Assembly (NCBI RefSeq): GCF_026586665.1
Contig: NZ_JAODIY010000045.1
Coordinates: forward strand, 1 to 45,401
Source: Halovenus rubra
GTDB lineage: Archaea > Halobacteriota > Halobacteria > Halobacteriales > Haloarculaceae
Reading direction: 5' to 3'
Length of the DNA stretch: 45,401 nt
In this document: in pieces, positions 1 through 45,401 of the stretch
Position numbering within the stretch: the stretch's first letter is position 1
How the letters are laid out: every line of letters starts with the position of its first letter
Notes under the pieces: generated by a model
Told to the model about the DNA's origin: nothing
What the model saw: only the letters and a program-made list of their open reading frames with translations
Databases searched by the model: none
Translations under genes and position numbers: made by a program

Positions 1-101
1 CATACCTTGAATCCGACTTCCTATCTAGTTAAAGTGACCATTTCTATCGCTAGTGAACGCTGTCAGATAGGTCTGAGTTGAATTTGTAACCGTGCAACAG
101 G

Positions 102-758
102 CTATTCGACGACGGGTTGGCATTCGTGGAGGTTCCGGTGTTTGCAGACGCCTTTTGCGTCGCCATGCTCCCACTCAGCAGCGTCGACGACACGGACGTC
201 GATATCGAGAGTAGTTGCCGCATGGAGGAGCGCTGGCACCAGGTCGTCGGCGTCACCAGCTGCCTCGGTTTCCAGCTCGGGTAGCGGTTCGCCCTCGGTC
301 TGAGACACATCGAAGACTGCCGTTGGTTTGAATCCAACCAGTCCTTTCGACCACTCCTCGGGCGATGTCTCGTCATAGTCACAGTCGCTTTGCTTGTGGT
401 AGCTCGGTGAGTTCTCGCACTCGGGGCACTGCTTCGTAATAATGGGTGCCCAGATCCAGATCGCCTGTTCGCCCTCTTGGACGTGCCGGTCGAACTCCGA
501 TCTCCACGTATTGTAGCCCGCCACGCGGGTCGCCTCGGGACATTGGAGCTTGATCAAGAGGGTGTTGCGATGGGAGTAGTCGTGGAATCGGGACTGGACA
601 TCGAGCCACTCCTGGAACTGTTGGCTGGCTTTTGCCTCGTCGACGTCTGCAATGAGCTCGTCGATCCAGTCTTCGATGGTACTGTGCATCTCGTCGTGTC
701 GGGTGTCGGTCTCCTCGAACGAGACCTCCGACTCACTGGTTGTCAGCATGGATTGCAT
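102..758 (-). CDS. ArdC-like antirestriction protein, N-terminal domain only (truncated)
   Basis: The protein (about 218 aa) matches the ssDNA-binding N-terminal domain of ArdC-type antirestriction proteins. Visible hallmarks are YSHRNTLLI, the VAGYNTW segment, GEQAIWIWAPI, and GFKPTAVFDVSQTEGEPLP near residue 150. A cysteine pair (CPEC) sits between the halves of the domain. Full-length relatives continue into a zinc-metallopeptidase domain with an HExxH-type helix; here the frame stops right after HECQPVVE, so that domain is absent. Known role of the family: protecting incoming plasmid DNA from restriction. I chose the ATG at 758; a GTG lies one codon upstream. A promoter cassette lies 61 nt upstream. 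The gene is probably non-functional as a protease but could still bind ssDNA. Confidence 0.72.
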   Translation of the reverse strand: MQSMLTTSESEVSFEETDTRHDEMHSTIEDWIDELIADVDEAKASQQFQEWLDVQSRFHDYSHRNTLLIKLQCPEATRVAGYNTWRSEFDRHVQEGEQAIWIWAPIITKQCPECENSPSYHKQSDCDYDETSPEEWSKGLVGFKPTAVFDVSQTEGEPLPELETEAAGDADDLVPALLHAATTLDIDVRVVDAAEWEHGDAKGVCKHRNLHECQPVVE

Positions 759-800
759 CACATCGAGTACGACGATGTCTCCGAGAAGTCAGGACGCGCC

Positions 801-826
801 GCACCCCTCGGGTGCGCACAATAAAC
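801..826 (-). promoter_or_regulatory. Promoter cassette copy A (GTTTATT box + inverted repeat)
   Basis: Read on the minus strand, GTTTATT (820-826) is followed by the inverted repeat GCACCC-GAG-GGGTGC (801-815). The box lies about 61 nt upstream of the ArdC-like start. The same architecture recurs eight more times in this window. The box is TATA-like, so the repeat would lie between the TATA element and the expected transcription start, a classic position for a repressor site. Confidence 0.6.
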
Positions 827-907
827 GACGGCGCGACTGCGGGGTTTATGCCGGGGTTGCTATCGGAAGCTGGGATTAACAACCAGTGCGACACAAGCAC
901 AGGGAGG

Positions 908-1063
908 ATGGGTCTCGTCGAAACGCTCCGCGGGGTCGTTGGGACTCGTATGTCCATGACATCCACCCTGTATGAGTGCCGACACTGCGGAACGACCCTT
1001 TCCGAGGACGCTGAAACGTGTCCGACCTGTGGTGGAGAAGACGTTGCATGCTACCGGTTCTAA
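908..1063 (+). CDS. Small zinc-ribbon (rubrerythrin-like domain) protein
   Basis: This 51-aa protein has two knuckles, CRHCG and CPTCG, about 14 residues apart, which form a zinc ribbon of the small rubrerythrin-like type common in haloarchaea. It starts MGLVETLRGVVG, a recognisable N-terminus of this group. The ATG at 908 is preferred over longer in-frame starts because it gives this conserved N-terminus and has GGGAGG just upstream. It is divergent from the ArdC-like gene. Its function is unknown; small zinc ribbons often act as regulators or protein-interaction modules. Confidence 0.65.
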   Translation: MGLVETLRGVVGTRMSMTSTLYECRHCGTTLSEDAETCPTCGGEDVACYRF

Positions 1064-1157
1064 GTAACCGTCCTCCTATCTGGACAGGTTGCGGTCAGAC
1101 TCGTTTCTGTTCGAGATAGTGCCCGGTCAAACACCCCGTAGTGTGAATGGGGCCTGG

Positions 1158-1505
1158 TTATCGAAGCGCTGCCTTCTCGTCAGCGAACCCGATCGTGACG
1201 AGATATTCGAGGAACGCATCGAACTGGTTGACATCACTGGGTGTGTCCGTCGCGAGATGTCGCACCCACTCGATGGCCCACTGGAACGCGGGATCGGTCC
1301 CGCCCTTGCCATGTATATACCACCAGCCACCGGCCTTCAGGACGACGAGCGGATTCGTCGGCGGTTGCTCGCTTGCGAGTCCACGAGTGACCGACCGGAT
1401 TTCCTCGGGTACCTCAGCGGGGTCGACCTCGCTTGATTGGGTGTTCGATACGTCGACTGGAATGTCGTCGATCGAGACGTTGTTCGGACGCTGTTGTTGA
1501 CTCAC
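1158..1505 (-). CDS. Hypothetical 115-aa protein under promoter cassette B
   Basis: I do not recognise this protein. It has an acidic N-terminal half (rich in D, E and S) and a more structured C-terminal half with LVVLKAGGWWYIHGKGG and a tryptophan-containing helix. It has no signal peptide, membrane segment or cysteine motif. It starts with GTG at 1505, 58 nt downstream of promoter cassette B, which supports it as a real gene. It lies just downstream of the DUF6610-like gene on the same strand but has its own cassette, so it is probably transcribed separately. Confidence 0.55.
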   Translation of the reverse strand: MSQQQRPNNVSIDDIPVDVSNTQSSEVDPAEVPEEIRSVTRGLASEQPPTNPLVVLKAGGWWYIHGKGGTDPAFQWAIEWVRHLATDTPSDVNQFDAFLEYLVTIGFADEKAALR

Positions 1506-1546
1506 GGAAAATCACCATCTCTGAGGACTCTCTGGATCGAGCCCTC

Positions 1547-1571
1547 GCCCTCTCTGGAGGGCACGAAAAAC
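1547..1571 (-). promoter_or_regulatory. Promoter cassette copy B
   Basis: On the minus strand GTTTTTCG (1564-1571) precedes the perfect inverted repeat GCCCTC-CAGA-GAGGGC (1547-1562). It lies 58 nt upstream of the GTG at 1505 and immediately downstream of the previous gene's stop codon (1583). The sequence of the repeat differs from copy A but the architecture is the same. Confidence 0.55.
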
Positions 1572-1582
1572 AGCTCGCTGCG

Positions 1583-2584
1583 TCACGCCGGCGGGAGGTA
1601 GACGCTCTGCTCGCCGGCGATTTCCTCAAGGTTATTTCGATGGCGGTGGGCAAAGTAGCAGTCGTAACTGCAGTATCCACAGACTGCGCCGGTATCATAC
1701 TCGGCGACGAATGGACCGCGCCGGGTCGTCCAGACGTTCGCTCCGCATTCAGTACACGCAGCACTATTGAGATCGGTTGGTGACGGTCCCTCGTACTCGA
1801 TCTCGAGGGTGTCGTCGTGCGGTGTCGAGTCGGGCCAGACACCGTGAGACTGCCAGAAGGTCTTGAGGCGGGCGAGACTGTGACGGACCGTCTTGCGAAC
1901 CGTGACGTGGTCTGCATCGCGACCGCTGTCGTCCCAGCCGTCGGCCGTCCAGAACTCGCCGAACTGTGCTCCCCGATGGAGGCCGTTCCAGTCGAGGCCG
2001 ACGATGTCGGCTGGTTGCTCGTCCGTGAGCGTCGGTCGGGTCAGCTGCCGGATAACGTCCCACTGTTTCGGTGGGCTACCACCGAGGATATGTACACGCC
2101 GCCCCCTCCAGTCGGTTGGCTCGGAGAACTCGTGTGCCAATCGGTCGGCGTACCCCCGCGAGTAGCCGAGCACGAGGTCGTCAGGAATCGCGTCGATCAC
2201 TGCCCGACACTTGGGGACGATGACGAGTTCTGAATCGGGGTAACTCGCCCGAATTTCGCGGGCGGCGGCCACGTACTCGTCGACGTCGTCCACCTCGTAC
2301 GCATCGCCGATCACTCCGACCTGGGGTTCGTGCTCGAAAAACTGGGCGATGTATCGATCCAAGTCGGGATTCCGAAAATCGTTGTCAAGCATCCCGACGG
2401 GGATGTCCAGGTCCTGATACTGGGTCTGCTGATACCCACAGTCCTCTCGGAATCCAGGTAGGAATCCGAGCTGAAACGCGTCGACTGCGAACGGTGCTCG
2501 ATGGAGGAACGCCACGCTGTCAGCTTGTCGGGCAGCGGTAATCTCGCGCTCAGTGCTGCTGCTCGTACTGATTTCGAGCGACAT
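1583..2584 (-). CDS. DUF6610-like haloarchaeal protein with C-terminal zinc finger
   Basis: This 333-aa protein resembles the haloarchaeal family I know as DUF6610 (name from memory). Recognisable blocks are the FLHRAPFAVDAFQLGFLPGF region near residue 25, VGMLDNDFRNPDLDRY, LVIVPKCRAVIDAIPDD, GYSRGYADRLAHEF and a glycine loop VHILGGSPPKQ. These suggest an alpha/beta fold. The C-terminus has four cysteines (CTECG and CGYCSYDC) followed by HRHR, probably zinc-binding. ATG at 2584 is chosen over a longer reading because the promoter cassette lies within the longer version. Biochemical function is unknown; the family recurs on haloarchaeal plasmids. Confidence 0.62.
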   Translation of the reverse strand: MSLEISTSSSTEREITAARQADSVAFLHRAPFAVDAFQLGFLPGFREDCGYQQTQYQDLDIPVGMLDNDFRNPDLDRYIAQFFEHEPQVGVIGDAYEVDDVDEYVAAAREIRASYPDSELVIVPKCRAVIDAIPDDLVLGYSRGYADRLAHEFSEPTDWRGRRVHILGGSPPKQWDVIRQLTRPTLTDEQPADIVGLDWNGLHRGAQFGEFWTADGWDDSGRDADHVTVRKTVRHSLARLKTFWQSHGVWPDSTPHDDTLEIEYEGPSPTDLNSAACTECGANVWTTRRGPFVAEYDTGAVCGYCSYDCYFAHRHRNNLEEIAGEQSVYLPPA

Positions 2585-2622
2585 GAGTAGGGTTGTGCGA
2601 GGGTGGATCCGGCCGCCCTGCA

Positions 2623-2643
2623 CCCTTTCAGGGGACGAAAAAC
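2623..2643 (-). promoter_or_regulatory. Promoter cassette copy C
   Basis: On the minus strand GTTTTTCG (2636-2643) is followed by CCCT-GAA-AGGG (2623-2633), 51 nt before the ATG at 2584. A second, larger inverted repeat lies immediately upstream (2661-2702). Confidence 0.55.
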
Positions 2644-2660
2644 GCAGCTGCTGTCAGCCG

Positions 2661-2702
2661 TTAACCAACACAACCCTCCGATACCAGCATGGTGTTGGTT
2701 AA
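2661..2702. repeat. Operator-like inverted repeat TTAACCAACAC / GTGTTGGTTAA
   Basis: Perfect 11-bp arms at 2661-2671 and 2692-2702 are separated by 20 nt. The repeat lies about 18 bp upstream of the box of cassette C. Near-identical repeats occur at 4165-4203 and 41281-41323, each next to a promoter cassette, so this is likely a binding site for a shared regulator. Confidence 0.6.
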
Positions 2703-2751
2703 TTCGGAGACAACGTGTGTCACCGGTCCCATTCAGCGTCGAGTCCGGTGG

Positions 2752-2883
2752 TCAGCCGAGCCGGTGTGGATGCACTCGATGACTGCACGGAGCGACCACT
2801 GCTTCACTCGGCCCGACGATCGTCACGCTCGCGATTCGGCGATCACAGACCGGACACTGCCGGTCCGCATTCTCGTTTGCCAT
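2752..2883 (-). CDS. 43-aa CPxC-type zinc-finger small protein
   Basis: The frame encodes 43 aa starting MANENADRQCPVCDRR. CPVC at residues 10-13 and a second C/H pair (APCSH) make it a candidate for the small CPxCG-related zinc-finger proteins known from haloarchaea. It follows the DUF932-like gene by 30 nt on the same strand, so the two probably form a two-gene operon driven by cassette D. Its function is unknown. It is too short for usual gene callers, but codon use and the Cys/His spacing support it. Confidence 0.6.
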   Translation of the reverse strand: MANENADRQCPVCDRRIASVTIVGPSEAVVAPCSHRVHPHRLG

Positions 2884-2913
2884 TTGTAGAAAACGCAAAA
2901 TCGGACGGCGGTG

Positions 2914-4083
2914 CTAGTTCGTTACCTGCTGGAACCGCTCGCGAAGCGCCTCTTCACGCACTTCGAACTGTTCGACGCTCGCCTGCAGGTCGTCGCTGAC
3001 GCGCTCGATGCTCGCGAGCGCCCGCTCGCCGGCAAGCGAGGACTGCGACCCATCGCTATCCTCGGCGTCCAGCTGCTGCTCATAGGCCTGTTCGACACGC
3101 TCGATGGTGCCCTCGGGATTGAACAGGATGTCGTTGGCTGTCCGGACGTAGCCATCGAGGGACGCACCTTCCTTCCCCTGGAAGAGGTGGGTCAGAGCGT
3201 ACGTCGCGCCGGAAAGCAGCGTCCACATGTCGATCTTGAACGGCGACGCCGCGTTCGCCTCGGCATCCTCGGCAGCACGCTCGGCCAGGTAGTCCGGGAA
3301 TCCGAGGAGACTGTAGAACTCCGTGACGGCGAATGGGAGGTTCGAGAAATCGAGGTCGATGTCCTGGGCATCTCGGATGAACTCGAAGAGGTCGTCGGCG
3401 ACGAGTTCAACCTGGGCGAGGATCTCCTCCCACCAGGATCGGAAGTTCCGCACGTCGCCGACGTGTTTGATCACCTCCTTGTCGGTGAGCGAGCGCATCG
3501 TGTTCGAACAGTAGCCGTCCTGGGCGAAGCCATCGACGTAGACGGCGTGATCGCCGAAGAAGTCGTAACCGGAGGTCACCCCCATCGTGATCGGCTCCGA
3601 CCGGCCGGGAAGCCGGACTTTGAGACCGTCGAACATGACGTCCAGGTGGACCTCGCCACCGCCGCGGTAGCGTCGAATCTCGCCGAACATCACGTCTCCG
3701 AGCGGCCTGCCATCGATGGTCTCCTCGCGAAGGACGTCCTCGAGGGGCTGGTAGACATCGACCGGATTGATGATCGAGTAACTGTCTGTCGGGACGTGGA
3801 AGAGCGGGTCCGTCTCGGGCTCGTCGTCCTTCGCTTGGTCGCGAGCCCGACTCGGCTCGACGAGGGCATTGAAGCGCTCCGTCTCGACCCACTCGTCGGT
3901 GTAGGGGTTCCGGTAGGCCACGGTCGTCTCGACGGCCTGCGGAAGATCTCGAACCGCCTCGGCGAAGGACTCTGGTTCGTCGACTGATTTCTTCTGGCGG
4001 TACCAGGCGGGTAGTTCAGTGTCGGTTCGTCCGTCGACGCCGGCGAACACGGTGCTGGATTCGGGATCCTTCATGTCGGTCAC
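2914..4083 (-). CDS. DUF932-like plasmid/phage protein, copy 1
   Basis: This 389-aa protein resembles the DUF932 (phage/plasmid-like) family. It has a central segment with GDVMFGEIRRYRGGGEVHLD, TSGYDFFGDHAVYV, GYCSNTMRSL and KEVIKHVGDV, and a helical C-terminal tail ending in a likely coiled coil. It starts with GTG at 4083, or with the ATG three codons later (MKDPES); the second copy in this window also begins MKDPE, which favours the ATG. A close paralogue lies at 38120-39286. DUF932 proteins are found near replication, mobilisation and anti-defence genes but have no settled function. Transcription is probably from cassette D, together with the 43-aa zinc finger. Confidence 0.68.
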   Translation of the reverse strand: MTDMKDPESSTVFAGVDGRTDTELPAWYRQKKSVDEPESFAEAVRDLPQAVETTVAYRNPYTDEWVETERFNALVEPSRARDQAKDDEPETDPLFHVPTDSYSIINPVDVYQPLEDVLREETIDGRPLGDVMFGEIRRYRGGGEVHLDVMFDGLKVRLPGRSEPITMGVTSGYDFFGDHAVYVDGFAQDGYCSNTMRSLTDKEVIKHVGDVRNFRSWWEEILAQVELVADDLFEFIRDAQDIDLDFSNLPFAVTEFYSLLGFPDYLAERAAEDAEANAASPFKIDMWTLLSGATYALTHLFQGKEGASLDGYVRTANDILFNPEGTIERVEQAYEQQLDAEDSDGSQSSLAGERALASIERVSDDLQASVEQFEVREEALRERFQQVTN

Positions 4084-4130
4084 CTCGAATCGAATTCATC
4101 TATCGCGACTGCGCTCTCATCGTGCGCCCT

Positions 4131-4155
4131 GCGCCCCTCTCGCGGGCGCATAAAC
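4131..4155 (-). promoter_or_regulatory. Promoter cassette copy D
   Basis: On the minus strand GTTTATG (4149-4155) is followed by GCGCCC-N7-GGGCGC (4131-4149), 65 nt upstream of the DUF932-like GTG start. A TTAACCAAC-type inverted repeat lies about 10 bp further upstream. Confidence 0.58.
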
Positions 4156-4164
4156 AACGCCACG

Positions 4165-4203
4165 TAACCAACACGACCGGCAAATCCTCGTCTTCGTTGG
4201 TTA
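4165..4203. repeat. Operator-like inverted repeat TAACCAAC / GTTGGTTA
   Basis: Perfect 8-bp arms at 4165-4172 and 4196-4203 are separated by 23 nt. The repeat sits between cassette D and the divergent CDF transporter gene, so it could affect both. It is the second of three such repeats in the window. Confidence 0.58.
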
Positions 4204-4326
4204 ATCAGACAGCCGCCGCGTTTTCGTGTTATTCAGTTCCCGGCTGATGGATTTCGGAACTCCCATGGGAATGGGTTGCGAGGCTGGAACCAAGCAACCC
4301 GCCCGCTCCACCGGTCCGACAAACAC

Positions 4327-5250
4327 ATGAGCCACGCTCACGAGCAGGAGACGGCACGTAGCGAGACAGCTTCCGGCAGGAGTACGCGGAAGCTGGCGCT
4401 CGTTGCGGTCGTTAACTTCGTCGGATTCGTCGTGGAGTTAGCTGGTGGACTTCTGTTCGGCTCTGTCGCGCTCATCAGCGACGCACTCCACATGCTGTTC
4501 GATATGTTGGCCTACGTGATGGCGTTCAGCGCCGGCTACACGGCGGAGCGGTTCGAGAGCGGTGGGACGTGGTCGTACGGACTGCACCGCCTCGAACCCG
4601 TCGCGGCATTCTTCAACGGGATTCTTCTCATTCCGATGGTCGGATACATCGTCTGGGAGTCGTACCAGCGCTTTCTTGATCCGGTCAGTATCGATCCCTT
4701 CTTGACGATCATCATCGCAACCGGCGGACTGCTCGTCAATCTCGGCTCAGTGTATATTCTACAGGGCGACGAAATGAGCCTCAACGAGCGAGGTGCATTC
4801 TACCACCTGCTCGGAGACGCTGGTGGGTCGATCGCCGTAATCGTCTCGACGGCTGCCGTCGCAGTGTTTGACCTCCCGGTTGCAGACCCCGTCGCGGCAG
4901 TTTTCATTGCGCTGTTGATTCTGTGGTCTGCGGGGACAGTGCTGCGAGAAAGCACGTCCATTCTCCTCCAACGAAGTCCCATTGACTCGGACGAGCTCAA
5001 AACGGAGCTCACTGCTCTCGACGGTGTGGAGCGGATTGAGGATCTCCACGTCTGGCAGGTCTGTAGCCAGCTGACGGTGGGAACGGTCCGACTCGTCGAC
5101 GGAGCAACATCGCTGGAGGAACGACGGGAAATCAGGTTGCAAGTTCACGACCACCTGACTGAGCGCGGTATCGACCATGCGACTGTCGAGTGTCTCGACG
5201 TCGACGAGGCGGATAGTGAACAGACCGATCAAACACCCCATACGCACTGA
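4327..5250 (+). CDS. Cation diffusion facilitator (CDF) metal exporter
   Basis: This 307-aa inner-membrane protein belongs to the CDF (CzcD/ZitB-like) family, which exchanges cytosolic Zn, Cd or related divalent metals for protons. Both transport-site motifs are visible: H55xxxD59 (SDALHMLFD) in TM2 and H160xxxD164 (YHLLGDAGG) in TM5. The conserved SYGLHRLEPVAAFFNG stretch lies between them, and a soluble C-terminal domain (EDLHVWQV...) follows. The N-terminus is His-containing (MSHAHEQE) and the C-terminus ends TPHTH. The ATG at 4327 is chosen because the longer frame adds an unrelated, non-conserved leader. It forms an operon with the SpoIIAA-like gene 12 nt downstream. Confidence 0.88.
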   Translation: MSHAHEQETARSETASGRSTRKLALVAVVNFVGFVVELAGGLLFGSVALISDALHMLFDMLAYVMAFSAGYTAERFESGGTWSYGLHRLEPVAAFFNGILLIPMVGYIVWESYQRFLDPVSIDPFLTIIIATGGLLVNLGSVYILQGDEMSLNERGAFYHLLGDAGGSIAVIVSTAAVAVFDLPVADPVAAVFIALLILWSAGTVLRESTSILLQRSPIDSDELKTELTALDGVERIEDLHVWQVCSQLTVGTVRLVDGATSLEERREIRLQVHDHLTERGIDHATVECLDVDEADSEQTDQTPHTH

Positions 5251-5262
5251 GGCCTGCCCCCA

Positions 5263-5664
5263 ATGGACTCCACACAGATGTTTGAGGTACTGGACGAAAC
5301 CGAGGACAACCTCGTCGCCATCCGCGTTGGACGTGGGACGCGACAGGGGTACGAGGACCTCTACTCGTTGTTGGTCGAGAAGTCTGAGCAATACGGTACT
5401 ATCAAAGTCTACGAGGAAGTTCCGGATTGGACGTTCTCGACATTTCTCTCACATCTCCATGGAATTGTACCCGATTTCCGATATGGGCCAGACTTCACGA
5501 TTGCTCGCTACGCTGCAGTCGGGGACACAAGGTGGGCGAAACTTCTCTACGACTGGTGGCGAGCGGTTCGGCCGATCTGGCCGGTCGCTCCGGAGACAAT
5601 GCGATATTTCGACCTCGAGGAGCGACTCGACGCACTCCAGTGGATTCAGCAGAGTGAGGATTGA
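5263..5664 (+). CDS. SpoIIAA-like (STAS-like) protein
   Basis: This 133-aa soluble protein resembles the SpoIIAA-like family (STAS-type fold): an N-terminal strand segment FEVLDETEDNLVAIRVGRG, a helix YEDLYSLLVEKSEQYG, then IKVYEEV, and RYAAVGDTRWAKLLYDWW near residue 85, which is characteristic. Family members are lipid-binding or membrane-associated regulators without an enzymatic role. It starts 12 nt after the CDF stop, so the two are probably cotranscribed and it may modulate the transporter or a stress response. Confidence 0.7.
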   Translation: MDSTQMFEVLDETEDNLVAIRVGRGTRQGYEDLYSLLVEKSEQYGTIKVYEEVPDWTFSTFLSHLHGIVPDFRYGPDFTIARYAAVGDTRWAKLLYDWWRAVRPIWPVAPETMRYFDLEERLDALQWIQQSED

Positions 5665-5829
5665 TCGGTGCATCCACCACCGGCGTCCGTACGGCGTTGG
5701 TATACTAGTTGTCACGGTTTCCTCTCCCAGCGATACTGGGCCCCGAATCCCCCCAGAGACGAGATTGTGCTGAAGGATTCACCTGTTTTCCGATGAACAG
5801 CACTGTCGTATCAATCGCTCTGCGCGGTC

Positions 5830-6111
5830 TCATCCGCGTTCGAGATAGAGCGAGTACAAGACGATCGCCAGGCCAATTGCCACGAGGATGCTATTGATCA
5901 GGATCCCCATCTCCAGGGAGACCGAGAGGATTTGATGGGCGATCCCTGCAAGCAGCACGCCGAACGTGATGACGCCAAATCCGATACCGAGAACGCGAAG
6001 CGATGGTGTCCCTGTGTTCTGATAGGCTCTAAACGCGATATACGTAATCCCACTTCCGAGGAGTAGGATCACCGTCTTGACGACGACGATGGCTGGTTCC
6101 ACCCAGATCAT
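5830..6111 (-). CDS. Small membrane protein (DUF7521-like)
   Basis: This 93-aa protein has three hydrophobic helices (about residues 5-28, 38-62 and 68-90) and very short loops. It resembles a haloarchaeal family that I recall as DUF7521. Its ATG overlaps the stop of the upstream winged-helix gene by 4 nt (ATGA), so the two are translationally coupled. This HTH plus small membrane protein pairing recurs in haloarchaea and suggests membrane-linked sensing or control, but no function is assigned. Confidence 0.62.
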   Translation of the reverse strand: MIWVEPAIVVVKTVILLLGSGITYIAFRAYQNTGTPSLRVLGIGFGVITFGVLLAGIAHQILSVSLEMGILINSILVAIGLAIVLYSLYLERG

Positions 6112-6485
6112 AGTTCGTCCCCCATCTTCGACCAGATGTCTGCAAGCCGTTCGTCGGCGTTCCGTGGCGGCCGCTCGACGGTCACCGAGAAGTCGTCATC
6201 CTCGTACATGGAGATCGTCACGTCGTCGAAGTCGCGTTCGTATTTCGTGGTTCGACCCCCGCTGGGATTGATCGTATCCTGTTCGTGGACGAGTGAGGCT
6301 TGGCTGAGGAGTTCGAGCTTTCGGTACAACGTCGATTTGGGGATGTCGCAGGTATCGATGAGTTCGGTTGCAGTCATGGGTTCAGCTGTTTCACGGAGGA
6401 TGGCCCGACAGTCGGCGTCGTCCAGCGCATCAAGGACAGCCTGCAGCGATGGCGAGTCCTCAGATGACGCTGAATCACGCACCAT
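6108..6485 (-). CDS. Winged-helix transcriptional regulator
   Basis: This 125-aa protein has a winged helix-turn-helix at about residues 15-75. The recognition helix region is TATELIDTCDIPKSTLYRKLELL, where a helper helix is followed by STLYRKL, typical of ArsR-like haloarchaeal HTH proteins. It has no cysteine-based metal site. The C-terminal part (DDVTISMYEDDDFSVTVERPP) forms the wing or a dimer extension. It is coupled to the downstream membrane-protein gene by a 4-nt overlap. The target is unknown and may be its own operon. Confidence 0.72.
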   Translation of the reverse strand: MVRDSASSEDSPSLQAVLDALDDADCRAILRETAEPMTATELIDTCDIPKSTLYRKLELLSQASLVHEQDTINPSGGRTTKYERDFDDVTISMYEDDDFSVTVERPPRNADERLADIWSKMGDEL

Positions 6486-6581
6486 TGTCTGAATTTGGCA
6501 GGTACTCGGGATATGCTATGCGATTACGATTTCCCAGGCCGGGAGTGGAACCAGCCTGCAAACGCTGTCATCCTCCAGATA

Positions 6582-6872
6582 TTACGATTCGGAGTCGTCT
6601 CCGGTCTGCCGTTTTCCATCGTCAGTAATCTTGTAGAGGCCTCGACCGACTGGATGGATCTGGCCGTGCTCATGGAGTCGGGCGCACGTTTGGTCGACCG
6701 TGATCGGATGGCGATCTGCAGTGCGGGCGATATCCATGACATGGAGCGGCGACTCCGCGCCGAGTATGGCGAGGACTTCCTGGTCGAGTTCTCGACCAAT
6801 TTCACTCATCACATCCGTTGCTCGGCCAGCGGTCGCTTCCTTCTCGTGACGCGATTCTGCGTGCTCGGTCAT
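6582..6872 (-). CDS. Small winged-helix DNA-binding protein
   Basis: This 96-aa protein has a winged helix at about residues 25-85: LDQEVLAILGAESPLHVMDIARTADRH, then a second helix with VDQTCARLHEHGQI and the wing HPVGRGLYKITDDGK. It resembles PhiH1-repressor/MarR-like small haloarchaeal regulators. The ATG at 6872 (MTEHAES) is chosen because the longer frame reads back through the TnpB right end. A downstream in-frame ATG (MSEIGREL) is also possible. It lies 25 nt beyond the end of the TnpB element, on the same strand. Confidence 0.6.
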   Translation of the reverse strand: MTEHAESRHEKEATAGRATDVMSEIGRELDQEVLAILGAESPLHVMDIARTADRHPITVDQTCARLHEHGQIHPVGRGLYKITDDGKRQTGDDSES

Positions 6873-6896
6873 CACGCATAGCCCCCGCTTTCTGCA

Positions 6897-6951
6897 TGAC
6901 ATCCTCCCCGGCGTGAACGCCGGGGTTTCCTCCGGGGGAGTCTCAACCGGT
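6897..6951 (-). ncRNA. Candidate omega-RNA (right-end RNA) of TnpB element 1
   Basis: In IS605-type elements the guide (omega) RNA is read from the 3' end of tnpB across the right end. Here the region after the tnpB stop contains the GGAGGAAACC segment and a strong terminal hairpin before the TGTCA end, matching the layout of element 2 (GGAGGAATTCC plus hairpin). The guide would be the flanking sequence beyond 6897. The call rests on position and folding only. Confidence 0.4.
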
Positions 6952-8292
6952 CTACGACTCGCCGGAGGCAACATTCCCGTCACGGTGGACGGTACTCGGG
7001 TCTGTGCGCTGTTCTTTGGGACGGTGAGAGCGTGGTGACTCCGACCAGTCGTGGTCGTCCCACTCAAACCGCACGGGCCGTGCCATCGGCCTGACCGCTT
7101 CCTCTGTGTGCCGCTCTAGGAATGTTTCCGACGCTGTAAGGTCGGCGTGCCCCTCGAACCCACACGGACAGGTGAGTGTGTCCTGATGCCGTGTCGTTCG
7201 GACTGTCGAACCACACTGCGGGCATTCCTGACTGGTCCACGCCTCTGACCGGACTTCGACCGTGATACCGTATTCTTCGGCAGTACAGACCAGTCGCTCG
7301 GTGAATTGCTTGAATGCCCAAAAGTTATGGGTCTTGGCGTTTGTCTCGACCGACCAATGCGTGTCCAGTACGTCGGTCAACCCGCCGATATACAGTGTGT
7401 CCACGCCTTCGGCGTACAGTCGTTCCAACAGGTCACGACACAACGCTTCCTGAGCGTGGTCCCGGCGACGAGTCCGTTTCTGGTACAGTCGCCGGATACG
7501 CTTGCTACTGTATCGGCCTTCTTCGAGTTTCGACTGTAACCGGGCGATTTCTCGCGTCGTGTCGCGGAATCGCTGGAACAACTCGCGGCCTTCGTACAGG
7601 TATTGCTCGCCGGTCGTAGTGGTACAGGCGACGAGATTGTTTGCACCAATGTCCAGAGCGGCCGTCTCTTCGGCCAGTGGAGTATCCCGTGTCTCGTCAG
7701 AAACAGTCACGGGTTGCGAAGCCCTGAACGTGCTATCAGTCTCGTCGTACCACAGGTCTAACCGACCCTGTTTCTCGTACTCGGGCCAGTTCGGGTCGCC
7801 AGTGATTTCCAAACGGAGACGCCCAGTGTGGTCGTATCGGTCTTTCAATTCACTCCCGACCAGTATTTCGAGTCGGGAGCGTTCGCCCCATTCGACGGTG
7901 TACGACGTGTTGCGGATGACGGTATGGAGTTTGCGGCCCTCGTCTTTGTTGCCCCAGAATCCCGGTGGTTCCGGGTATTCAGTGACGGACGTATCCGAAT
8001 CGTCGTGATACGCTTTCTTGTTCTCGAAGAATCCGCGCCATGCTTCGGAGTTCTTCCGTATCACCTGTTGGGCGGTGGACGCACCGAGGACGCCTTTGTA
8101 TTTGCCTTCGAGTCGGCCTGTATCGGCGTCCCACACGTCTTCGTTTTCGTATCCGCCTTCGTCGTTGTACCGCATGAGGCGTTCGTAGTTGACTTCGTTC
8201 CAGAGAGCAGCGGAAGCGTCCAACAGGTCGCGTAGCAGTTGCTCTCCGGTATCGGAGAGCGGTCGCACGGCGAACGTGTTGGTACGCTTCAC
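6952..8292 (-). CDS. tnpB: TnpB (IS1341-type), RuvC-like nuclease family, copy 1
   Basis: This 446-aa protein has an N-terminal wedge/recognition region, a RuvC-I motif [11 protein letters not shown] with Asp near residue 213, a helical bridge rich in Arg/Lys ([13 protein letters not shown]), a zinc finger (CPQCG...CPCG) near residue 365, and RuvC-III GHADL with Asp near residue 381. The position normally holding the RuvC-II Glu (V-E-D/N-L in characterised TnpBs) reads YIGGL, so Glu is replaced by Gly. A glutamate is conserved instead in VRSEAWTS just before the zinc finger in both copies here. Known relatives are RNA-guided nucleases. This one may use a shifted catalytic Glu, or be inactive and bind only. 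It is divergent from a 47-aa RHH gene. Confidence 0.88.
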
Positions 8293-8314
8293 GACGACAG
8301 ATTATTATACTTTT

Positions 8315-8334
8315 AGTCTTTAAGTCTTTTCGTC
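8315..8334. promoter_or_regulatory. 8-nt-period (A/C)GTC repeats between tnpB and the RHH gene
   Basis: Two perfect 8-nt units (AGTCTTTA, AGTCTTTT) and a partial third (CGTC) abut the RHH start codon, just downstream of the AT-rich TATTATAC segment. The same layout with four units occurs at element 2 (34862-34890). Tandem short repeats are typical operators for RHH repressors. Confidence 0.55.
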
Positions 8335-8478
8335 ATGCGTCCCAACATCGATATTTCACACACGCTCGGTGGCCGAGTCAAAGACTACGCAGAAGCGAAC
8401 GATTTGGACCTCTCGGAAGGCTATGCAGAGGTGTTAAAAGCAGGTCTGGAAGCGTTGGAGACTCAGAACCAGCAGTAA
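8335..8478 (+). CDS. 47-aa ribbon-helix-helix protein, divergent from tnpB
   Basis: The protein starts MRPNIDISHTLGGRVKDYAE. A short beta strand (NIDISHTL) is followed by two helices (GGRVKDYAEANDLD and SEGYAEVLKAGLEALE), the length and layout of a minimal RHH domain. A homologue with the same start (MRPNIDI) and position occurs at 34891-35034 beside the second tnpB. It is probably an autorepressor that controls both divergent genes through the intervening 8-nt repeats. It lies inside the element, before the left-end hairpin. Confidence 0.7.
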   Translation: MRPNIDISHTLGGRVKDYAEANDLDLSEGYAEVLKAGLEALETQNQQ

Positions 8479-8594
8479 CACGACGGTTTCCCACCGGAGC
8501 TTACGCGATTCACGCCCGCCGTGAACGGCGGGACTCTCTCGCTGTTGAAAGGTGTCTCTTCGCAAAGTTTCAGCCAGTATCTGGTGTGCTGTCG

Positions 8595-9136
8595 TCACCC
8601 AGAGAAGTCGCTGTACGACACCGCACCCTGGTCGACGATTGTCTGGCTCTCGGGGACCTCTCCGTCTGGCGGCATACTTCCCCCCGCGGGACCACCGGGC
8701 TCGCCGACAACGATACGACCGACCATATTGAGGCCCTTGTGCAGGGTACAGAAGTAGTCGTATGTTCCTGCAGTCTCGAAGGTGTGTTCGAAGGTCGCGC
8801 CCTGTTCGCTGAGTATCCTGCTGTCGAAGGCTTCGGCCCCGTCAGGGGATGCGTGTGACTGATGCCTGTCCGTTCCCCTTCTTGTATGCTGTCGCAGAGT
8901 GGCTGCCACTATTGTTCTCGAACGTGACGGTTTGACCGGATTCGACGAAGAGCCCGATTGGATCGAAGTAATACTCGCTTCCCTTAGTGACCATTAGTAC
9001 CGTGTTCGTATCCCCGTTCGAATGGTGTATCCGTCTTACCGCTTGCGTCGGGGTTCGAGCTACTACAGCCAGCGAGCCCGGTGAGACCTGCGGTTGCCGC
9101 GACGCCACCTGCTTTTAGTACCTGTCGACGCTCCAT
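8595..9136 (-). pseudogene. Halocyanin/plastocyanin-like blue copper protein, two frameshifts
   Basis: The pieces in three frames join into one lipoprotein-type copper protein. The N-terminus MERRQVLKAGGVAATAGLTGLAGC carries a twin-Arg-like signal and a lipobox Cys. Next come YFDPIGLFVESGQTVTFENNSGSH (first His ligand) and, in a third frame, GTYDYFCTLHKGLNMVG with the Cys, His and Met ligands of a type 1 copper site. The two breaks fall at four-base homopolymers (9012-9015 and 8845-8848); removing one base at each restores the frame. This is therefore either a recent pseudogene or two homopolymer sequencing errors. It is divergent from the multicopper oxidase and a plausible electron carrier partner. 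Confidence 0.72.
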
Positions 9137-9241
9137 ACCTGACCGTCGGCACGCCATTGATAGACCACTTGGGCGGATTCCCACCGCTCGGGATTCCGCC
9201 GTCGATTGACCGTCACCACTCTCGAAATTCCACCCATAACA

Positions 9242-11152
9242 ATGAGTGATCGCCTTAGAGCGCCCGGCACCGGCATTTCACGGCGAGAATTCATCGTAGC
9301 GGCGGGCAGTGCTGGCGCGCTAAGTCTCGCAGGGTGTGCAGCCCCGACCGGTAGTACAGGAACCCCTTCACACCCAACTGACCAGAGTACAGAACCCCCC
9401 TCACAGCCAACCCCGACTGACCATTCGTCGCCCGAGCTCGAAAAGTGGGTTGCGGAAGTCCCCCGTCCAGGTGTCGTGGAACCGGTCGGGACGAAAAACG
9501 GGAACCCTTATTACGAGGTGGAAATGCGCGAGATCGAGCAGCAGATCCACCCTGATCTTCCCCCAACGACTGTCTGGGGGTACGACGGCCAGTGCCCGGG
9601 GCCGACGATCGAGGCTCGGCAGGGTGACCCAATCTACGTGCGCTGGAAGAACAAGCTGCCGGACGAGCATCTCCTGCCGGTCGATACGACCATACACAGC
9701 AGCACGATTCCCTACGACAGTACCGGCGTGCGGGTCGTGACTCACCTCCACGGCGGGAACGTCGAGCACACGAGCGACGGCAAGCCGAAGGCGTGGTTCA
9801 CGCGGGATTTCGAGCACACCGGCCCGAAGTTCGAGAAGAAGGACTACTACTACGTCAACGACCAGCCCCCGGCCACGCTCTGGTATCATGACCACTCGCT
9901 CGGCATCACTCGACTGAACGTCTACGCCGGTCTCGCCGGACTCTACCTCCTCCGGAACAATCACGAGGAGTCTCTCGGTCTGCCGTCGGGCGAGTACGAG
10001 ATTCCCCTGGTGCTCCAGGACCGCAGTTTCAACGAGGACGGCTCGTTGTTCTACCCGACCGCCATCTCCGGGACGGACAGCGACCCGCCGAACCCCGACC
10101 CGAGCATCGTTCCGCAGTTCTTCGGCGACACGTCCGTCGTCAACGGGAAGGCCTGGCCGCGGCTTTCGGTCGACCCCCGGAAGTACCGATTCCGCATCCT
10201 CAACGGCTCGAACAGTCGATTCTATAACCTCAAGCTGTTCGAGTACGACGAGTCGGACGGAACGACCGGCACGGGCGGGCCACCGTTCACCCTCGTCGGC
10301 AACGACGGTGGGCTACTGGCCTCACCGGTCACGATCGAGGAGCGACTGGAGATCGGCACGGGCAAGCGTGCCGACGTCGTCGTTGACTTCTCGGACTACG
10401 CCGGACAGACACTCTTGGTACACAACGACGCCGCGGCGCCCTACCGTGGACCGAACATCAATACCGGGGGTCAACAGCCGCTGCCGGAAGTGATGCTCAT
10501 CGACGTCGCCGTCGGTGATATCGACGACCCTAGCCAGGTTCCGAATACGCTGACGGACGTGCCCGACATCCCCGTCGACTCGGTTACCGAGGAACGGTAT
10601 CTCCCATTGACCATGAGTACCGACGAGTACGGACGACGATTGCACCTCCTGGGTTCGGATGCGGAGTCCTCGCCCCACAGGCTGTACGACCCAGTTACCG
10701 AGGAGCCCACCCTTAACGACACGGAAATCTGGAGCTTCGCGAATCAGACAGGCACGTCCCACCCGATGCATCTTCACCTCGTGCACTTCCAGGTGCTCGG
10801 GCGACAGCCGTTCAGTGAGTACGACCCCGAAGCGGAGACGATCGATGTCGAGGCCCTCGAACCCCCCGCACCGGAAGAAACTGGCTGGAACGACGTCGTC
10901 ACGGCGAACCCAGGGGAGGTAACCCACGTGCTCGTGCACTTCGGCGAGTTCGAGGGGCTATTCAACGACCAAATCGGCTGGTATATGTGGCACTGCCACA
11001 TGCTCGAACACGAGGACCACGACATGATGCGGCCCTTCAGCGTACTGCCGGATTCTGCCGACGATATCAATGACGATGACGGATCCAGCGATTCACCGAA
11101 ATCAATACCCGGATCGAGAAACTCAACGAGCGGTACGCACCCGGCTGAATGA
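9242..11152 (+). CDS. Multicopper oxidase (laccase/CotA-like), exported lipoprotein
   Basis: This 636-aa protein has a Tat-type signal (SRREFIVAAGSAGALSLAGC) with a lipobox Cys and a Ser/Thr/Pro-rich linker, so it acts outside the cell membrane. All four copper motifs are visible: HLHGGNVEH near residue 168, WYHDHS near 213, HPMHLHLVHF near 505, and WHCHMLEHEDHDMM near 583, with the type 1 Cys, flanking His and axial Met. It couples one-electron oxidation of substrates (phenols, Cu(I), Mn(II) or bilirubin-like) to reduction of O2. The ATG at 9242 gives the twin-Arg signal; longer starts do not add recognisable sequence. Its likely role is copper tolerance or extracellular oxidation. Confidence 0.9.
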   Translation: MSDRLRAPGTGISRREFIVAAGSAGALSLAGCAAPTGSTGTPSHPTDQSTEPPSQPTPTDHSSPELEKWVAEVPRPGVVEPVGTKNGNPYYEVEMREIEQQIHPDLPPTTVWGYDGQCPGPTIEARQGDPIYVRWKNKLPDEHLLPVDTTIHSSTIPYDSTGVRVVTHLHGGNVEHTSDGKPKAWFTRDFEHTGPKFEKKDYYYVNDQPPATLWYHDHSLGITRLNVYAGLAGLYLLRNNHEESLGLPSGEYEIPLVLQDRSFNEDGSLFYPTAISGTDSDPPNPDPSIVPQFFGDTSVVNGKAWPRLSVDPRKYRFRILNGSNSRFYNLKLFEYDESDGTTGTGGPPFTLVGNDGGLLASPVTIEERLEIGTGKRADVVVDFSDYAGQTLLVHNDAAAPYRGPNINTGGQQPLPEVMLIDVAVGDIDDPSQVPNTLTDVPDIPVDSVTEERYLPLTMSTDEYGRRLHLLGSDAESSPHRLYDPVTEEPTLNDTEIWSFANQTGTSHPMHLHLVHFQVLGRQPFSEYDPEAETIDVEALEPPAPEETGWNDVVTANPGEVTHVLVHFGEFEGLFNDQIGWYMWHCHMLEHEDHDMMRPFSVLPDSADDINDDDGSSDSPKSIPGSRNSTSGTHPAE

Positions 11153-11156
11153 CAGA

Positions 11157-11572
11157 CTACAGCCGTGCAGTGAGATGGGCTTTAACAAGCGTTCGATGAC
11201 ATCGTTTCTGGTCGGTGTTCTCCAAACAGACGAAGACGATCTGTTCCTCCGCACGAACCCGGTCTATGAATTCAGCGACTGCGTCTTGGGCATTCGCGAC
11301 CTCAGTGAGATGTGTTCGGTACCGGTCTTCGAATCCGACCTCGTCCCAGGCAGCATTATGGGCGCCTTCATCACACAGCCCCTGCATTCTGAAATCCTCG
11401 TGGCGCTGTTTGAACTCGTCGAGGAGGTCTGGGGCTGGACCGAGTGCCGGGTAGTTCTCGTCGATCGTCGCTCTGAACCAGCCGGTTGGCCGTCGAACCA
11501 CGTCCACGAGTGTTGCCTTCGCGGGAACGTCAACGAGTCATGCTGCAGTGCTGCGACGTCCGTATCCTCGAG
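11157..11572 (-). pseudogene. DUF488 family protein, frameshifted near the N-terminus
   Basis: The main frame (11157-11507, GTG) reads DVVRRPTGWFRATIDENYPALGP, MQGLCDEGAHNAAWDEVGF and IVFVCLENTDQKRCHRTLV, a clear haloarchaeal DUF488 protein with its C-terminal CHR motif. Family members start about 15-20 residues earlier with a segment like VAALQHDLVDVPA. That segment is present but in another frame (DVAALQHD at about 11540-11572), offset by one missing base where GACCTC would read GACTC. The gene is 3'-adjacent to and convergent with the oxidase (4 nt apart). A shorter product from the GTG remains possible. Molecular function of DUF488 is unknown. Confidence 0.6.
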
Positions 11573-11881
11573 GAGGTCGGAGGTTGAGATGATCTCTATC
11601 TTGGCAGTTCGACATCCAGCGTAGTCAACCTCCCGGTGGATGTCTGTGCCGTCCCTGCCTGGCGGGGTTACTATGATATCGCGAAAGTCGGGGAGACGGT
11701 CGGCCTATGCCGTCAGGTGGCCGTCCAGCAGGCAGGACACTCACATTGATTCTCCCAGCAGATTGACGCAGTGCTGCAGGGTGCAGGCTGAATGGAGCCC
11801 CCTCGTCCAGCAGATATCGAATCGACGGCTGTCCGTCGATATCGAAAGCTATAGTCCAATTTGTGAACAAGAGCTAGGGGA
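11573..11881. other. Degraded intergenic stretch
   Basis: There is no complete gene. On the minus strand two frames carry protein-like fragments (LPDFRDIIVTPPGRDGTDIH and IRYLLDEGAPFSLHPA), interrupted by a stop and a frame change. This suggests a decayed gene that I cannot name. Confidence 0.3.
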
Positions 11882-12205
11882 ATGTCGTGGATATTGCTCT
11901 TCATCGCTGGCCTGTTCGAGATTGGCTGGGCGATCGGCCTGGAGTATTCTGACGGCCTCTCAGAACCGATCCCGACAGCGGGCACAGTCATCGCGCTCGT
12001 CATCAGTATGGTGTTACTCGCAATAGCGATACAAGACCTGCCGATTGGGACCGCGTATGCTGTCTGGACGGGGATCGGGGCGGTCGGGACCGCTTCGCTC
12101 GGTATCGTCTTGTTCGACGAACCGGCGACGTGTGCCCGCCTCCTCTTCATCTCCGTGATTGTCTTCGGAATTGTCGGCCTCCACCTCGTCTCTGGCGGCC
12201 ACTAG
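11882..12205 (+). CDS. sugE: SMR-family exporter of the SugE/Gdx type
   Basis: This 107-aa protein has four transmembrane helices and the SMR proton/substrate glutamate E13 in LFEIGWAIGL. Sequence blocks LPIGTAYAVWTGIGAVGTASLGIVLF and the C-terminal FGIVGLHLVSG match the SugE/Gdx branch better than EmrE. Known function of that branch is proton-coupled export of guanidinium or small quaternary ammonium compounds, as an antiparallel dimer in the membrane. Standalone gene; no partner subunit nearby. Confidence 0.85.
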   Translation: MSWILLFIAGLFEIGWAIGLEYSDGLSEPIPTAGTVIALVISMVLLAIAIQDLPIGTAYAVWTGIGAVGTASLGIVLFDEPATCARLLFISVIVFGIVGLHLVSGGH

Positions 12206-12235
12206 CGACGGTTCACTGACTGGAGTCCGGCATGG

Positions 12236-12700
12236 TCACCAGTCGTATTCCTGGTGGATCTGACGCCCTTCGTCGTTCAAAACTGGCCCGACAACGTCGC
12301 TGACACCATCTAGGATGTCCGCGGAAGGGACCGTTGGCTCGTTCCCAGTGAACGCCGCAATTTCATCGCTCCCGACACTGTAAACGACGCGCCCGAATCC
12401 AGCTGTCGCCACCCCGCCAGCGCACATCGGACAGGGTTCAGTGCTCGTATACATCACTATCTCAGCACGTTCATCAGGATCGAACTCTCGGCACGCACGG
12501 TACGCGAGATGGAGTTCGGGATGGTGTCGGATGTCATCTTCCGTGATCTCACGGTTCGAATCACTCATCATGACCGTATCGTTGCGGACGAGCACGGAGC
12601 CAAACGGTTCGTCGCCCCGAGCGGCGGCCTCACGCGCGAGTTCGAAGCCCTCGCGCATATGTGCGTCGTGATTGAATTCGTCGAAGTCGGGAGCAGTCAT
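12236..12700 (-). CDS. Nucleoside/cytidine deaminase-family protein
   Basis: This 154-aa protein has the zinc deaminase motifs: HPEL (H60, catalytic E62) in place of the usual HAE, and PCPMC (C90, C93). The order and spacing (EPFGSVLVRND, then HPELHLAYRACREF, then YTSTEPCPMCAGG) fit the guanine deaminase/tRNA-adenosine deaminase-like branch of small nucleoside deaminases. It is predicted to deaminate a free base or nucleoside in the cytosol; the substrate cannot be told from sequence. The ATG at 12700 is chosen since upstream codons are not conserved. Confidence 0.82.
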   Translation of the reverse strand: MTAPDFDEFNHDAHMREGFELAREAAARGDEPFGSVLVRNDTVMMSDSNREITEDDIRHHPELHLAYRACREFDPDERAEIVMYTSTEPCPMCAGGVATAGFGRVVYSVGSDEIAAFTGNEPTVPSADILDGVSDVVGPVLNDEGRQIHQEYDW

Positions 12701-12855
12701 AACTGTATAGTAGTCTTTGTGGGTGGGAAACTTGTTTGGACGGCGATTTGGCGTGTCGGCAGGACGGAGGTGACTCCTGTCGACTGCCCCCATCTGTCGA
12801 ATAGTGACGACGTTGAATGTTGTGACAGAACCCGAAATGGATTGACATTCGTACC

Positions 12856-13049
12856 TCCTCGTCTTGGTCAGCGATGGCTCCAGATCGAGCTAGAGTAAGG
12901 AGCATGATTGTCCCTCCAAACATTGCCGTACTCTTCAGGTATTGAATCTGCTTGGATTGACGATCTCTCTTTTCGTGATTCCAGAAATCGTGCATCGTGG
13001 GTGTGATACCGAGGAACTTCCTCCTGAACGGGTTCGAGAATTCGATCAT
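12856..13049 (-). pseudogene. DoxX-family C-terminal remnant
   Basis: The 419-base gap between the deaminase (12700) and the next gene (13120) contains a minus-strand fragment reading PTMHDFWNHEKRD, then QIQYLKSTAMFGGTIMLLTLA. This matches the C-terminal end of DoxX membrane proteins (HDFW, then FLKN..L.GG). No N-terminal half or proper start is present, so it is a remnant. No other gene is seen in this gap. Confidence 0.42.
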
Positions 13050-13119
13050 TATCGCTCGACAATTTTTGTCCTACGACAACCAAACTCTCATTCGATGTCT
13101 CCTCCGAGAAAATGATACA

Positions 13120-13251
13120 GTGACCAACACCGACAACGTCTTCGAAACGCTCACCCAGTGGTGGATGACCCTTGAAACCGGCTGGCAGGCAGTCCTACTC
13201 GGCTTCCTCGCACTCCTTGTCGTTTCTCTTGGCGTTCCGATCCCGTGGTGA
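13120..13251 (+). CDS. 43-aa single-span membrane protein upstream of YeiH-like exporter
   Basis: The frame from GTG 13120 encodes MTNTDNVFETLTQWWMTLE, then a hydrophobic helix (AVLLGFLALLVVSLGVPIPW). Its stop is 4 nt before the exporter's ATG, so the two are probably translationally linked. A longer in-frame start at 12997 exists but adds non-conserved sequence overlapping the DoxX remnant. It may be a small accessory subunit of the exporter; that is inferred from position only. Confidence 0.55.
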   Translation: MTNTDNVFETLTQWWMTLETGWQAVLLGFLALLVVSLGVPIPW

Positions 13252-13255
13252 CCGA

Positions 13256-14278
13256 ATGAACCGAACGTTCCTCCCAGGACTCGCGCTCCTTCTCACGATC
13301 GGGCTCGTCGGACGGCTCGTTGCCACTGTCATCCCGGTGCACCACCTCATCATCACGATAGCCCTCGGTCTCCTCATCGGGAATCTGTATGGGATTCCGG
13401 ACTGGGCACAGACTGCCGTCGGAACTCACAAACTCTGGCTCGAACTCGGCATCGTCGTCATGGGTGCGAGTGTGGCGCTCGACCGTGTCATCGCGGCCGG
13501 ACCGACGATCCTCCTGCTCGTCGTCGCCACTGTCGTTACGACTATTGTCGTCATCGAACTCCTCGCACGGTCCGTTTTCGCCATCCAAGAGCAAACCGGC
13601 TCGCTTCTCGCCGCCGGTTCGGGTATCTGTGGCGTGTCGGCTGTCGTCGCCATCGCCGAGAGCATCGCCGCTGACGATAGCCGTATCGCGTACGCCGCTG
13701 CGACTGTCCTCCTCTTCGATGCGACGACTCTCTTCGTCTATCCGCTCGTCGGCCATGCACTCGGTCTCTCTGAGATCGTCTTCGGCATCTGGGCCGGCCT
13801 CACGATGTTCAGCACCGGCCCTGTCACTGCCGCTGGCTTTGCGTTCTCTAACACCGCTGGTGAGTGGGCGCTGCTCGTAAAACTCGCCCGGAACGCGCTC
13901 ATCGGTCTCGTGGCCATCGCCTATGCCATCTACTACGCCCGCACAACCGCTGAGATCGAATCGAAGAGTGTCACGACGGACGGTGGAACTGCTGGAAATG
14001 CCGTCGGGTGGCGGTTCCTCTGGGACACGTTTCCGAAGTTCGTTCTTGGCTTTCTCGCCGTGATGGTTGTCGCAAACCTTGGCTTCCTGAACAGCGCGCA
14101 GACCACTTCGCTGTCGAATCTCTCCGACTGGGCGTTCCTCACCGCGTTCGCTGGTCTCGGGCTCGAAATTCAACTCGAAGATCTCCGATCCACGGGGTAC
14201 AAACCAGTTCTCGTGGTGCTCACCGGCCTCGCGATCGTCGCGACGGTGATGCTCTTCGTCGTCCAGGCGCTGTTCTGA
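13256..14278 (+). CDS. YeiH-family (UPF0324) putative sulfate/sulfite exporter
   Basis: This 340-aa integral membrane protein has about 9-10 helices. Family-typical blocks are ALGLLIGNLYGIP, KLWLELGIVVMGASVALDRV, AAGSGICGVSAVVAIAESIAAD (the conserved SICG-like GSGICG loop) and the C-terminal LSNLSDWAFLTAFAGLGLEI. Members are proposed exporters of sulfate or sulfite-type anions. It is preceded by a 43-aa membrane protein and followed by a Bat-type HTH regulator and a rhodanese, which together suggest sulfur-oxyanion handling. Confidence 0.85.
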   Translation: MNRTFLPGLALLLTIGLVGRLVATVIPVHHLIITIALGLLIGNLYGIPDWAQTAVGTHKLWLELGIVVMGASVALDRVIAAGPTILLLVVATVVTTIVVIELLARSVFAIQEQTGSLLAAGSGICGVSAVVAIAESIAADDSRIAYAAATVLLFDATTLFVYPLVGHALGLSEIVFGIWAGLTMFSTGPVTAAGFAFSNTAGEWALLVKLARNALIGLVAIAYAIYYARTTAEIESKSVTTDGGTAGNAVGWRFLWDTFPKFVLGFLAVMVVANLGFLNSAQTTSLSNLSDWAFLTAFAGLGLEIQLEDLRSTGYKPVLVVLTGLAIVATVMLFVVQALF

Positions 14279-14321
14279 GAAACCGGGAGCGCTATTGTCG
14301 AGCGACAACTATCGACGTACA

Positions 14322-15059
14322 ATGCGGGAGTTCACGTTTGCTATCGATTACGAGAAGGGCGTCGACCCTGTGATGGATGTCTTTCTTGAGCACTCGACGC
14401 TTAGCGCGCACTCGCTCGACGCGGTCGTTGACGAACACGCCTTCTGGCGGATGGAGCACGTGACCGGTCCTGAGACGGCTCTTGACCGTCTCGAAGACAT
14501 CCGGTTCGACGACAGTTGCTGTGGGGAAGCGATTACCGAACAGCGGTGCGCGGCGGAACGTCATCACGATGTCGTGGAACGTTCAACGAACGAACTCGTC
14601 CTGTACTCGTACCTGGCGGATATCCGTCAGTGTGAGTCCGTTCACACGCTCGCCGGGAAGCATCTGCCTGATGGACTGATTTTCGAGACCCGGCGACAAG
14701 AAGAGACGTGCTGGTGGCGTGTTCTCATGCGCTCGGATGAGCAAATCGGCATCTTCTACGATGAACTCGGGGCGAGACTCCACAACGGGCTCTCGTTCAG
14801 AATGGGCCATCTCCGGGATGCCAGCGAATGGCGACGGGAGCAGATGGCGGGCCTCAATCTCCCGGAGGAACAGGAGACTGCACTCCGCACAGCTGTCTCG
14901 GCGGGGTATTACGATCCCCCACGGGAAACGACGCTCGACGAACTCGCTGTCGAACTCAGCATCCCCCGGTCGACGCTCTCCTATCGGCTCCGGCAAGCCG
15001 AGTCGACTCTCATCCACCGATACGTCGATCGAAACGAAACCACGCGGTGGCTCGAGTAG
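14322..15059 (+). CDS. Bat-type HTH (HTH_10) transcriptional regulator
   Basis: This 245-aa protein has a C-terminal bacterio-opsin-activator-type HTH: LPEEQETALRTAVSAGYYDPPRE, then TTLDELAVELSIPRSTLSYRLRQAESTLI. The N-terminal 170 residues are a ligand-type domain containing two vicinal cysteines (SCCGE near residue 66) and other cysteines (QRCAA, RQCES, EETCW). Cysteine-based sensing of sulfur species is therefore an attractive but unproven idea. It lies between the exporter and the rhodanese, 43 nt after the former, so it probably regulates this module. Confidence 0.8.
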   Translation: MREFTFAIDYEKGVDPVMDVFLEHSTLSAHSLDAVVDEHAFWRMEHVTGPETALDRLEDIRFDDSCCGEAITEQRCAAERHHDVVERSTNELVLYSYLADIRQCESVHTLAGKHLPDGLIFETRRQEETCWWRVLMRSDEQIGIFYDELGARLHNGLSFRMGHLRDASEWRREQMAGLNLPEEQETALRTAVSAGYYDPPRETTLDELAVELSIPRSTLSYRLRQAESTLIHRYVDRNETTRWLE

Positions 15060-15114
15060 CTACGTCGGTGTGTGACAGCAGGAGATTAATGCGTACGCCG
15101 ACTAATCCATGGAT

Positions 15115-15990
15115 ATGACTACTTCTTCCACTGACGCAGTCGTCTCCATCGGGTGGCTCGTCGACCGACTTGACGAGGTGCAGAAAGATGACCCGTCGAT
15201 ACGTTTACTTGAAGTCGACATCGATCCCAGCAACTACGAGCACGAACATATCCCCGGTGCGAGCAAGGTGGACTGGCGAACCGACCTTCAGGACCCGACG
15301 ACCTTCGATGTGCCATCCGAAGCGGCGTTTGAAGAATTTCTGGGTGGATTTGGCATTCGCCCCGATTCGACGGTCGTCATCTACGGTGATATGATGAACT
15401 GGTTCGCCGCGCACGCCTACTGGCTCTTCACGTACTACGGGCACGCGGACGTCCGTCTGCTTGACGGAGGACGAGATTTCTGGGGGGAGCGCGATGCGCC
15501 GCTCACGACCAAGGTGCCGGAGTTTACGTCGCAGTCGTACGTGGTCGATGAGAACCAGCTGGACATCCGAGCTGACCGTCCCGATGTCATGGATGCGATC
15601 GAGAGGGAAACGGCACTCGTCGACGTGCGAACACCCGAGGAGTACCGTGGTGAGATACTCGCCCCGCCCGGGTGGAATGAGGGCGTCCAGCGTGGTGGGC
15701 ATATTCCCGGTGCGCGTAATATTCCGTGGAATCAGGTCGTCGAGAGTACCGGCTGCTTCAAACCCGAAGACGAACTTCGTTCGATGTACGAAGAACACGG
15801 TATTGATGCAGACGCGGATGTGATCACGTACTGCCGCATCGGTGAGCGGTCTGCACTGACATGGTTTGTTCTCCACGAGGTACTCGGGTATGAAGACGTC
15901 CGGAACTACTACGGGTCGTGGGTCGAGTGGGGTAACACAGTCGGGGCACCGATCGAGAAAGGCCAACGCGCGGCCATCAAACGAGAATAG
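15115..15990 (+). CDS. Two-domain rhodanese sulfurtransferase
   Basis: This 291-aa protein has two rhodanese domains. The N-terminal one is non-catalytic (GDMMNWFAAHAYWLF at the loop position, no Cys). The C-terminal one carries the active-site loop YCRIGERSA with Cys near residue 240, a thiosulfate-sulfurtransferase-like sequence. VRTPEEYRGE and GHIPGARNIPW are standard rhodanese strands. It transfers sulfane sulfur from thiosulfate or a related donor to cyanide or thiol acceptors in the cytosol. Either ATG at 15109 or 15115 could be the start. It is the last gene of the sulfur module. Confidence 0.9.
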   Translation: MTTSSTDAVVSIGWLVDRLDEVQKDDPSIRLLEVDIDPSNYEHEHIPGASKVDWRTDLQDPTTFDVPSEAAFEEFLGGFGIRPDSTVVIYGDMMNWFAAHAYWLFTYYGHADVRLLDGGRDFWGERDAPLTTKVPEFTSQSYVVDENQLDIRADRPDVMDAIERETALVDVRTPEEYRGEILAPPGWNEGVQRGGHIPGARNIPWNQVVESTGCFKPEDELRSMYEEHGIDADADVITYCRIGERSALTWFVLHEVLGYEDVRNYYGSWVEWGNTVGAPIEKGQRAAIKRE

Positions 15991-15994
15991 TCAG

Positions 15995-16004
15995 TTTATA
16001 AATA
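15995..16004 (+). promoter_or_regulatory. TATA-like box TTTATAAATA
   Basis: This is a clear archaeal TATA-like element in the gap after the rhodanese, about 105 nt upstream of the oxidoreductase. The distance implies a leadered transcript. Confidence 0.35.
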
Positions 16005-16109
16005 TTGCTGACAACAGATTCTCTGAGATCGAGTGGTCCTGATGAAGAGCGGTTAAGATTCTGTAGCTCGGAGTTACGTACTGAGGAATGATTCCAAGTG
16101 ACGGATAGA

Positions 16110-17048
16110 ATGAATGCTGTTCGTATGCATGAGTTCGGTTCGCCGGATGTTCTCATGTACGAGGATGCGCCCCGCCCGGACCTGCTCGATGATGACGTTC
16201 TCGTTCGGGTTCACGCAGCGGGTGTCAATCCAGTCGACTGGCGGATTCGTCAGGGAATGTCGATGGCGTCGATGCTGCCCGAGAATCCGTTTCCCCTCGT
16301 TCTCGGGATGGACGTTTCAGGCGTCGTCGAGGAAGTCGGCGCGTCAGTTACCGAATTTGAGACGGGCGATGCAGTGTTCGGTGTCAATGGGTTCCCGGAG
16401 TTAGGTTCCTATGCGGAGTATTCGGCCACACCTGCCGAACAACTCGCCCCGAAGCCCAAATCGCTCGATTACGAGGAGGCAGCTGGCGTGCCAGTCGTCA
16501 CGCAGACCGCCTGGCAAGCGTTATTCGAGTATGCTGATTGCACGGCCGACCAGCGAGTTCTCATCCACGGCGCAGCCGGTGGTGTCGGACATATGGCCGT
16601 CCAGCTGGCGAAATGGAAGGGGGCTGACGTAATTGCCACAGCGTCGGGATACAGCGAAGACTATCTCCGGGAGTTAGGCGTCGACGAGTTCGTGAACTAC
16701 CGCGAAGAGCGCTTCGAGTCAGTGATTGACAATGTCGATATCGTGGTAGATACAGTCGGGGGTGAAACCCCAGCACGCTCAGTTGACGTGCTCAGGAAAA
16801 ATGGGGTGCTCGTTTCAGTCGTTGGGCAACCATCCGGAGCGCTCACCACCAACCACGACATTGATGTACAGGTGGTAAGTGGGCGGTCGAATTCCCCGTC
16901 GCTTCTAACCACCATTAGCGAATTAATTGACGCCGGGGAGGTACGGCCCACGATCAGTGCCGAATTCCCACTCGAAAATGCACCTCATGCACACGAAGTA
17001 GGTGAGACAGAACACGTACAAGGGAAACTCGTTCTCAGCGTAGCGTGA
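16110..17048 (+). CDS. NAD(P)-dependent quinone-type oxidoreductase (zinc-free MDR family)
   Basis: This 312-aa medium-chain dehydrogenase/reductase of the quinone oxidoreductase branch starts MNAVRMHEFGSPDVL, typical of the family. It has the GroES-like domain (VLVRVHAAGVNPVDWRIRQG, LGMDVSGVVEEVG) and the nucleotide loop VLIHGAAGGVGHMAVQLAKWKGA. Catalytic and structural zinc cysteines are absent. It is expected to reduce quinones or activated alkenes with NAD(P)H. A GTG start four codons earlier (16098) is possible. Standalone gene. Confidence 0.85.
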   Translation: MNAVRMHEFGSPDVLMYEDAPRPDLLDDDVLVRVHAAGVNPVDWRIRQGMSMASMLPENPFPLVLGMDVSGVVEEVGASVTEFETGDAVFGVNGFPELGSYAEYSATPAEQLAPKPKSLDYEEAAGVPVVTQTAWQALFEYADCTADQRVLIHGAAGGVGHMAVQLAKWKGADVIATASGYSEDYLRELGVDEFVNYREERFESVIDNVDIVVDTVGGETPARSVDVLRKNGVLVSVVGQPSGALTTNHDIDVQVVSGRSNSPSLLTTISELIDAGEVRPTISAEFPLENAPHAHEVGETEHVQGKLVLSVA

Positions 17049-17258
17049 TTCGACGTGTCGTACATTGAATTGGAATCTACAGCCAATATCGAGAGGAACT
17101 ACCACTTCAGTACTTGTGACAATAGGATTAGAACTAATCCTCCAACACCGATCAACGTGACCATCGCCCTGTAGCGGATGACTTACGGGGTGCACTTACC
17201 GAGAGAGTAATAGAACGGATGGAATGGATGGAAGCTCCGGAACTAGCCAGCAGCAGCC

Positions 17259-18374
17259 GTGATTTTCGCGAGTAAGCTTGTCGCTGTCATGGGTGTCTCA
17301 CTCATCAGACCTATACTCCCAGCGGTCCAAGAGGCGTGGAACATTTCGGAGGCACAGGCCAACCTCTTGTTGTCGGCGTTCACGCTCCCCGGGATCTTTC
17401 TCACCCTCCCGATTGGACTGCTAACCGACCGCATCGGTCGAAAACCAATTCTAATCCCGGCGCTTGTTGTCTTCGGACTCAGTGGGGGCGGTATCATCTT
17501 CATTTCCGATTTTACCCTGATTCTGGTACTACGAGCGATTCAGGGGGCGGCGAGTAGTGCGATTGCGATGCTCACAGTTACGCTTCTGTGAGACCTCTAC
17601 ACCGGTGAACAACGGCGGGTGTTGATTGGCACCAACGCGGCGATTCTCGCGGTTGGTGCTGCCGGATATCCGCTGCTCGGTGGTGCGCTCGCATGGTCGG
17701 CTCCCTTCGCGTGTTTTCTCCTCGCCCTGCTCGTCGCGATTCCCGGCATAACCCTGCTCGAGGAGCCACATCGGGACGAGAACAACCCGAATTCGAGTAT
17801 CCGTGAGCTCCTCACCGGATCCACACCGATGACTCCCTTCGTCATACTCTATCTCGCAATCTTCGGTATCTTCGTCATACTCTATGGCGCGCAACTCACT
17901 GCCGTTCCGTTCCTGCTTGCCAACGAGTATCACCTCTCTTCAGCGGGTATCGGCCTTCTCGTGGGATTACCCGCGGTTACGATGGGACTGACCGCAATGC
18001 AAGGTGATCGCGTGCTTCAAGTACTCACGAGCTTCCAATCAATCGCACTTGGGTTCGTGAGTTACGGAATCGGACTCGCCGTCGTAGCTCTCGCGGATTC
18101 CATATATGTGGTTGCTGGCGCACTTTTTCTATTCGGACTTGGTCAAGGGCTGGCTGAACCGATTACGGATACGGCACTCAACGAACGAGCACCGGACGAA
18201 TTTCGCGGGAGCATTATGAGTATTCGGACGAGTGTTCTCAGACTCGGCACAACCATCGGTCCACCGCTCACTGTCGGGGCTGCAGCGCTGTTCGGCTATC
18301 GTCAAACCCTGTTAGCCTCTGGTGCCGCTGCCATCCTCATCAGAGCAATGTGGTTCACGGTGAGACGTCTGTGA
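17259..18374 (+). pseudogene. MFS transporter interrupted by an in-frame stop
   Basis: Two pieces in the same frame, 17259-17591 and onward to 18374, read as one 12-helix major facilitator once the TGA at 17589-17591 (TVTLL-stop-DLYTGEQRR) is ignored. GLLTDRIGRKPILIP is the loop 2-3 MFS motif, and GLGQGLAEPITDTALNERAP lies in the C-terminal half. The beginning is also short: the only start is a GTG with a stop 15 nt upstream, so part of helix 1 may be missing. Likely a drug/metabolite exporter inactivated by a point mutation. Confidence 0.8.
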
Positions 18375-18413
18375 ATACTCAAAGCCGCCTAGCAAATTGG
18401 AAACAGAATGTGC

Positions 18414-19151
18414 TTACTGTTGGATCTCCAGAATTCGACGTACGGTGACCTCGGCAAGCTGTGTGAAATCCACTGTGTCCGGTATGACATCGACAGCGAT
18501 CTCATACTTGTTGAGGGCACGCTCTGTCGGTGCTCCTATCGCTCCAACAACCGTCTCCTCTAGCCCGGGTTGTAGTGCAGCGACAGCGTCACGTTCAGTT
18601 GCAGTTTGAACGAAGTGCTCCACCGTCTTTGGCGAGGTGAACAGTATTCCATCCAGCTCACCGTCTCCCGCAAGTGTAACCGATTGTCCCGCAGTCTCCG
18701 GTCGTTCCAAGCGATACAGGTGCGTTTCGCTGACAATTGCACCTGCTGCTTCCAGTCCCTCAGCGAGGACATCGCTGCCGTGTGCACTCCGGGCGAGTTC
18801 AACGGTTTGGCCCTCGACATCGGCAGATAACTCGTCGACGAGTCCTGTGGACGTGAACGTTGATGGAACGATATCGACTGCATAGCCCCGACTGCGTAAT
18901 GCGGTCGCGGTCTGATCTCCGACGGCACAAACAGTGGTTTCTCGTTGTTCCCATCCTGCTGTCGCAGCTAAGTCAACGCCGGTCTCGCTCGTGAAGATAC
19001 AATAGTCCGCATGTTGGGGAACCTGATCGGTCGGTGTGATTGCCAGCATTGGGTCTGGAACCGGGGAGACATCGAGTGACTGGAGATACTCGACCGCCTC
19101 AACGATACGGCTGTCGTCGGGCCGGAGAACAGCCACCATGGGCTGGGACAT
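18414..19151 (-). CDS. hemD: Uroporphyrinogen-III synthase
   Basis: This 245-aa cytosolic protein with HemD features starts VAVLRPDDSRI. It then has YCIFTSETGVD, VCAVGDQTATALRSRGY, LARSAHGSDVLAEGL, LYRLERPE, ILFTSPKTVEHF and VGAIGAPTERAL. It closes hydroxymethylbilane into uroporphyrinogen III in tetrapyrrole (haem, siroheme, cobalamin) synthesis. No other haem gene is nearby, so it is either an orphan duplicate or a dispersed core gene. It is divergent from the deoxyhypusine synthase homologue with a 91-nt gap. Confidence 0.85.
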   Translation of the reverse strand: MSQPMVAVLRPDDSRIVEAVEYLQSLDVSPVPDPMLAITPTDQVPQHADYCIFTSETGVDLAATAGWEQRETTVCAVGDQTATALRSRGYAVDIVPSTFTSTGLVDELSADVEGQTVELARSAHGSDVLAEGLEAAGAIVSETHLYRLERPETAGQSVTLAGDGELDGILFTSPKTVEHFVQTATERDAVAALQPGLEETVVGAIGAPTERALNKYEIAVDVIPDTVDFTQLAEVTVRRILEIQQ

Positions 19152-19242
19152 ACTAGACAGTTAGCAGATGTTGGACTTGTGTGTATCGAGAATCAGCGAC
19201 CAATCTCGAACGATTCAAACCGGTATCCTGCTAATTGCCGGT

Positions 19243-20217
19243 ATGGACGACGACTCTCATGACCACGTTGTTCCCGGAAGTGATGAAGAGTTGGCCACAC
19301 CAGACGTACAGGGCTACGATTTCCGTGGAGAGTTCGATTTTCAGGAGATGCTGGAAGCCTATGCGACGACGGGCTTTCAGGCAACGCAACTCGCGGAGGC
19401 TATCGGCATCGTCGAGCAAATGCAAGACGCCGATGCTACGATATACCTTACGTACACGTCGAATATCATCTCGTCAGGGCTGCGTGAAGTTGTCGCTTAC
19501 CTCGTTCGCGAAGGGTACGTCGACGTGCTTATCACGACCGCGGGCTCGCTGGCTGAGGATGTTATCAAAACGGCGAAGCCGTTCAAAATGGGGGACTGGG
19601 ATGCGGACGAAGCCGCGCTCCGGGAACAGGGAATCAACCGTCTAGGGAATCTCTTCGTTCCTTCCGACCGATACGTCTGGTTGGAGGAATACCTGTACGA
19701 CTTCTTCGAGGAGTTCTTCGCCGACCAAAAGGTTCGGACGCCGACGGCATTTGCCCGCGAGTTAGGAGAGACACTCGACGATCCGGATTCGGTCCTCAAG
19801 CAAGCAGCAGACAACGACGTTCCCGTGTACTGTCCGGCGCTGACAGACGCCGAGATTGGGAACTTCCTCTACTATTACAGACAGGGATACGACTCGAAGG
19901 TTGGTATCGAGATCCTCGACGACTATGATTCGCTCATCGAAGATGGGATGCTCGCTGACACGACAGGTCTGATAGCAGTCGGCGGGGGCGTCCCGAAACA
20001 CCACGCGATTATGACAAATCTGTTCCGTGGCGGGGCGGATTACGTCGTCTACATCTCGACTGGTATGGAAGGGAATGGCTCACTCTCTGGAGCACCCCCG
20101 AACGAGGCAGTATCGTGGGGGAAGATCAAAGACGATGAGCGGACGAATTACACGCAGGTCGAGGCAGAAGCGACGCTCGTCTTCCCACTGCTTGTCGCGG
20201 GTGCTTTCAGCGAGTGA
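19243..20217 (+). CDS. Deoxyhypusine synthase family protein (divergent)
   Basis: This 324-aa protein has the NAD-binding and catalytic features of deoxyhypusine synthases: TYTSNIISSGLREVVAYLV, VLITTAGSLAEDVIK, GGGVPKHHAIMTNLFRGGADYVVYI and EAVSWGKI with the catalytic Lys near residue 294. In archaea the enzyme modifies a lysine of the translation factor aIF5A, which many haloarchaea do with agmatine. The C-terminal region (GAPPNEAVSWGKIKDDE) differs from the haloarchaeal form I recall (ending around ARSWGKLEKTARN), so this looks like a second, divergent type. Start at ATG 19243; earlier codons are not conserved. Confidence 0.82.
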   Translation: MDDDSHDHVVPGSDEELATPDVQGYDFRGEFDFQEMLEAYATTGFQATQLAEAIGIVEQMQDADATIYLTYTSNIISSGLREVVAYLVREGYVDVLITTAGSLAEDVIKTAKPFKMGDWDADEAALREQGINRLGNLFVPSDRYVWLEEYLYDFFEEFFADQKVRTPTAFARELGETLDDPDSVLKQAADNDVPVYCPALTDAEIGNFLYYYRQGYDSKVGIEILDDYDSLIEDGMLADTTGLIAVGGGVPKHHAIMTNLFRGGADYVVYISTGMEGNGSLSGAPPNEAVSWGKIKDDERTNYTQVEAEATLVFPLLVAGAFSE

Positions 20218-20431
20218 GTACGACCTACTCACGTGTACGGGCGTTTCGGGAACGATGTATAGTGAGCGACAGCTCGCTGGGCCAAGTGAAATGCCTGCTT
20301 GACGAACCGAAGTACCCGCGATTGTGGGAGAGTTTGCATGCAATCAGACTAGCGGTCGAACCTGTAACCTTCTGAGTATTTCAACTGAGTCGAGAATAAA
20401 TAGGATTTACCAGCCCAAATGTCCACCAGAT

Positions 20432-21817
20432 ATGACCGGCTTCACGCAACAATCAGTACGGGAACTCGCATCTGAAATCCGTACTGGACGTTTGTCTGCG
20501 CTAACCCTCCTCGACTCAACCCTAAAGCGTATTGGAGCAATCGATGCGTTGAACGCGTTCATCACAGTCACTGAGGAATCGGCACGCGAGCGTGCTCACG
20601 CGGCCGACGCTGCAGCGGCCCGTGGAGAAGACCTCGGCCCACTCCACGGTGTGCCAGTCGCAATCAAAGATCTTCGGAGCCGGAAAGAGGGTGTCAAGAA
20701 TACGATGGGACTCGCTCCATTGGCCGATAACGTGGCCGACGAGGATTCCATCACAGTCGAACGGCTGGAAGCTGCCGGTGCTGTCATCGTCGGTACGACC
20801 AACACACCGGCACTCGGTCACACTATTAAGACAGAGAATCGGCTCGTTGGTGCGACTCCGACCCCGTTCGACTCCGATCATTCTGCTGGCGGCTCATCCG
20901 GCGGCTCGGCAGCGGCGCTTGCGGCGGGTGCAGTACCGCTTGCCACCGGATCGGATATCGGTGGCTCGCTCCGGGTCCCAGCCTCCTGTTGTAACGTCAT
21001 CGGGCTAAAACCGACGTGCGGGCTCGTTCCCGAACGTATCCCGTTCGACAGATTCGGCACCCACTCTCCGTTTTTTGTGGGTGGGCCGATGGCCCGGACA
21101 GTCGAGGACACAGCGCTCTTACTCGATGCCCTCGCAGGCTACGACGACCGAGACCCATTTAGTGTGCCCCGTCCAGAGACGGAATACGTCAAGGCCACTA
21201 ACCGGCCGACTACTGAGCTATCGGTTGCGTACAGTCCGAATATGGATTTACAACCAGTTGCACCGACGGTGCGTGAAACAGTTGATGCTGCCGTCACGGA
21301 CCTAGCGGCCGGCGGTGCGACAGTCGATACTGTGGACGTCTCGCTCCCGTCGTATGAAGAGCTCTCGATGGCGTACGTCACGCAGGTTGGCGTCTTCTTC
21401 AGTGCATTCGCTCAACGAGTCGAAGACCGGTACGGCATCGACTTCGAGACGGCAGATGTCGAAGACACGGTTCGATCGACGATCGCCTTAGGAACAGAGA
21501 CCGACGCTGCCGACAATCGATTACAGAACGCGCCACGGACTGATGCATACGATGGCATTCAGGATGCGCTGACGGGCTACGATGTTCTCGTGACACCCAC
21601 TCTTACCGTCCCACCGTTCAGCAAGCATCCCACCGACGGCTATCCAACGGAAATCAACGGTCAATCCGTGATTGGTGTTCCGACAGACGTGATGTTGACA
21701 TGGGTGTTCAATATGACTGGCCACCCTGTGGCGTCAGTTCCTGCTGGGATTACCGACAACGGGCTTCCAGTTGGATTACAGATTGTTGGCGGCGGTTTGC
21801 TGAAGCAGATATTTTGA
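20432..21817 (+). CDS. Amidase-signature family protein with frameshifted C-terminus
   Basis: The 461-aa readable product is an amidase-signature hydrolase. It shows the Ser-cisSer-Lys triad: Lys in VAIKD near residue 80, the glycine/serine stretch AGGSSGGSAAALAAGAV near 153, and nucleophile region GSDIGGSLRVPAS near 178. It would hydrolyse amides in the cytosol; the substrate is not predictable. The normal C-terminus (GLQIVG, then F.EADIL.AAALE...PW) continues in another frame to 21876. A single missing base near 21791 makes this copy end in LLKQIF, about 20 residues early, so activity is uncertain. Confidence 0.82.
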   Translation: MTGFTQQSVRELASEIRTGRLSALTLLDSTLKRIGAIDALNAFITVTEESARERAHAADAAAARGEDLGPLHGVPVAIKDLRSRKEGVKNTMGLAPLADNVADEDSITVERLEAAGAVIVGTTNTPALGHTIKTENRLVGATPTPFDSDHSAGGSSGGSAAALAAGAVPLATGSDIGGSLRVPASCCNVIGLKPTCGLVPERIPFDRFGTHSPFFVGGPMARTVEDTALLLDALAGYDDRDPFSVPRPETEYVKATNRPTTELSVAYSPNMDLQPVAPTVRETVDAAVTDLAAGGATVDTVDVSLPSYEELSMAYVTQVGVFFSAFAQRVEDRYGIDFETADVEDTVRSTIALGTETDAADNRLQNAPRTDAYDGIQDALTGYDVLVTPTLTVPPFSKHPTDGYPTEINGQSVIGVPTDVMLTWVFNMTGHPVASVPAGITDNGLPVGLQIVGGGLLKQIF

Positions 21818-21953
21818 GCGTCGCTGCAGCGCTTGAACGATGCCGGCCGTGGACGAATCAGTATCCTCTGCGGTGAACCGACCGGCCATCGGTAGCAGAC
21901 CCAGCGTTTGGACCCACTTGAGCAGTTCTCAAGAGCGAACGTCGTAACTAATC

Positions 21954-21982
21954 TTTTTTGCATTACATAAATATAATTTTTT
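21954..21982 (+). terminator. T-tract terminator region between convergent genes
   Basis: Two runs of six T (21954-21959 and 21977-21982) lie in an unusually AT-rich gap after the amidase. U-tracts are the usual archaeal termination signal. Confidence 0.45.
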
Positions 21983-21986
21983 ACTT

Positions 21987-22400
21987 CTACTGAAGACTGA
22001 TTACTATCTCAGCGAGACATGCTTGGACGGCCCCGAATGTAACTCGCATCGTAGCGGCCCCAAATCCAAGAGCAATGAAACTCACCATGACAACGAAATT
22101 AGCCTTCGAATCGTTGGGGCTAAGCAGGAGCGTAAGCACCGCGAGCGTTCCCGACATCGTACTGATGAAAAGCCCAGTCAAAAATGACAAGATTGTAAAG
22201 AATGGGTCGGTGAAACCCATCACGGGGTACGCTGGTTCATAGATTCCAACGAAGGATAAGCTGAAGCCGATGACAACGTATCCAATAAAGCAGATAGTAA
22301 CGAACAGAGTCCCGGGACTAACAAGTTGATACAGTCGAAACAGTCCTCGTTCAAGCGGAGTAGTTGGCTGTCGAATCCGTCTGAATGGTCGATGATCCAT
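21987..22400 (-). CDS. Four-helix membrane protein downstream of glutamate dehydrogenase
   Basis: This 137-aa protein has a basic N-terminus (DHRPFRRIRQ) and about four hydrophobic segments (residues 33-52, 63-85, 90-110 and 115-135). I do not recognise a family. It starts 4 nt after the stop of the glutamate dehydrogenase gene on the same strand, so it is in that operon. No transporter motif is visible. Confidence 0.6.
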   Translation of the reverse strand: MDHRPFRRIRQPTTPLERGLFRLYQLVSPGTLFVTICFIGYVVIGFSLSFVGIYEPAYPVMGFTDPFFTILSFLTGLFISTMSGTLAVLTLLLSPNDSKANFVVMVSFIALGFGAATMRVTFGAVQACLAEIVISLQ

Positions 22401-22404
22401 CTCC

Positions 22405-23715
22405 CTACGGCCAGAGCCCCCGCGCCTCGTGGGCTTCAGCGATTCGTGAGAGAGCAACAATATAGGCAGCATCTCGCCACGTCACCTCACCATCGGTGAA
22501 CTCGTCTCTGACCACATCCCATGCCGTCAACATTTCTTCTTCGAGTTCGTCGTGTACCCGTTCCAACGACCACGTACGGCGATTGATATCTTGTAGCCAC
22601 TCGAAGTAACTCACTGTGACGCCACCGGCATTCGCCAATATATCCGGAATAACAGGTATCCCTCGCTCAGTAAAAATACGATCAGCTTCGCTCGTCGTTG
22701 GTCCGTTCGCTCCCTCGACGATGATATCCGCCCGCACATCCTCGGCGTTCTCGGCTGTAAGGACGTTCCCCAAGGCGGCAGGCACGAGAACGTCTACGTC
22801 AAGTTCAAGCAGTTCCGCGTTGGTGACGGTTTCTGGAGCGTTGTGACCCATCACAGCCTCGGGTTCTTCGTGGTGTGATGGAATCGAATGGGTATCGAGG
22901 CCGTTCGTGTCATAGACACCACCGTTGACGTCACTGACCGCAACGATGTTCGCTCCCCAGTCGTCGAGTAACCGTGCAGCATTCGAGCCAACGCTTCCGT
23001 ATCCTTGGATGGCGACACTCGCTTCGTTAATATCCTTCTCGTAGTGCTTGATTGCCTCCCGAACGATGATGGCAACGCTCCGGCCAGGCGCTTCGTCACG
23101 GCCTTTACTGCCCCCGATGACAGGTGGCTTCCCCGTGACGACACCGGGAATGGTCTCGCCTTCCTGCATCGAATAGGCGTCCATCAACCACGCCATCGTC
23201 TGTGGATTTGTCCCCATATCTGGCGCGGGAATGTCTACTGTCGGGCCGATCGCTCCGCGGATCTCTTGGGCAAACCGTCGGGTGAGCCGCTCTTTCTCAG
23301 CCGAACTCAACTCCTTCGGATTGACCGCAACGCCGCCTTTGGCACCCCCGAACGGGAGATCCATAACGGCGCATTTCCAGGTCATCCACATGCCGAGGCC
23401 GACACACTCGTCCCGCGTCACCTCGGGGTGATACCGGAGCCCCCCTTTATACGGTCCTCTAACACTGTCGTGTTGGGCTCGGTAGCCCGTGAACACCTCG
23501 ACCGTCCCGTCGTCACGTTCGATAGGAACGGTGACTTCGTGGACTTTCTTTGGGTGTTTGAGCCGTTCGACGATGTTCTGATCAATATCGAGATGAGTAG
23601 CAGCATGGTACAACTGGCGGCGGGCGGTTTCGAGCGCAGATTCGGGTTCGGTCGAATCTGCCGCCTCGTCGTCTGACTCGTCGCGGGTACTATCAGATTT
23701 CGATGCCATGGTCAT
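22405..23715 (-). CDS. gdhA: NAD(P)-dependent glutamate dehydrogenase
   Basis: This 436-aa hexameric-type enzyme interconverts glutamate with 2-oxoglutarate and ammonia in the cytosol. Visible motifs are [30 protein letters not shown] (catalytic Lys in GGAKGG), [29 protein letters not shown] (dinucleotide loop), [16 protein letters not shown]. The acidic, Ser/Asp/Glu-rich N-terminal 25 residues are a halophilic extension. The ATG at 23715 overlaps the TGA of the upstream 47-aa zinc-ribbon gene by 4 nt, which supports this start and indicates translational coupling. Confidence 0.93.
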
Positions 23716-23855
23716 TCGAGCGGCATTCGACGGTTTCGCATCGGGCCGCTACAGTCGGGACACTGGCCCGGGCTATCCTCCGCGATGATGATTTTGCCAC
23801 ATTCGAAGCACTCGTAGGGGGTTTCTTCGTCTGATTCAGGGTCGACATCTTTCAT
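23712..23855 (-). CDS. 47-aa zinc-ribbon protein coupled to glutamate dehydrogenase
   Basis: The frame encodes [20 protein letters not shown], then a CPDC knuckle (CFEC at 16-19, CPDC at 32-35) and a basic tail (RNRRMP). It resembles small rubrerythrin-like zinc ribbons. It overlaps the dehydrogenase start by 4 nt (ATGA). The tight coupling suggests a regulatory or assembly role for the enzyme; that is inference. Confidence 0.68.
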
Positions 23856-23967
23856 TGTGAGTTCACGAGTGCCGCCAGGTGGAGTGGCGCACTCTATAAG
23901 GTGTAATAAGTGTATAAGGTAATACTCGGCTGTTGACTACCAAACAGCACTCCAACCAGTGGGTTTG

Positions 23968-26850
23968 TTATTGAACTGTCTCCGCTTGGGCCGCCACCGG
24001 GAGATTGTTCTCTTCGAAGAGTGCAGCAAACAGTTTCCGTTGGACGGTCCGCGCGTGTTGATAGAACGCGGGTGGGGAGATGCCGAGTGTCTCCGCTACG
24101 TCTTCGCCCGTGCTCTCACGGGGCGACTCGAAGAACCCACTGTAGTACGCCGTCTGGATCACCTCCAGTTGCCGCTCCGTCACTGAATCGAGGAACTTCG
24201 AGTAGAGATTGTGTTCTGCGGTCTGATCGAGCGTCTGCTTGGCACGGAGTTCAGCGCCAGCGAACGTCTCACGGACGAGCTGCGTGATCGTTCGGACGTC
24301 GATGCTGTCCGGGATATCGATGACGAGCGTCGTCGTGGTTGGATCAGCGGTCGCTTCGCGGAAGACGGCACCGTGATCGGCCAGCTCCAAGGCGAGGAAC
24401 GGTTGTGTGAGCCGGAGCCGTAGAACACCCCCCTCGCCGTCCGCGCTGATTTGCTGCACGTCGTCGATACCGACCAGTTGCGAGGCCGCGTCTGCCACGT
24501 CAGTTACCGGCCGGTCTTCGACGGTCACGAACACGTAGCTGCCTTCCGTGGACTGCTGGACGCCACCCTGATACGAGAGGGTGCACTCCGCGTCCTGTGC
24601 CAGCCGTGAGAGGACAAATTTCGGGTCGTCGATGGTGAACTCGACACGTGTCATCGACGTCGTGAGCAAGGCATTCTTCCGTTCGATCGCACTGAGAGCG
24701 GACGCGATGGTTTCGCCGAGTTCTCCCAGGACGGCCTTCGCCGTCTCGTCGAACGCATCCTGGGTCGGTGCGTACACCGTCAACACACCGTGGGTAAGGT
24801 CGTTGTACACGAGCGGGATGCTCAATACGGACAGGTAGTCCCGGGAGATGGCGTCTTTCCGCCACGCCTCGTCACGGAGACCAGCAGCGACGTTCGTCAC
24901 CATCGTCACATCGCCAGTGGCTGCGGTTTGTCCGGCCGGTTCTGCACCCGACGCCTGGACGGCGAACGACTGACTATCCAAGTACCCCTGTTCGGTCCCT
25001 GCCCAGGCCCGAGGCTCCAGGGTATCGGTCGTCGGATCGATCGTCCCGATCCAGGCGAACCGGAACCGGTCGTCGGCGGTCAGCAGTTCACAGACCGTGT
25101 GATCGATTTCCTCGCGCGTCTCCGCCTGTACGAGAGCTTGATCGATTTCTCGGATCGTCTCGTTGATCCGGTTCAGGGCGGAAAGCTGCTCGTTTTGCGT
25201 CTGGAGTGTTCGATCCTGTTCCCGGAGCCGTGATTCCCGTGTGACGCGGTCGAGGGCTGCCTCGGCGGTGGCCGCGAGCAGATCGGCCAACTCTCGCGTC
25301 ACCTCATCGAACGCACCGACTTGGTCCGATCCCGCAACGAACACGCCGTGGTTGCCGAGCGGGATGTAGGCCGCACTTCGGAGGTCAGTTGCTCGATTTT
25401 CGAGCCGATCTGCGTCGTGAACGTCGTCGAAGAACAGCGCCTCATCTTCGACGAAACTGTAGCTCGGGAGCGTTTCACCGTCGGCGTGCACGGTCGGGAG
25501 TGGCCCGTTCAGCTCGGTCATCGTCGCCGAGTGAGCTGCGGGCCGAAGGTTGTTGGCCTCACCGTCGAAGAGGTAGACCGCACTCGCATCGAGATTGAGC
25601 ACACCAGAGGTGTCGTCGACGACGTGCTGGGTGATCTCCTGGTGGGTTTCGGCGTAGAGGAAATCGCGGGCTGTCTCGTGGAGCGTGGCGAGGGCCTCCT
25701 CGCGTTGCTTGCGTTTCGTGATATCACGACAGCTGAAGAGGAGGGTCCCGTCCTGAATCGAGACTTCGCGGACGTTGACGAGGAGCGTGTGCTCGCGCCC
25801 GGCTTTATCGGTCGCCGTCGTCTCGATGTTCTTGAGGACGCCGTCTTCTGCGAGTTCCTCCCGGTCGAAGAGGTCGTCGCCGAGGAGGTCATTGATCGTT
25901 CCGAGATTCCGGATCTCATCGACTGTGTAGCCGAAGATAAAGTGGACGTTGGGACAAACGTAGGTGTACTCGCCGGCTTCGTCCGTGATGAGGACGGTAT
26001 CGGTCATGTTGTTGAGCGTGACCCGGTGCAGTTCTTCGGATTCTCTGAGATTCCGTTCGAGATCGACGCGCTCGGTGATGTCGACGCCTTCGACGACGAT
26101 AGAGACGAGATCGCCGCGCTCGTTTTCGACCGGGCGCACGGAGAGATCGATAACGCGCGGATCATCGGCGTCTGGCAGCTGTGGGACGACCGCGTTGCCG
26201 AACGTCCCGTCGAGTGCTTTCTCCACGAGTTTTTGGACATCCGTGTTCGTTGTACCAGCTTGTGACCACCACGGAAGCGTCCAGAACGGTTCGCCGACGA
26301 GCGTGTCGATGGCTTCATCGACCATCTCTCGTGCTGTTTCATTCACACGGGCAAGTGCACCATCCGGGTCGAGCACCCACGTCGCAGTTCGTGAATCGTT
26401 GAAGATCGCGTCGAACTGTCTGGCCCGGTCCCGTTGCGTGGCCGACCGCTGTGCGGCCCGGATCGCACGCTCGGTTCGTTCGATGAGTTCGTCAGTCATC
26501 TGTGCTGGCGGATCCGGGAGCGCGATGTAATCGGTGACACCGGCTTTGATGGCCTCGCTGGCGATGGCTTCGCTCCCGGCAGTAGTCCCGAGGAGGACCG
26601 GGAGCGCAGGCGATTCCTCGCGGATTTCTCGGAGGAGGTCGAGTCCGGTTGTCTCTTCGAGTGCGTACTCAGTAATGAGGCAGTCCGTAGAGTGCGTCCG
26701 GATGGTGTCGATTGCTTCCGTCTTGGTTCGAACGTGGTGTACGCTGGCATCAGTCCGTTTCTCGAGCGTCGTGGCGAATTGTGTGAGCCAGTCGTCTGTC
26801 CCGACGAGCAACACCGTCGACGCATCCAGAATGGGTGGGGTAGCGGTCAT
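23968..26850 (-). CDS. Large Bat-type sensor-regulator (receiver-like, PAS, GAF, HTH)
   Basis: This 960-aa cytosolic regulator of the bacterio-opsin-activator type contains in order: a response-regulator-like domain (1-120), PAS (about 140-260), PAS (about 270-385), GAF (about 395-540), a coiled-coil linker, a second GAF (about 570-710), a Bat domain, and a C-terminal HTH_10 (about 890-945: TYYSGFF-like AYYSGFFESPRE, then EDVAETLGISPPAFYQHARTVQRKL). The receiver-like domain is degenerate: LITEYAL has Glu where the phospho-Asp normally lies. There is no histidine kinase domain. It probably senses a small molecule or redox state through PAS/GAF and activates transcription; target unknown. Confidence 0.88.
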   Translation of the reverse strand: MTATPPILDASTVLLVGTDDWLTQFATTLEKRTDASVHHVRTKTEAIDTIRTHSTDCLITEYALEETTGLDLLREIREESPALPVLLGTTAGSEAIASEAIKAGVTDYIALPDPPAQMTDELIERTERAIRAAQRSATQRDRARQFDAIFNDSRTATWVLDPDGALARVNETAREMVDEAIDTLVGEPFWTLPWWSQAGTTNTDVQKLVEKALDGTFGNAVVPQLPDADDPRVIDLSVRPVENERGDLVSIVVEGVDITERVDLERNLRESEELHRVTLNNMTDTVLITDEAGEYTYVCPNVHFIFGYTVDEIRNLGTINDLLGDDLFDREELAEDGVLKNIETTATDKAGREHTLLVNVREVSIQDGTLLFSCRDITKRKQREEALATLHETARDFLYAETHQEITQHVVDDTSGVLNLDASAVYLFDGEANNLRPAAHSATMTELNGPLPTVHADGETLPSYSFVEDEALFFDDVHDADRLENRATDLRSAAYIPLGNHGVFVAGSDQVGAFDEVTRELADLLAATAEAALDRVTRESRLREQDRTLQTQNEQLSALNRINETIREIDQALVQAETREEIDHTVCELLTADDRFRFAWIGTIDPTTDTLEPRAWAGTEQGYLDSQSFAVQASGAEPAGQTAATGDVTMVTNVAAGLRDEAWRKDAISRDYLSVLSIPLVYNDLTHGVLTVYAPTQDAFDETAKAVLGELGETIASALSAIERKNALLTTSMTRVEFTIDDPKFVLSRLAQDAECTLSYQGGVQQSTEGSYVFVTVEDRPVTDVADAASQLVGIDDVQQISADGEGGVLRLRLTQPFLALELADHGAVFREATADPTTTTLVIDIPDSIDVRTITQLVRETFAGAELRAKQTLDQTAEHNLYSKFLDSVTERQLEVIQTAYYSGFFESPRESTGEDVAETLGISPPAFYQHARTVQRKLFAALFEENNLPVAAQAETVQ

Positions 26851-27108
26851 TATTCGACCATTGAGGGACGGCGAATGGTCCTCTCGGTGCCGATGCGAAC
26901 TCGCCTCCAGCTCCGGTACTGGCCCGGATCGGAATGTACGTCCATTGCTAGTTAACTATCTAACCGCCCCGCGCCAAAGACGTTTGTTGTTTAACCCCTT
27001 GCGATAGGGGGCGCGATACGGTATATGGAAATGCGATTATCGGGATTCTTGTGGTCGACCAACTCTTCCCGATTCCAGCGTTCCGCTATCCGACTAAACT
27101 CTCGAGGA

Positions 27109-28347
27109 ATGACTACCCGACCTCCCACCACGCATCCCGAAGACAGCACGAGCAACGAACCGCAACAGCAGCGCCAGTCGGCGTGGAGACTCGTCGCTGG
27201 AGCGAGTCTAATCTCGACGGGGCTCGCAGCCTATGAGATCGTCCCGGCGAGTGTTACCCCGCTCATTCGCGACGCACTGAATATTGGACCGACGATCGCA
27301 GGGTTCCTGGTCGGGGTTATGTTCGGCACCGCGGTGATCGCAAGCCTCCCAGCTGGAGCGGCGCTCGATCGGGCGGATTCCAGGACTGCGATGGCACTCG
27401 CAGTGCTGACACTCGTTGTCGCCGGGACGTGGGGATGGATCGCTGGGCGACGAGGGGACTATCGATCAGTGATTGCATCACGAGCGCTCGGTGGGGTCGC
27501 CTACGTCGTCGTGTGGAACGCTGGCATCGATATCGTGAGTCGAGCAGCGACCAGCGAGAACCGGGCAACGGCTGTGGGCATCTTCACCGCGAGTGGCCCG
27601 ATCGGATTCGCGCTCGGGCAAGGGACTGGCCCAGTGATTGCGCATCGATTCGGGTGGCCTACAATCTTTATCGCGTTCACGGGGCTCACAGTCATCGGTC
27701 TCGTCGTATTCTGGCCAGCGAGTCGAGGAATCGGGACGAGCCGAGGAGATGCTCCCTCGGTTCAGGAGTTCGGTGCAGTTCTTCGGAACCGGGAGGTCTG
27801 GTCAGTCGGGTTGCTCGGGTTTCTCGGCTATTCGCTGTACCTGTTCGTGAATAGCTGGGGTGCGTCGTATCTCACAACTGAGCTTGGCTTGTCACTTGCA
27901 GTGAGTGGGCTTCTGGTGGCAGTGTTCCCCGCAATCGGGGTCGTCTCTAGAATCAGTAGTGGCCTCCTGTCTGACCGCGTCTTCGGTGGTCGCCGCCAAC
28001 CCATCGTTTTCGGGTCCTTCGCAGTTGCGGCTCCGCTCGTGCTGGTGTTCACTCAGTTCCGGTCACTTCCACTGCTCGTTGCGCTGCTGCTGCTCACCGG
28101 GTTTGCGGTTCAGTTGACGCTGGGGCTGTCCTTCACGTACGTCCGGGAGGTTGTCGATTCGAGGGTCGCTGCGACAGCCGTCGCGTTCCAGACGAGTGTT
28201 GGGTTAGCGGGGGCGTTCCTTGCCCCGATTGCGGGCGGCGTTGTTGTCGACCAGGCGGGGTTCGATACGGCCTTTCTACTCGCTGGAGGTCTCGCCATCT
28301 GTGGAATCGTGGTTGCATGGCGAGCCCCAGAGCCGGGGTACTCCTAG
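27109..28347 (+). CDS. MFS transporter
   Basis: This 412-aa protein has twelve predicted membrane helices. Helix 1 region YEIVPASVTPLI precedes the loop AGAALDRADSRTAMA, and GIFTASGPIGFALGQGTGPVIA lies in helix 5. The N-terminal 30 residues are hydrophilic and Gln/Glu-rich, typical of haloarchaeal MFS proteins. A solute or drug export role is likely, but there is no substrate-specific signature. Start at ATG 27109 (GAGGA upstream); divergent from the Bat regulator, 258 nt apart, so it could be a target of that regulator. Confidence 0.85.
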   Translation: MTTRPPTTHPEDSTSNEPQQQRQSAWRLVAGASLISTGLAAYEIVPASVTPLIRDALNIGPTIAGFLVGVMFGTAVIASLPAGAALDRADSRTAMALAVLTLVVAGTWGWIAGRRGDYRSVIASRALGGVAYVVVWNAGIDIVSRAATSENRATAVGIFTASGPIGFALGQGTGPVIAHRFGWPTIFIAFTGLTVIGLVVFWPASRGIGTSRGDAPSVQEFGAVLRNREVWSVGLLGFLGYSLYLFVNSWGASYLTTELGLSLAVSGLLVAVFPAIGVVSRISSGLLSDRVFGGRRQPIVFGSFAVAAPLVLVFTQFRSLPLLVALLLLTGFAVQLTLGLSFTYVREVVDSRVAATAVAFQTSVGLAGAFLAPIAGGVVVDQAGFDTAFLLAGGLAICGIVVAWRAPEPGYS

Positions 28348-28386
28348 CAGGGGTTCAGCAACTGTCTTTCACGCTGTGGAGTCGTG

Positions 28387-28995
28387 CTACTCGGCGCTGA
28401 ACAGCTGTTGTAGTTCTTCAGCTGGAAGGTACTCCGCGATAGTCCGGCTCTCGGTGACGAACGTCGGTACGTCGGTGACGCCGTTTCGACGTGCAGCCGC
28501 GAACCGCTCGGACAGTCGATCACGGAGCTGTTCATCACCGAGGGCTGCGGGCAGCGTCGACGCGTCAACTCCGGCGGTCACCGCGATATCGGTCAGCACA
28601 TCGGCGTCGGCGATGTCGCGGCCGTTCTGCCAGAGCGCCTCGAACAGTCCCGCGTCAATGTCGGCCCACAGATCCGGGTGCTCCGCCTGACTGTACAGCG
28701 AGAGCAGCTGCGCGTTGAACGAATCCACCTTCGGTACCTCCTGGACGGGGAGCATCTCTTTGGCTCCTGCCTCGTTGCGCAGCTGATCGATCCGCTGTGC
28801 AACTGCGGCCGGGTACTGGATCCGTGTCGGGTCGAGCCGGCCGCTTGTGTCTCGCCGCTCAGCCCGCAAATCGTACGGATGCCAGTCGAAATCGACCGTG
28901 TGGCCGCCCGCTCGGAGCGTCTCGACGTTGTGGTGGGTGAGGTAACAGAACGGGCAGGCATAATCCGCGTACACCCGCACGGGTGAATCATCCAT
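28387..28995 (-). CDS. DsbA/FrnE-like thioredoxin-fold oxidoreductase
   Basis: This 202-aa protein starts with VRVYADYACPFCYL; CPFC at residues 14-17 is the active-site pair. The helical insert and the C-terminal cis-Pro segment VTDVPTFV fit the DsbA/FrnE (2-hydroxychromene isomerase-like) family. No signal peptide is seen, so it is cytosolic, unlike classical DsbA. It probably catalyses thiol-disulfide exchange or dithiol reduction. It is convergent with the MFS gene (39 nt apart). Confidence 0.85.
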   Translation of the reverse strand: MDDSPVRVYADYACPFCYLTHHNVETLRAGGHTVDFDWHPYDLRAERRDTSGRLDPTRIQYPAAVAQRIDQLRNEAGAKEMLPVQEVPKVDSFNAQLLSLYSQAEHPDLWADIDAGLFEALWQNGRDIADADVLTDIAVTAGVDASTLPAALGDEQLRDRLSERFAAARRNGVTDVPTFVTESRTIAEYLPAEELQQLFSAE

Positions 28996-29110
28996 ACCGA
29001 TGCAACGGGGTGCTATTGTAAACCGCCACAGGCTGCATCGGGGAATGAGCACGCAGATTCTGGGACGACAAGTTAAACTCCTCTTTGTGATTTCTTCGAG
29101 TAGTTACGTG

Positions 29111-29323
29111 TCATTCTTGGGCCCGTAACTCGGCTGCTTTCACCTTGAGCCGGCGCAGGATCTGCGTTCGGTTCTGGTGGGCGTTCTCGTAGGCAACACA
29201 CTCCTGGAGGGTTTCCATATCCGGGATCGTCGCGATCCCTGCCTTGATCAGACGCGTGTTCGATGCTTCGAGACGCTTCTCTGGAGGGAATTCGTTACTC
29301 TCTTCGTCGTCAGTGGTCCCCAT
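29111..29323 (-). CDS. Small helical protein under promoter cassette G
   Basis: This 70-aa protein with high helix content has a conserved-looking core IPDMETLQECVAYENAHQNRTQIL and a basic C-terminal helix (RRLKVKAAEL). I recognise it as a type recurring on haloarchaeal accessory DNA but cannot assign a function. The ATG at 29323 is chosen because the longer frame contains the promoter inverted repeat. The leader from the box is short, about 29 nt. Confidence 0.58.
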   Translation of the reverse strand: MGTTDDEESNEFPPEKRLEASNTRLIKAGIATIPDMETLQECVAYENAHQNRTQILRRLKVKAAELRAQE

Positions 29324-29338
29324 CTCGAAGAGCCTCCA

Positions 29339-29360
29339 CCCCTTTGGGGCCGACACAAAC
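29339..29360 (-). promoter_or_regulatory. Promoter cassette copy G
   Basis: On the minus strand GTTTGTGT (29353-29360) is followed by CCCC-AAA-GGGG (29339-29349), 29 nt before the ATG at 29323. It is a weaker box than the other copies, with the same order of elements. Confidence 0.45.
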
Positions 29361-29383
29361 ACCTCTCTGGACGATAACGCCCC

Positions 29384-29398
29384 ATCTCTAATAGAGAT
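29384..29398. promoter_or_regulatory. Perfect 15-bp palindrome ATCTCTAATAGAGAT
   Basis: ATCTCTA-A-TAGAGAT lies about 57 nt upstream of the metal-chaperone gene and close to the divergent 70-aa gene's promoter. A perfect palindrome in this position suggests an operator for a metal-responsive regulator. Confidence 0.5.
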
Positions 29399-29455
29399 AA
29401 AACCGATACAATAGTTACCGTAATGGTCATTCCCCGCGAGTGTTTACAGGCCCGT

Positions 29456-29662
29456 ATGGAGCGAAAGACGATTTCCGTCAACGGGATGTCGTGCAACGGG
29501 TGCGAACAGAACGTTGAGACCGCCCTGCGAAACCTCGACGGTGTGAGTCGGGTCGAGGCCGACCACGAAGCTGACACGGTCAACGTGGTCCTCGAGGATG
29601 GAGTCGCAGACGCCGACGTGAACGCGGCAATCGAACAGGCTGGCTACGACGTAGTGGCTTAG
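29456..29662 (+). CDS. CopZ-like heavy-metal-associated (HMA) chaperone
   Basis: This 68-aa HMA-domain protein has the metal loop GMSCNGC (C13, C16), a beta-alpha-beta-beta-alpha-beta layout and acidic composition. It is a cytosolic copper-type metallochaperone expected to pass Cu(I) to the P-type ATPase encoded opposite it. ATG at 29456. The stop overlaps the stop region of the ATPase gene by 4 nt, tail to tail. Confidence 0.85.
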   Translation: MERKTISVNGMSCNGCEQNVETALRNLDGVSRVEADHEADTVNVVLEDGVADADVNAAIEQAGYDVVA

Positions 29663-31935
29663 TCGGCCGTCACTCGGCTGTCTCCACGTTCGCGGTCGGT
29701 CCGTTCTTCTAGGGCGAACTTGGTGTTGACACCCTCGCCGGAGAGGAGCTGACCAGCGAAGCTGTTGGCGAGGACGGCCGAGACAGACAACACCATCGCA
29801 AGCATCGCGAACACTGGGTGAACGAGCCCTGTGGTCGCGGCGGCGACGCCGATGCCGTTGAACGCGAAGGCCGTCGCGAGGTTCTGACGGGTCTTCCGGT
29901 AGCTCTCTTTCCCGATCTCGTAGGTGTCCATCACGCCACCAAGCCGGTCGCCCATCAGGACGATATCCGCTGACTCGATGGCGATATCGGTCCCTGCGCC
30001 GATGGCGATACCAATGTCCGCCTGCGTGAGTGCGGGAGCGTCGTTGATGCCGTCGCCGACCATCGCGACGCGGTAACCCTCGTCCTGCAGGCGACCGATC
30101 TCTTCGCGTTTCTCGTCGGGCAGCACGTCTGCCATAACGCGGTCGATGCCGACCTCCTCGGCGACCGCGTTCGCGGTGCGCTCGTTGTCCCCGGTGATCA
30201 TCACGGGCGTAATGCCGACCTCTGTCATCCGCTGGACGGTCGCAGCGGCGTCGCTCTTGACCTCATCACCGATACCGATCAGGCCGATGAGGTCACCGCC
30301 ACGAACAACTCCAGCAACGGTGAGGCCGCGGCCTTGGAGTCGCTCAATATCGGCGTCTCCCTTCGACAAGTCGATCCCCTCGTCGCTGAGCCATCCCGGT
30401 TTCCCGACCAGCACGTCGTCGCTGGCCACGGTTACCCGGACGCCCTTGCCGGTCACGGAATCGAAGGCATCGGGGTCTCCGTACTCGAAGCCTTGCTCGT
30501 CGGCGGCCTCGAGGATCGCATCGGCAAGTGGATGTTCGGAGAACGCCTCCGCGCTGGCCGCAGTCGTGAGTACATCCACCTCGTCGGCACCGAAGGCGAC
30601 GACCTCACTGACGGCGGGTTCGCCGACGGTGATCGTGCCAGTCTTGTCCAACACGATGTGGTCGACGTCGGGGAAGATCTGGAAGGCGTCACCGGAGCGC
30701 ATCAGGATGCCGCGGTTCGCCGCCTTCCCGCCACCCCGAATTAGCGCGAGCGGTGTCGCCATCCCGAGGGCACATGGATAGCCGAGCACGAGGACCGCCA
30801 GCGCTGCGAACGCCCCGCGCTGGACGTTGGGGGCTGCACCCCACGCAAGCGGTGCGACCACCCAGAAGAGGAACGAGAGCGCGGCAATCGTCAAGACGCC
30901 TGGGACGAAGTACTTGAGGACGCGGTCGGCGAGCTGAATGATGCCGGGCTTCATAGCGCGTGCTTCCTCGATTTCGCGGGCCACCTGGTTCAGGAACGCG
31001 TCCTCGCCCGTTGCAGTTACCTTGATGAGCAGCGTCCCGGTCTCGTTGACGCTGCCGCCGATCACTCCGTCGCCCTTCGCCTTCTCCTCGGGGATGGACT
31101 CACCGGTGGCAACCGACTCGTCGACTGTGGATTTACCCTCGACGACCTCACCGTCGACGGGGATGTTCTCGCCGGGCTTGACCCGGACGTAGTCGCCGAC
31201 GTCGAGGTCGTCGAGGGGGACTTCCTCGACGTCACCGTCATCACTGACGCGGCGTGCTGTGTCGGGCTGGAGGTCGAGCAGGTTCTGCACGGCCTGTGAG
31301 GTTCGTGTGCGGACGATGAGGCTCGTATATTCGGAGAGGATGTGGTAGGTGGTGATGAACACGGAGACGGCGAAGAAGTGGACGGTCGGGAAGCTTGGGA
31401 AGACAAACAGGCCGAGTAACCCACCGAGGAGCCCTGCGAAGGCGCCCGCCTCTAGGAGGACGTGCTGGTTGAAGATCCCCCGGCGAAGGCTCTGGAACGC
31501 CTTCTGTTTGATGTAGCGACCGGGACCGAACATCGTCCCGAGGGCCAGCCCAAAGGCCACCAGATCCATCGCCGGTGACGCTGACTCGAAGCGTCCCATT
31601 ACGAGAATCATCCAGCCCATCAGCACAGCAACGACGATGGATGCGCCGCCGGCGAGCAGGAGGCGGCGCTTGCCGTCGGCGAGCTCGGCCTGCTGTTGCT
31701 CGTATCGCTTCGCTTTGTCCGGGTCGCGGATGGTATAGCCGAGATCCCGAAGCGTGTCCTTCACCTCGACCTCGCTCAGGCGGTCGTCGTCATACTGAAC
31801 GAGAACCTCCTCGTGGGCGAGACTTACGTCGACATCCTCGACACCAACGGTCCGGCTGTAGGCCTTCTTGATACTCTCGGCACAGAACGAGCAGGACATT
31901 CCCCCGACGTCGAATTGTTCGTGTGTCGTTCCCAT
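29659..31935 (-). CDS. Heavy-metal P1B-type ATPase (copper-type, YPC variant)
   Basis: This 758-aa protein has one N-terminal HMA domain (GMSCSFC, residues 12-18), about eight membrane helices, actuator TGES (near 274), phosphorylation site DKTGT near 430, HP motif SEHPLA, and GDGINDAP near 628. The membrane metal motif is YPC (LGYPCALG near 386) rather than CPC, and TM7 reads NLATAFAFN. It pumps a heavy metal, most likely Cu(I), out across the cell membrane; the variant motif leaves specificity open. It is divergent from a winged-helix regulator and faces the HMA chaperone. Confidence 0.88.
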   Translation of the reverse strand: MGTTHEQFDVGGMSCSFCAESIKKAYSRTVGVEDVDVSLAHEEVLVQYDDDRLSEVEVKDTLRDLGYTIRDPDKAKRYEQQQAELADGKRRLLLAGGASIVVAVLMGWMILVMGRFESASPAMDLVAFGLALGTMFGPGRYIKQKAFQSLRRGIFNQHVLLEAGAFAGLLGGLLGLFVFPSFPTVHFFAVSVFITTYHILSEYTSLIVRTRTSQAVQNLLDLQPDTARRVSDDGDVEEVPLDDLDVGDYVRVKPGENIPVDGEVVEGKSTVDESVATGESIPEEKAKGDGVIGGSVNETGTLLIKVTATGEDAFLNQVAREIEEARAMKPGIIQLADRVLKYFVPGVLTIAALSFLFWVVAPLAWGAAPNVQRGAFAALAVLVLGYPCALGMATPLALIRGGGKAANRGILMRSGDAFQIFPDVDHIVLDKTGTITVGEPAVSEVVAFGADEVDVLTTAASAEAFSEHPLADAILEAADEQGFEYGDPDAFDSVTGKGVRVTVASDDVLVGKPGWLSDEGIDLSKGDADIERLQGRGLTVAGVVRGGDLIGLIGIGDEVKSDAAATVQRMTEVGITPVMITGDNERTANAVAEEVGIDRVMADVLPDEKREEIGRLQDEGYRVAMVGDGINDAPALTQADIGIAIGAGTDIAIESADIVLMGDRLGGVMDTYEIGKESYRKTRQNLATAFAFNGIGVAAATTGLVHPVFAMLAMVLSVSAVLANSFAGQLLSGEGVNTKFALEERTDRERGDSRVTAD

Positions 31936-31988
31936 CGTGGTCGCTAGTTACCCAGCGAAGTGGATAACCATTACGACTAGTATTATAG

Positions 31989-32018
31989 CGGTATCGAACA
32001 ACTAAGACTGCTATCGAA
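31989..32018. promoter_or_regulatory. Direct repeats CGGTATCGAA / TGCTATCGAA, 20 bp apart
   Basis: Between the divergent ATPase and regulator genes, (G/C)TATCGAA occurs twice, exactly 20 bp (about two helical turns) apart. This fits tandem regulator-binding sites controlling both genes. Confidence 0.45.
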
Positions 32019-32066
32019 TATGTAGCGTTACTCTTACTATCGTTGTTCCCATACGTCCTCACAAGA

Positions 32067-32666
32067 ATGGCGCTCCTCGAATCCGACGTGCCGATTCGTG
32101 AAGTCGTGACGACGGCCCCGGAGAAAGCGAAAGCGTTGGAGAACAACGTCCGGGCGAAGATCCTCGATATGCTCGCTGCCGAAGAAATGACGATCGAGGA
32201 GATCCACGACGAACTGCATCGTCGCGGTGAGGAGAAGGCCGAGACGACGGTGCGCCACCACGTGAACGTCCTGAAGGACGCAGGGATGGTTGAGATCGCC
32301 CGTCTTGAGGAAGCTGGCGGCGGAACGCGGAAGTTCTACAAGTCGAACACGCGGATTTTCTCGTATGACCTTCCAGAGGACGCCGAGCAGACGCTCGCTG
32401 GGGCGCAGGAAACCGCGACAGCCGAATTAGCAGGACTCGTGGAGACGCTCTATGGGGAGCACGGCGACGAGATCGAAGCGGTGGCACGAGAAATGAAGCC
32501 CTGCGAGTACTGTGCAACACAGCATTACGAGGAGTTCGTCCTCCGGGAACTGCTAAATCGCGCGCTTATAGACCTCACTGAGAATGGGACGGTGGAGAGC
32601 GTTCGGCGTGATTCAGAAGACGCCGGCGATGAAGCCGAGTCCCATGACGACGAGGACGATCGCTGA
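32067..32666 (+). CDS. Winged-helix (ArsR-like) regulator beside the metal ATPase
   Basis: This 199-aa protein has a winged helix at about residues 22-90 (VRAKILDMLAAEEMTIEEIHDEL, then TTVRHHVNVLKDAGMVEIA). A C-terminal domain contains MKPCEYCATQHYEEF, whose CEYC pair could bind metal. It is divergent from the ATPase and probably controls it. The ATG at 32067 is chosen over an upstream one. Its last 54 nt overlap the 3' end of the NicO gene on the other strand. Confidence 0.8.
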   Translation: MALLESDVPIREVVTTAPEKAKALENNVRAKILDMLAAEEMTIEEIHDELHRRGEEKAETTVRHHVNVLKDAGMVEIARLEEAGGGTRKFYKSNTRIFSYDLPEDAEQTLAGAQETATAELAGLVETLYGEHGDEIEAVAREMKPCEYCATQHYEEFVLRELLNRALIDLTENGTVESVRRDSEDAGDEAESHDDEDDR

Positions 32667-33422
32667 GAACAGCGGCAGGTACGGTGTGTACTTCTCCACC
32701 GTTTCTTCGTACTCCTGATAGCCGGCGATGAGGAGCATCGTTAACCCGACGATGCCGACGATGACCGTCAGCGCATATGCGGTCATCAGTTCCAGACAGT
32801 ACGTCGAACCGGCACAGAGGCCGATAATCTCGAACTCCTCCTCGTGAGCGAACCCGAGGACGAATGCGAACCAGGCGATTCCGAGTAGCCCGTGGTCGGT
32901 GTCAGTAGCCGGATCGGTCCTGTGCTCGTGGGAGTCCCCTCCGATTTCTCCAAGCCGAGTTTTCACCCGTATAAGAAGCCCATCCGAGGCGTGTTCGTGC
33001 GTGGGTGACGTGCCGTGACTGTGGTGGGTCGACTGCTCCTCAGTATGCCCATCGTGGTCGTCCTCGTGCTGGTGAGAATGGCCGTGTGTGTACTCTCGAA
33101 TCCCGAGTCCGATGAGTAAGATGCCTGCGACGATGCTGACCGGACCGCCGATGGAAACGCCGCCAAGAATCGAGATCGGCTCGTTCACCTGCGTCAACTG
33201 AAAGTAGGATTTCGCGTAAAAGAACACGCCGACCATCGCCAGACTGCTAATGAGGTGGCCGATGCCGATTAGCAAGCTGCTGGCGAGTCCGTAGAGCCAC
33301 TTGTTGGATTGATCGAGCGCATAGCTCGCAGCGACCGGCCATCCGTGTCCGGGCTCGATGCCGTGTACAAATCCGAGAGCAATCGCGCCGACCAATACTG
33401 GTAACGCCTCGCCGTGGAGCAT
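32613..33422 (-). CDS. NicO/RcnA-like nickel-cobalt transporter
   Basis: This 269-aa membrane protein starts with the family motif HGIEPGHGWP (residues 20-29). A His/Asp/Glu-rich cytosolic loop (about 113-150, many HxH) is followed by three more helices including LGFAHEEEFEI. It belongs to the NicO family; members import or export Ni/Co, and the long His-rich loop favours metal binding or export. The NikR-like gene lies on the far side of TnpB element 2. Confidence 0.85.
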   Translation of the reverse strand: MLHGEALPVLVGAIALGFVHGIEPGHGWPVAASYALDQSNKWLYGLASSLLIGIGHLISSLAMVGVFFYAKSYFQLTQVNEPISILGGVSIGGPVSIVAGILLIGLGIREYTHGHSHQHEDDHDGHTEEQSTHHSHGTSPTHEHASDGLLIRVKTRLGEIGGDSHEHRTDPATDTDHGLLGIAWFAFVLGFAHEEEFEIIGLCAGSTYCLELMTAYALTVIVGIVGLTMLLIAGYQEYEETVEKYTPYLPLFSAIVLVVMGLGFIAGVF

Positions 33423-33496
33423 TCATCTATCTCTCTATCCCTGCGCTGTATAGCGGTTGTTAAGACCGAAATGGGAATTCCGTAATAATCGAGGGT

Positions 33497-33547
33497 TGAC
33501 ATCCTCCCGCGGCTGAAGCCGTGGAATTCCTCCGGTGGGGATGGTGG
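33497..33547 (-). ncRNA. Candidate omega-RNA of TnpB element 2
   Basis: After the tnpB stop the minus strand reads GGAGGAATTCC and then a terminal hairpin (CCACGGCTTCAGCCGCGG) up to the TGTCA end, as in element 1. The guide would extend into the flank between the element and the NicO gene. Confidence 0.4.
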
Positions 33548-34846
33548 CTATCCACTCATGGAGGCAAGTTTCCCGTTGCCGGTACTCCGGTTTGTGCGCT
33601 CCTCGTTGGGACGTACCCTCTCGGGAGAGGATGATGCCTCCGACCAGTTGTGGTCGTCCCACTTGAGGCGCACGGGCCGTGCCATCGGCCCGACGTCCGA
33701 TTCGCCAGCCTGTCGTTCGAGGAACGTCCGCGAAGCGTCGAGGTCGGCGTGTCCCCTGTAGCCGCACGAACACCGAAACACGTCGCCGTCTCGGTTTGTA
33801 TCGTCGCGTTCACCACACATCGGACACTCCGCCGTCGTGTACGCTTCCGATCGCACTTCGACTGTGATGCCGTACTCCTCGGCGGTCGTCGCAAGCCGGT
33901 CGATGAACGAGCGATACGCCCAGAACTGGTGGGTCTTCTCGTTCACCTCGGCGCTCCAGTGTGTCGAGAGGACATCGGTGAGGTCGCCCACGTACACCGT
34001 CGCCACGCCTTCGTCGTACAACCGTTCCATCAAATCTCGCACGAGGGCTTCCTGTGCGTGGTCACGCCGTCGCGTTCGCTTGCGGTACAAACGTCGAATC
34101 CGGCGACTACTATACCGTCCCTCGCGGAGTTTCGACTGCAAGCGGGCGATGTGCTCGGTGGTTTCGCGGAAGCGGGCGAACAGGTCGCGGCCGTCGTAGC
34201 AGTACTGCTGGCCGGTGGTGGTAGTACAGGCGACGAGATTGTTCGCGCCCACGTCCAGCGCGGCTGCTTCTGAAGCCAGTGGTGAATCCTGTCGAGAATC
34301 GGGCACAGTAACAGGCTGAAAGGCCCTGAACGTGTCGGTCACCTCGTCGTACTGTATCTCCAAGCGGCCCTGTTCGCCGTCCCATTTCGGAGCGCCGCAC
34401 ACTTCGAGGCGAAGGCGGTCGTGATAGCCAAGTCCGTACTCGTCTTTGAGGGCTTGGCCGACCGGGATTTCCAGCCGTGAGCGCTCGCTGATTTCCAGCG
34501 TATATTGGTCGTTTCGGATGTACGTCCGCAATTCCCTGCCATCGTCTTCGTTACCCCAGTAGCCCGGTGGGGCGGTGTCCTCGCCGTTTTCGCGGGCGGC
34601 GAAGAACGACTGCCAAGCCGATGTGTTCTTTCGAATCACCTGCTGTGCGGTGGCAGAGCCGAGAACGCCGACGTACTGTTTGCGGTAGTCGGCGGTGTCC
34701 CACACGCTGTCGCCGTCGAAGAAACGCTGGCGGCGTTCGTAGTTCAACTCGTTCCACAGGCTGGCCGAGGCATCCAACAACTCGCGGAGCAGGTGCTCGT
34801 CCTCCTCGGAGAGTGGGCGGATCGCGAACGTGTTGGTTCGCCTCAC
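33548..34846 (-). CDS. tnpB: TnpB (IS1341-type), RuvC-like nuclease family, copy 2
   Basis: This 432-aa protein is closely similar in layout to copy 1. RuvC-I reads [11 protein letters not shown] (Asp near 198), the bridge region [13 protein letters not shown] is present, the zinc finger is CPMCG...CSCG, and RuvC-III reads [11 protein letters not shown]. The RuvC-II position reads VYVGDL, with Gly replacing the usual Glu; VRSEAYTT before the zinc finger keeps a Glu, as in copy 1. It is therefore probably a lineage with an unusual or shifted active site rather than a one-off mutation. The C-terminal tail ([15 protein letters not shown]) is also shared. Confidence 0.88.
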
Positions 34847-34861
34847 GACAGTATCTATTTA

Positions 34862-34890
34862 CGTCTCAACGTCTTAAAGTCTATTGGTCG
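34862..34890. promoter_or_regulatory. Four (A/C/G)GTC repeats with 8-nt period between tnpB and RHH gene
   Basis: Units start at 34862 (CGTCTCAA), 34870 (CGTCTTAA), 34878 (AGTCTATT) and 34886 (GGTCG), ending at the RHH start codon. Compare the two to three units at 8315-8334. Likely operator for the RHH protein. Confidence 0.58.
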
Positions 34891-35034
34891 ATGCGTCCCA
34901 ACATAGACATCACCCACACGTTGCACGGTCGAATCAAAGACTACGCCGAGGACAAGGAGATGGAGCTATCCGAAGCGTACTCCGAACTGCTTGAGCGAGG
35001 ACTTGAAAGCGTGGCACATCCAGATGAATCGTAG
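34891..35034 (+). CDS. 47-aa ribbon-helix-helix protein, divergent from tnpB copy 2
   Basis: It begins MRPNIDITHTLHGRIKDYAE and has the same strand-helix-helix layout as the protein at 8335-8478, about half the residues being identical. The conserved length, start and position beside tnpB argue that it belongs to the element. Probably an autoregulatory DNA-binding protein. Confidence 0.72.
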   Translation: MRPNIDITHTLHGRIKDYAEDKEMELSEAYSELLERGLESVAHPDES

Positions 35035-35132
35035 CGCGTAGACTGACGGGCCGTGCTGTCGCTCAGACCCACCCCCGAAGAGATGGGCTTCCGCTCGTCC
35101 CGTTCAAGACAGTAGGGGATCAATTGGGGAGT

Positions 35133-35540
35133 ATGCGCACGAGCTTGAACGTGTCTGAGGACATTCTCGAGGAGTTCGACGAGACGTGGCAGGCTGAGGG
35201 GTTGGATTCCCGCTCGCGGGCGATTCGTGAAGCGATGCAGGAATACATCGAGGGGCACTCACAACTCGAAGCGGTTTCGGGTGAGGTCGTCGCTGTACTG
35301 GCGTTCGATTACCAGCACCACGAGGTGATTCACGATCTCCATACTGCCCAGCACCAGTTTCAGGACGTCATCGAGACGATGAGCCACACCCACCAGGGCG
35401 AGTGGTGTTTAGAGACCGTCTTCTGTCATGGCGATGCGGCGCGGGTGCGGGAACTCGTGTATCGGCTCCGTGATTTCGATGGGGTCGGTCGCGTGAAGAC
35501 GATGCTCCTCCGCAGTACTGCGCCGGCCGACCCGGAGTGA
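35133..35540 (+). CDS. nikR: NikR-like nickel-responsive regulator
   Basis: This 135-aa protein has an N-terminal RHH domain (MRTSLNVSEDILEEFDETW) followed by an ACT-like regulatory domain. The four nickel ligands of NikR can be placed: H74, H85, H87 and C92 (SHTHQGEWCLE), close to the spacing of characterised NikR. It represses nickel uptake or activates efflux in response to Ni(II). ATG at 35133; a TTG three codons earlier is unlikely. It lies across TnpB element 2 from the NicO transporter, its probable target. Confidence 0.85.
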   Translation: MRTSLNVSEDILEEFDETWQAEGLDSRSRAIREAMQEYIEGHSQLEAVSGEVVAVLAFDYQHHEVIHDLHTAQHQFQDVIETMSHTHQGEWCLETVFCHGDAARVRELVYRLRDFDGVGRVKTMLLRSTAPADPE

Positions 35541-35543
35541 GAT

Positions 35544-36998
35544 TCATTCGATACAGCAGCTCATTGTCGACGTGTCCCGTCGGAACGCCTGACAGGTGTG
35601 TTTGAACGCCTCGCTGAACGTCGGGAACGGGTGGACGGTGTCGATGATGTCGTCGACGGTGAGGCCGAACGTCACCGCCAGCGTGGCTTCCATGATCATG
35701 TCGGCGGCACGAGGTCCGACCATGTGGACGCCGACGATCTCGTCGGTCTCGTGGTGTTTGACGACCTGGACGAGGCCATCCGTGTTCTTGACTGCCTTCG
35801 CCCGCGGGACATCCGCCATCTGGATGGTCTGGCACGAACAGGTGCCGTGCTCGTCCATATACTCGCGTTCTGTCGTCCCGACGGCTGCGACTTCCGGGCT
35901 GGTGAACACGACTGCGGGGACTGTATCGTAGTCGATGCTGACGCCCTCGTTGCCGAAGACGTTCTTGACGGCGTGATTGCCCTCCTTGGCGGCGACCGTC
36001 TCCAGTTCGGGCTCGCCGATCACGTCGCCCGCTGCGTAGACGTCGGGATTCGTCGTCTGGAAATGCTCGTCGACGCGAATCGCGCCATCGGATTCGGTCT
36101 CGACGCTGACTGCTTCCAAGCCGATGTCCTCGCTGTTGGGCTGGACGCCTGTCGCGACGAACAACGCCTCGGCGGTGAACGCTCGTTTCTCGCCCTCAAT
36201 GACAGTCTCCACAGCGACGCCCTGCTGACCAGAGTCAGCACTACTGTCGGTAGCCACACCCTGAACCTGCTGGAAGTCGTTACCGGTCATGATGTCGATC
36301 CCTTCCTCGCGGAAGGCTCGTTCCATCTCCCGGCCGAGCTGGCCTTCCATACCTGAGAGCACGTGACCGGAGCGCTGGAGAACCCTCACGTCGACGCCGA
36401 CACGGTGGAGGATCTGGCCCCACTCCAGCGCGATGTACCCGCCGCCGACTATCAGAATACTCTCGGGAAGGTCGCGCTCCTCGAGGATTGTCTCGCTCGT
36501 GTAGTAGTCGATGTCGTCGAGGCCGTCGATGGGTGGCGCCCACGGTGAGCTTCCAGTCGCGACGAGCGCCTTCTTCCCAGTAATGTGCGCGCCCTCGTCG
36601 GCGCCGTCGACGACCTCAATGGTCGTGTCGTCCACCAGCTGGCCGTAGCCCTCGTAGATGTCGGTCTCGAAGTGCTCGGCGACGTCGACGTAGTTCTCCT
36701 GCCGGAACCGCTCGACGAGTTCGTTGGTGCCGTCGAGGGCGTCGGCCCAGTCGACAGTCGGCTCTTCGGGATATGTGACGGCGTCGAAGGGGTTCTCCGA
36801 CGCTGCAGCGCCACTCTCGGCGACGGCGAGTAGATGCTTACTCGGGACACAGCCGACGTTCACGCATGTCCCGCCGATGGGCAAGCCGGTATTCACCATC
36901 GCCGTCGAGAGGTCCCGTCGGCTCGCTTCAGTGATCGCGGCGAAGGCTGCGGCGCCCCCACCGAGAATCACGAGATCATAGTCGGAGGTGTGAGTCAT
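35544..36998 (-). CDS. merA: Mercuric reductase
   Basis: This 484-aa FAD/NAD(P)-disulfide oxidoreductase has FAD loop LVILGGGAAAFAA, redox pair GGTCVNVGCVPSK (C45, C50), second nucleotide loop ILIVGGGYIALEWG, FAD site VYAAGDVIG, and the C-terminal vicinal cysteines MSCCIE (C481, C482) that deliver Hg(II) in MerA. It has no N-terminal HMA domain, as in several archaeal MerAs. It reduces Hg(II) to volatile Hg(0) in the cytosol. It is divergent from an HxlR-type regulator and ends 4 nt from the convergent nikR stop. Confidence 0.92.
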   Translation of the reverse strand: MTHTSDYDLVILGGGAAAFAAITEASRRDLSTAMVNTGLPIGGTCVNVGCVPSKHLLAVAESGAAASENPFDAVTYPEEPTVDWADALDGTNELVERFRQENYVDVAEHFETDIYEGYGQLVDDTTIEVVDGADEGAHITGKKALVATGSSPWAPPIDGLDDIDYYTSETILEERDLPESILIVGGGYIALEWGQILHRVGVDVRVLQRSGHVLSGMEGQLGREMERAFREEGIDIMTGNDFQQVQGVATDSSADSGQQGVAVETVIEGEKRAFTAEALFVATGVQPNSEDIGLEAVSVETESDGAIRVDEHFQTTNPDVYAAGDVIGEPELETVAAKEGNHAVKNVFGNEGVSIDYDTVPAVVFTSPEVAAVGTTEREYMDEHGTCSCQTIQMADVPRAKAVKNTDGLVQVVKHHETDEIVGVHMVGPRAADMIMEATLAVTFGLTVDDIIDTVHPFPTFSEAFKHTCQAFRRDTSTMSCCIE

Positions 36999-37030
36999 CT
37001 ATACTGATACTTTATGACGGGAAGTTCTTA

Positions 37031-37080
37031 TACTCCAGAGTCCGAAGCTATGGAGTAGGTTGGAGGCTACGAAGCTATGG
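37031..37080. promoter_or_regulatory. Operator region between merA and the HxlR-type regulator
   Basis: An inverted repeat TACTCCA (37031-37037) / TGGAGTA (37051-37057) is interlaced with a direct repeat CGAAGCTATGG (37043-37053 and 37070-37080). The second copy covers the regulator's start codon. This layout suggests a compact operator for autoregulation and control of merA. Confidence 0.55.
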
Positions 37081-37421
37081 CAGATACTACTTCACCGGCG
37101 CCAACGTGCGATGTTGAGGGGACGTGCTACTGTCCGCTCACAGGAGTTATCGACACGTTGAGCCGAAAATACGCGATGCAACTCGTCAGCATCATCGGCG
37201 CACACGACTCACTGCGGTTCGCGGAGATCGAAGACCACCTTCCGACAGCGAGCACCTCGACAATCTCGAAACGTCTCGACGAGTTCGAGGAGGCAGGACT
37301 CGTCTCACGGACGCAGTACAACGAAATTCCGCCACGCGTCGAATACGCGCTAACTGACGAGGGGGATGAGATTCGTTCGAGATTAGAACCCCTTCTTGAG
37401 TGGGCGACGGCGAACTCCTGA
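37077..37421 (+). CDS. HxlR-type winged-helix regulator, candidate mercury sensor
   Basis: This 114-aa protein has an HxlR-like winged helix: CPLTGVIDTLSRKYAMQLVSII, LRFAEIEDHLPTASTSTISKRLDEFEEAGLVSR and the wing PPRVEYALTDEGDEI. The N-terminus carries three close cysteines (C11, C17, C19: TCDVEGTCYCPL), a likely soft-metal site. It is divergent from merA and probably controls it in response to Hg(II), replacing MerR. Confidence 0.8.
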   Translation: MADTTSPAPTCDVEGTCYCPLTGVIDTLSRKYAMQLVSIIGAHDSLRFAEIEDHLPTASTSTISKRLDEFEEAGLVSRTQYNEIPPRVEYALTDEGDEIRSRLEPLLEWATANS

Positions 37422-37522
37422 CATACGGACTCCAGTGAATTACATCCCACATCTGAGGCTCCTCCATTCAGGTGGGGGTGTTAGCCCCAAGACTATCGTT
37501 TCTTCGTGTGCTACTGTGACGC

Positions 37523-38077
37523 ATGATGAACGAGGGAGCGTCTGCACCGTCATTTACTCTTCCAGGTCTCCGTGACGGAGAACAAACCGAGTACAGCCTG
37601 GATGAGACAACTGCGGATGATCGGGCTGCGTTGCTGGTATTTTACCCGTTTGATTTCAGTCCTGTTTGTACAAACGAACTGTGTGCGATTCGCGATGCAG
37701 AGTGGTTTCAGCTGACGCCGGCGCTCGATGTCTGGGCAATTTCTGGTGACAGCGTCTACGCCCACCGAGCATTCGCCGAGGAATACGGCCTCAATTTCCC
37801 GTTACTTAGTGATAGTTCCGGGCGGGTTGCCGAGTCGTATGATGTCTGTTATGACGAATGGGAGAACCACGAGCGCGTCCCGCAGCGTGCCGTGTTCCTT
37901 ATCGATTCCGAGCAAACGATTCGATACGCCTGGGCGACAGAAGATGCACTCGAGAAGCCGGATTTCTTCCCGGTCAAAGACGCTCTTGAGACGCTGGAAG
38001 CGGAACGCGATGAACCCGGTCCTGAGGATGTCGAATTAGCAGTCGAATATAACGAGGAACCGGAACCGCTCACGTAA
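37523..38077 (+). CDS. Peroxiredoxin (AhpC/TSA, BCP-like)
   Basis: This 184-aa thioredoxin-fold peroxidase has an active-site region FYPFDFSPVCTNELCAIRD with the peroxidatic Cys and a second Cys five residues later. The rest (AISGDSVYAHRAFAEEYGLNFPLLSD) is typical. It reduces hydroperoxides in the cytosol with thiols. The start is ATG 37523 or the next codon. The acidic C-terminal tail is halophilic. It stands alone downstream of the mer regulator. Confidence 0.88.
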   Translation: MMNEGASAPSFTLPGLRDGEQTEYSLDETTADDRAALLVFYPFDFSPVCTNELCAIRDAEWFQLTPALDVWAISGDSVYAHRAFAEEYGLNFPLLSDSSGRVAESYDVCYDEWENHERVPQRAVFLIDSEQTIRYAWATEDALEKPDFFPVKDALETLEAERDEPGPEDVELAVEYNEEPEPLT

Positions 38078-38119
38078 GCTGCTATTTGAGGATCGTTTCA
38101 GTGAACGCCGCTCCGACAA

Positions 38120-39286
38120 TCAGCTCATCGCATCTTGGAACCGCTCACGGAGCGCATCCTCACGCTCCTCGAACTGCTCAACGTTGGCCTGCAGGTCCTC
38201 GTTCACACGCTCGATGCTCGCGAGCGCCCGCTCGCCGGCCAGCGACGCCTGCGATCCCTCATCTCCGTCCGCCTCCAGCTGCTCCTCGTAGGCTCGTTCG
38301 ACGCGCTCGATCGTGCCTTCCGGATTGAACAGGATGTCGTTGGCTGTGCGGACGTACTGATCGAGGGATGCGCCTTCCTTCCCTTGGAAGAAGTGGGTGA
38401 GCGCGTACGTCGCGCCGGAATGCAGCGTCCACATATCGATCTCGAAGGGTGACGCCGCATTTGCTTCTGCATCGCCGGCGGCACGCTCGGCCAGGTAGTC
38501 CGGGAAACCAAGCAGGCTGTAGAACTCCGTGACGGTGAACGGGAGCTCCGAGAAGTCGAGGTCGATGTCCTGTGCGTCCCGGATGAACTCGAAAAGGTCG
38601 TCGGCGATGAGTTCGACCTGTGCGAGGAGTTCCTCCCACCACGTCTGGAAGTTCCGTACGTCGCCGACGTGCTTGATCACCTCCTTGTCGGTGAGCGAGC
38701 GCATCGTGTTCGAACAGTAACCGTCCTGCGCGAAGCCTTCCACGTAGACGGCGTGCTCGCCGAAGAAGTCGTACCCCGACGTGACTCCCATCGTGATCGG
38801 GTCCGACCGGCCAGGGAGGCGTACCTCGAGGCCGTCGAACATGATGTCCATGTGGACCTCGCCGCCGCCCCGGTAGCGCCGAATCTCGCCGAACATCACC
38901 TCGCCCAGCGGCGTCCCGTCGATGGTCTCCTCGCGGAGAACCTCCTCCAGTGGGCTATAGACGTCAACCGGATTGATGATCGCGTAACTGTCAGTCGGGA
39001 TGTGAAATAACGACTCCGTCTCGGCGTTACCGTCTGCTTCTGCTTGCAATCGCGATGGCTCGACGATTGCGTTGAATCGATCCGTTTCGACCCACTCATC
39101 GGTGTACGGATTGCGGTACGCGACTTTGGTGTCGACAGCTTGTGGGAGATCACGAACGGCCTTACTGAAACTGACTGGCTGGATTTTTTCCTTTCGGTCG
39201 GCATACCAACTCGGAAGTTCTGTGTCTGTGCGTCCATCGAGTCCTGCGAAAACCGTAGCTGTCTCTGGGTCTTTCATGGATTCCAT
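38120..39286 (-). CDS. DUF932-like plasmid/phage protein, copy 2
   Basis: This paralogue of the 2914-4083 gene is similar throughout. It starts MESMKDPETATVFAGLDGR and contains GEVMFGEIRRYRGGGEVHMD, TSGYDFFGEHAVYV, GYCSNTMRSL, KEVIKHVGDV and the same helical tail. ATG at 39286 or 39277 (MKDPE); a longer frame runs through the promoter repeat and is rejected. Cassette E lies 47-56 nt upstream. No small zinc-finger gene follows this copy. Two diverged copies 35 kb apart argue for duplication or separate acquisition. Confidence 0.68.
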   Translation of the reverse strand: MESMKDPETATVFAGLDGRTDTELPSWYADRKEKIQPVSFSKAVRDLPQAVDTKVAYRNPYTDEWVETDRFNAIVEPSRLQAEADGNAETESLFHIPTDSYAIINPVDVYSPLEEVLREETIDGTPLGEVMFGEIRRYRGGGEVHMDIMFDGLEVRLPGRSDPITMGVTSGYDFFGEHAVYVEGFAQDGYCSNTMRSLTDKEVIKHVGDVRNFQTWWEELLAQVELIADDLFEFIRDAQDIDLDFSELPFTVTEFYSLLGFPDYLAERAAGDAEANAASPFEIDMWTLHSGATYALTHFFQGKEGASLDQYVRTANDILFNPEGTIERVERAYEEQLEADGDEGSQASLAGERALASIERVNEDLQANVEQFEEREDALRERFQDAMS

Positions 39287-39312
39287 CCTACAGGCGCAAT
39301 GCGTTCCGAATC

Positions 39313-39340
39313 GCGCCTGCACCCATCGCAGGCGCAAAAC
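39313..39340 (-). promoter_or_regulatory. Promoter cassette copy E
   Basis: On the minus strand GTTTTGC (39334-39340) is followed by GCGCCTGC-N7-GCAGGCGC (39313-39335), the longest perfect arms (8 bp) of the set. It starts only about 6 bp downstream of the GmrSD-like stop codon. Confidence 0.55.
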
Positions 39341-39345
39341 AGACG

Positions 39346-41046
39346 CTACGAATCGTCGATATCTGGAGTTCTCCAGATTGAGGCGATGCGGTCTGCGAGA
39401 TCTTGATTACGTTCCCGGATATTGTCCTCAGTCCAGCGTTCCAAATCCTCGAAGTAGCTGTTTAGTTCGACGTGGCTTTCCATAAGCAGTTCTCGTTTCT
39501 CCGCGAACGGCCGATTCGAGAGTTCGGGGTTGTACCCGCTGAGAGTCAAGTTTCCTAGTGCGTGTAACCACTGGTCATGAATACGCTCCCACTCTTCGCC
39601 GAGCATATCCTTCCATTCGTCACCCCACTCGTTGTCATCGATGGTCTGGGGCATCACATGCTCTATGGTTAATTCATCGTACTGTACTGGCTCTTGGTGG
39701 CCGAACTGCTCTTCGAGCGTCCAGAGAATAAGCCACGTTTTCTTCTTATCCCGGTTGTACATATCGAACCGATTGATATTATCGAAGAGTTCTGCCTCAT
39801 CAGGCCACCCTTGACTCTCCAGATAGGCGAACAGCGATTCTTTCTCGTTGCCATCTTCGATTGAACGGGCCGCAATTGGGAACGTCCGATAGTACCCTCG
39901 AGTACTACGACCGCAGATGAATCGACGGAGCACGAAGCTCTCTAGTCCGTGAAGGATGTCGAGGAGCTCATCAAGGCTGAGCTCATCGGAGTTCCACCGA
40001 TCAAGCAAATTCAGGATCAATTGGTGGGCAGTCCCGATTTCCAGATACTGGATGCGTTCTAGCGCATCCGTCAGTTCCTCACGGGGTGCTGTCCCAGGCC
40101 GATGGATCCAGAGGTACAGATCGGCATAGTACGATAGTTTGTCAACCAATTCGTGGGGAGTCAGGTCTGCGGTTCGTTGCTTGAACTGATGATAGATCTC
40201 ATTCTTCTGGACGTATTCACCGTTTCGCATCATGTAATCCCGATAGAACTCAGTGAGATCCACCCCGCCATGACGGTCTGTTTCTTCGAATTTTTGCTCG
40301 AATGGCATCCAGTGATCATCGTTGAACTGGTCCTGTTCGGTCAGAGATAGCTGCATAAAGACGTGATTCCGGATAAGATCCGATTCCTCAAGCTGGAGTC
40401 CACGCTCGTTCAACGTCTCAAAAATCGCATAGGGATTCTCATCTTCTGACGTCGTAATCATCACCAGTGGAAGCTGCTGGATGATGATTTGTTTGAGCCG
40501 ATCTAAGGTTTGTAGTTCGTCGTCGCCGTTGAGGTCGTCAATCCGTTCATAGAGGAACTCGTAGCTGCTATAGATTGAAGTGTCCGCCAAATCCCCATCC
40601 ACCGATTCCTGCTCAACGATTGCGAAGAGGGCGTCTCGATCCTCAGCGCGGGAGACGACCTTGAATTTCTCAACCCCGTCTTTGAACTCGTCAATAAGAT
40701 ACTTCTTGTTGATCTCCTCAGCGAAGTTCGTGTACTGTTCGCCCCCGATTTCGGCTGCGTAGTCACGAATGGCGCTCAAAAACAGCGTGAGTGAAATGAG
40801 GCGCTGCTGTCCGTCAATCACGAGATATTCGGGAACTGTCCCGGGTCGGTGGTTGCCGGGCATAACGACGAAGGTTCCAATGAAGTGTTCTTCCGAGATT
40901 GAGTCGGCTTCTAAGAGATTCTGGATATCAGACCAGAGGGCTTCTAATTCCTCTTGTCCCCATGAATAGTTCCGTTGAAAAACCGGTATGACGAACTGCT
41001 TCTCGCCCGCAAACACGTTTTGGAGAAATTGATCTTCAGCGTCCAT
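39346..41046 (-). CDS. GmrSD-like DUF262/DUF1524 restriction nuclease
   Basis: This 566-aa protein has an N-terminal DUF262 (ParB-like NTPase) domain: PVFQRNYSWG near 21-30 and IDGQQRL (DGQQR at 78-82). It has a C-terminal DUF1524 HNH-type domain: IEHVMPQ near 460 and LGNLTLSGYNPELSN. This is the fused architecture of GmrSD type IV restriction enzymes, which use nucleotides and cleave modified (often glucosylated) DNA, mostly phage. Base composition looks more AT-rich than that of its neighbours, consistent with horizontal transfer. Start at ATG 41046. It lies between cassettes E and F. Confidence 0.88.
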   Translation of the reverse strand: MDAEDQFLQNVFAGEKQFVIPVFQRNYSWGQEELEALWSDIQNLLEADSISEEHFIGTFVVMPGNHRPGTVPEYLVIDGQQRLISLTLFLSAIRDYAAEIGGEQYTNFAEEINKKYLIDEFKDGVEKFKVVSRAEDRDALFAIVEQESVDGDLADTSIYSSYEFLYERIDDLNGDDELQTLDRLKQIIIQQLPLVMITTSEDENPYAIFETLNERGLQLEESDLIRNHVFMQLSLTEQDQFNDDHWMPFEQKFEETDRHGGVDLTEFYRDYMMRNGEYVQKNEIYHQFKQRTADLTPHELVDKLSYYADLYLWIHRPGTAPREELTDALERIQYLEIGTAHQLILNLLDRWNSDELSLDELLDILHGLESFVLRRFICGRSTRGYYRTFPIAARSIEDGNEKESLFAYLESQGWPDEAELFDNINRFDMYNRDKKKTWLILWTLEEQFGHQEPVQYDELTIEHVMPQTIDDNEWGDEWKDMLGEEWERIHDQWLHALGNLTLSGYNPELSNRPFAEKRELLMESHVELNSYFEDLERWTEDNIRERNQDLADRIASIWRTPDIDDS

Positions 41047-41147
41047 TCGTGAATCTATAACAACCACCTAATGCGAATCTCATAAACATAAGGGAAGTCT
41101 CCGGATAGAATCGTCCTACACCGCGTGATTCAGTCCTTTGTAGAGGT

Positions 41148-41198
41148 CTACGGCTCGGAAGCTGAATATATGGGTTCTTGATCTGTCGTTTCGGTCAC
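41148..41198 (-). pseudogene. 16-codon gene remnant behind promoter cassette F
   Basis: A GTG at 41198 opens VTETTDQEPIYSASEP and then a stop. The GTG lies 67 nt from the cassette box, the same spacing as for intact cassette genes. It looks like the 5' stub of a lost gene. Alternatively it is a short upstream ORF in a long leader of the GmrSD-like gene. Confidence 0.35.
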
Positions 41199-41248
41199 CT
41201 GAAGCAGCAACGCCCACCGATTCGCGATTGCATTGTCTGGTGCCCTGG

Positions 41249-41275
41249 GCGCCTTTTCTCGAGCGCAATAATAAC
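41249..41275 (-). promoter_or_regulatory. Promoter cassette copy F (orphan or long-leader)
   Basis: On the minus strand GTTATTATTG (41266-41275) is followed by a weak inverted repeat with GCGC arms (41249-41252 and 41263-41266). The adjoining TTAACCAAC-type repeat is perfect. The nearest large gene on this strand starts 220 nt away. Confidence 0.48.
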
Positions 41276-41280
41276 ACCTC

Positions 41281-41323
41281 ATTAACCAACATCACCTCTG
41301 TAACCCGGGAATTGTTGGTTAAT
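41281..41323. repeat. Operator-like inverted repeat ATTAACCAACA / TGTTGGTTAAT
   Basis: Perfect 11-bp arms (41281-41291 and 41313-41323) are separated by 21 nt. This is the third copy of the repeat also found at 2661-2702 and 4165-4203, again just upstream of a promoter cassette. Confidence 0.6.
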
Positions 41324-41388
41324 CGAATACTTCGCTGATAGGCGTGACGAATTTCACAAAAGACAGTTGGATGGCCTTCTGCCCGCGA

Positions 41389-41778
41389 CTATTCTCGTTC
41401 TTCGAGGGCGATCCGCCTTGCTTCAGCGACAAGTCCGTGGGCATCGGACATTGCTTCCGCATCAAGAGCGACGGCGGCTCCAATCCCGTCTTCGAGAACG
41501 AAATTCATCTCGATAACGTTCTCGAAGCACTGCACAAGGCAGGTGAGCTGTCCGTGATCTTCTGAAAAGGTATTCTCGTATATTGGCGCCGTCAACGATT
41601 CCATTCGGGACTCGTCAATTGCTGATTCGAGTTCGTCTGTCGTATATTGCTCAGCGACGTCATCCCTGAGATGGACGATTTCGTACGTGTCTCCCTCGTA
41701 TTTCACGATACTCCGGAGATTCCCGTCAGTTCGTTGCTCGAAGAAGTTCTCGAGCCGGGTGGCCATCCTTGTCGCCAT
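41389..41778 (-). CDS. DUF7522-like haloarchaeal protein
   Basis: This 129-aa protein resembles a haloarchaeal family I recall as DUF7522: NLRSIVKYEGDTYEIVHLRDDV near residue 20, TTDELESAIDESRMESL, then CFENVIEMNFVLEDGIGAAVALD. It is a soluble alpha/beta protein with no enzymatic motif. Start at ATG 41778 (MATRMATRL); another ATG nine codons upstream is possible. It has no promoter cassette upstream. Function unknown. Confidence 0.6.
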   Translation of the reverse strand: MATRMATRLENFFEQRTDGNLRSIVKYEGDTYEIVHLRDDVAEQYTTDELESAIDESRMESLTAPIYENTFSEDHGQLTCLVQCFENVIEMNFVLEDGIGAAVALDAEAMSDAHGLVAEARRIALEERE

Positions 41779-41994
41779 ATTACCAACTCGTGTCTCTTTC
41801 AACATAGGTTTAAGCCAAAGAAATCACAATATTGTATCAAATCTGGTCAGATTTTGCTCTTCAGTTTCTCTGTATACGGGCAATCTGCTCGGGAGTGGGG
41901 GTATACTGGAAGCAGGCACTCTGAATTTGGTCTAGAGACTGTGTAGAGTCGCGAGCCAGTGTCGTCGGTGCGCTCCTGTCGGTCGTTGTACCGC

Positions 41995-42588
41995 TCAGTT
42001 CGCGCCCGATTTTCTCGAGCGCCTCGACACCACGTTCGAGGAGCTGGTGGGTGGCTCGCGCCAGTCGAAGCGTCTCCACCAGTGCTCCCCCTTCGGAGGT
42101 TCGATGAGGTCGTTGCTCTCTCCAGCGAGTTCCCAGATTACCCGTTCTACGTCAGCATCCTCGGCAACCGTCCGATGTGCGAGCAGGGCAGGATATGCAC
42201 GGTCGCCCTGACTGCAGAGCACGACCAGCCACTCGTCGCTTCCATCCCCGAGTACGATGTAGTGGTCGCGATCAGCGCGCTGGAAGACCCGCCGGTCCGG
42301 ACGGGAGACGGTTCGCCAGTTCTCGGGGAGCGTCGGCGACGGCCGTCCGCCGTCGGGGAGGTCGACGACATCGTCGGGAGGGTCGCCATCGCGGCGTCGA
42401 GCTCCTCGCCGGTTCGGGGTCGCCTCGCGTGGGTCTCGACGAGGAATGTCGAACTTCTGCATCCACTTCGAGACCGTCTGTTGTGTACAGCCTAGTTCAT
42501 CCGCGATCTTGACCGTGCTCAGCTCCTGTTTCCAGTAGAGTTCGTGGAGGAGCGATTCGTCTCGCCAGGGGTGATGTGCATCTGTCAT
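41995..42588 (-). CDS. HTH-domain protein under cassette H, probably frameshifted
   Basis: The N-terminus has a helix-turn-helix (ELSTVKIADELGCTQQTVSKWMQKF, residues 23-47), then a basic linker (RRGARRRDGD) and a domain with DRDHYIVLGDGSDEWLVVLCSQGDRAYPALLAHRTVAEDAD. After GEHWW the current frame turns into low-quality sequence (RRFDWREPPTSSS), while another frame carries a natural amphipathic continuation (ETLRLARATHQLLERGVEAL, to 41861). One missing base in GGTGGAG explains both. The true protein probably ends near 41861. Probably a DNA-binding protein of unknown target. Confidence 0.55.
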   Translation of the reverse strand: MTDAHHPWRDESLLHELYWKQELSTVKIADELGCTQQTVSKWMQKFDIPRRDPREATPNRRGARRRDGDPPDDVVDLPDGGRPSPTLPENWRTVSRPDRRVFQRADRDHYIVLGDGSDEWLVVLCSQGDRAYPALLAHRTVAEDADVERVIWELAGESNDLIEPPKGEHWWRRFDWREPPTSSSNVVSRRSRKSGAN

Positions 42589-42623
42589 AGCTGTGTTCGA
42601 AAGTGTCCGTTAAGGGACTCCCG

Positions 42624-42646
42624 CCCCCTTCAAGGGGGAAATAAAC
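42624..42646 (-). promoter_or_regulatory. Promoter cassette copy H
   Basis: On the minus strand GTTTATT (42640-42646) is followed by the perfect inverted repeat CCCCCTT-G-AAGGGGG (42624-42638), 51 nt before the ATG at 42588. It has one of the best boxes of the set. Confidence 0.6.
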
Positions 42647-42671
42647 CTCTCTGCCGCAGTAATGGCGGCTG

Positions 42672-42719
42672 TTCAAGCGGCTCTTTGACTCTCCAGAAAA
42701 CATTTATCAGCCGCTTGAA
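42672..42719. promoter_or_regulatory. Inverted repeat TTCAAGCGGCT / AGCCGCTTGAA at lipoprotein promoter
   Basis: Perfect 11-bp arms (42672-42682 and 42709-42719) are separated by 26 nt. The spacer includes a TATA-like CATTTATC. The downstream arm ends 11 nt before the lipoprotein ATG. It looks like an operator pair around a promoter. Confidence 0.55.
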
Positions 42720-42730
42720 AACAGGGAACT

Positions 42731-44233
42731 ATGCGCCGCCGCACTGTCCTCGCAAGTCTCACTGCCGGCATCGGATCACTTGCCGGGTGTAGTACAACGC
42801 TCGGCGGGACAACGGAGACACCGACTACGACACCAACCGAACAGCCAACTGAATCACCGACACCGACCTCCAATGATCCCAGTGAAAACGAGGAATGGGA
42901 GCTCGGGGCCGCGAGCATCATCGACCTGACGACAGCCAACCGTACCTATGCACTTGCGCCTCTCCGCTATCGCTCCGACGATGGCGCAAGCATCAGGATG
43001 CGGTTCTCGTCGACGGCGACATCGGAGGGTCCTGCGACGGTCGAAGCAACGCTCACCAACGAGAACCCCTTCGAGAACACATTTCGGTTGGACTGGACGC
43101 CCCCTTTCGGGCGACTCTTTAGCGATATCCCCCATCCGATGGGAGAACGGAGTGGCGACTTTACGTATCGTGTCGGGTTGATATTTGCCCCGACGGCGAA
43201 CCACGATCTCGTCGAGGATCCGCCTGACATCCAGCGTGCCGACGATGGCTACTGGCGACTTGCCTCTGATACAACCCCGGAACTCCCCGAGCGAGTTCGC
43301 CTTTCGCCGGGTGAAACTATCCATGGAGAGTACGCTCTGGTCGGTCGCGCCGAAGGGGTGGGACGTGGACGGCCACCAGGCGTCTACGAGTTCTCCCGAG
43401 CGGGCGAGCGGCCGCTTCGAGTGGCTGTTTGGCCGACCGACTCGCCCGGCCCAGCCACCGACTCGCAGTTCGCAGGCATGTCGGTTCCTGCGCTTCCGGG
43501 TGACAGCGATACGGCATGGTTCCACAACGCTGACGCGAGTTCCCCGACGTTCGTCCGCCCAAGCACCGAGCAGACGAGTTTACCTGCCCGTATCGAGTTC
43601 ACGTTCATTAATCGGGCTCGGGAGGCGGAGGGGTGTGGCCACTGGAACGTCTACAAACTTCAGGGTGGAGAATGGTTCCACCTCGGTCCGTACGTTCAGG
43701 ATGCTGTCTGCCATCGCCTCTCACCCGGACATGCAGAAACCTGGGCTCTGCGGGCTGCGACTTCCGAGATGGCTCCGTGTGAGGCGCAGAGCTATCCGTT
43801 CCTCGGCGGCGGACGTTACGCCGCCGTCGCGGGCTACGGTCACGCGACAGCCCAAAGTGGAGCCCTCGTCGAGATTGACGCGCCACCAGTGACTGTCGTC
43901 CCGACCGATGATGTCACGACCCAGCGTGACAGCGGAACAGTGACGGCGACCTCGGATCGCTGGCGAACGGCTCCCGACTCTGAGGGACGTTCACGCGTGT
44001 CCCTTGTGCTCGAACCGGTAGGCAATGCTAACCGACGGCTTATCGCCGAACAGGTGATGCGCCGCCGCTATCGCGGGTATCGGAATACCCTCGCGTTTGT
44101 TGCCTCGGACGTGGAGCGTGTCGTCCTTCGCACAGACGACCGAACGGCTGACTGGACCGTTGGTTACGACGATGGGACAGCCCAGTTCCTATACGAAGAG
44201 CAAGCGTACCGCATTACGAAACGTACACCTTGA
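42731..44233 (+). CDS. Exported lipoprotein of unknown function
   Basis: This 500-aa protein has a lipoprotein signal (MRRRTVLASLTAGIGSLAGC) with twin-Arg-like residues and a lipobox Cys at about residue 20. A Thr/Pro/Ser-rich linker follows (TETPTTTPTEQPTESPTP), typical of surface-anchored haloarchaeal proteins. The rest is beta-rich, with a pair of short cysteine-containing segments (EGCGHW, DAVCHRL). I recognise no enzyme motif. Anchored on the outside of the membrane. Its promoter carries an 11-bp inverted repeat. Confidence 0.75.
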   Translation: MRRRTVLASLTAGIGSLAGCSTTLGGTTETPTTTPTEQPTESPTPTSNDPSENEEWELGAASIIDLTTANRTYALAPLRYRSDDGASIRMRFSSTATSEGPATVEATLTNENPFENTFRLDWTPPFGRLFSDIPHPMGERSGDFTYRVGLIFAPTANHDLVEDPPDIQRADDGYWRLASDTTPELPERVRLSPGETIHGEYALVGRAEGVGRGRPPGVYEFSRAGERPLRVAVWPTDSPGPATDSQFAGMSVPALPGDSDTAWFHNADASSPTFVRPSTEQTSLPARIEFTFINRAREAEGCGHWNVYKLQGGEWFHLGPYVQDAVCHRLSPGHAETWALRAATSEMAPCEAQSYPFLGGGRYAAVAGYGHATAQSGALVEIDAPPVTVVPTDDVTTQRDSGTVTATSDRWRTAPDSEGRSRVSLVLEPVGNANRRLIAEQVMRRRYRGYRNTLAFVASDVERVVLRTDDRTADWTVGYDDGTAQFLYEEQAYRITKRTP

Positions 44234-44329
44234 CTATTGTATCCGTTTCAGGGTTCGTATACAGGCTAGAATCAGCTCGATTTCGGGGTCAGAATCGGCG
44301 ACACATTCTCGCGCCGGTTCAAATGCAAG

Positions 44330-44593
44330 TTATGGTGGGAGGTGACGGTCGTAGATATTCCGGCGATGCCCAACCGCCTCAACGATCAGGACATCCTCAT
44401 CCCGGTCCCACGTGATGATCGCACGGTAGTCACCGGCACGAAGCTTGTAGTACGGATACCCGCTGAGTTTTTCGAGACGATGAGAGGTCCAGTCTTTCGC
44501 CTCGTCGAGTTTCTTCACTAACCGCTCTTGCGCTTCCGATTCGAGTCCCTCCAGCAAATCGAGTGCTTTCGGTGTCCACTCGATCTCAGTCAT
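44330..44593 (-). CDS. RelE/ParE-family toxin
   Basis: This 87-aa protein of the RelE/ParE fold reads IEWTPKALDLLEGLESEAQERLVKKL, YYKLRAGDYRAIITWDRDEDVLIVEAVGHRRNIYDR. The conserved basic and aromatic C-terminal segment (GHRRNIY) is typical of RelE mRNA interferases. It overlaps the upstream antitoxin gene by 8 nt and is cotranscribed with it. A toxin-antitoxin pair fits a plasmid-maintenance role. Confidence 0.88.
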   Translation of the reverse strand: MTEIEWTPKALDLLEGLESEAQERLVKKLDEAKDWTSHRLEKLSGYPYYKLRAGDYRAIITWDRDEDVLIVEAVGHRRNIYDRHLPP

Positions 44594-44864
44594 CGATTCC
44601 CAGCCGGTCCTTCACGTCGTCCTGCGACACCGTCTCGCCCTGCTCCCGCTGCTTGCGGCTTTCGGCCAGATGCTCCAGCGCTTCCTCGGACAGCTGCGTT
44701 GGCGGGTTGACAGCGTCCCGAAGCGCGTCGCGGATGAACTCGGATTTGTTCGCGTAGCCACGTTTCTCCCAGACGTCGTCGACCTGTGCCAGTAGCGACT
44801 GTGGCACCCGGACGTTGATCTTCTCCATTTCACCGTCGCCGCCGGCGTCGCTGTCAGTGCTCAT
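44586..44864 (-). CDS. RHH (CopG-type) antitoxin of the RelE-like toxin
   Basis: This 92-aa protein has an RHH DNA-binding domain (KINVRVPQSLLAQVDDVWEKRG, then NKSEFIRDALRDAV) at about residues 14-52 and a charged, flexible C-terminal tail (LAESRKQREQGETVSQDDV), expected to wrap the toxin. An internal ATG (MEKINV) is an alternative start. It precedes and overlaps the toxin gene. It probably autorepresses the operon. Confidence 0.85.
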   Translation of the reverse strand: MSTDSDAGGDGEMEKINVRVPQSLLAQVDDVWEKRGYANKSEFIRDALRDAVNPPTQLSEEALEHLAESRKQREQGETVSQDDVKDRLGIDD

Positions 44865-44883
44865 ATGCTGTGATACGCCTGTA

Positions 44884-45075
44884 TCACGTAAGTAGCTTCG
44901 GTTGGATACGCGAACTGTGGTTAACGAGGTCGAGACTGCGTGCGAGGGAGAGCCGCCGATGCTCCGAGAAGTTCAGGACGACGGCTTGGCCGTCGGCGCG
45001 GAAGCCGACGTATTCGACTGCGTCTCGGTGAGCCTGACCTGGCGATGCGACTGGAACCGATTCCGAACTGGCCAT
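44884..45075 (-). CDS. 63-aa hypothetical protein under cassette I
   Basis: The frame reads MASSESVPVASPGQAHRDAV, then EYVGFRADGQAVVLNFSEHRRL. It has no known family motif, no membrane segment and no cysteines. An ATG six codons upstream (45093, MNGNVP) is also possible. Cassette I lies 47-65 nt upstream, which supports transcription. It ends 20 nt upstream of the antitoxin start on the same strand, so it might be the first gene of that operon. Confidence 0.5.
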   Translation of the reverse strand: MASSESVPVASPGQAHRDAVEYVGFRADGQAVVLNFSEHRRLSLARSLDLVNHSSRIQPKLLT

Positions 45076-45126
45076 AGGTACATTCCCGTTCATTCGTTGC
45101 TCGCGGGCGGTTCGGTGACCCCCGCA

Positions 45127-45147
45127 CCCCTCTCGGGGGCAATAAAC
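45127..45147 (-). promoter_or_regulatory. Promoter cassette copy I
   Basis: On the minus strand GTTTATT (45141-45147) is followed by CCCC-GAGA-GGGG (45127-45138), 47-65 nt before the candidate starts of the 63-aa gene. This is a perfect match to the box of copies A and H. Confidence 0.58.
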
Positions 45148-45401
45148 ACCACCAGCCCAGAATTGTCCTTGAGTTACAACGGATCCGCTGATTTGCTCTA
45201 CGAGGGTGGAGCTGCTCAGACCATTTCCTGTTGGAGTAATTCCTGTAAACACGGGAGTCCCGAACGTTAACTACCGGGGAAGCATAGGTCTATGTATGAG
45301 CCTGTCATAGAATCCATCTCATAGCTTCTCACAGCCCGGTTCGTTTCCTCGCTCATAGTTGGTGATTGCAATGACAACCCGGAGGCAGAGCGCAACGAAA
45401 A
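45148..45401. other. No recognised gene at the right edge
   Basis: I see no supported gene here. An ATG at 45371 opens a plus-strand frame (MTTRRQSATK) that runs off the window and could be the start of a gene, but ten codons are too few to judge. Confidence 0.25.

Follow-up and report, generated by a model that had tools for sequence, protein, structure and literature searches.

A candidate ribbon-helix-helix autorepressor of tnpB, with an array of 8-nt repeats, in a haloarchaeal IS1341-type element

In a 45,401-nucleotide stretch of DNA from the haloarchaeon Halovenus rubra, which was analyzed whole and is referred to here as the window, positions 8293-8478 are likely to constitute a self-contained regulatory cassette of an IS1341-type (IS200/IS605) element, in which a 47-amino acid ribbon-helix-helix (RHH) protein would serve as an autorepressor of tnpB. 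This reading draws on the gene, its repeats, their linkage to tnpB, their co-occurrence, the geometry of the promoters and purifying selection, all of which can be read directly from the sequences. An earlier note on this DNA had proposed that the element carries its own transcriptional control of tnpB; gene, repeats, linkage and promoter geometry agree with that proposal, and the control itself is our interpretation of them. The relevant features, in element 1 and in a second, diverged copy of the tnpB-RHH arrangement within the window (33496-35097), are as follows.

6896..8530, no strand assigned: element 1, approximate extent, from similarity to other copies and an inverted repeat
6952..8292, minus strand: tnpB of element 1, 446 amino acids, GTG start, divergent from the RHH gene
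8302..8309, plus strand: TTATTATA, TATA-like box of the RHH gene, at about -33 to -26 relative to the ATG
8316..8334, plus strand: operator-like array of element 1, three GTC half-sites in 8-nt steps
8319..8323, minus strand: tentative TATA-like box of tnpB, AT-rich, at about -31 to -27 relative to the GTG
8335..8478, plus strand: 47-amino acid RHH gene of element 1, from the open reading frame, predicted fold and dN/dS
33496..35097, no strand assigned: element 2, approximate extent, from similarity limits common to many copies
33548..34846, minus strand: tnpB of element 2, 432 amino acids, 65% identical to tnpB of element 1
34863..34897, plus strand: operator-like array of element 2, five GTC half-sites
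34891..35034, plus strand: RHH gene of element 2, 47 amino acids, 62% identical over 42 residues

The elements and their two proteins

Similarity of element 1 to other copies begins at 6896 and stops at 8518-8553, and the element has a GC-rich palindrome (about 6915-6945) and a subterminal hairpin (about 8511-8530). The tnpB gene at 6952-8292 matches the NCBIfam model guided_TnpB (E 5.9e-47), and the locus falls within the IS1341 group of the IS200/IS605 family in that its TnpB has the RuvC triad and a zinc finger and in that tnpA is absent between the similarity limits of element 1, as it is between those of element 2. Rfam gave no omega-RNA match at gathering score, sot0042 and sot2652 included. 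Beside element 1, on the minus strand at 8595-9184, lies a copper-binding (plastocyanin-like) gene that is seemingly split over several frames, and this in turn is adjoined by a multicopper-oxidase-like open reading frame at 9206-11152.

TldRs, which are nuclease-dead TnpB-like repressors, likewise link a TnpB locus to transcriptional repression. In their case the repressor is the TnpB homolog itself, whereas here TnpB keeps its catalytic residues and is the putative regulated gene. In this haloarchaeal clade, which has a DIG motif, the canonical RuvC-II glutamate position is occupied by a glycine, and the glutamate is found instead at an alternative position, E350, six residues before the first zinc-finger cysteine, as in Fanzor-like enzymes. 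Such a position has been described for Fanzors and some TnpBs (PMC10711439). E350 is present in 80 of 80 relatives, as is D214, and D384 in 79 of the 80. Given this conservation, the TnpB of the element 1 clade is probably not catalytically dead, and a TldR reading of the locus was ruled out on the same residues.

AlphaFold2 predicts the 47-amino acid protein (pLDDT 87.5) to consist of an extended segment (residues 1-8) followed by two helices (9-21 and 26-45), and the top-ranking Foldseek matches in the PDB are mostly RHH proteins (MatP, CopASO, CopG, MazE6, CdbA, SvtR), with E-values of 0.14 and up and probabilities of up to 0.92. The strand-helix-helix order of this predicted monomer, together with the RHH matches, bears out the fold assigned in the earlier note. 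No curated RHH model in Pfam or NCBIfam matched the protein, its sequence matches are weak (ArtA, TraM, MatP), and a PHROGs search likewise returned weak matches only, to families mostly of unknown function; judged by predicted fold, the protein would belong to the RHH superfamily while standing outside any described sequence family. In an alignment of 29 diverse members, M1, R2, P3, G13, L26, Y30 and G37 are invariant; within the strand, the invariance of R2 and P3 and the near invariance of D6 are compatible with a two-stranded dimer ribbon that would insert into the DNA major groove. Pairwise dN/dS across the RHH family has a median of 0.23 and is always below 1 (2594 non-independent pairs), indicating that the gene is under purifying selection.

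Repeats in the divergent promoter

The intergenic stretch of element 1 (8293-8334) reads GACGACAGATTATTATACTTTTAGTCTTTAAGTCTTTTCGTC, with the ATG of the RHH gene following at 8335. The array is laid out as AGTCTTTA-AGTCTTTT-CGTC followed directly by ATG; its GTC half-sites occupy 8316-8318, 8324-8326 and 8332-8334 in an exact 8-nt step, and the last of them abuts the start codon. Of the (A/C)GTCTNNN units previously described, the exact 8-nt period and the termination at the RHH start codon hold, but the consensus fits two units only, the third being CGTC plus ATG rather than CGTCTNNN. The array of element 2 is longer and extends past the RHH start codon, with half-sites at 34863, 34871, 34879, 34887 and 34895, all steps being exactly 8 nt. 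The exact element 1 operator has its sole location in its own genome at element 1, and a search allowing up to three mismatches recovers element 2 and one further site; this scarcity of matches is evidence against a large host regulon.

By itself the element 1 array is weak and near chance (TRF score 33, a purely local repeat test), and TRF finds it to be one of 12 arrays of comparable size in the 45 kb. Since the local test was unconvincing, the case for the array was built on comparison between loci. Intergenic regions were clustered at 70% similarity into 13 clusters, in which distances between GTC/GAC triplets were counted: the 8-nt distance was counted 20 times where dinucleotide shuffling predicts 0.70, a count that no shuffle out of 2000 attained, and the 9-nt distance was counted 8 times against a predicted 0.69, while distances of 16 (9), 17 (9), 24 (5) and 25 (4) are enriched as well. 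The 13 clusters are related by descent and consequently do not represent 13 independent events; once compared with related loci in this manner, the element 1 array is far beyond chance, and the spacing spectrum upholds the operator-like character that had been ascribed to the 8-nt repeats.

At least two half-sites stand in register in 115 of 119 loci, and at least three in 105. Their orientation differs by subtype (>>> in element 1, >>< in the largest subtype, <<< in another), and number and orientation shift between subtypes while the 8/9-nt step is constant. In the two largest clean subtypes, conservation is higher in half-site columns than elsewhere in the spacer (0.967 vs. 0.861 and 0.978 vs. 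0.888), and in the gap-45 subtype mixture it is hardly higher (0.725 vs. 0.697). All 6 clusters of RHH subtypes with HTL at residues 9-11 step by 8 nt throughout, and 6 of the 7 clusters of the other subtypes include a 9-nt step (hypergeometric 0.004, hand-computed, post hoc and on related sequences). Covariation between repeat and RHH protein, which the earlier note had put forward as a check, is accordingly seen weakly and in spacing only, 8 vs. 8/9 nt by subtype; the GTC core is invariant across subtypes.

With regard to promoter geometry, 72% of protein-coding transcripts in Haloferax volcanii lack a leader, some of them starting with GUG, and TTWT is given as the TATA motif of haloarchaea (PMC4983044). 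It follows that a block of GAC, AT-rich sequence and GAC, present on the tnpB strand at about -35 to -24 in nearly all clusters, lies where the tnpB TATA box is expected. In element 1 the tnpB TATA-like box, a poor match to TTWT, sits between the first two half-sites and is bracketed by them, and the array fills the stretch from the TATA-like box of the RHH gene to its start codon.

Linkage, co-occurrence and exchange of the cassette

Of 391 genomes of the class searched with the 47-amino acid protein, 120 had matches, spread over 46 of 86 genera. A tnpB lies on the opposite strand within 700 nt in 130 of 147 haloarchaeal RHH loci (116 of 122 among those with at least 60% RHH identity), a strict linkage that agrees with the earlier note's 'TnpB-linked'. 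The start-to-start distance in 111 clean-start loci is 40-60 nt, mostly 40, 42-45, 48 or 51. Among plasmid records the gene occurs in haloarchaea only, as hypothetical or not listed, and it was not found in phage records. Sixteen RHH loci without a detected tnpB have no clear array at the start codon, two of them (L118 and L124) having 8-nt GTC/GAC pairs farther upstream; in L118, at 1612-1700, the RHH homolog is divergent from an open reading frame other than tnpB. Partly degraded element copies (L027, L042) retain parts of the array.

To view the association from the side of TnpB, 80 close TnpB loci were gathered from genome contigs regardless of the RHH gene, and 78 of these had usable upstream sequence: 31 have the RHH gene, 27 no small gene, 14 a different small divergent gene and 6 a tnpA, upstream of tnpB and in series (for the last two groups the loci were labeled manually, going by their sequences). 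Of the promoters with the RHH gene, 24 of 29 contain an 8-nt G(A/T)C pair, vs. 1 of 26 same-clade promoters without the gene (Fisher 1.4e-9, relatedness not corrected), 0 of 14 promoters of the other small gene and 0 of 6 tnpA loci. The co-occurrence of repeats and gene, which the earlier note had offered as a check, is thus found. The generality of the module across related elements fared less well: about 60% of close relatives lack the RHH gene, which is therefore dispensable, and absence from most related elements, named beforehand as telling against the proposal, applies to the gene by about half; still, loci without the gene lack the repeats as well.

These promoters bear on whether the periodic triplets, rather than being an operator, belong to the ordinary basal sequence (TATA/BRE) of a pair of overlapping promoters and were retained through descent, a reading that we consider very unlikely. 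Although the spacers are AT-rich and at promoter positions, and the clusters are of common ancestry, the RHH-less tnpB promoters of the same clade also need basal elements and all but one lack the array; moreover, the step persists through changes of half-site orientation and number, and the TATA and BRE motifs published for haloarchaea do not include GTC (PMC4983044).

It is unlikely, to a lesser degree, that the RHH protein acts primarily as an antitoxin-like partner, binding and restraining the TnpB protein or its RNA complex, with autoregulation secondary. The strict RHH-tnpB pairing would suit such a partner, and RHH proteins are common as antitoxins, several being among the Foldseek matches, but this one is a bare RHH domain whose short, variable tail overlaps the left end of the element, many elements have a same-clade TnpB without RHH, the genes are divergent rather than an operon, and the promoter array covaries with the RHH gene. 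A type II toxin-antitoxin module in particular was ruled out on the divergent gene order and the short, variable tail. Highly improbable, and the least likely of the three, is a part in transposition or end binding, as a TnpA stand-in or targeting factor, with the repeats as a recombination site: the RHH gene does occupy the place of tnpA in divergent IS605 elements, and the element is without tnpA, but the array lies in the promoter, away from the element ends, RHH-less relatives retain the same left end, including sequence resembling the last RHH codons, and RHH domains are not known to be catalytic.

Mapped on the TnpB tree, the RHH label changes 16 times, at least 9 of them forced by supported branches, from which we conclude that the presumptive autorepressor cassette is often lost or exchanged. 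In locus L218, the DNA of tnpB shares about 90% identity with elements that have the other small gene; this identity ends at the tnpB start codon, and similarity resumes where the small gene has its 3' end. The RHH gene and GTC array lie between these two points, an arrangement that looks like a natural cassette exchange. On these comparisons, the module is not a fixed part of IS1341-type elements but a cassette that is often lost or swapped. Close relatives with and without the cassette, along with the L218 swap, render the question directly testable.

The other divergent gene upstream of related tnpB encodes 44-47 amino acids (MSNHVNIEVPDDEQYERIKRVKNEHGLTWRGMLIHAADDLE) and is found in loci L210-L212, L217, L219, L221, L223-L226, L229-L231 and L233. 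Its product is predicted to have an extended start followed by two helices (pLDDT 83.7); no convincing fold match was found for it, and profile comparison did not connect it to the RHH family. Its promoter has a short palindrome in most copies (e.g., CTACG-6-CGTAG or AGATAT-2-ATATCT). We entertain as a serious possibility, somewhat short of a probable one, that haloarchaeal TnpB elements carry exchangeable repressor cassettes, each a small gene with its matching operator, moving between tnpB backbones as units and setting nuclease level and copy number in trans, of at least two kinds: RHH with the 8-nt GTC array, and the second small protein with a palindromic promoter.

Proposed mechanism, known systems and variant loci

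Under the proposed mechanism, RHH dimers would bind the row of GTC/GAC half-sites in 8-nt steps (8/9-nt in some subtypes), a row that lies in a divergent promoter of roughly 42 bp and spans both the tnpB TATA-like box and the TATA-to-start stretch of the RHH gene. Since predicted dimers on the array would cover both promoters, we infer an autoregulated repressor: dimers bound cooperatively would obstruct TBP/TFB or RNA polymerase at each promoter, and the protein would repress tnpB and itself, keeping the guided nuclease low. It could also act in trans on other copies, like plasmid CopG or omega, and sense copy number in doing so. Dimer binding, repression and copy-number sensing are all inferred steps, and the protein may activate rather than repress. 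Same-subtype RHH copies coexist in one genome (e.g., L045 and L047 in G069); incompatibility between such copies is not claimed, as they were seen by eye to share genomes.

The protein would work like MetJ, omega/ParB and CopG. MetJ, the methionine repressor of E. coli, likewise places RHH dimers on contiguous 8-bp units, but its boxes are palindromic and S-adenosylmethionine is needed, whereas the haloarchaeal protein has one GTC half-site per unit, only 47 amino acids, no co-repressor domain and a place in a TnpB element. CopG of the plasmid pMV158 family is a bare RHH autorepressor of the 45-amino acid class (Foldseek 1b01, 1ea4), but it represses a plasmid replication gene and no sequence similarity to the 47-amino acid protein was detected; its operator is a symmetric element. 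SvtR of the archaeal virus SIRV1 (Foldseek 2kel) is similarly a small RHH regulator of an archaeal mobile element, but one that targets viral genes and has no divergent tnpB. The omega/ParB protein of pSM19035, which serves copy control, also binds short, contiguous units that may face either way and overlap promoters (PMC9499535). It differs in its 7-bp units, longer arrays, partition role with ParA and lack of a TnpB.

A search of open-licence papers returned no description of a TnpB-linked RHH protein. RHH autorepressors on tandem operators are known, and an element-internal one that serves tnpB is, to judge from this search, apparently new. Control of TnpB level has been described mainly as omega-RNA processing; an element-borne transcriptional repressor would, if true, add a second layer, and the RHH protein with its array would make a very small archaeal repressor-operator pair. 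For haloarchaeal IS1341-type elements, 'stringent copy number control' has been suggested without a mechanism, and the RHH cassette is a candidate for it (PMC3119063).

Two variant arrangements of the family were observed. In L142-L144 and L151-L155, the RHH domain is the N-terminus of open frames of about 350-490 amino acids, with no tnpB nearby and no Pfam domain in the rest of the frame. In eight loci (L035-L038, L043, L052, L055 and L061), a zinc-ribbon-like gene of about 74 amino acids separates the RHH gene from the tnpB promoter and overlaps the RHH start codon, giving a three-gene version of the cassette in which the GTC array precedes the zinc-ribbon-like gene.
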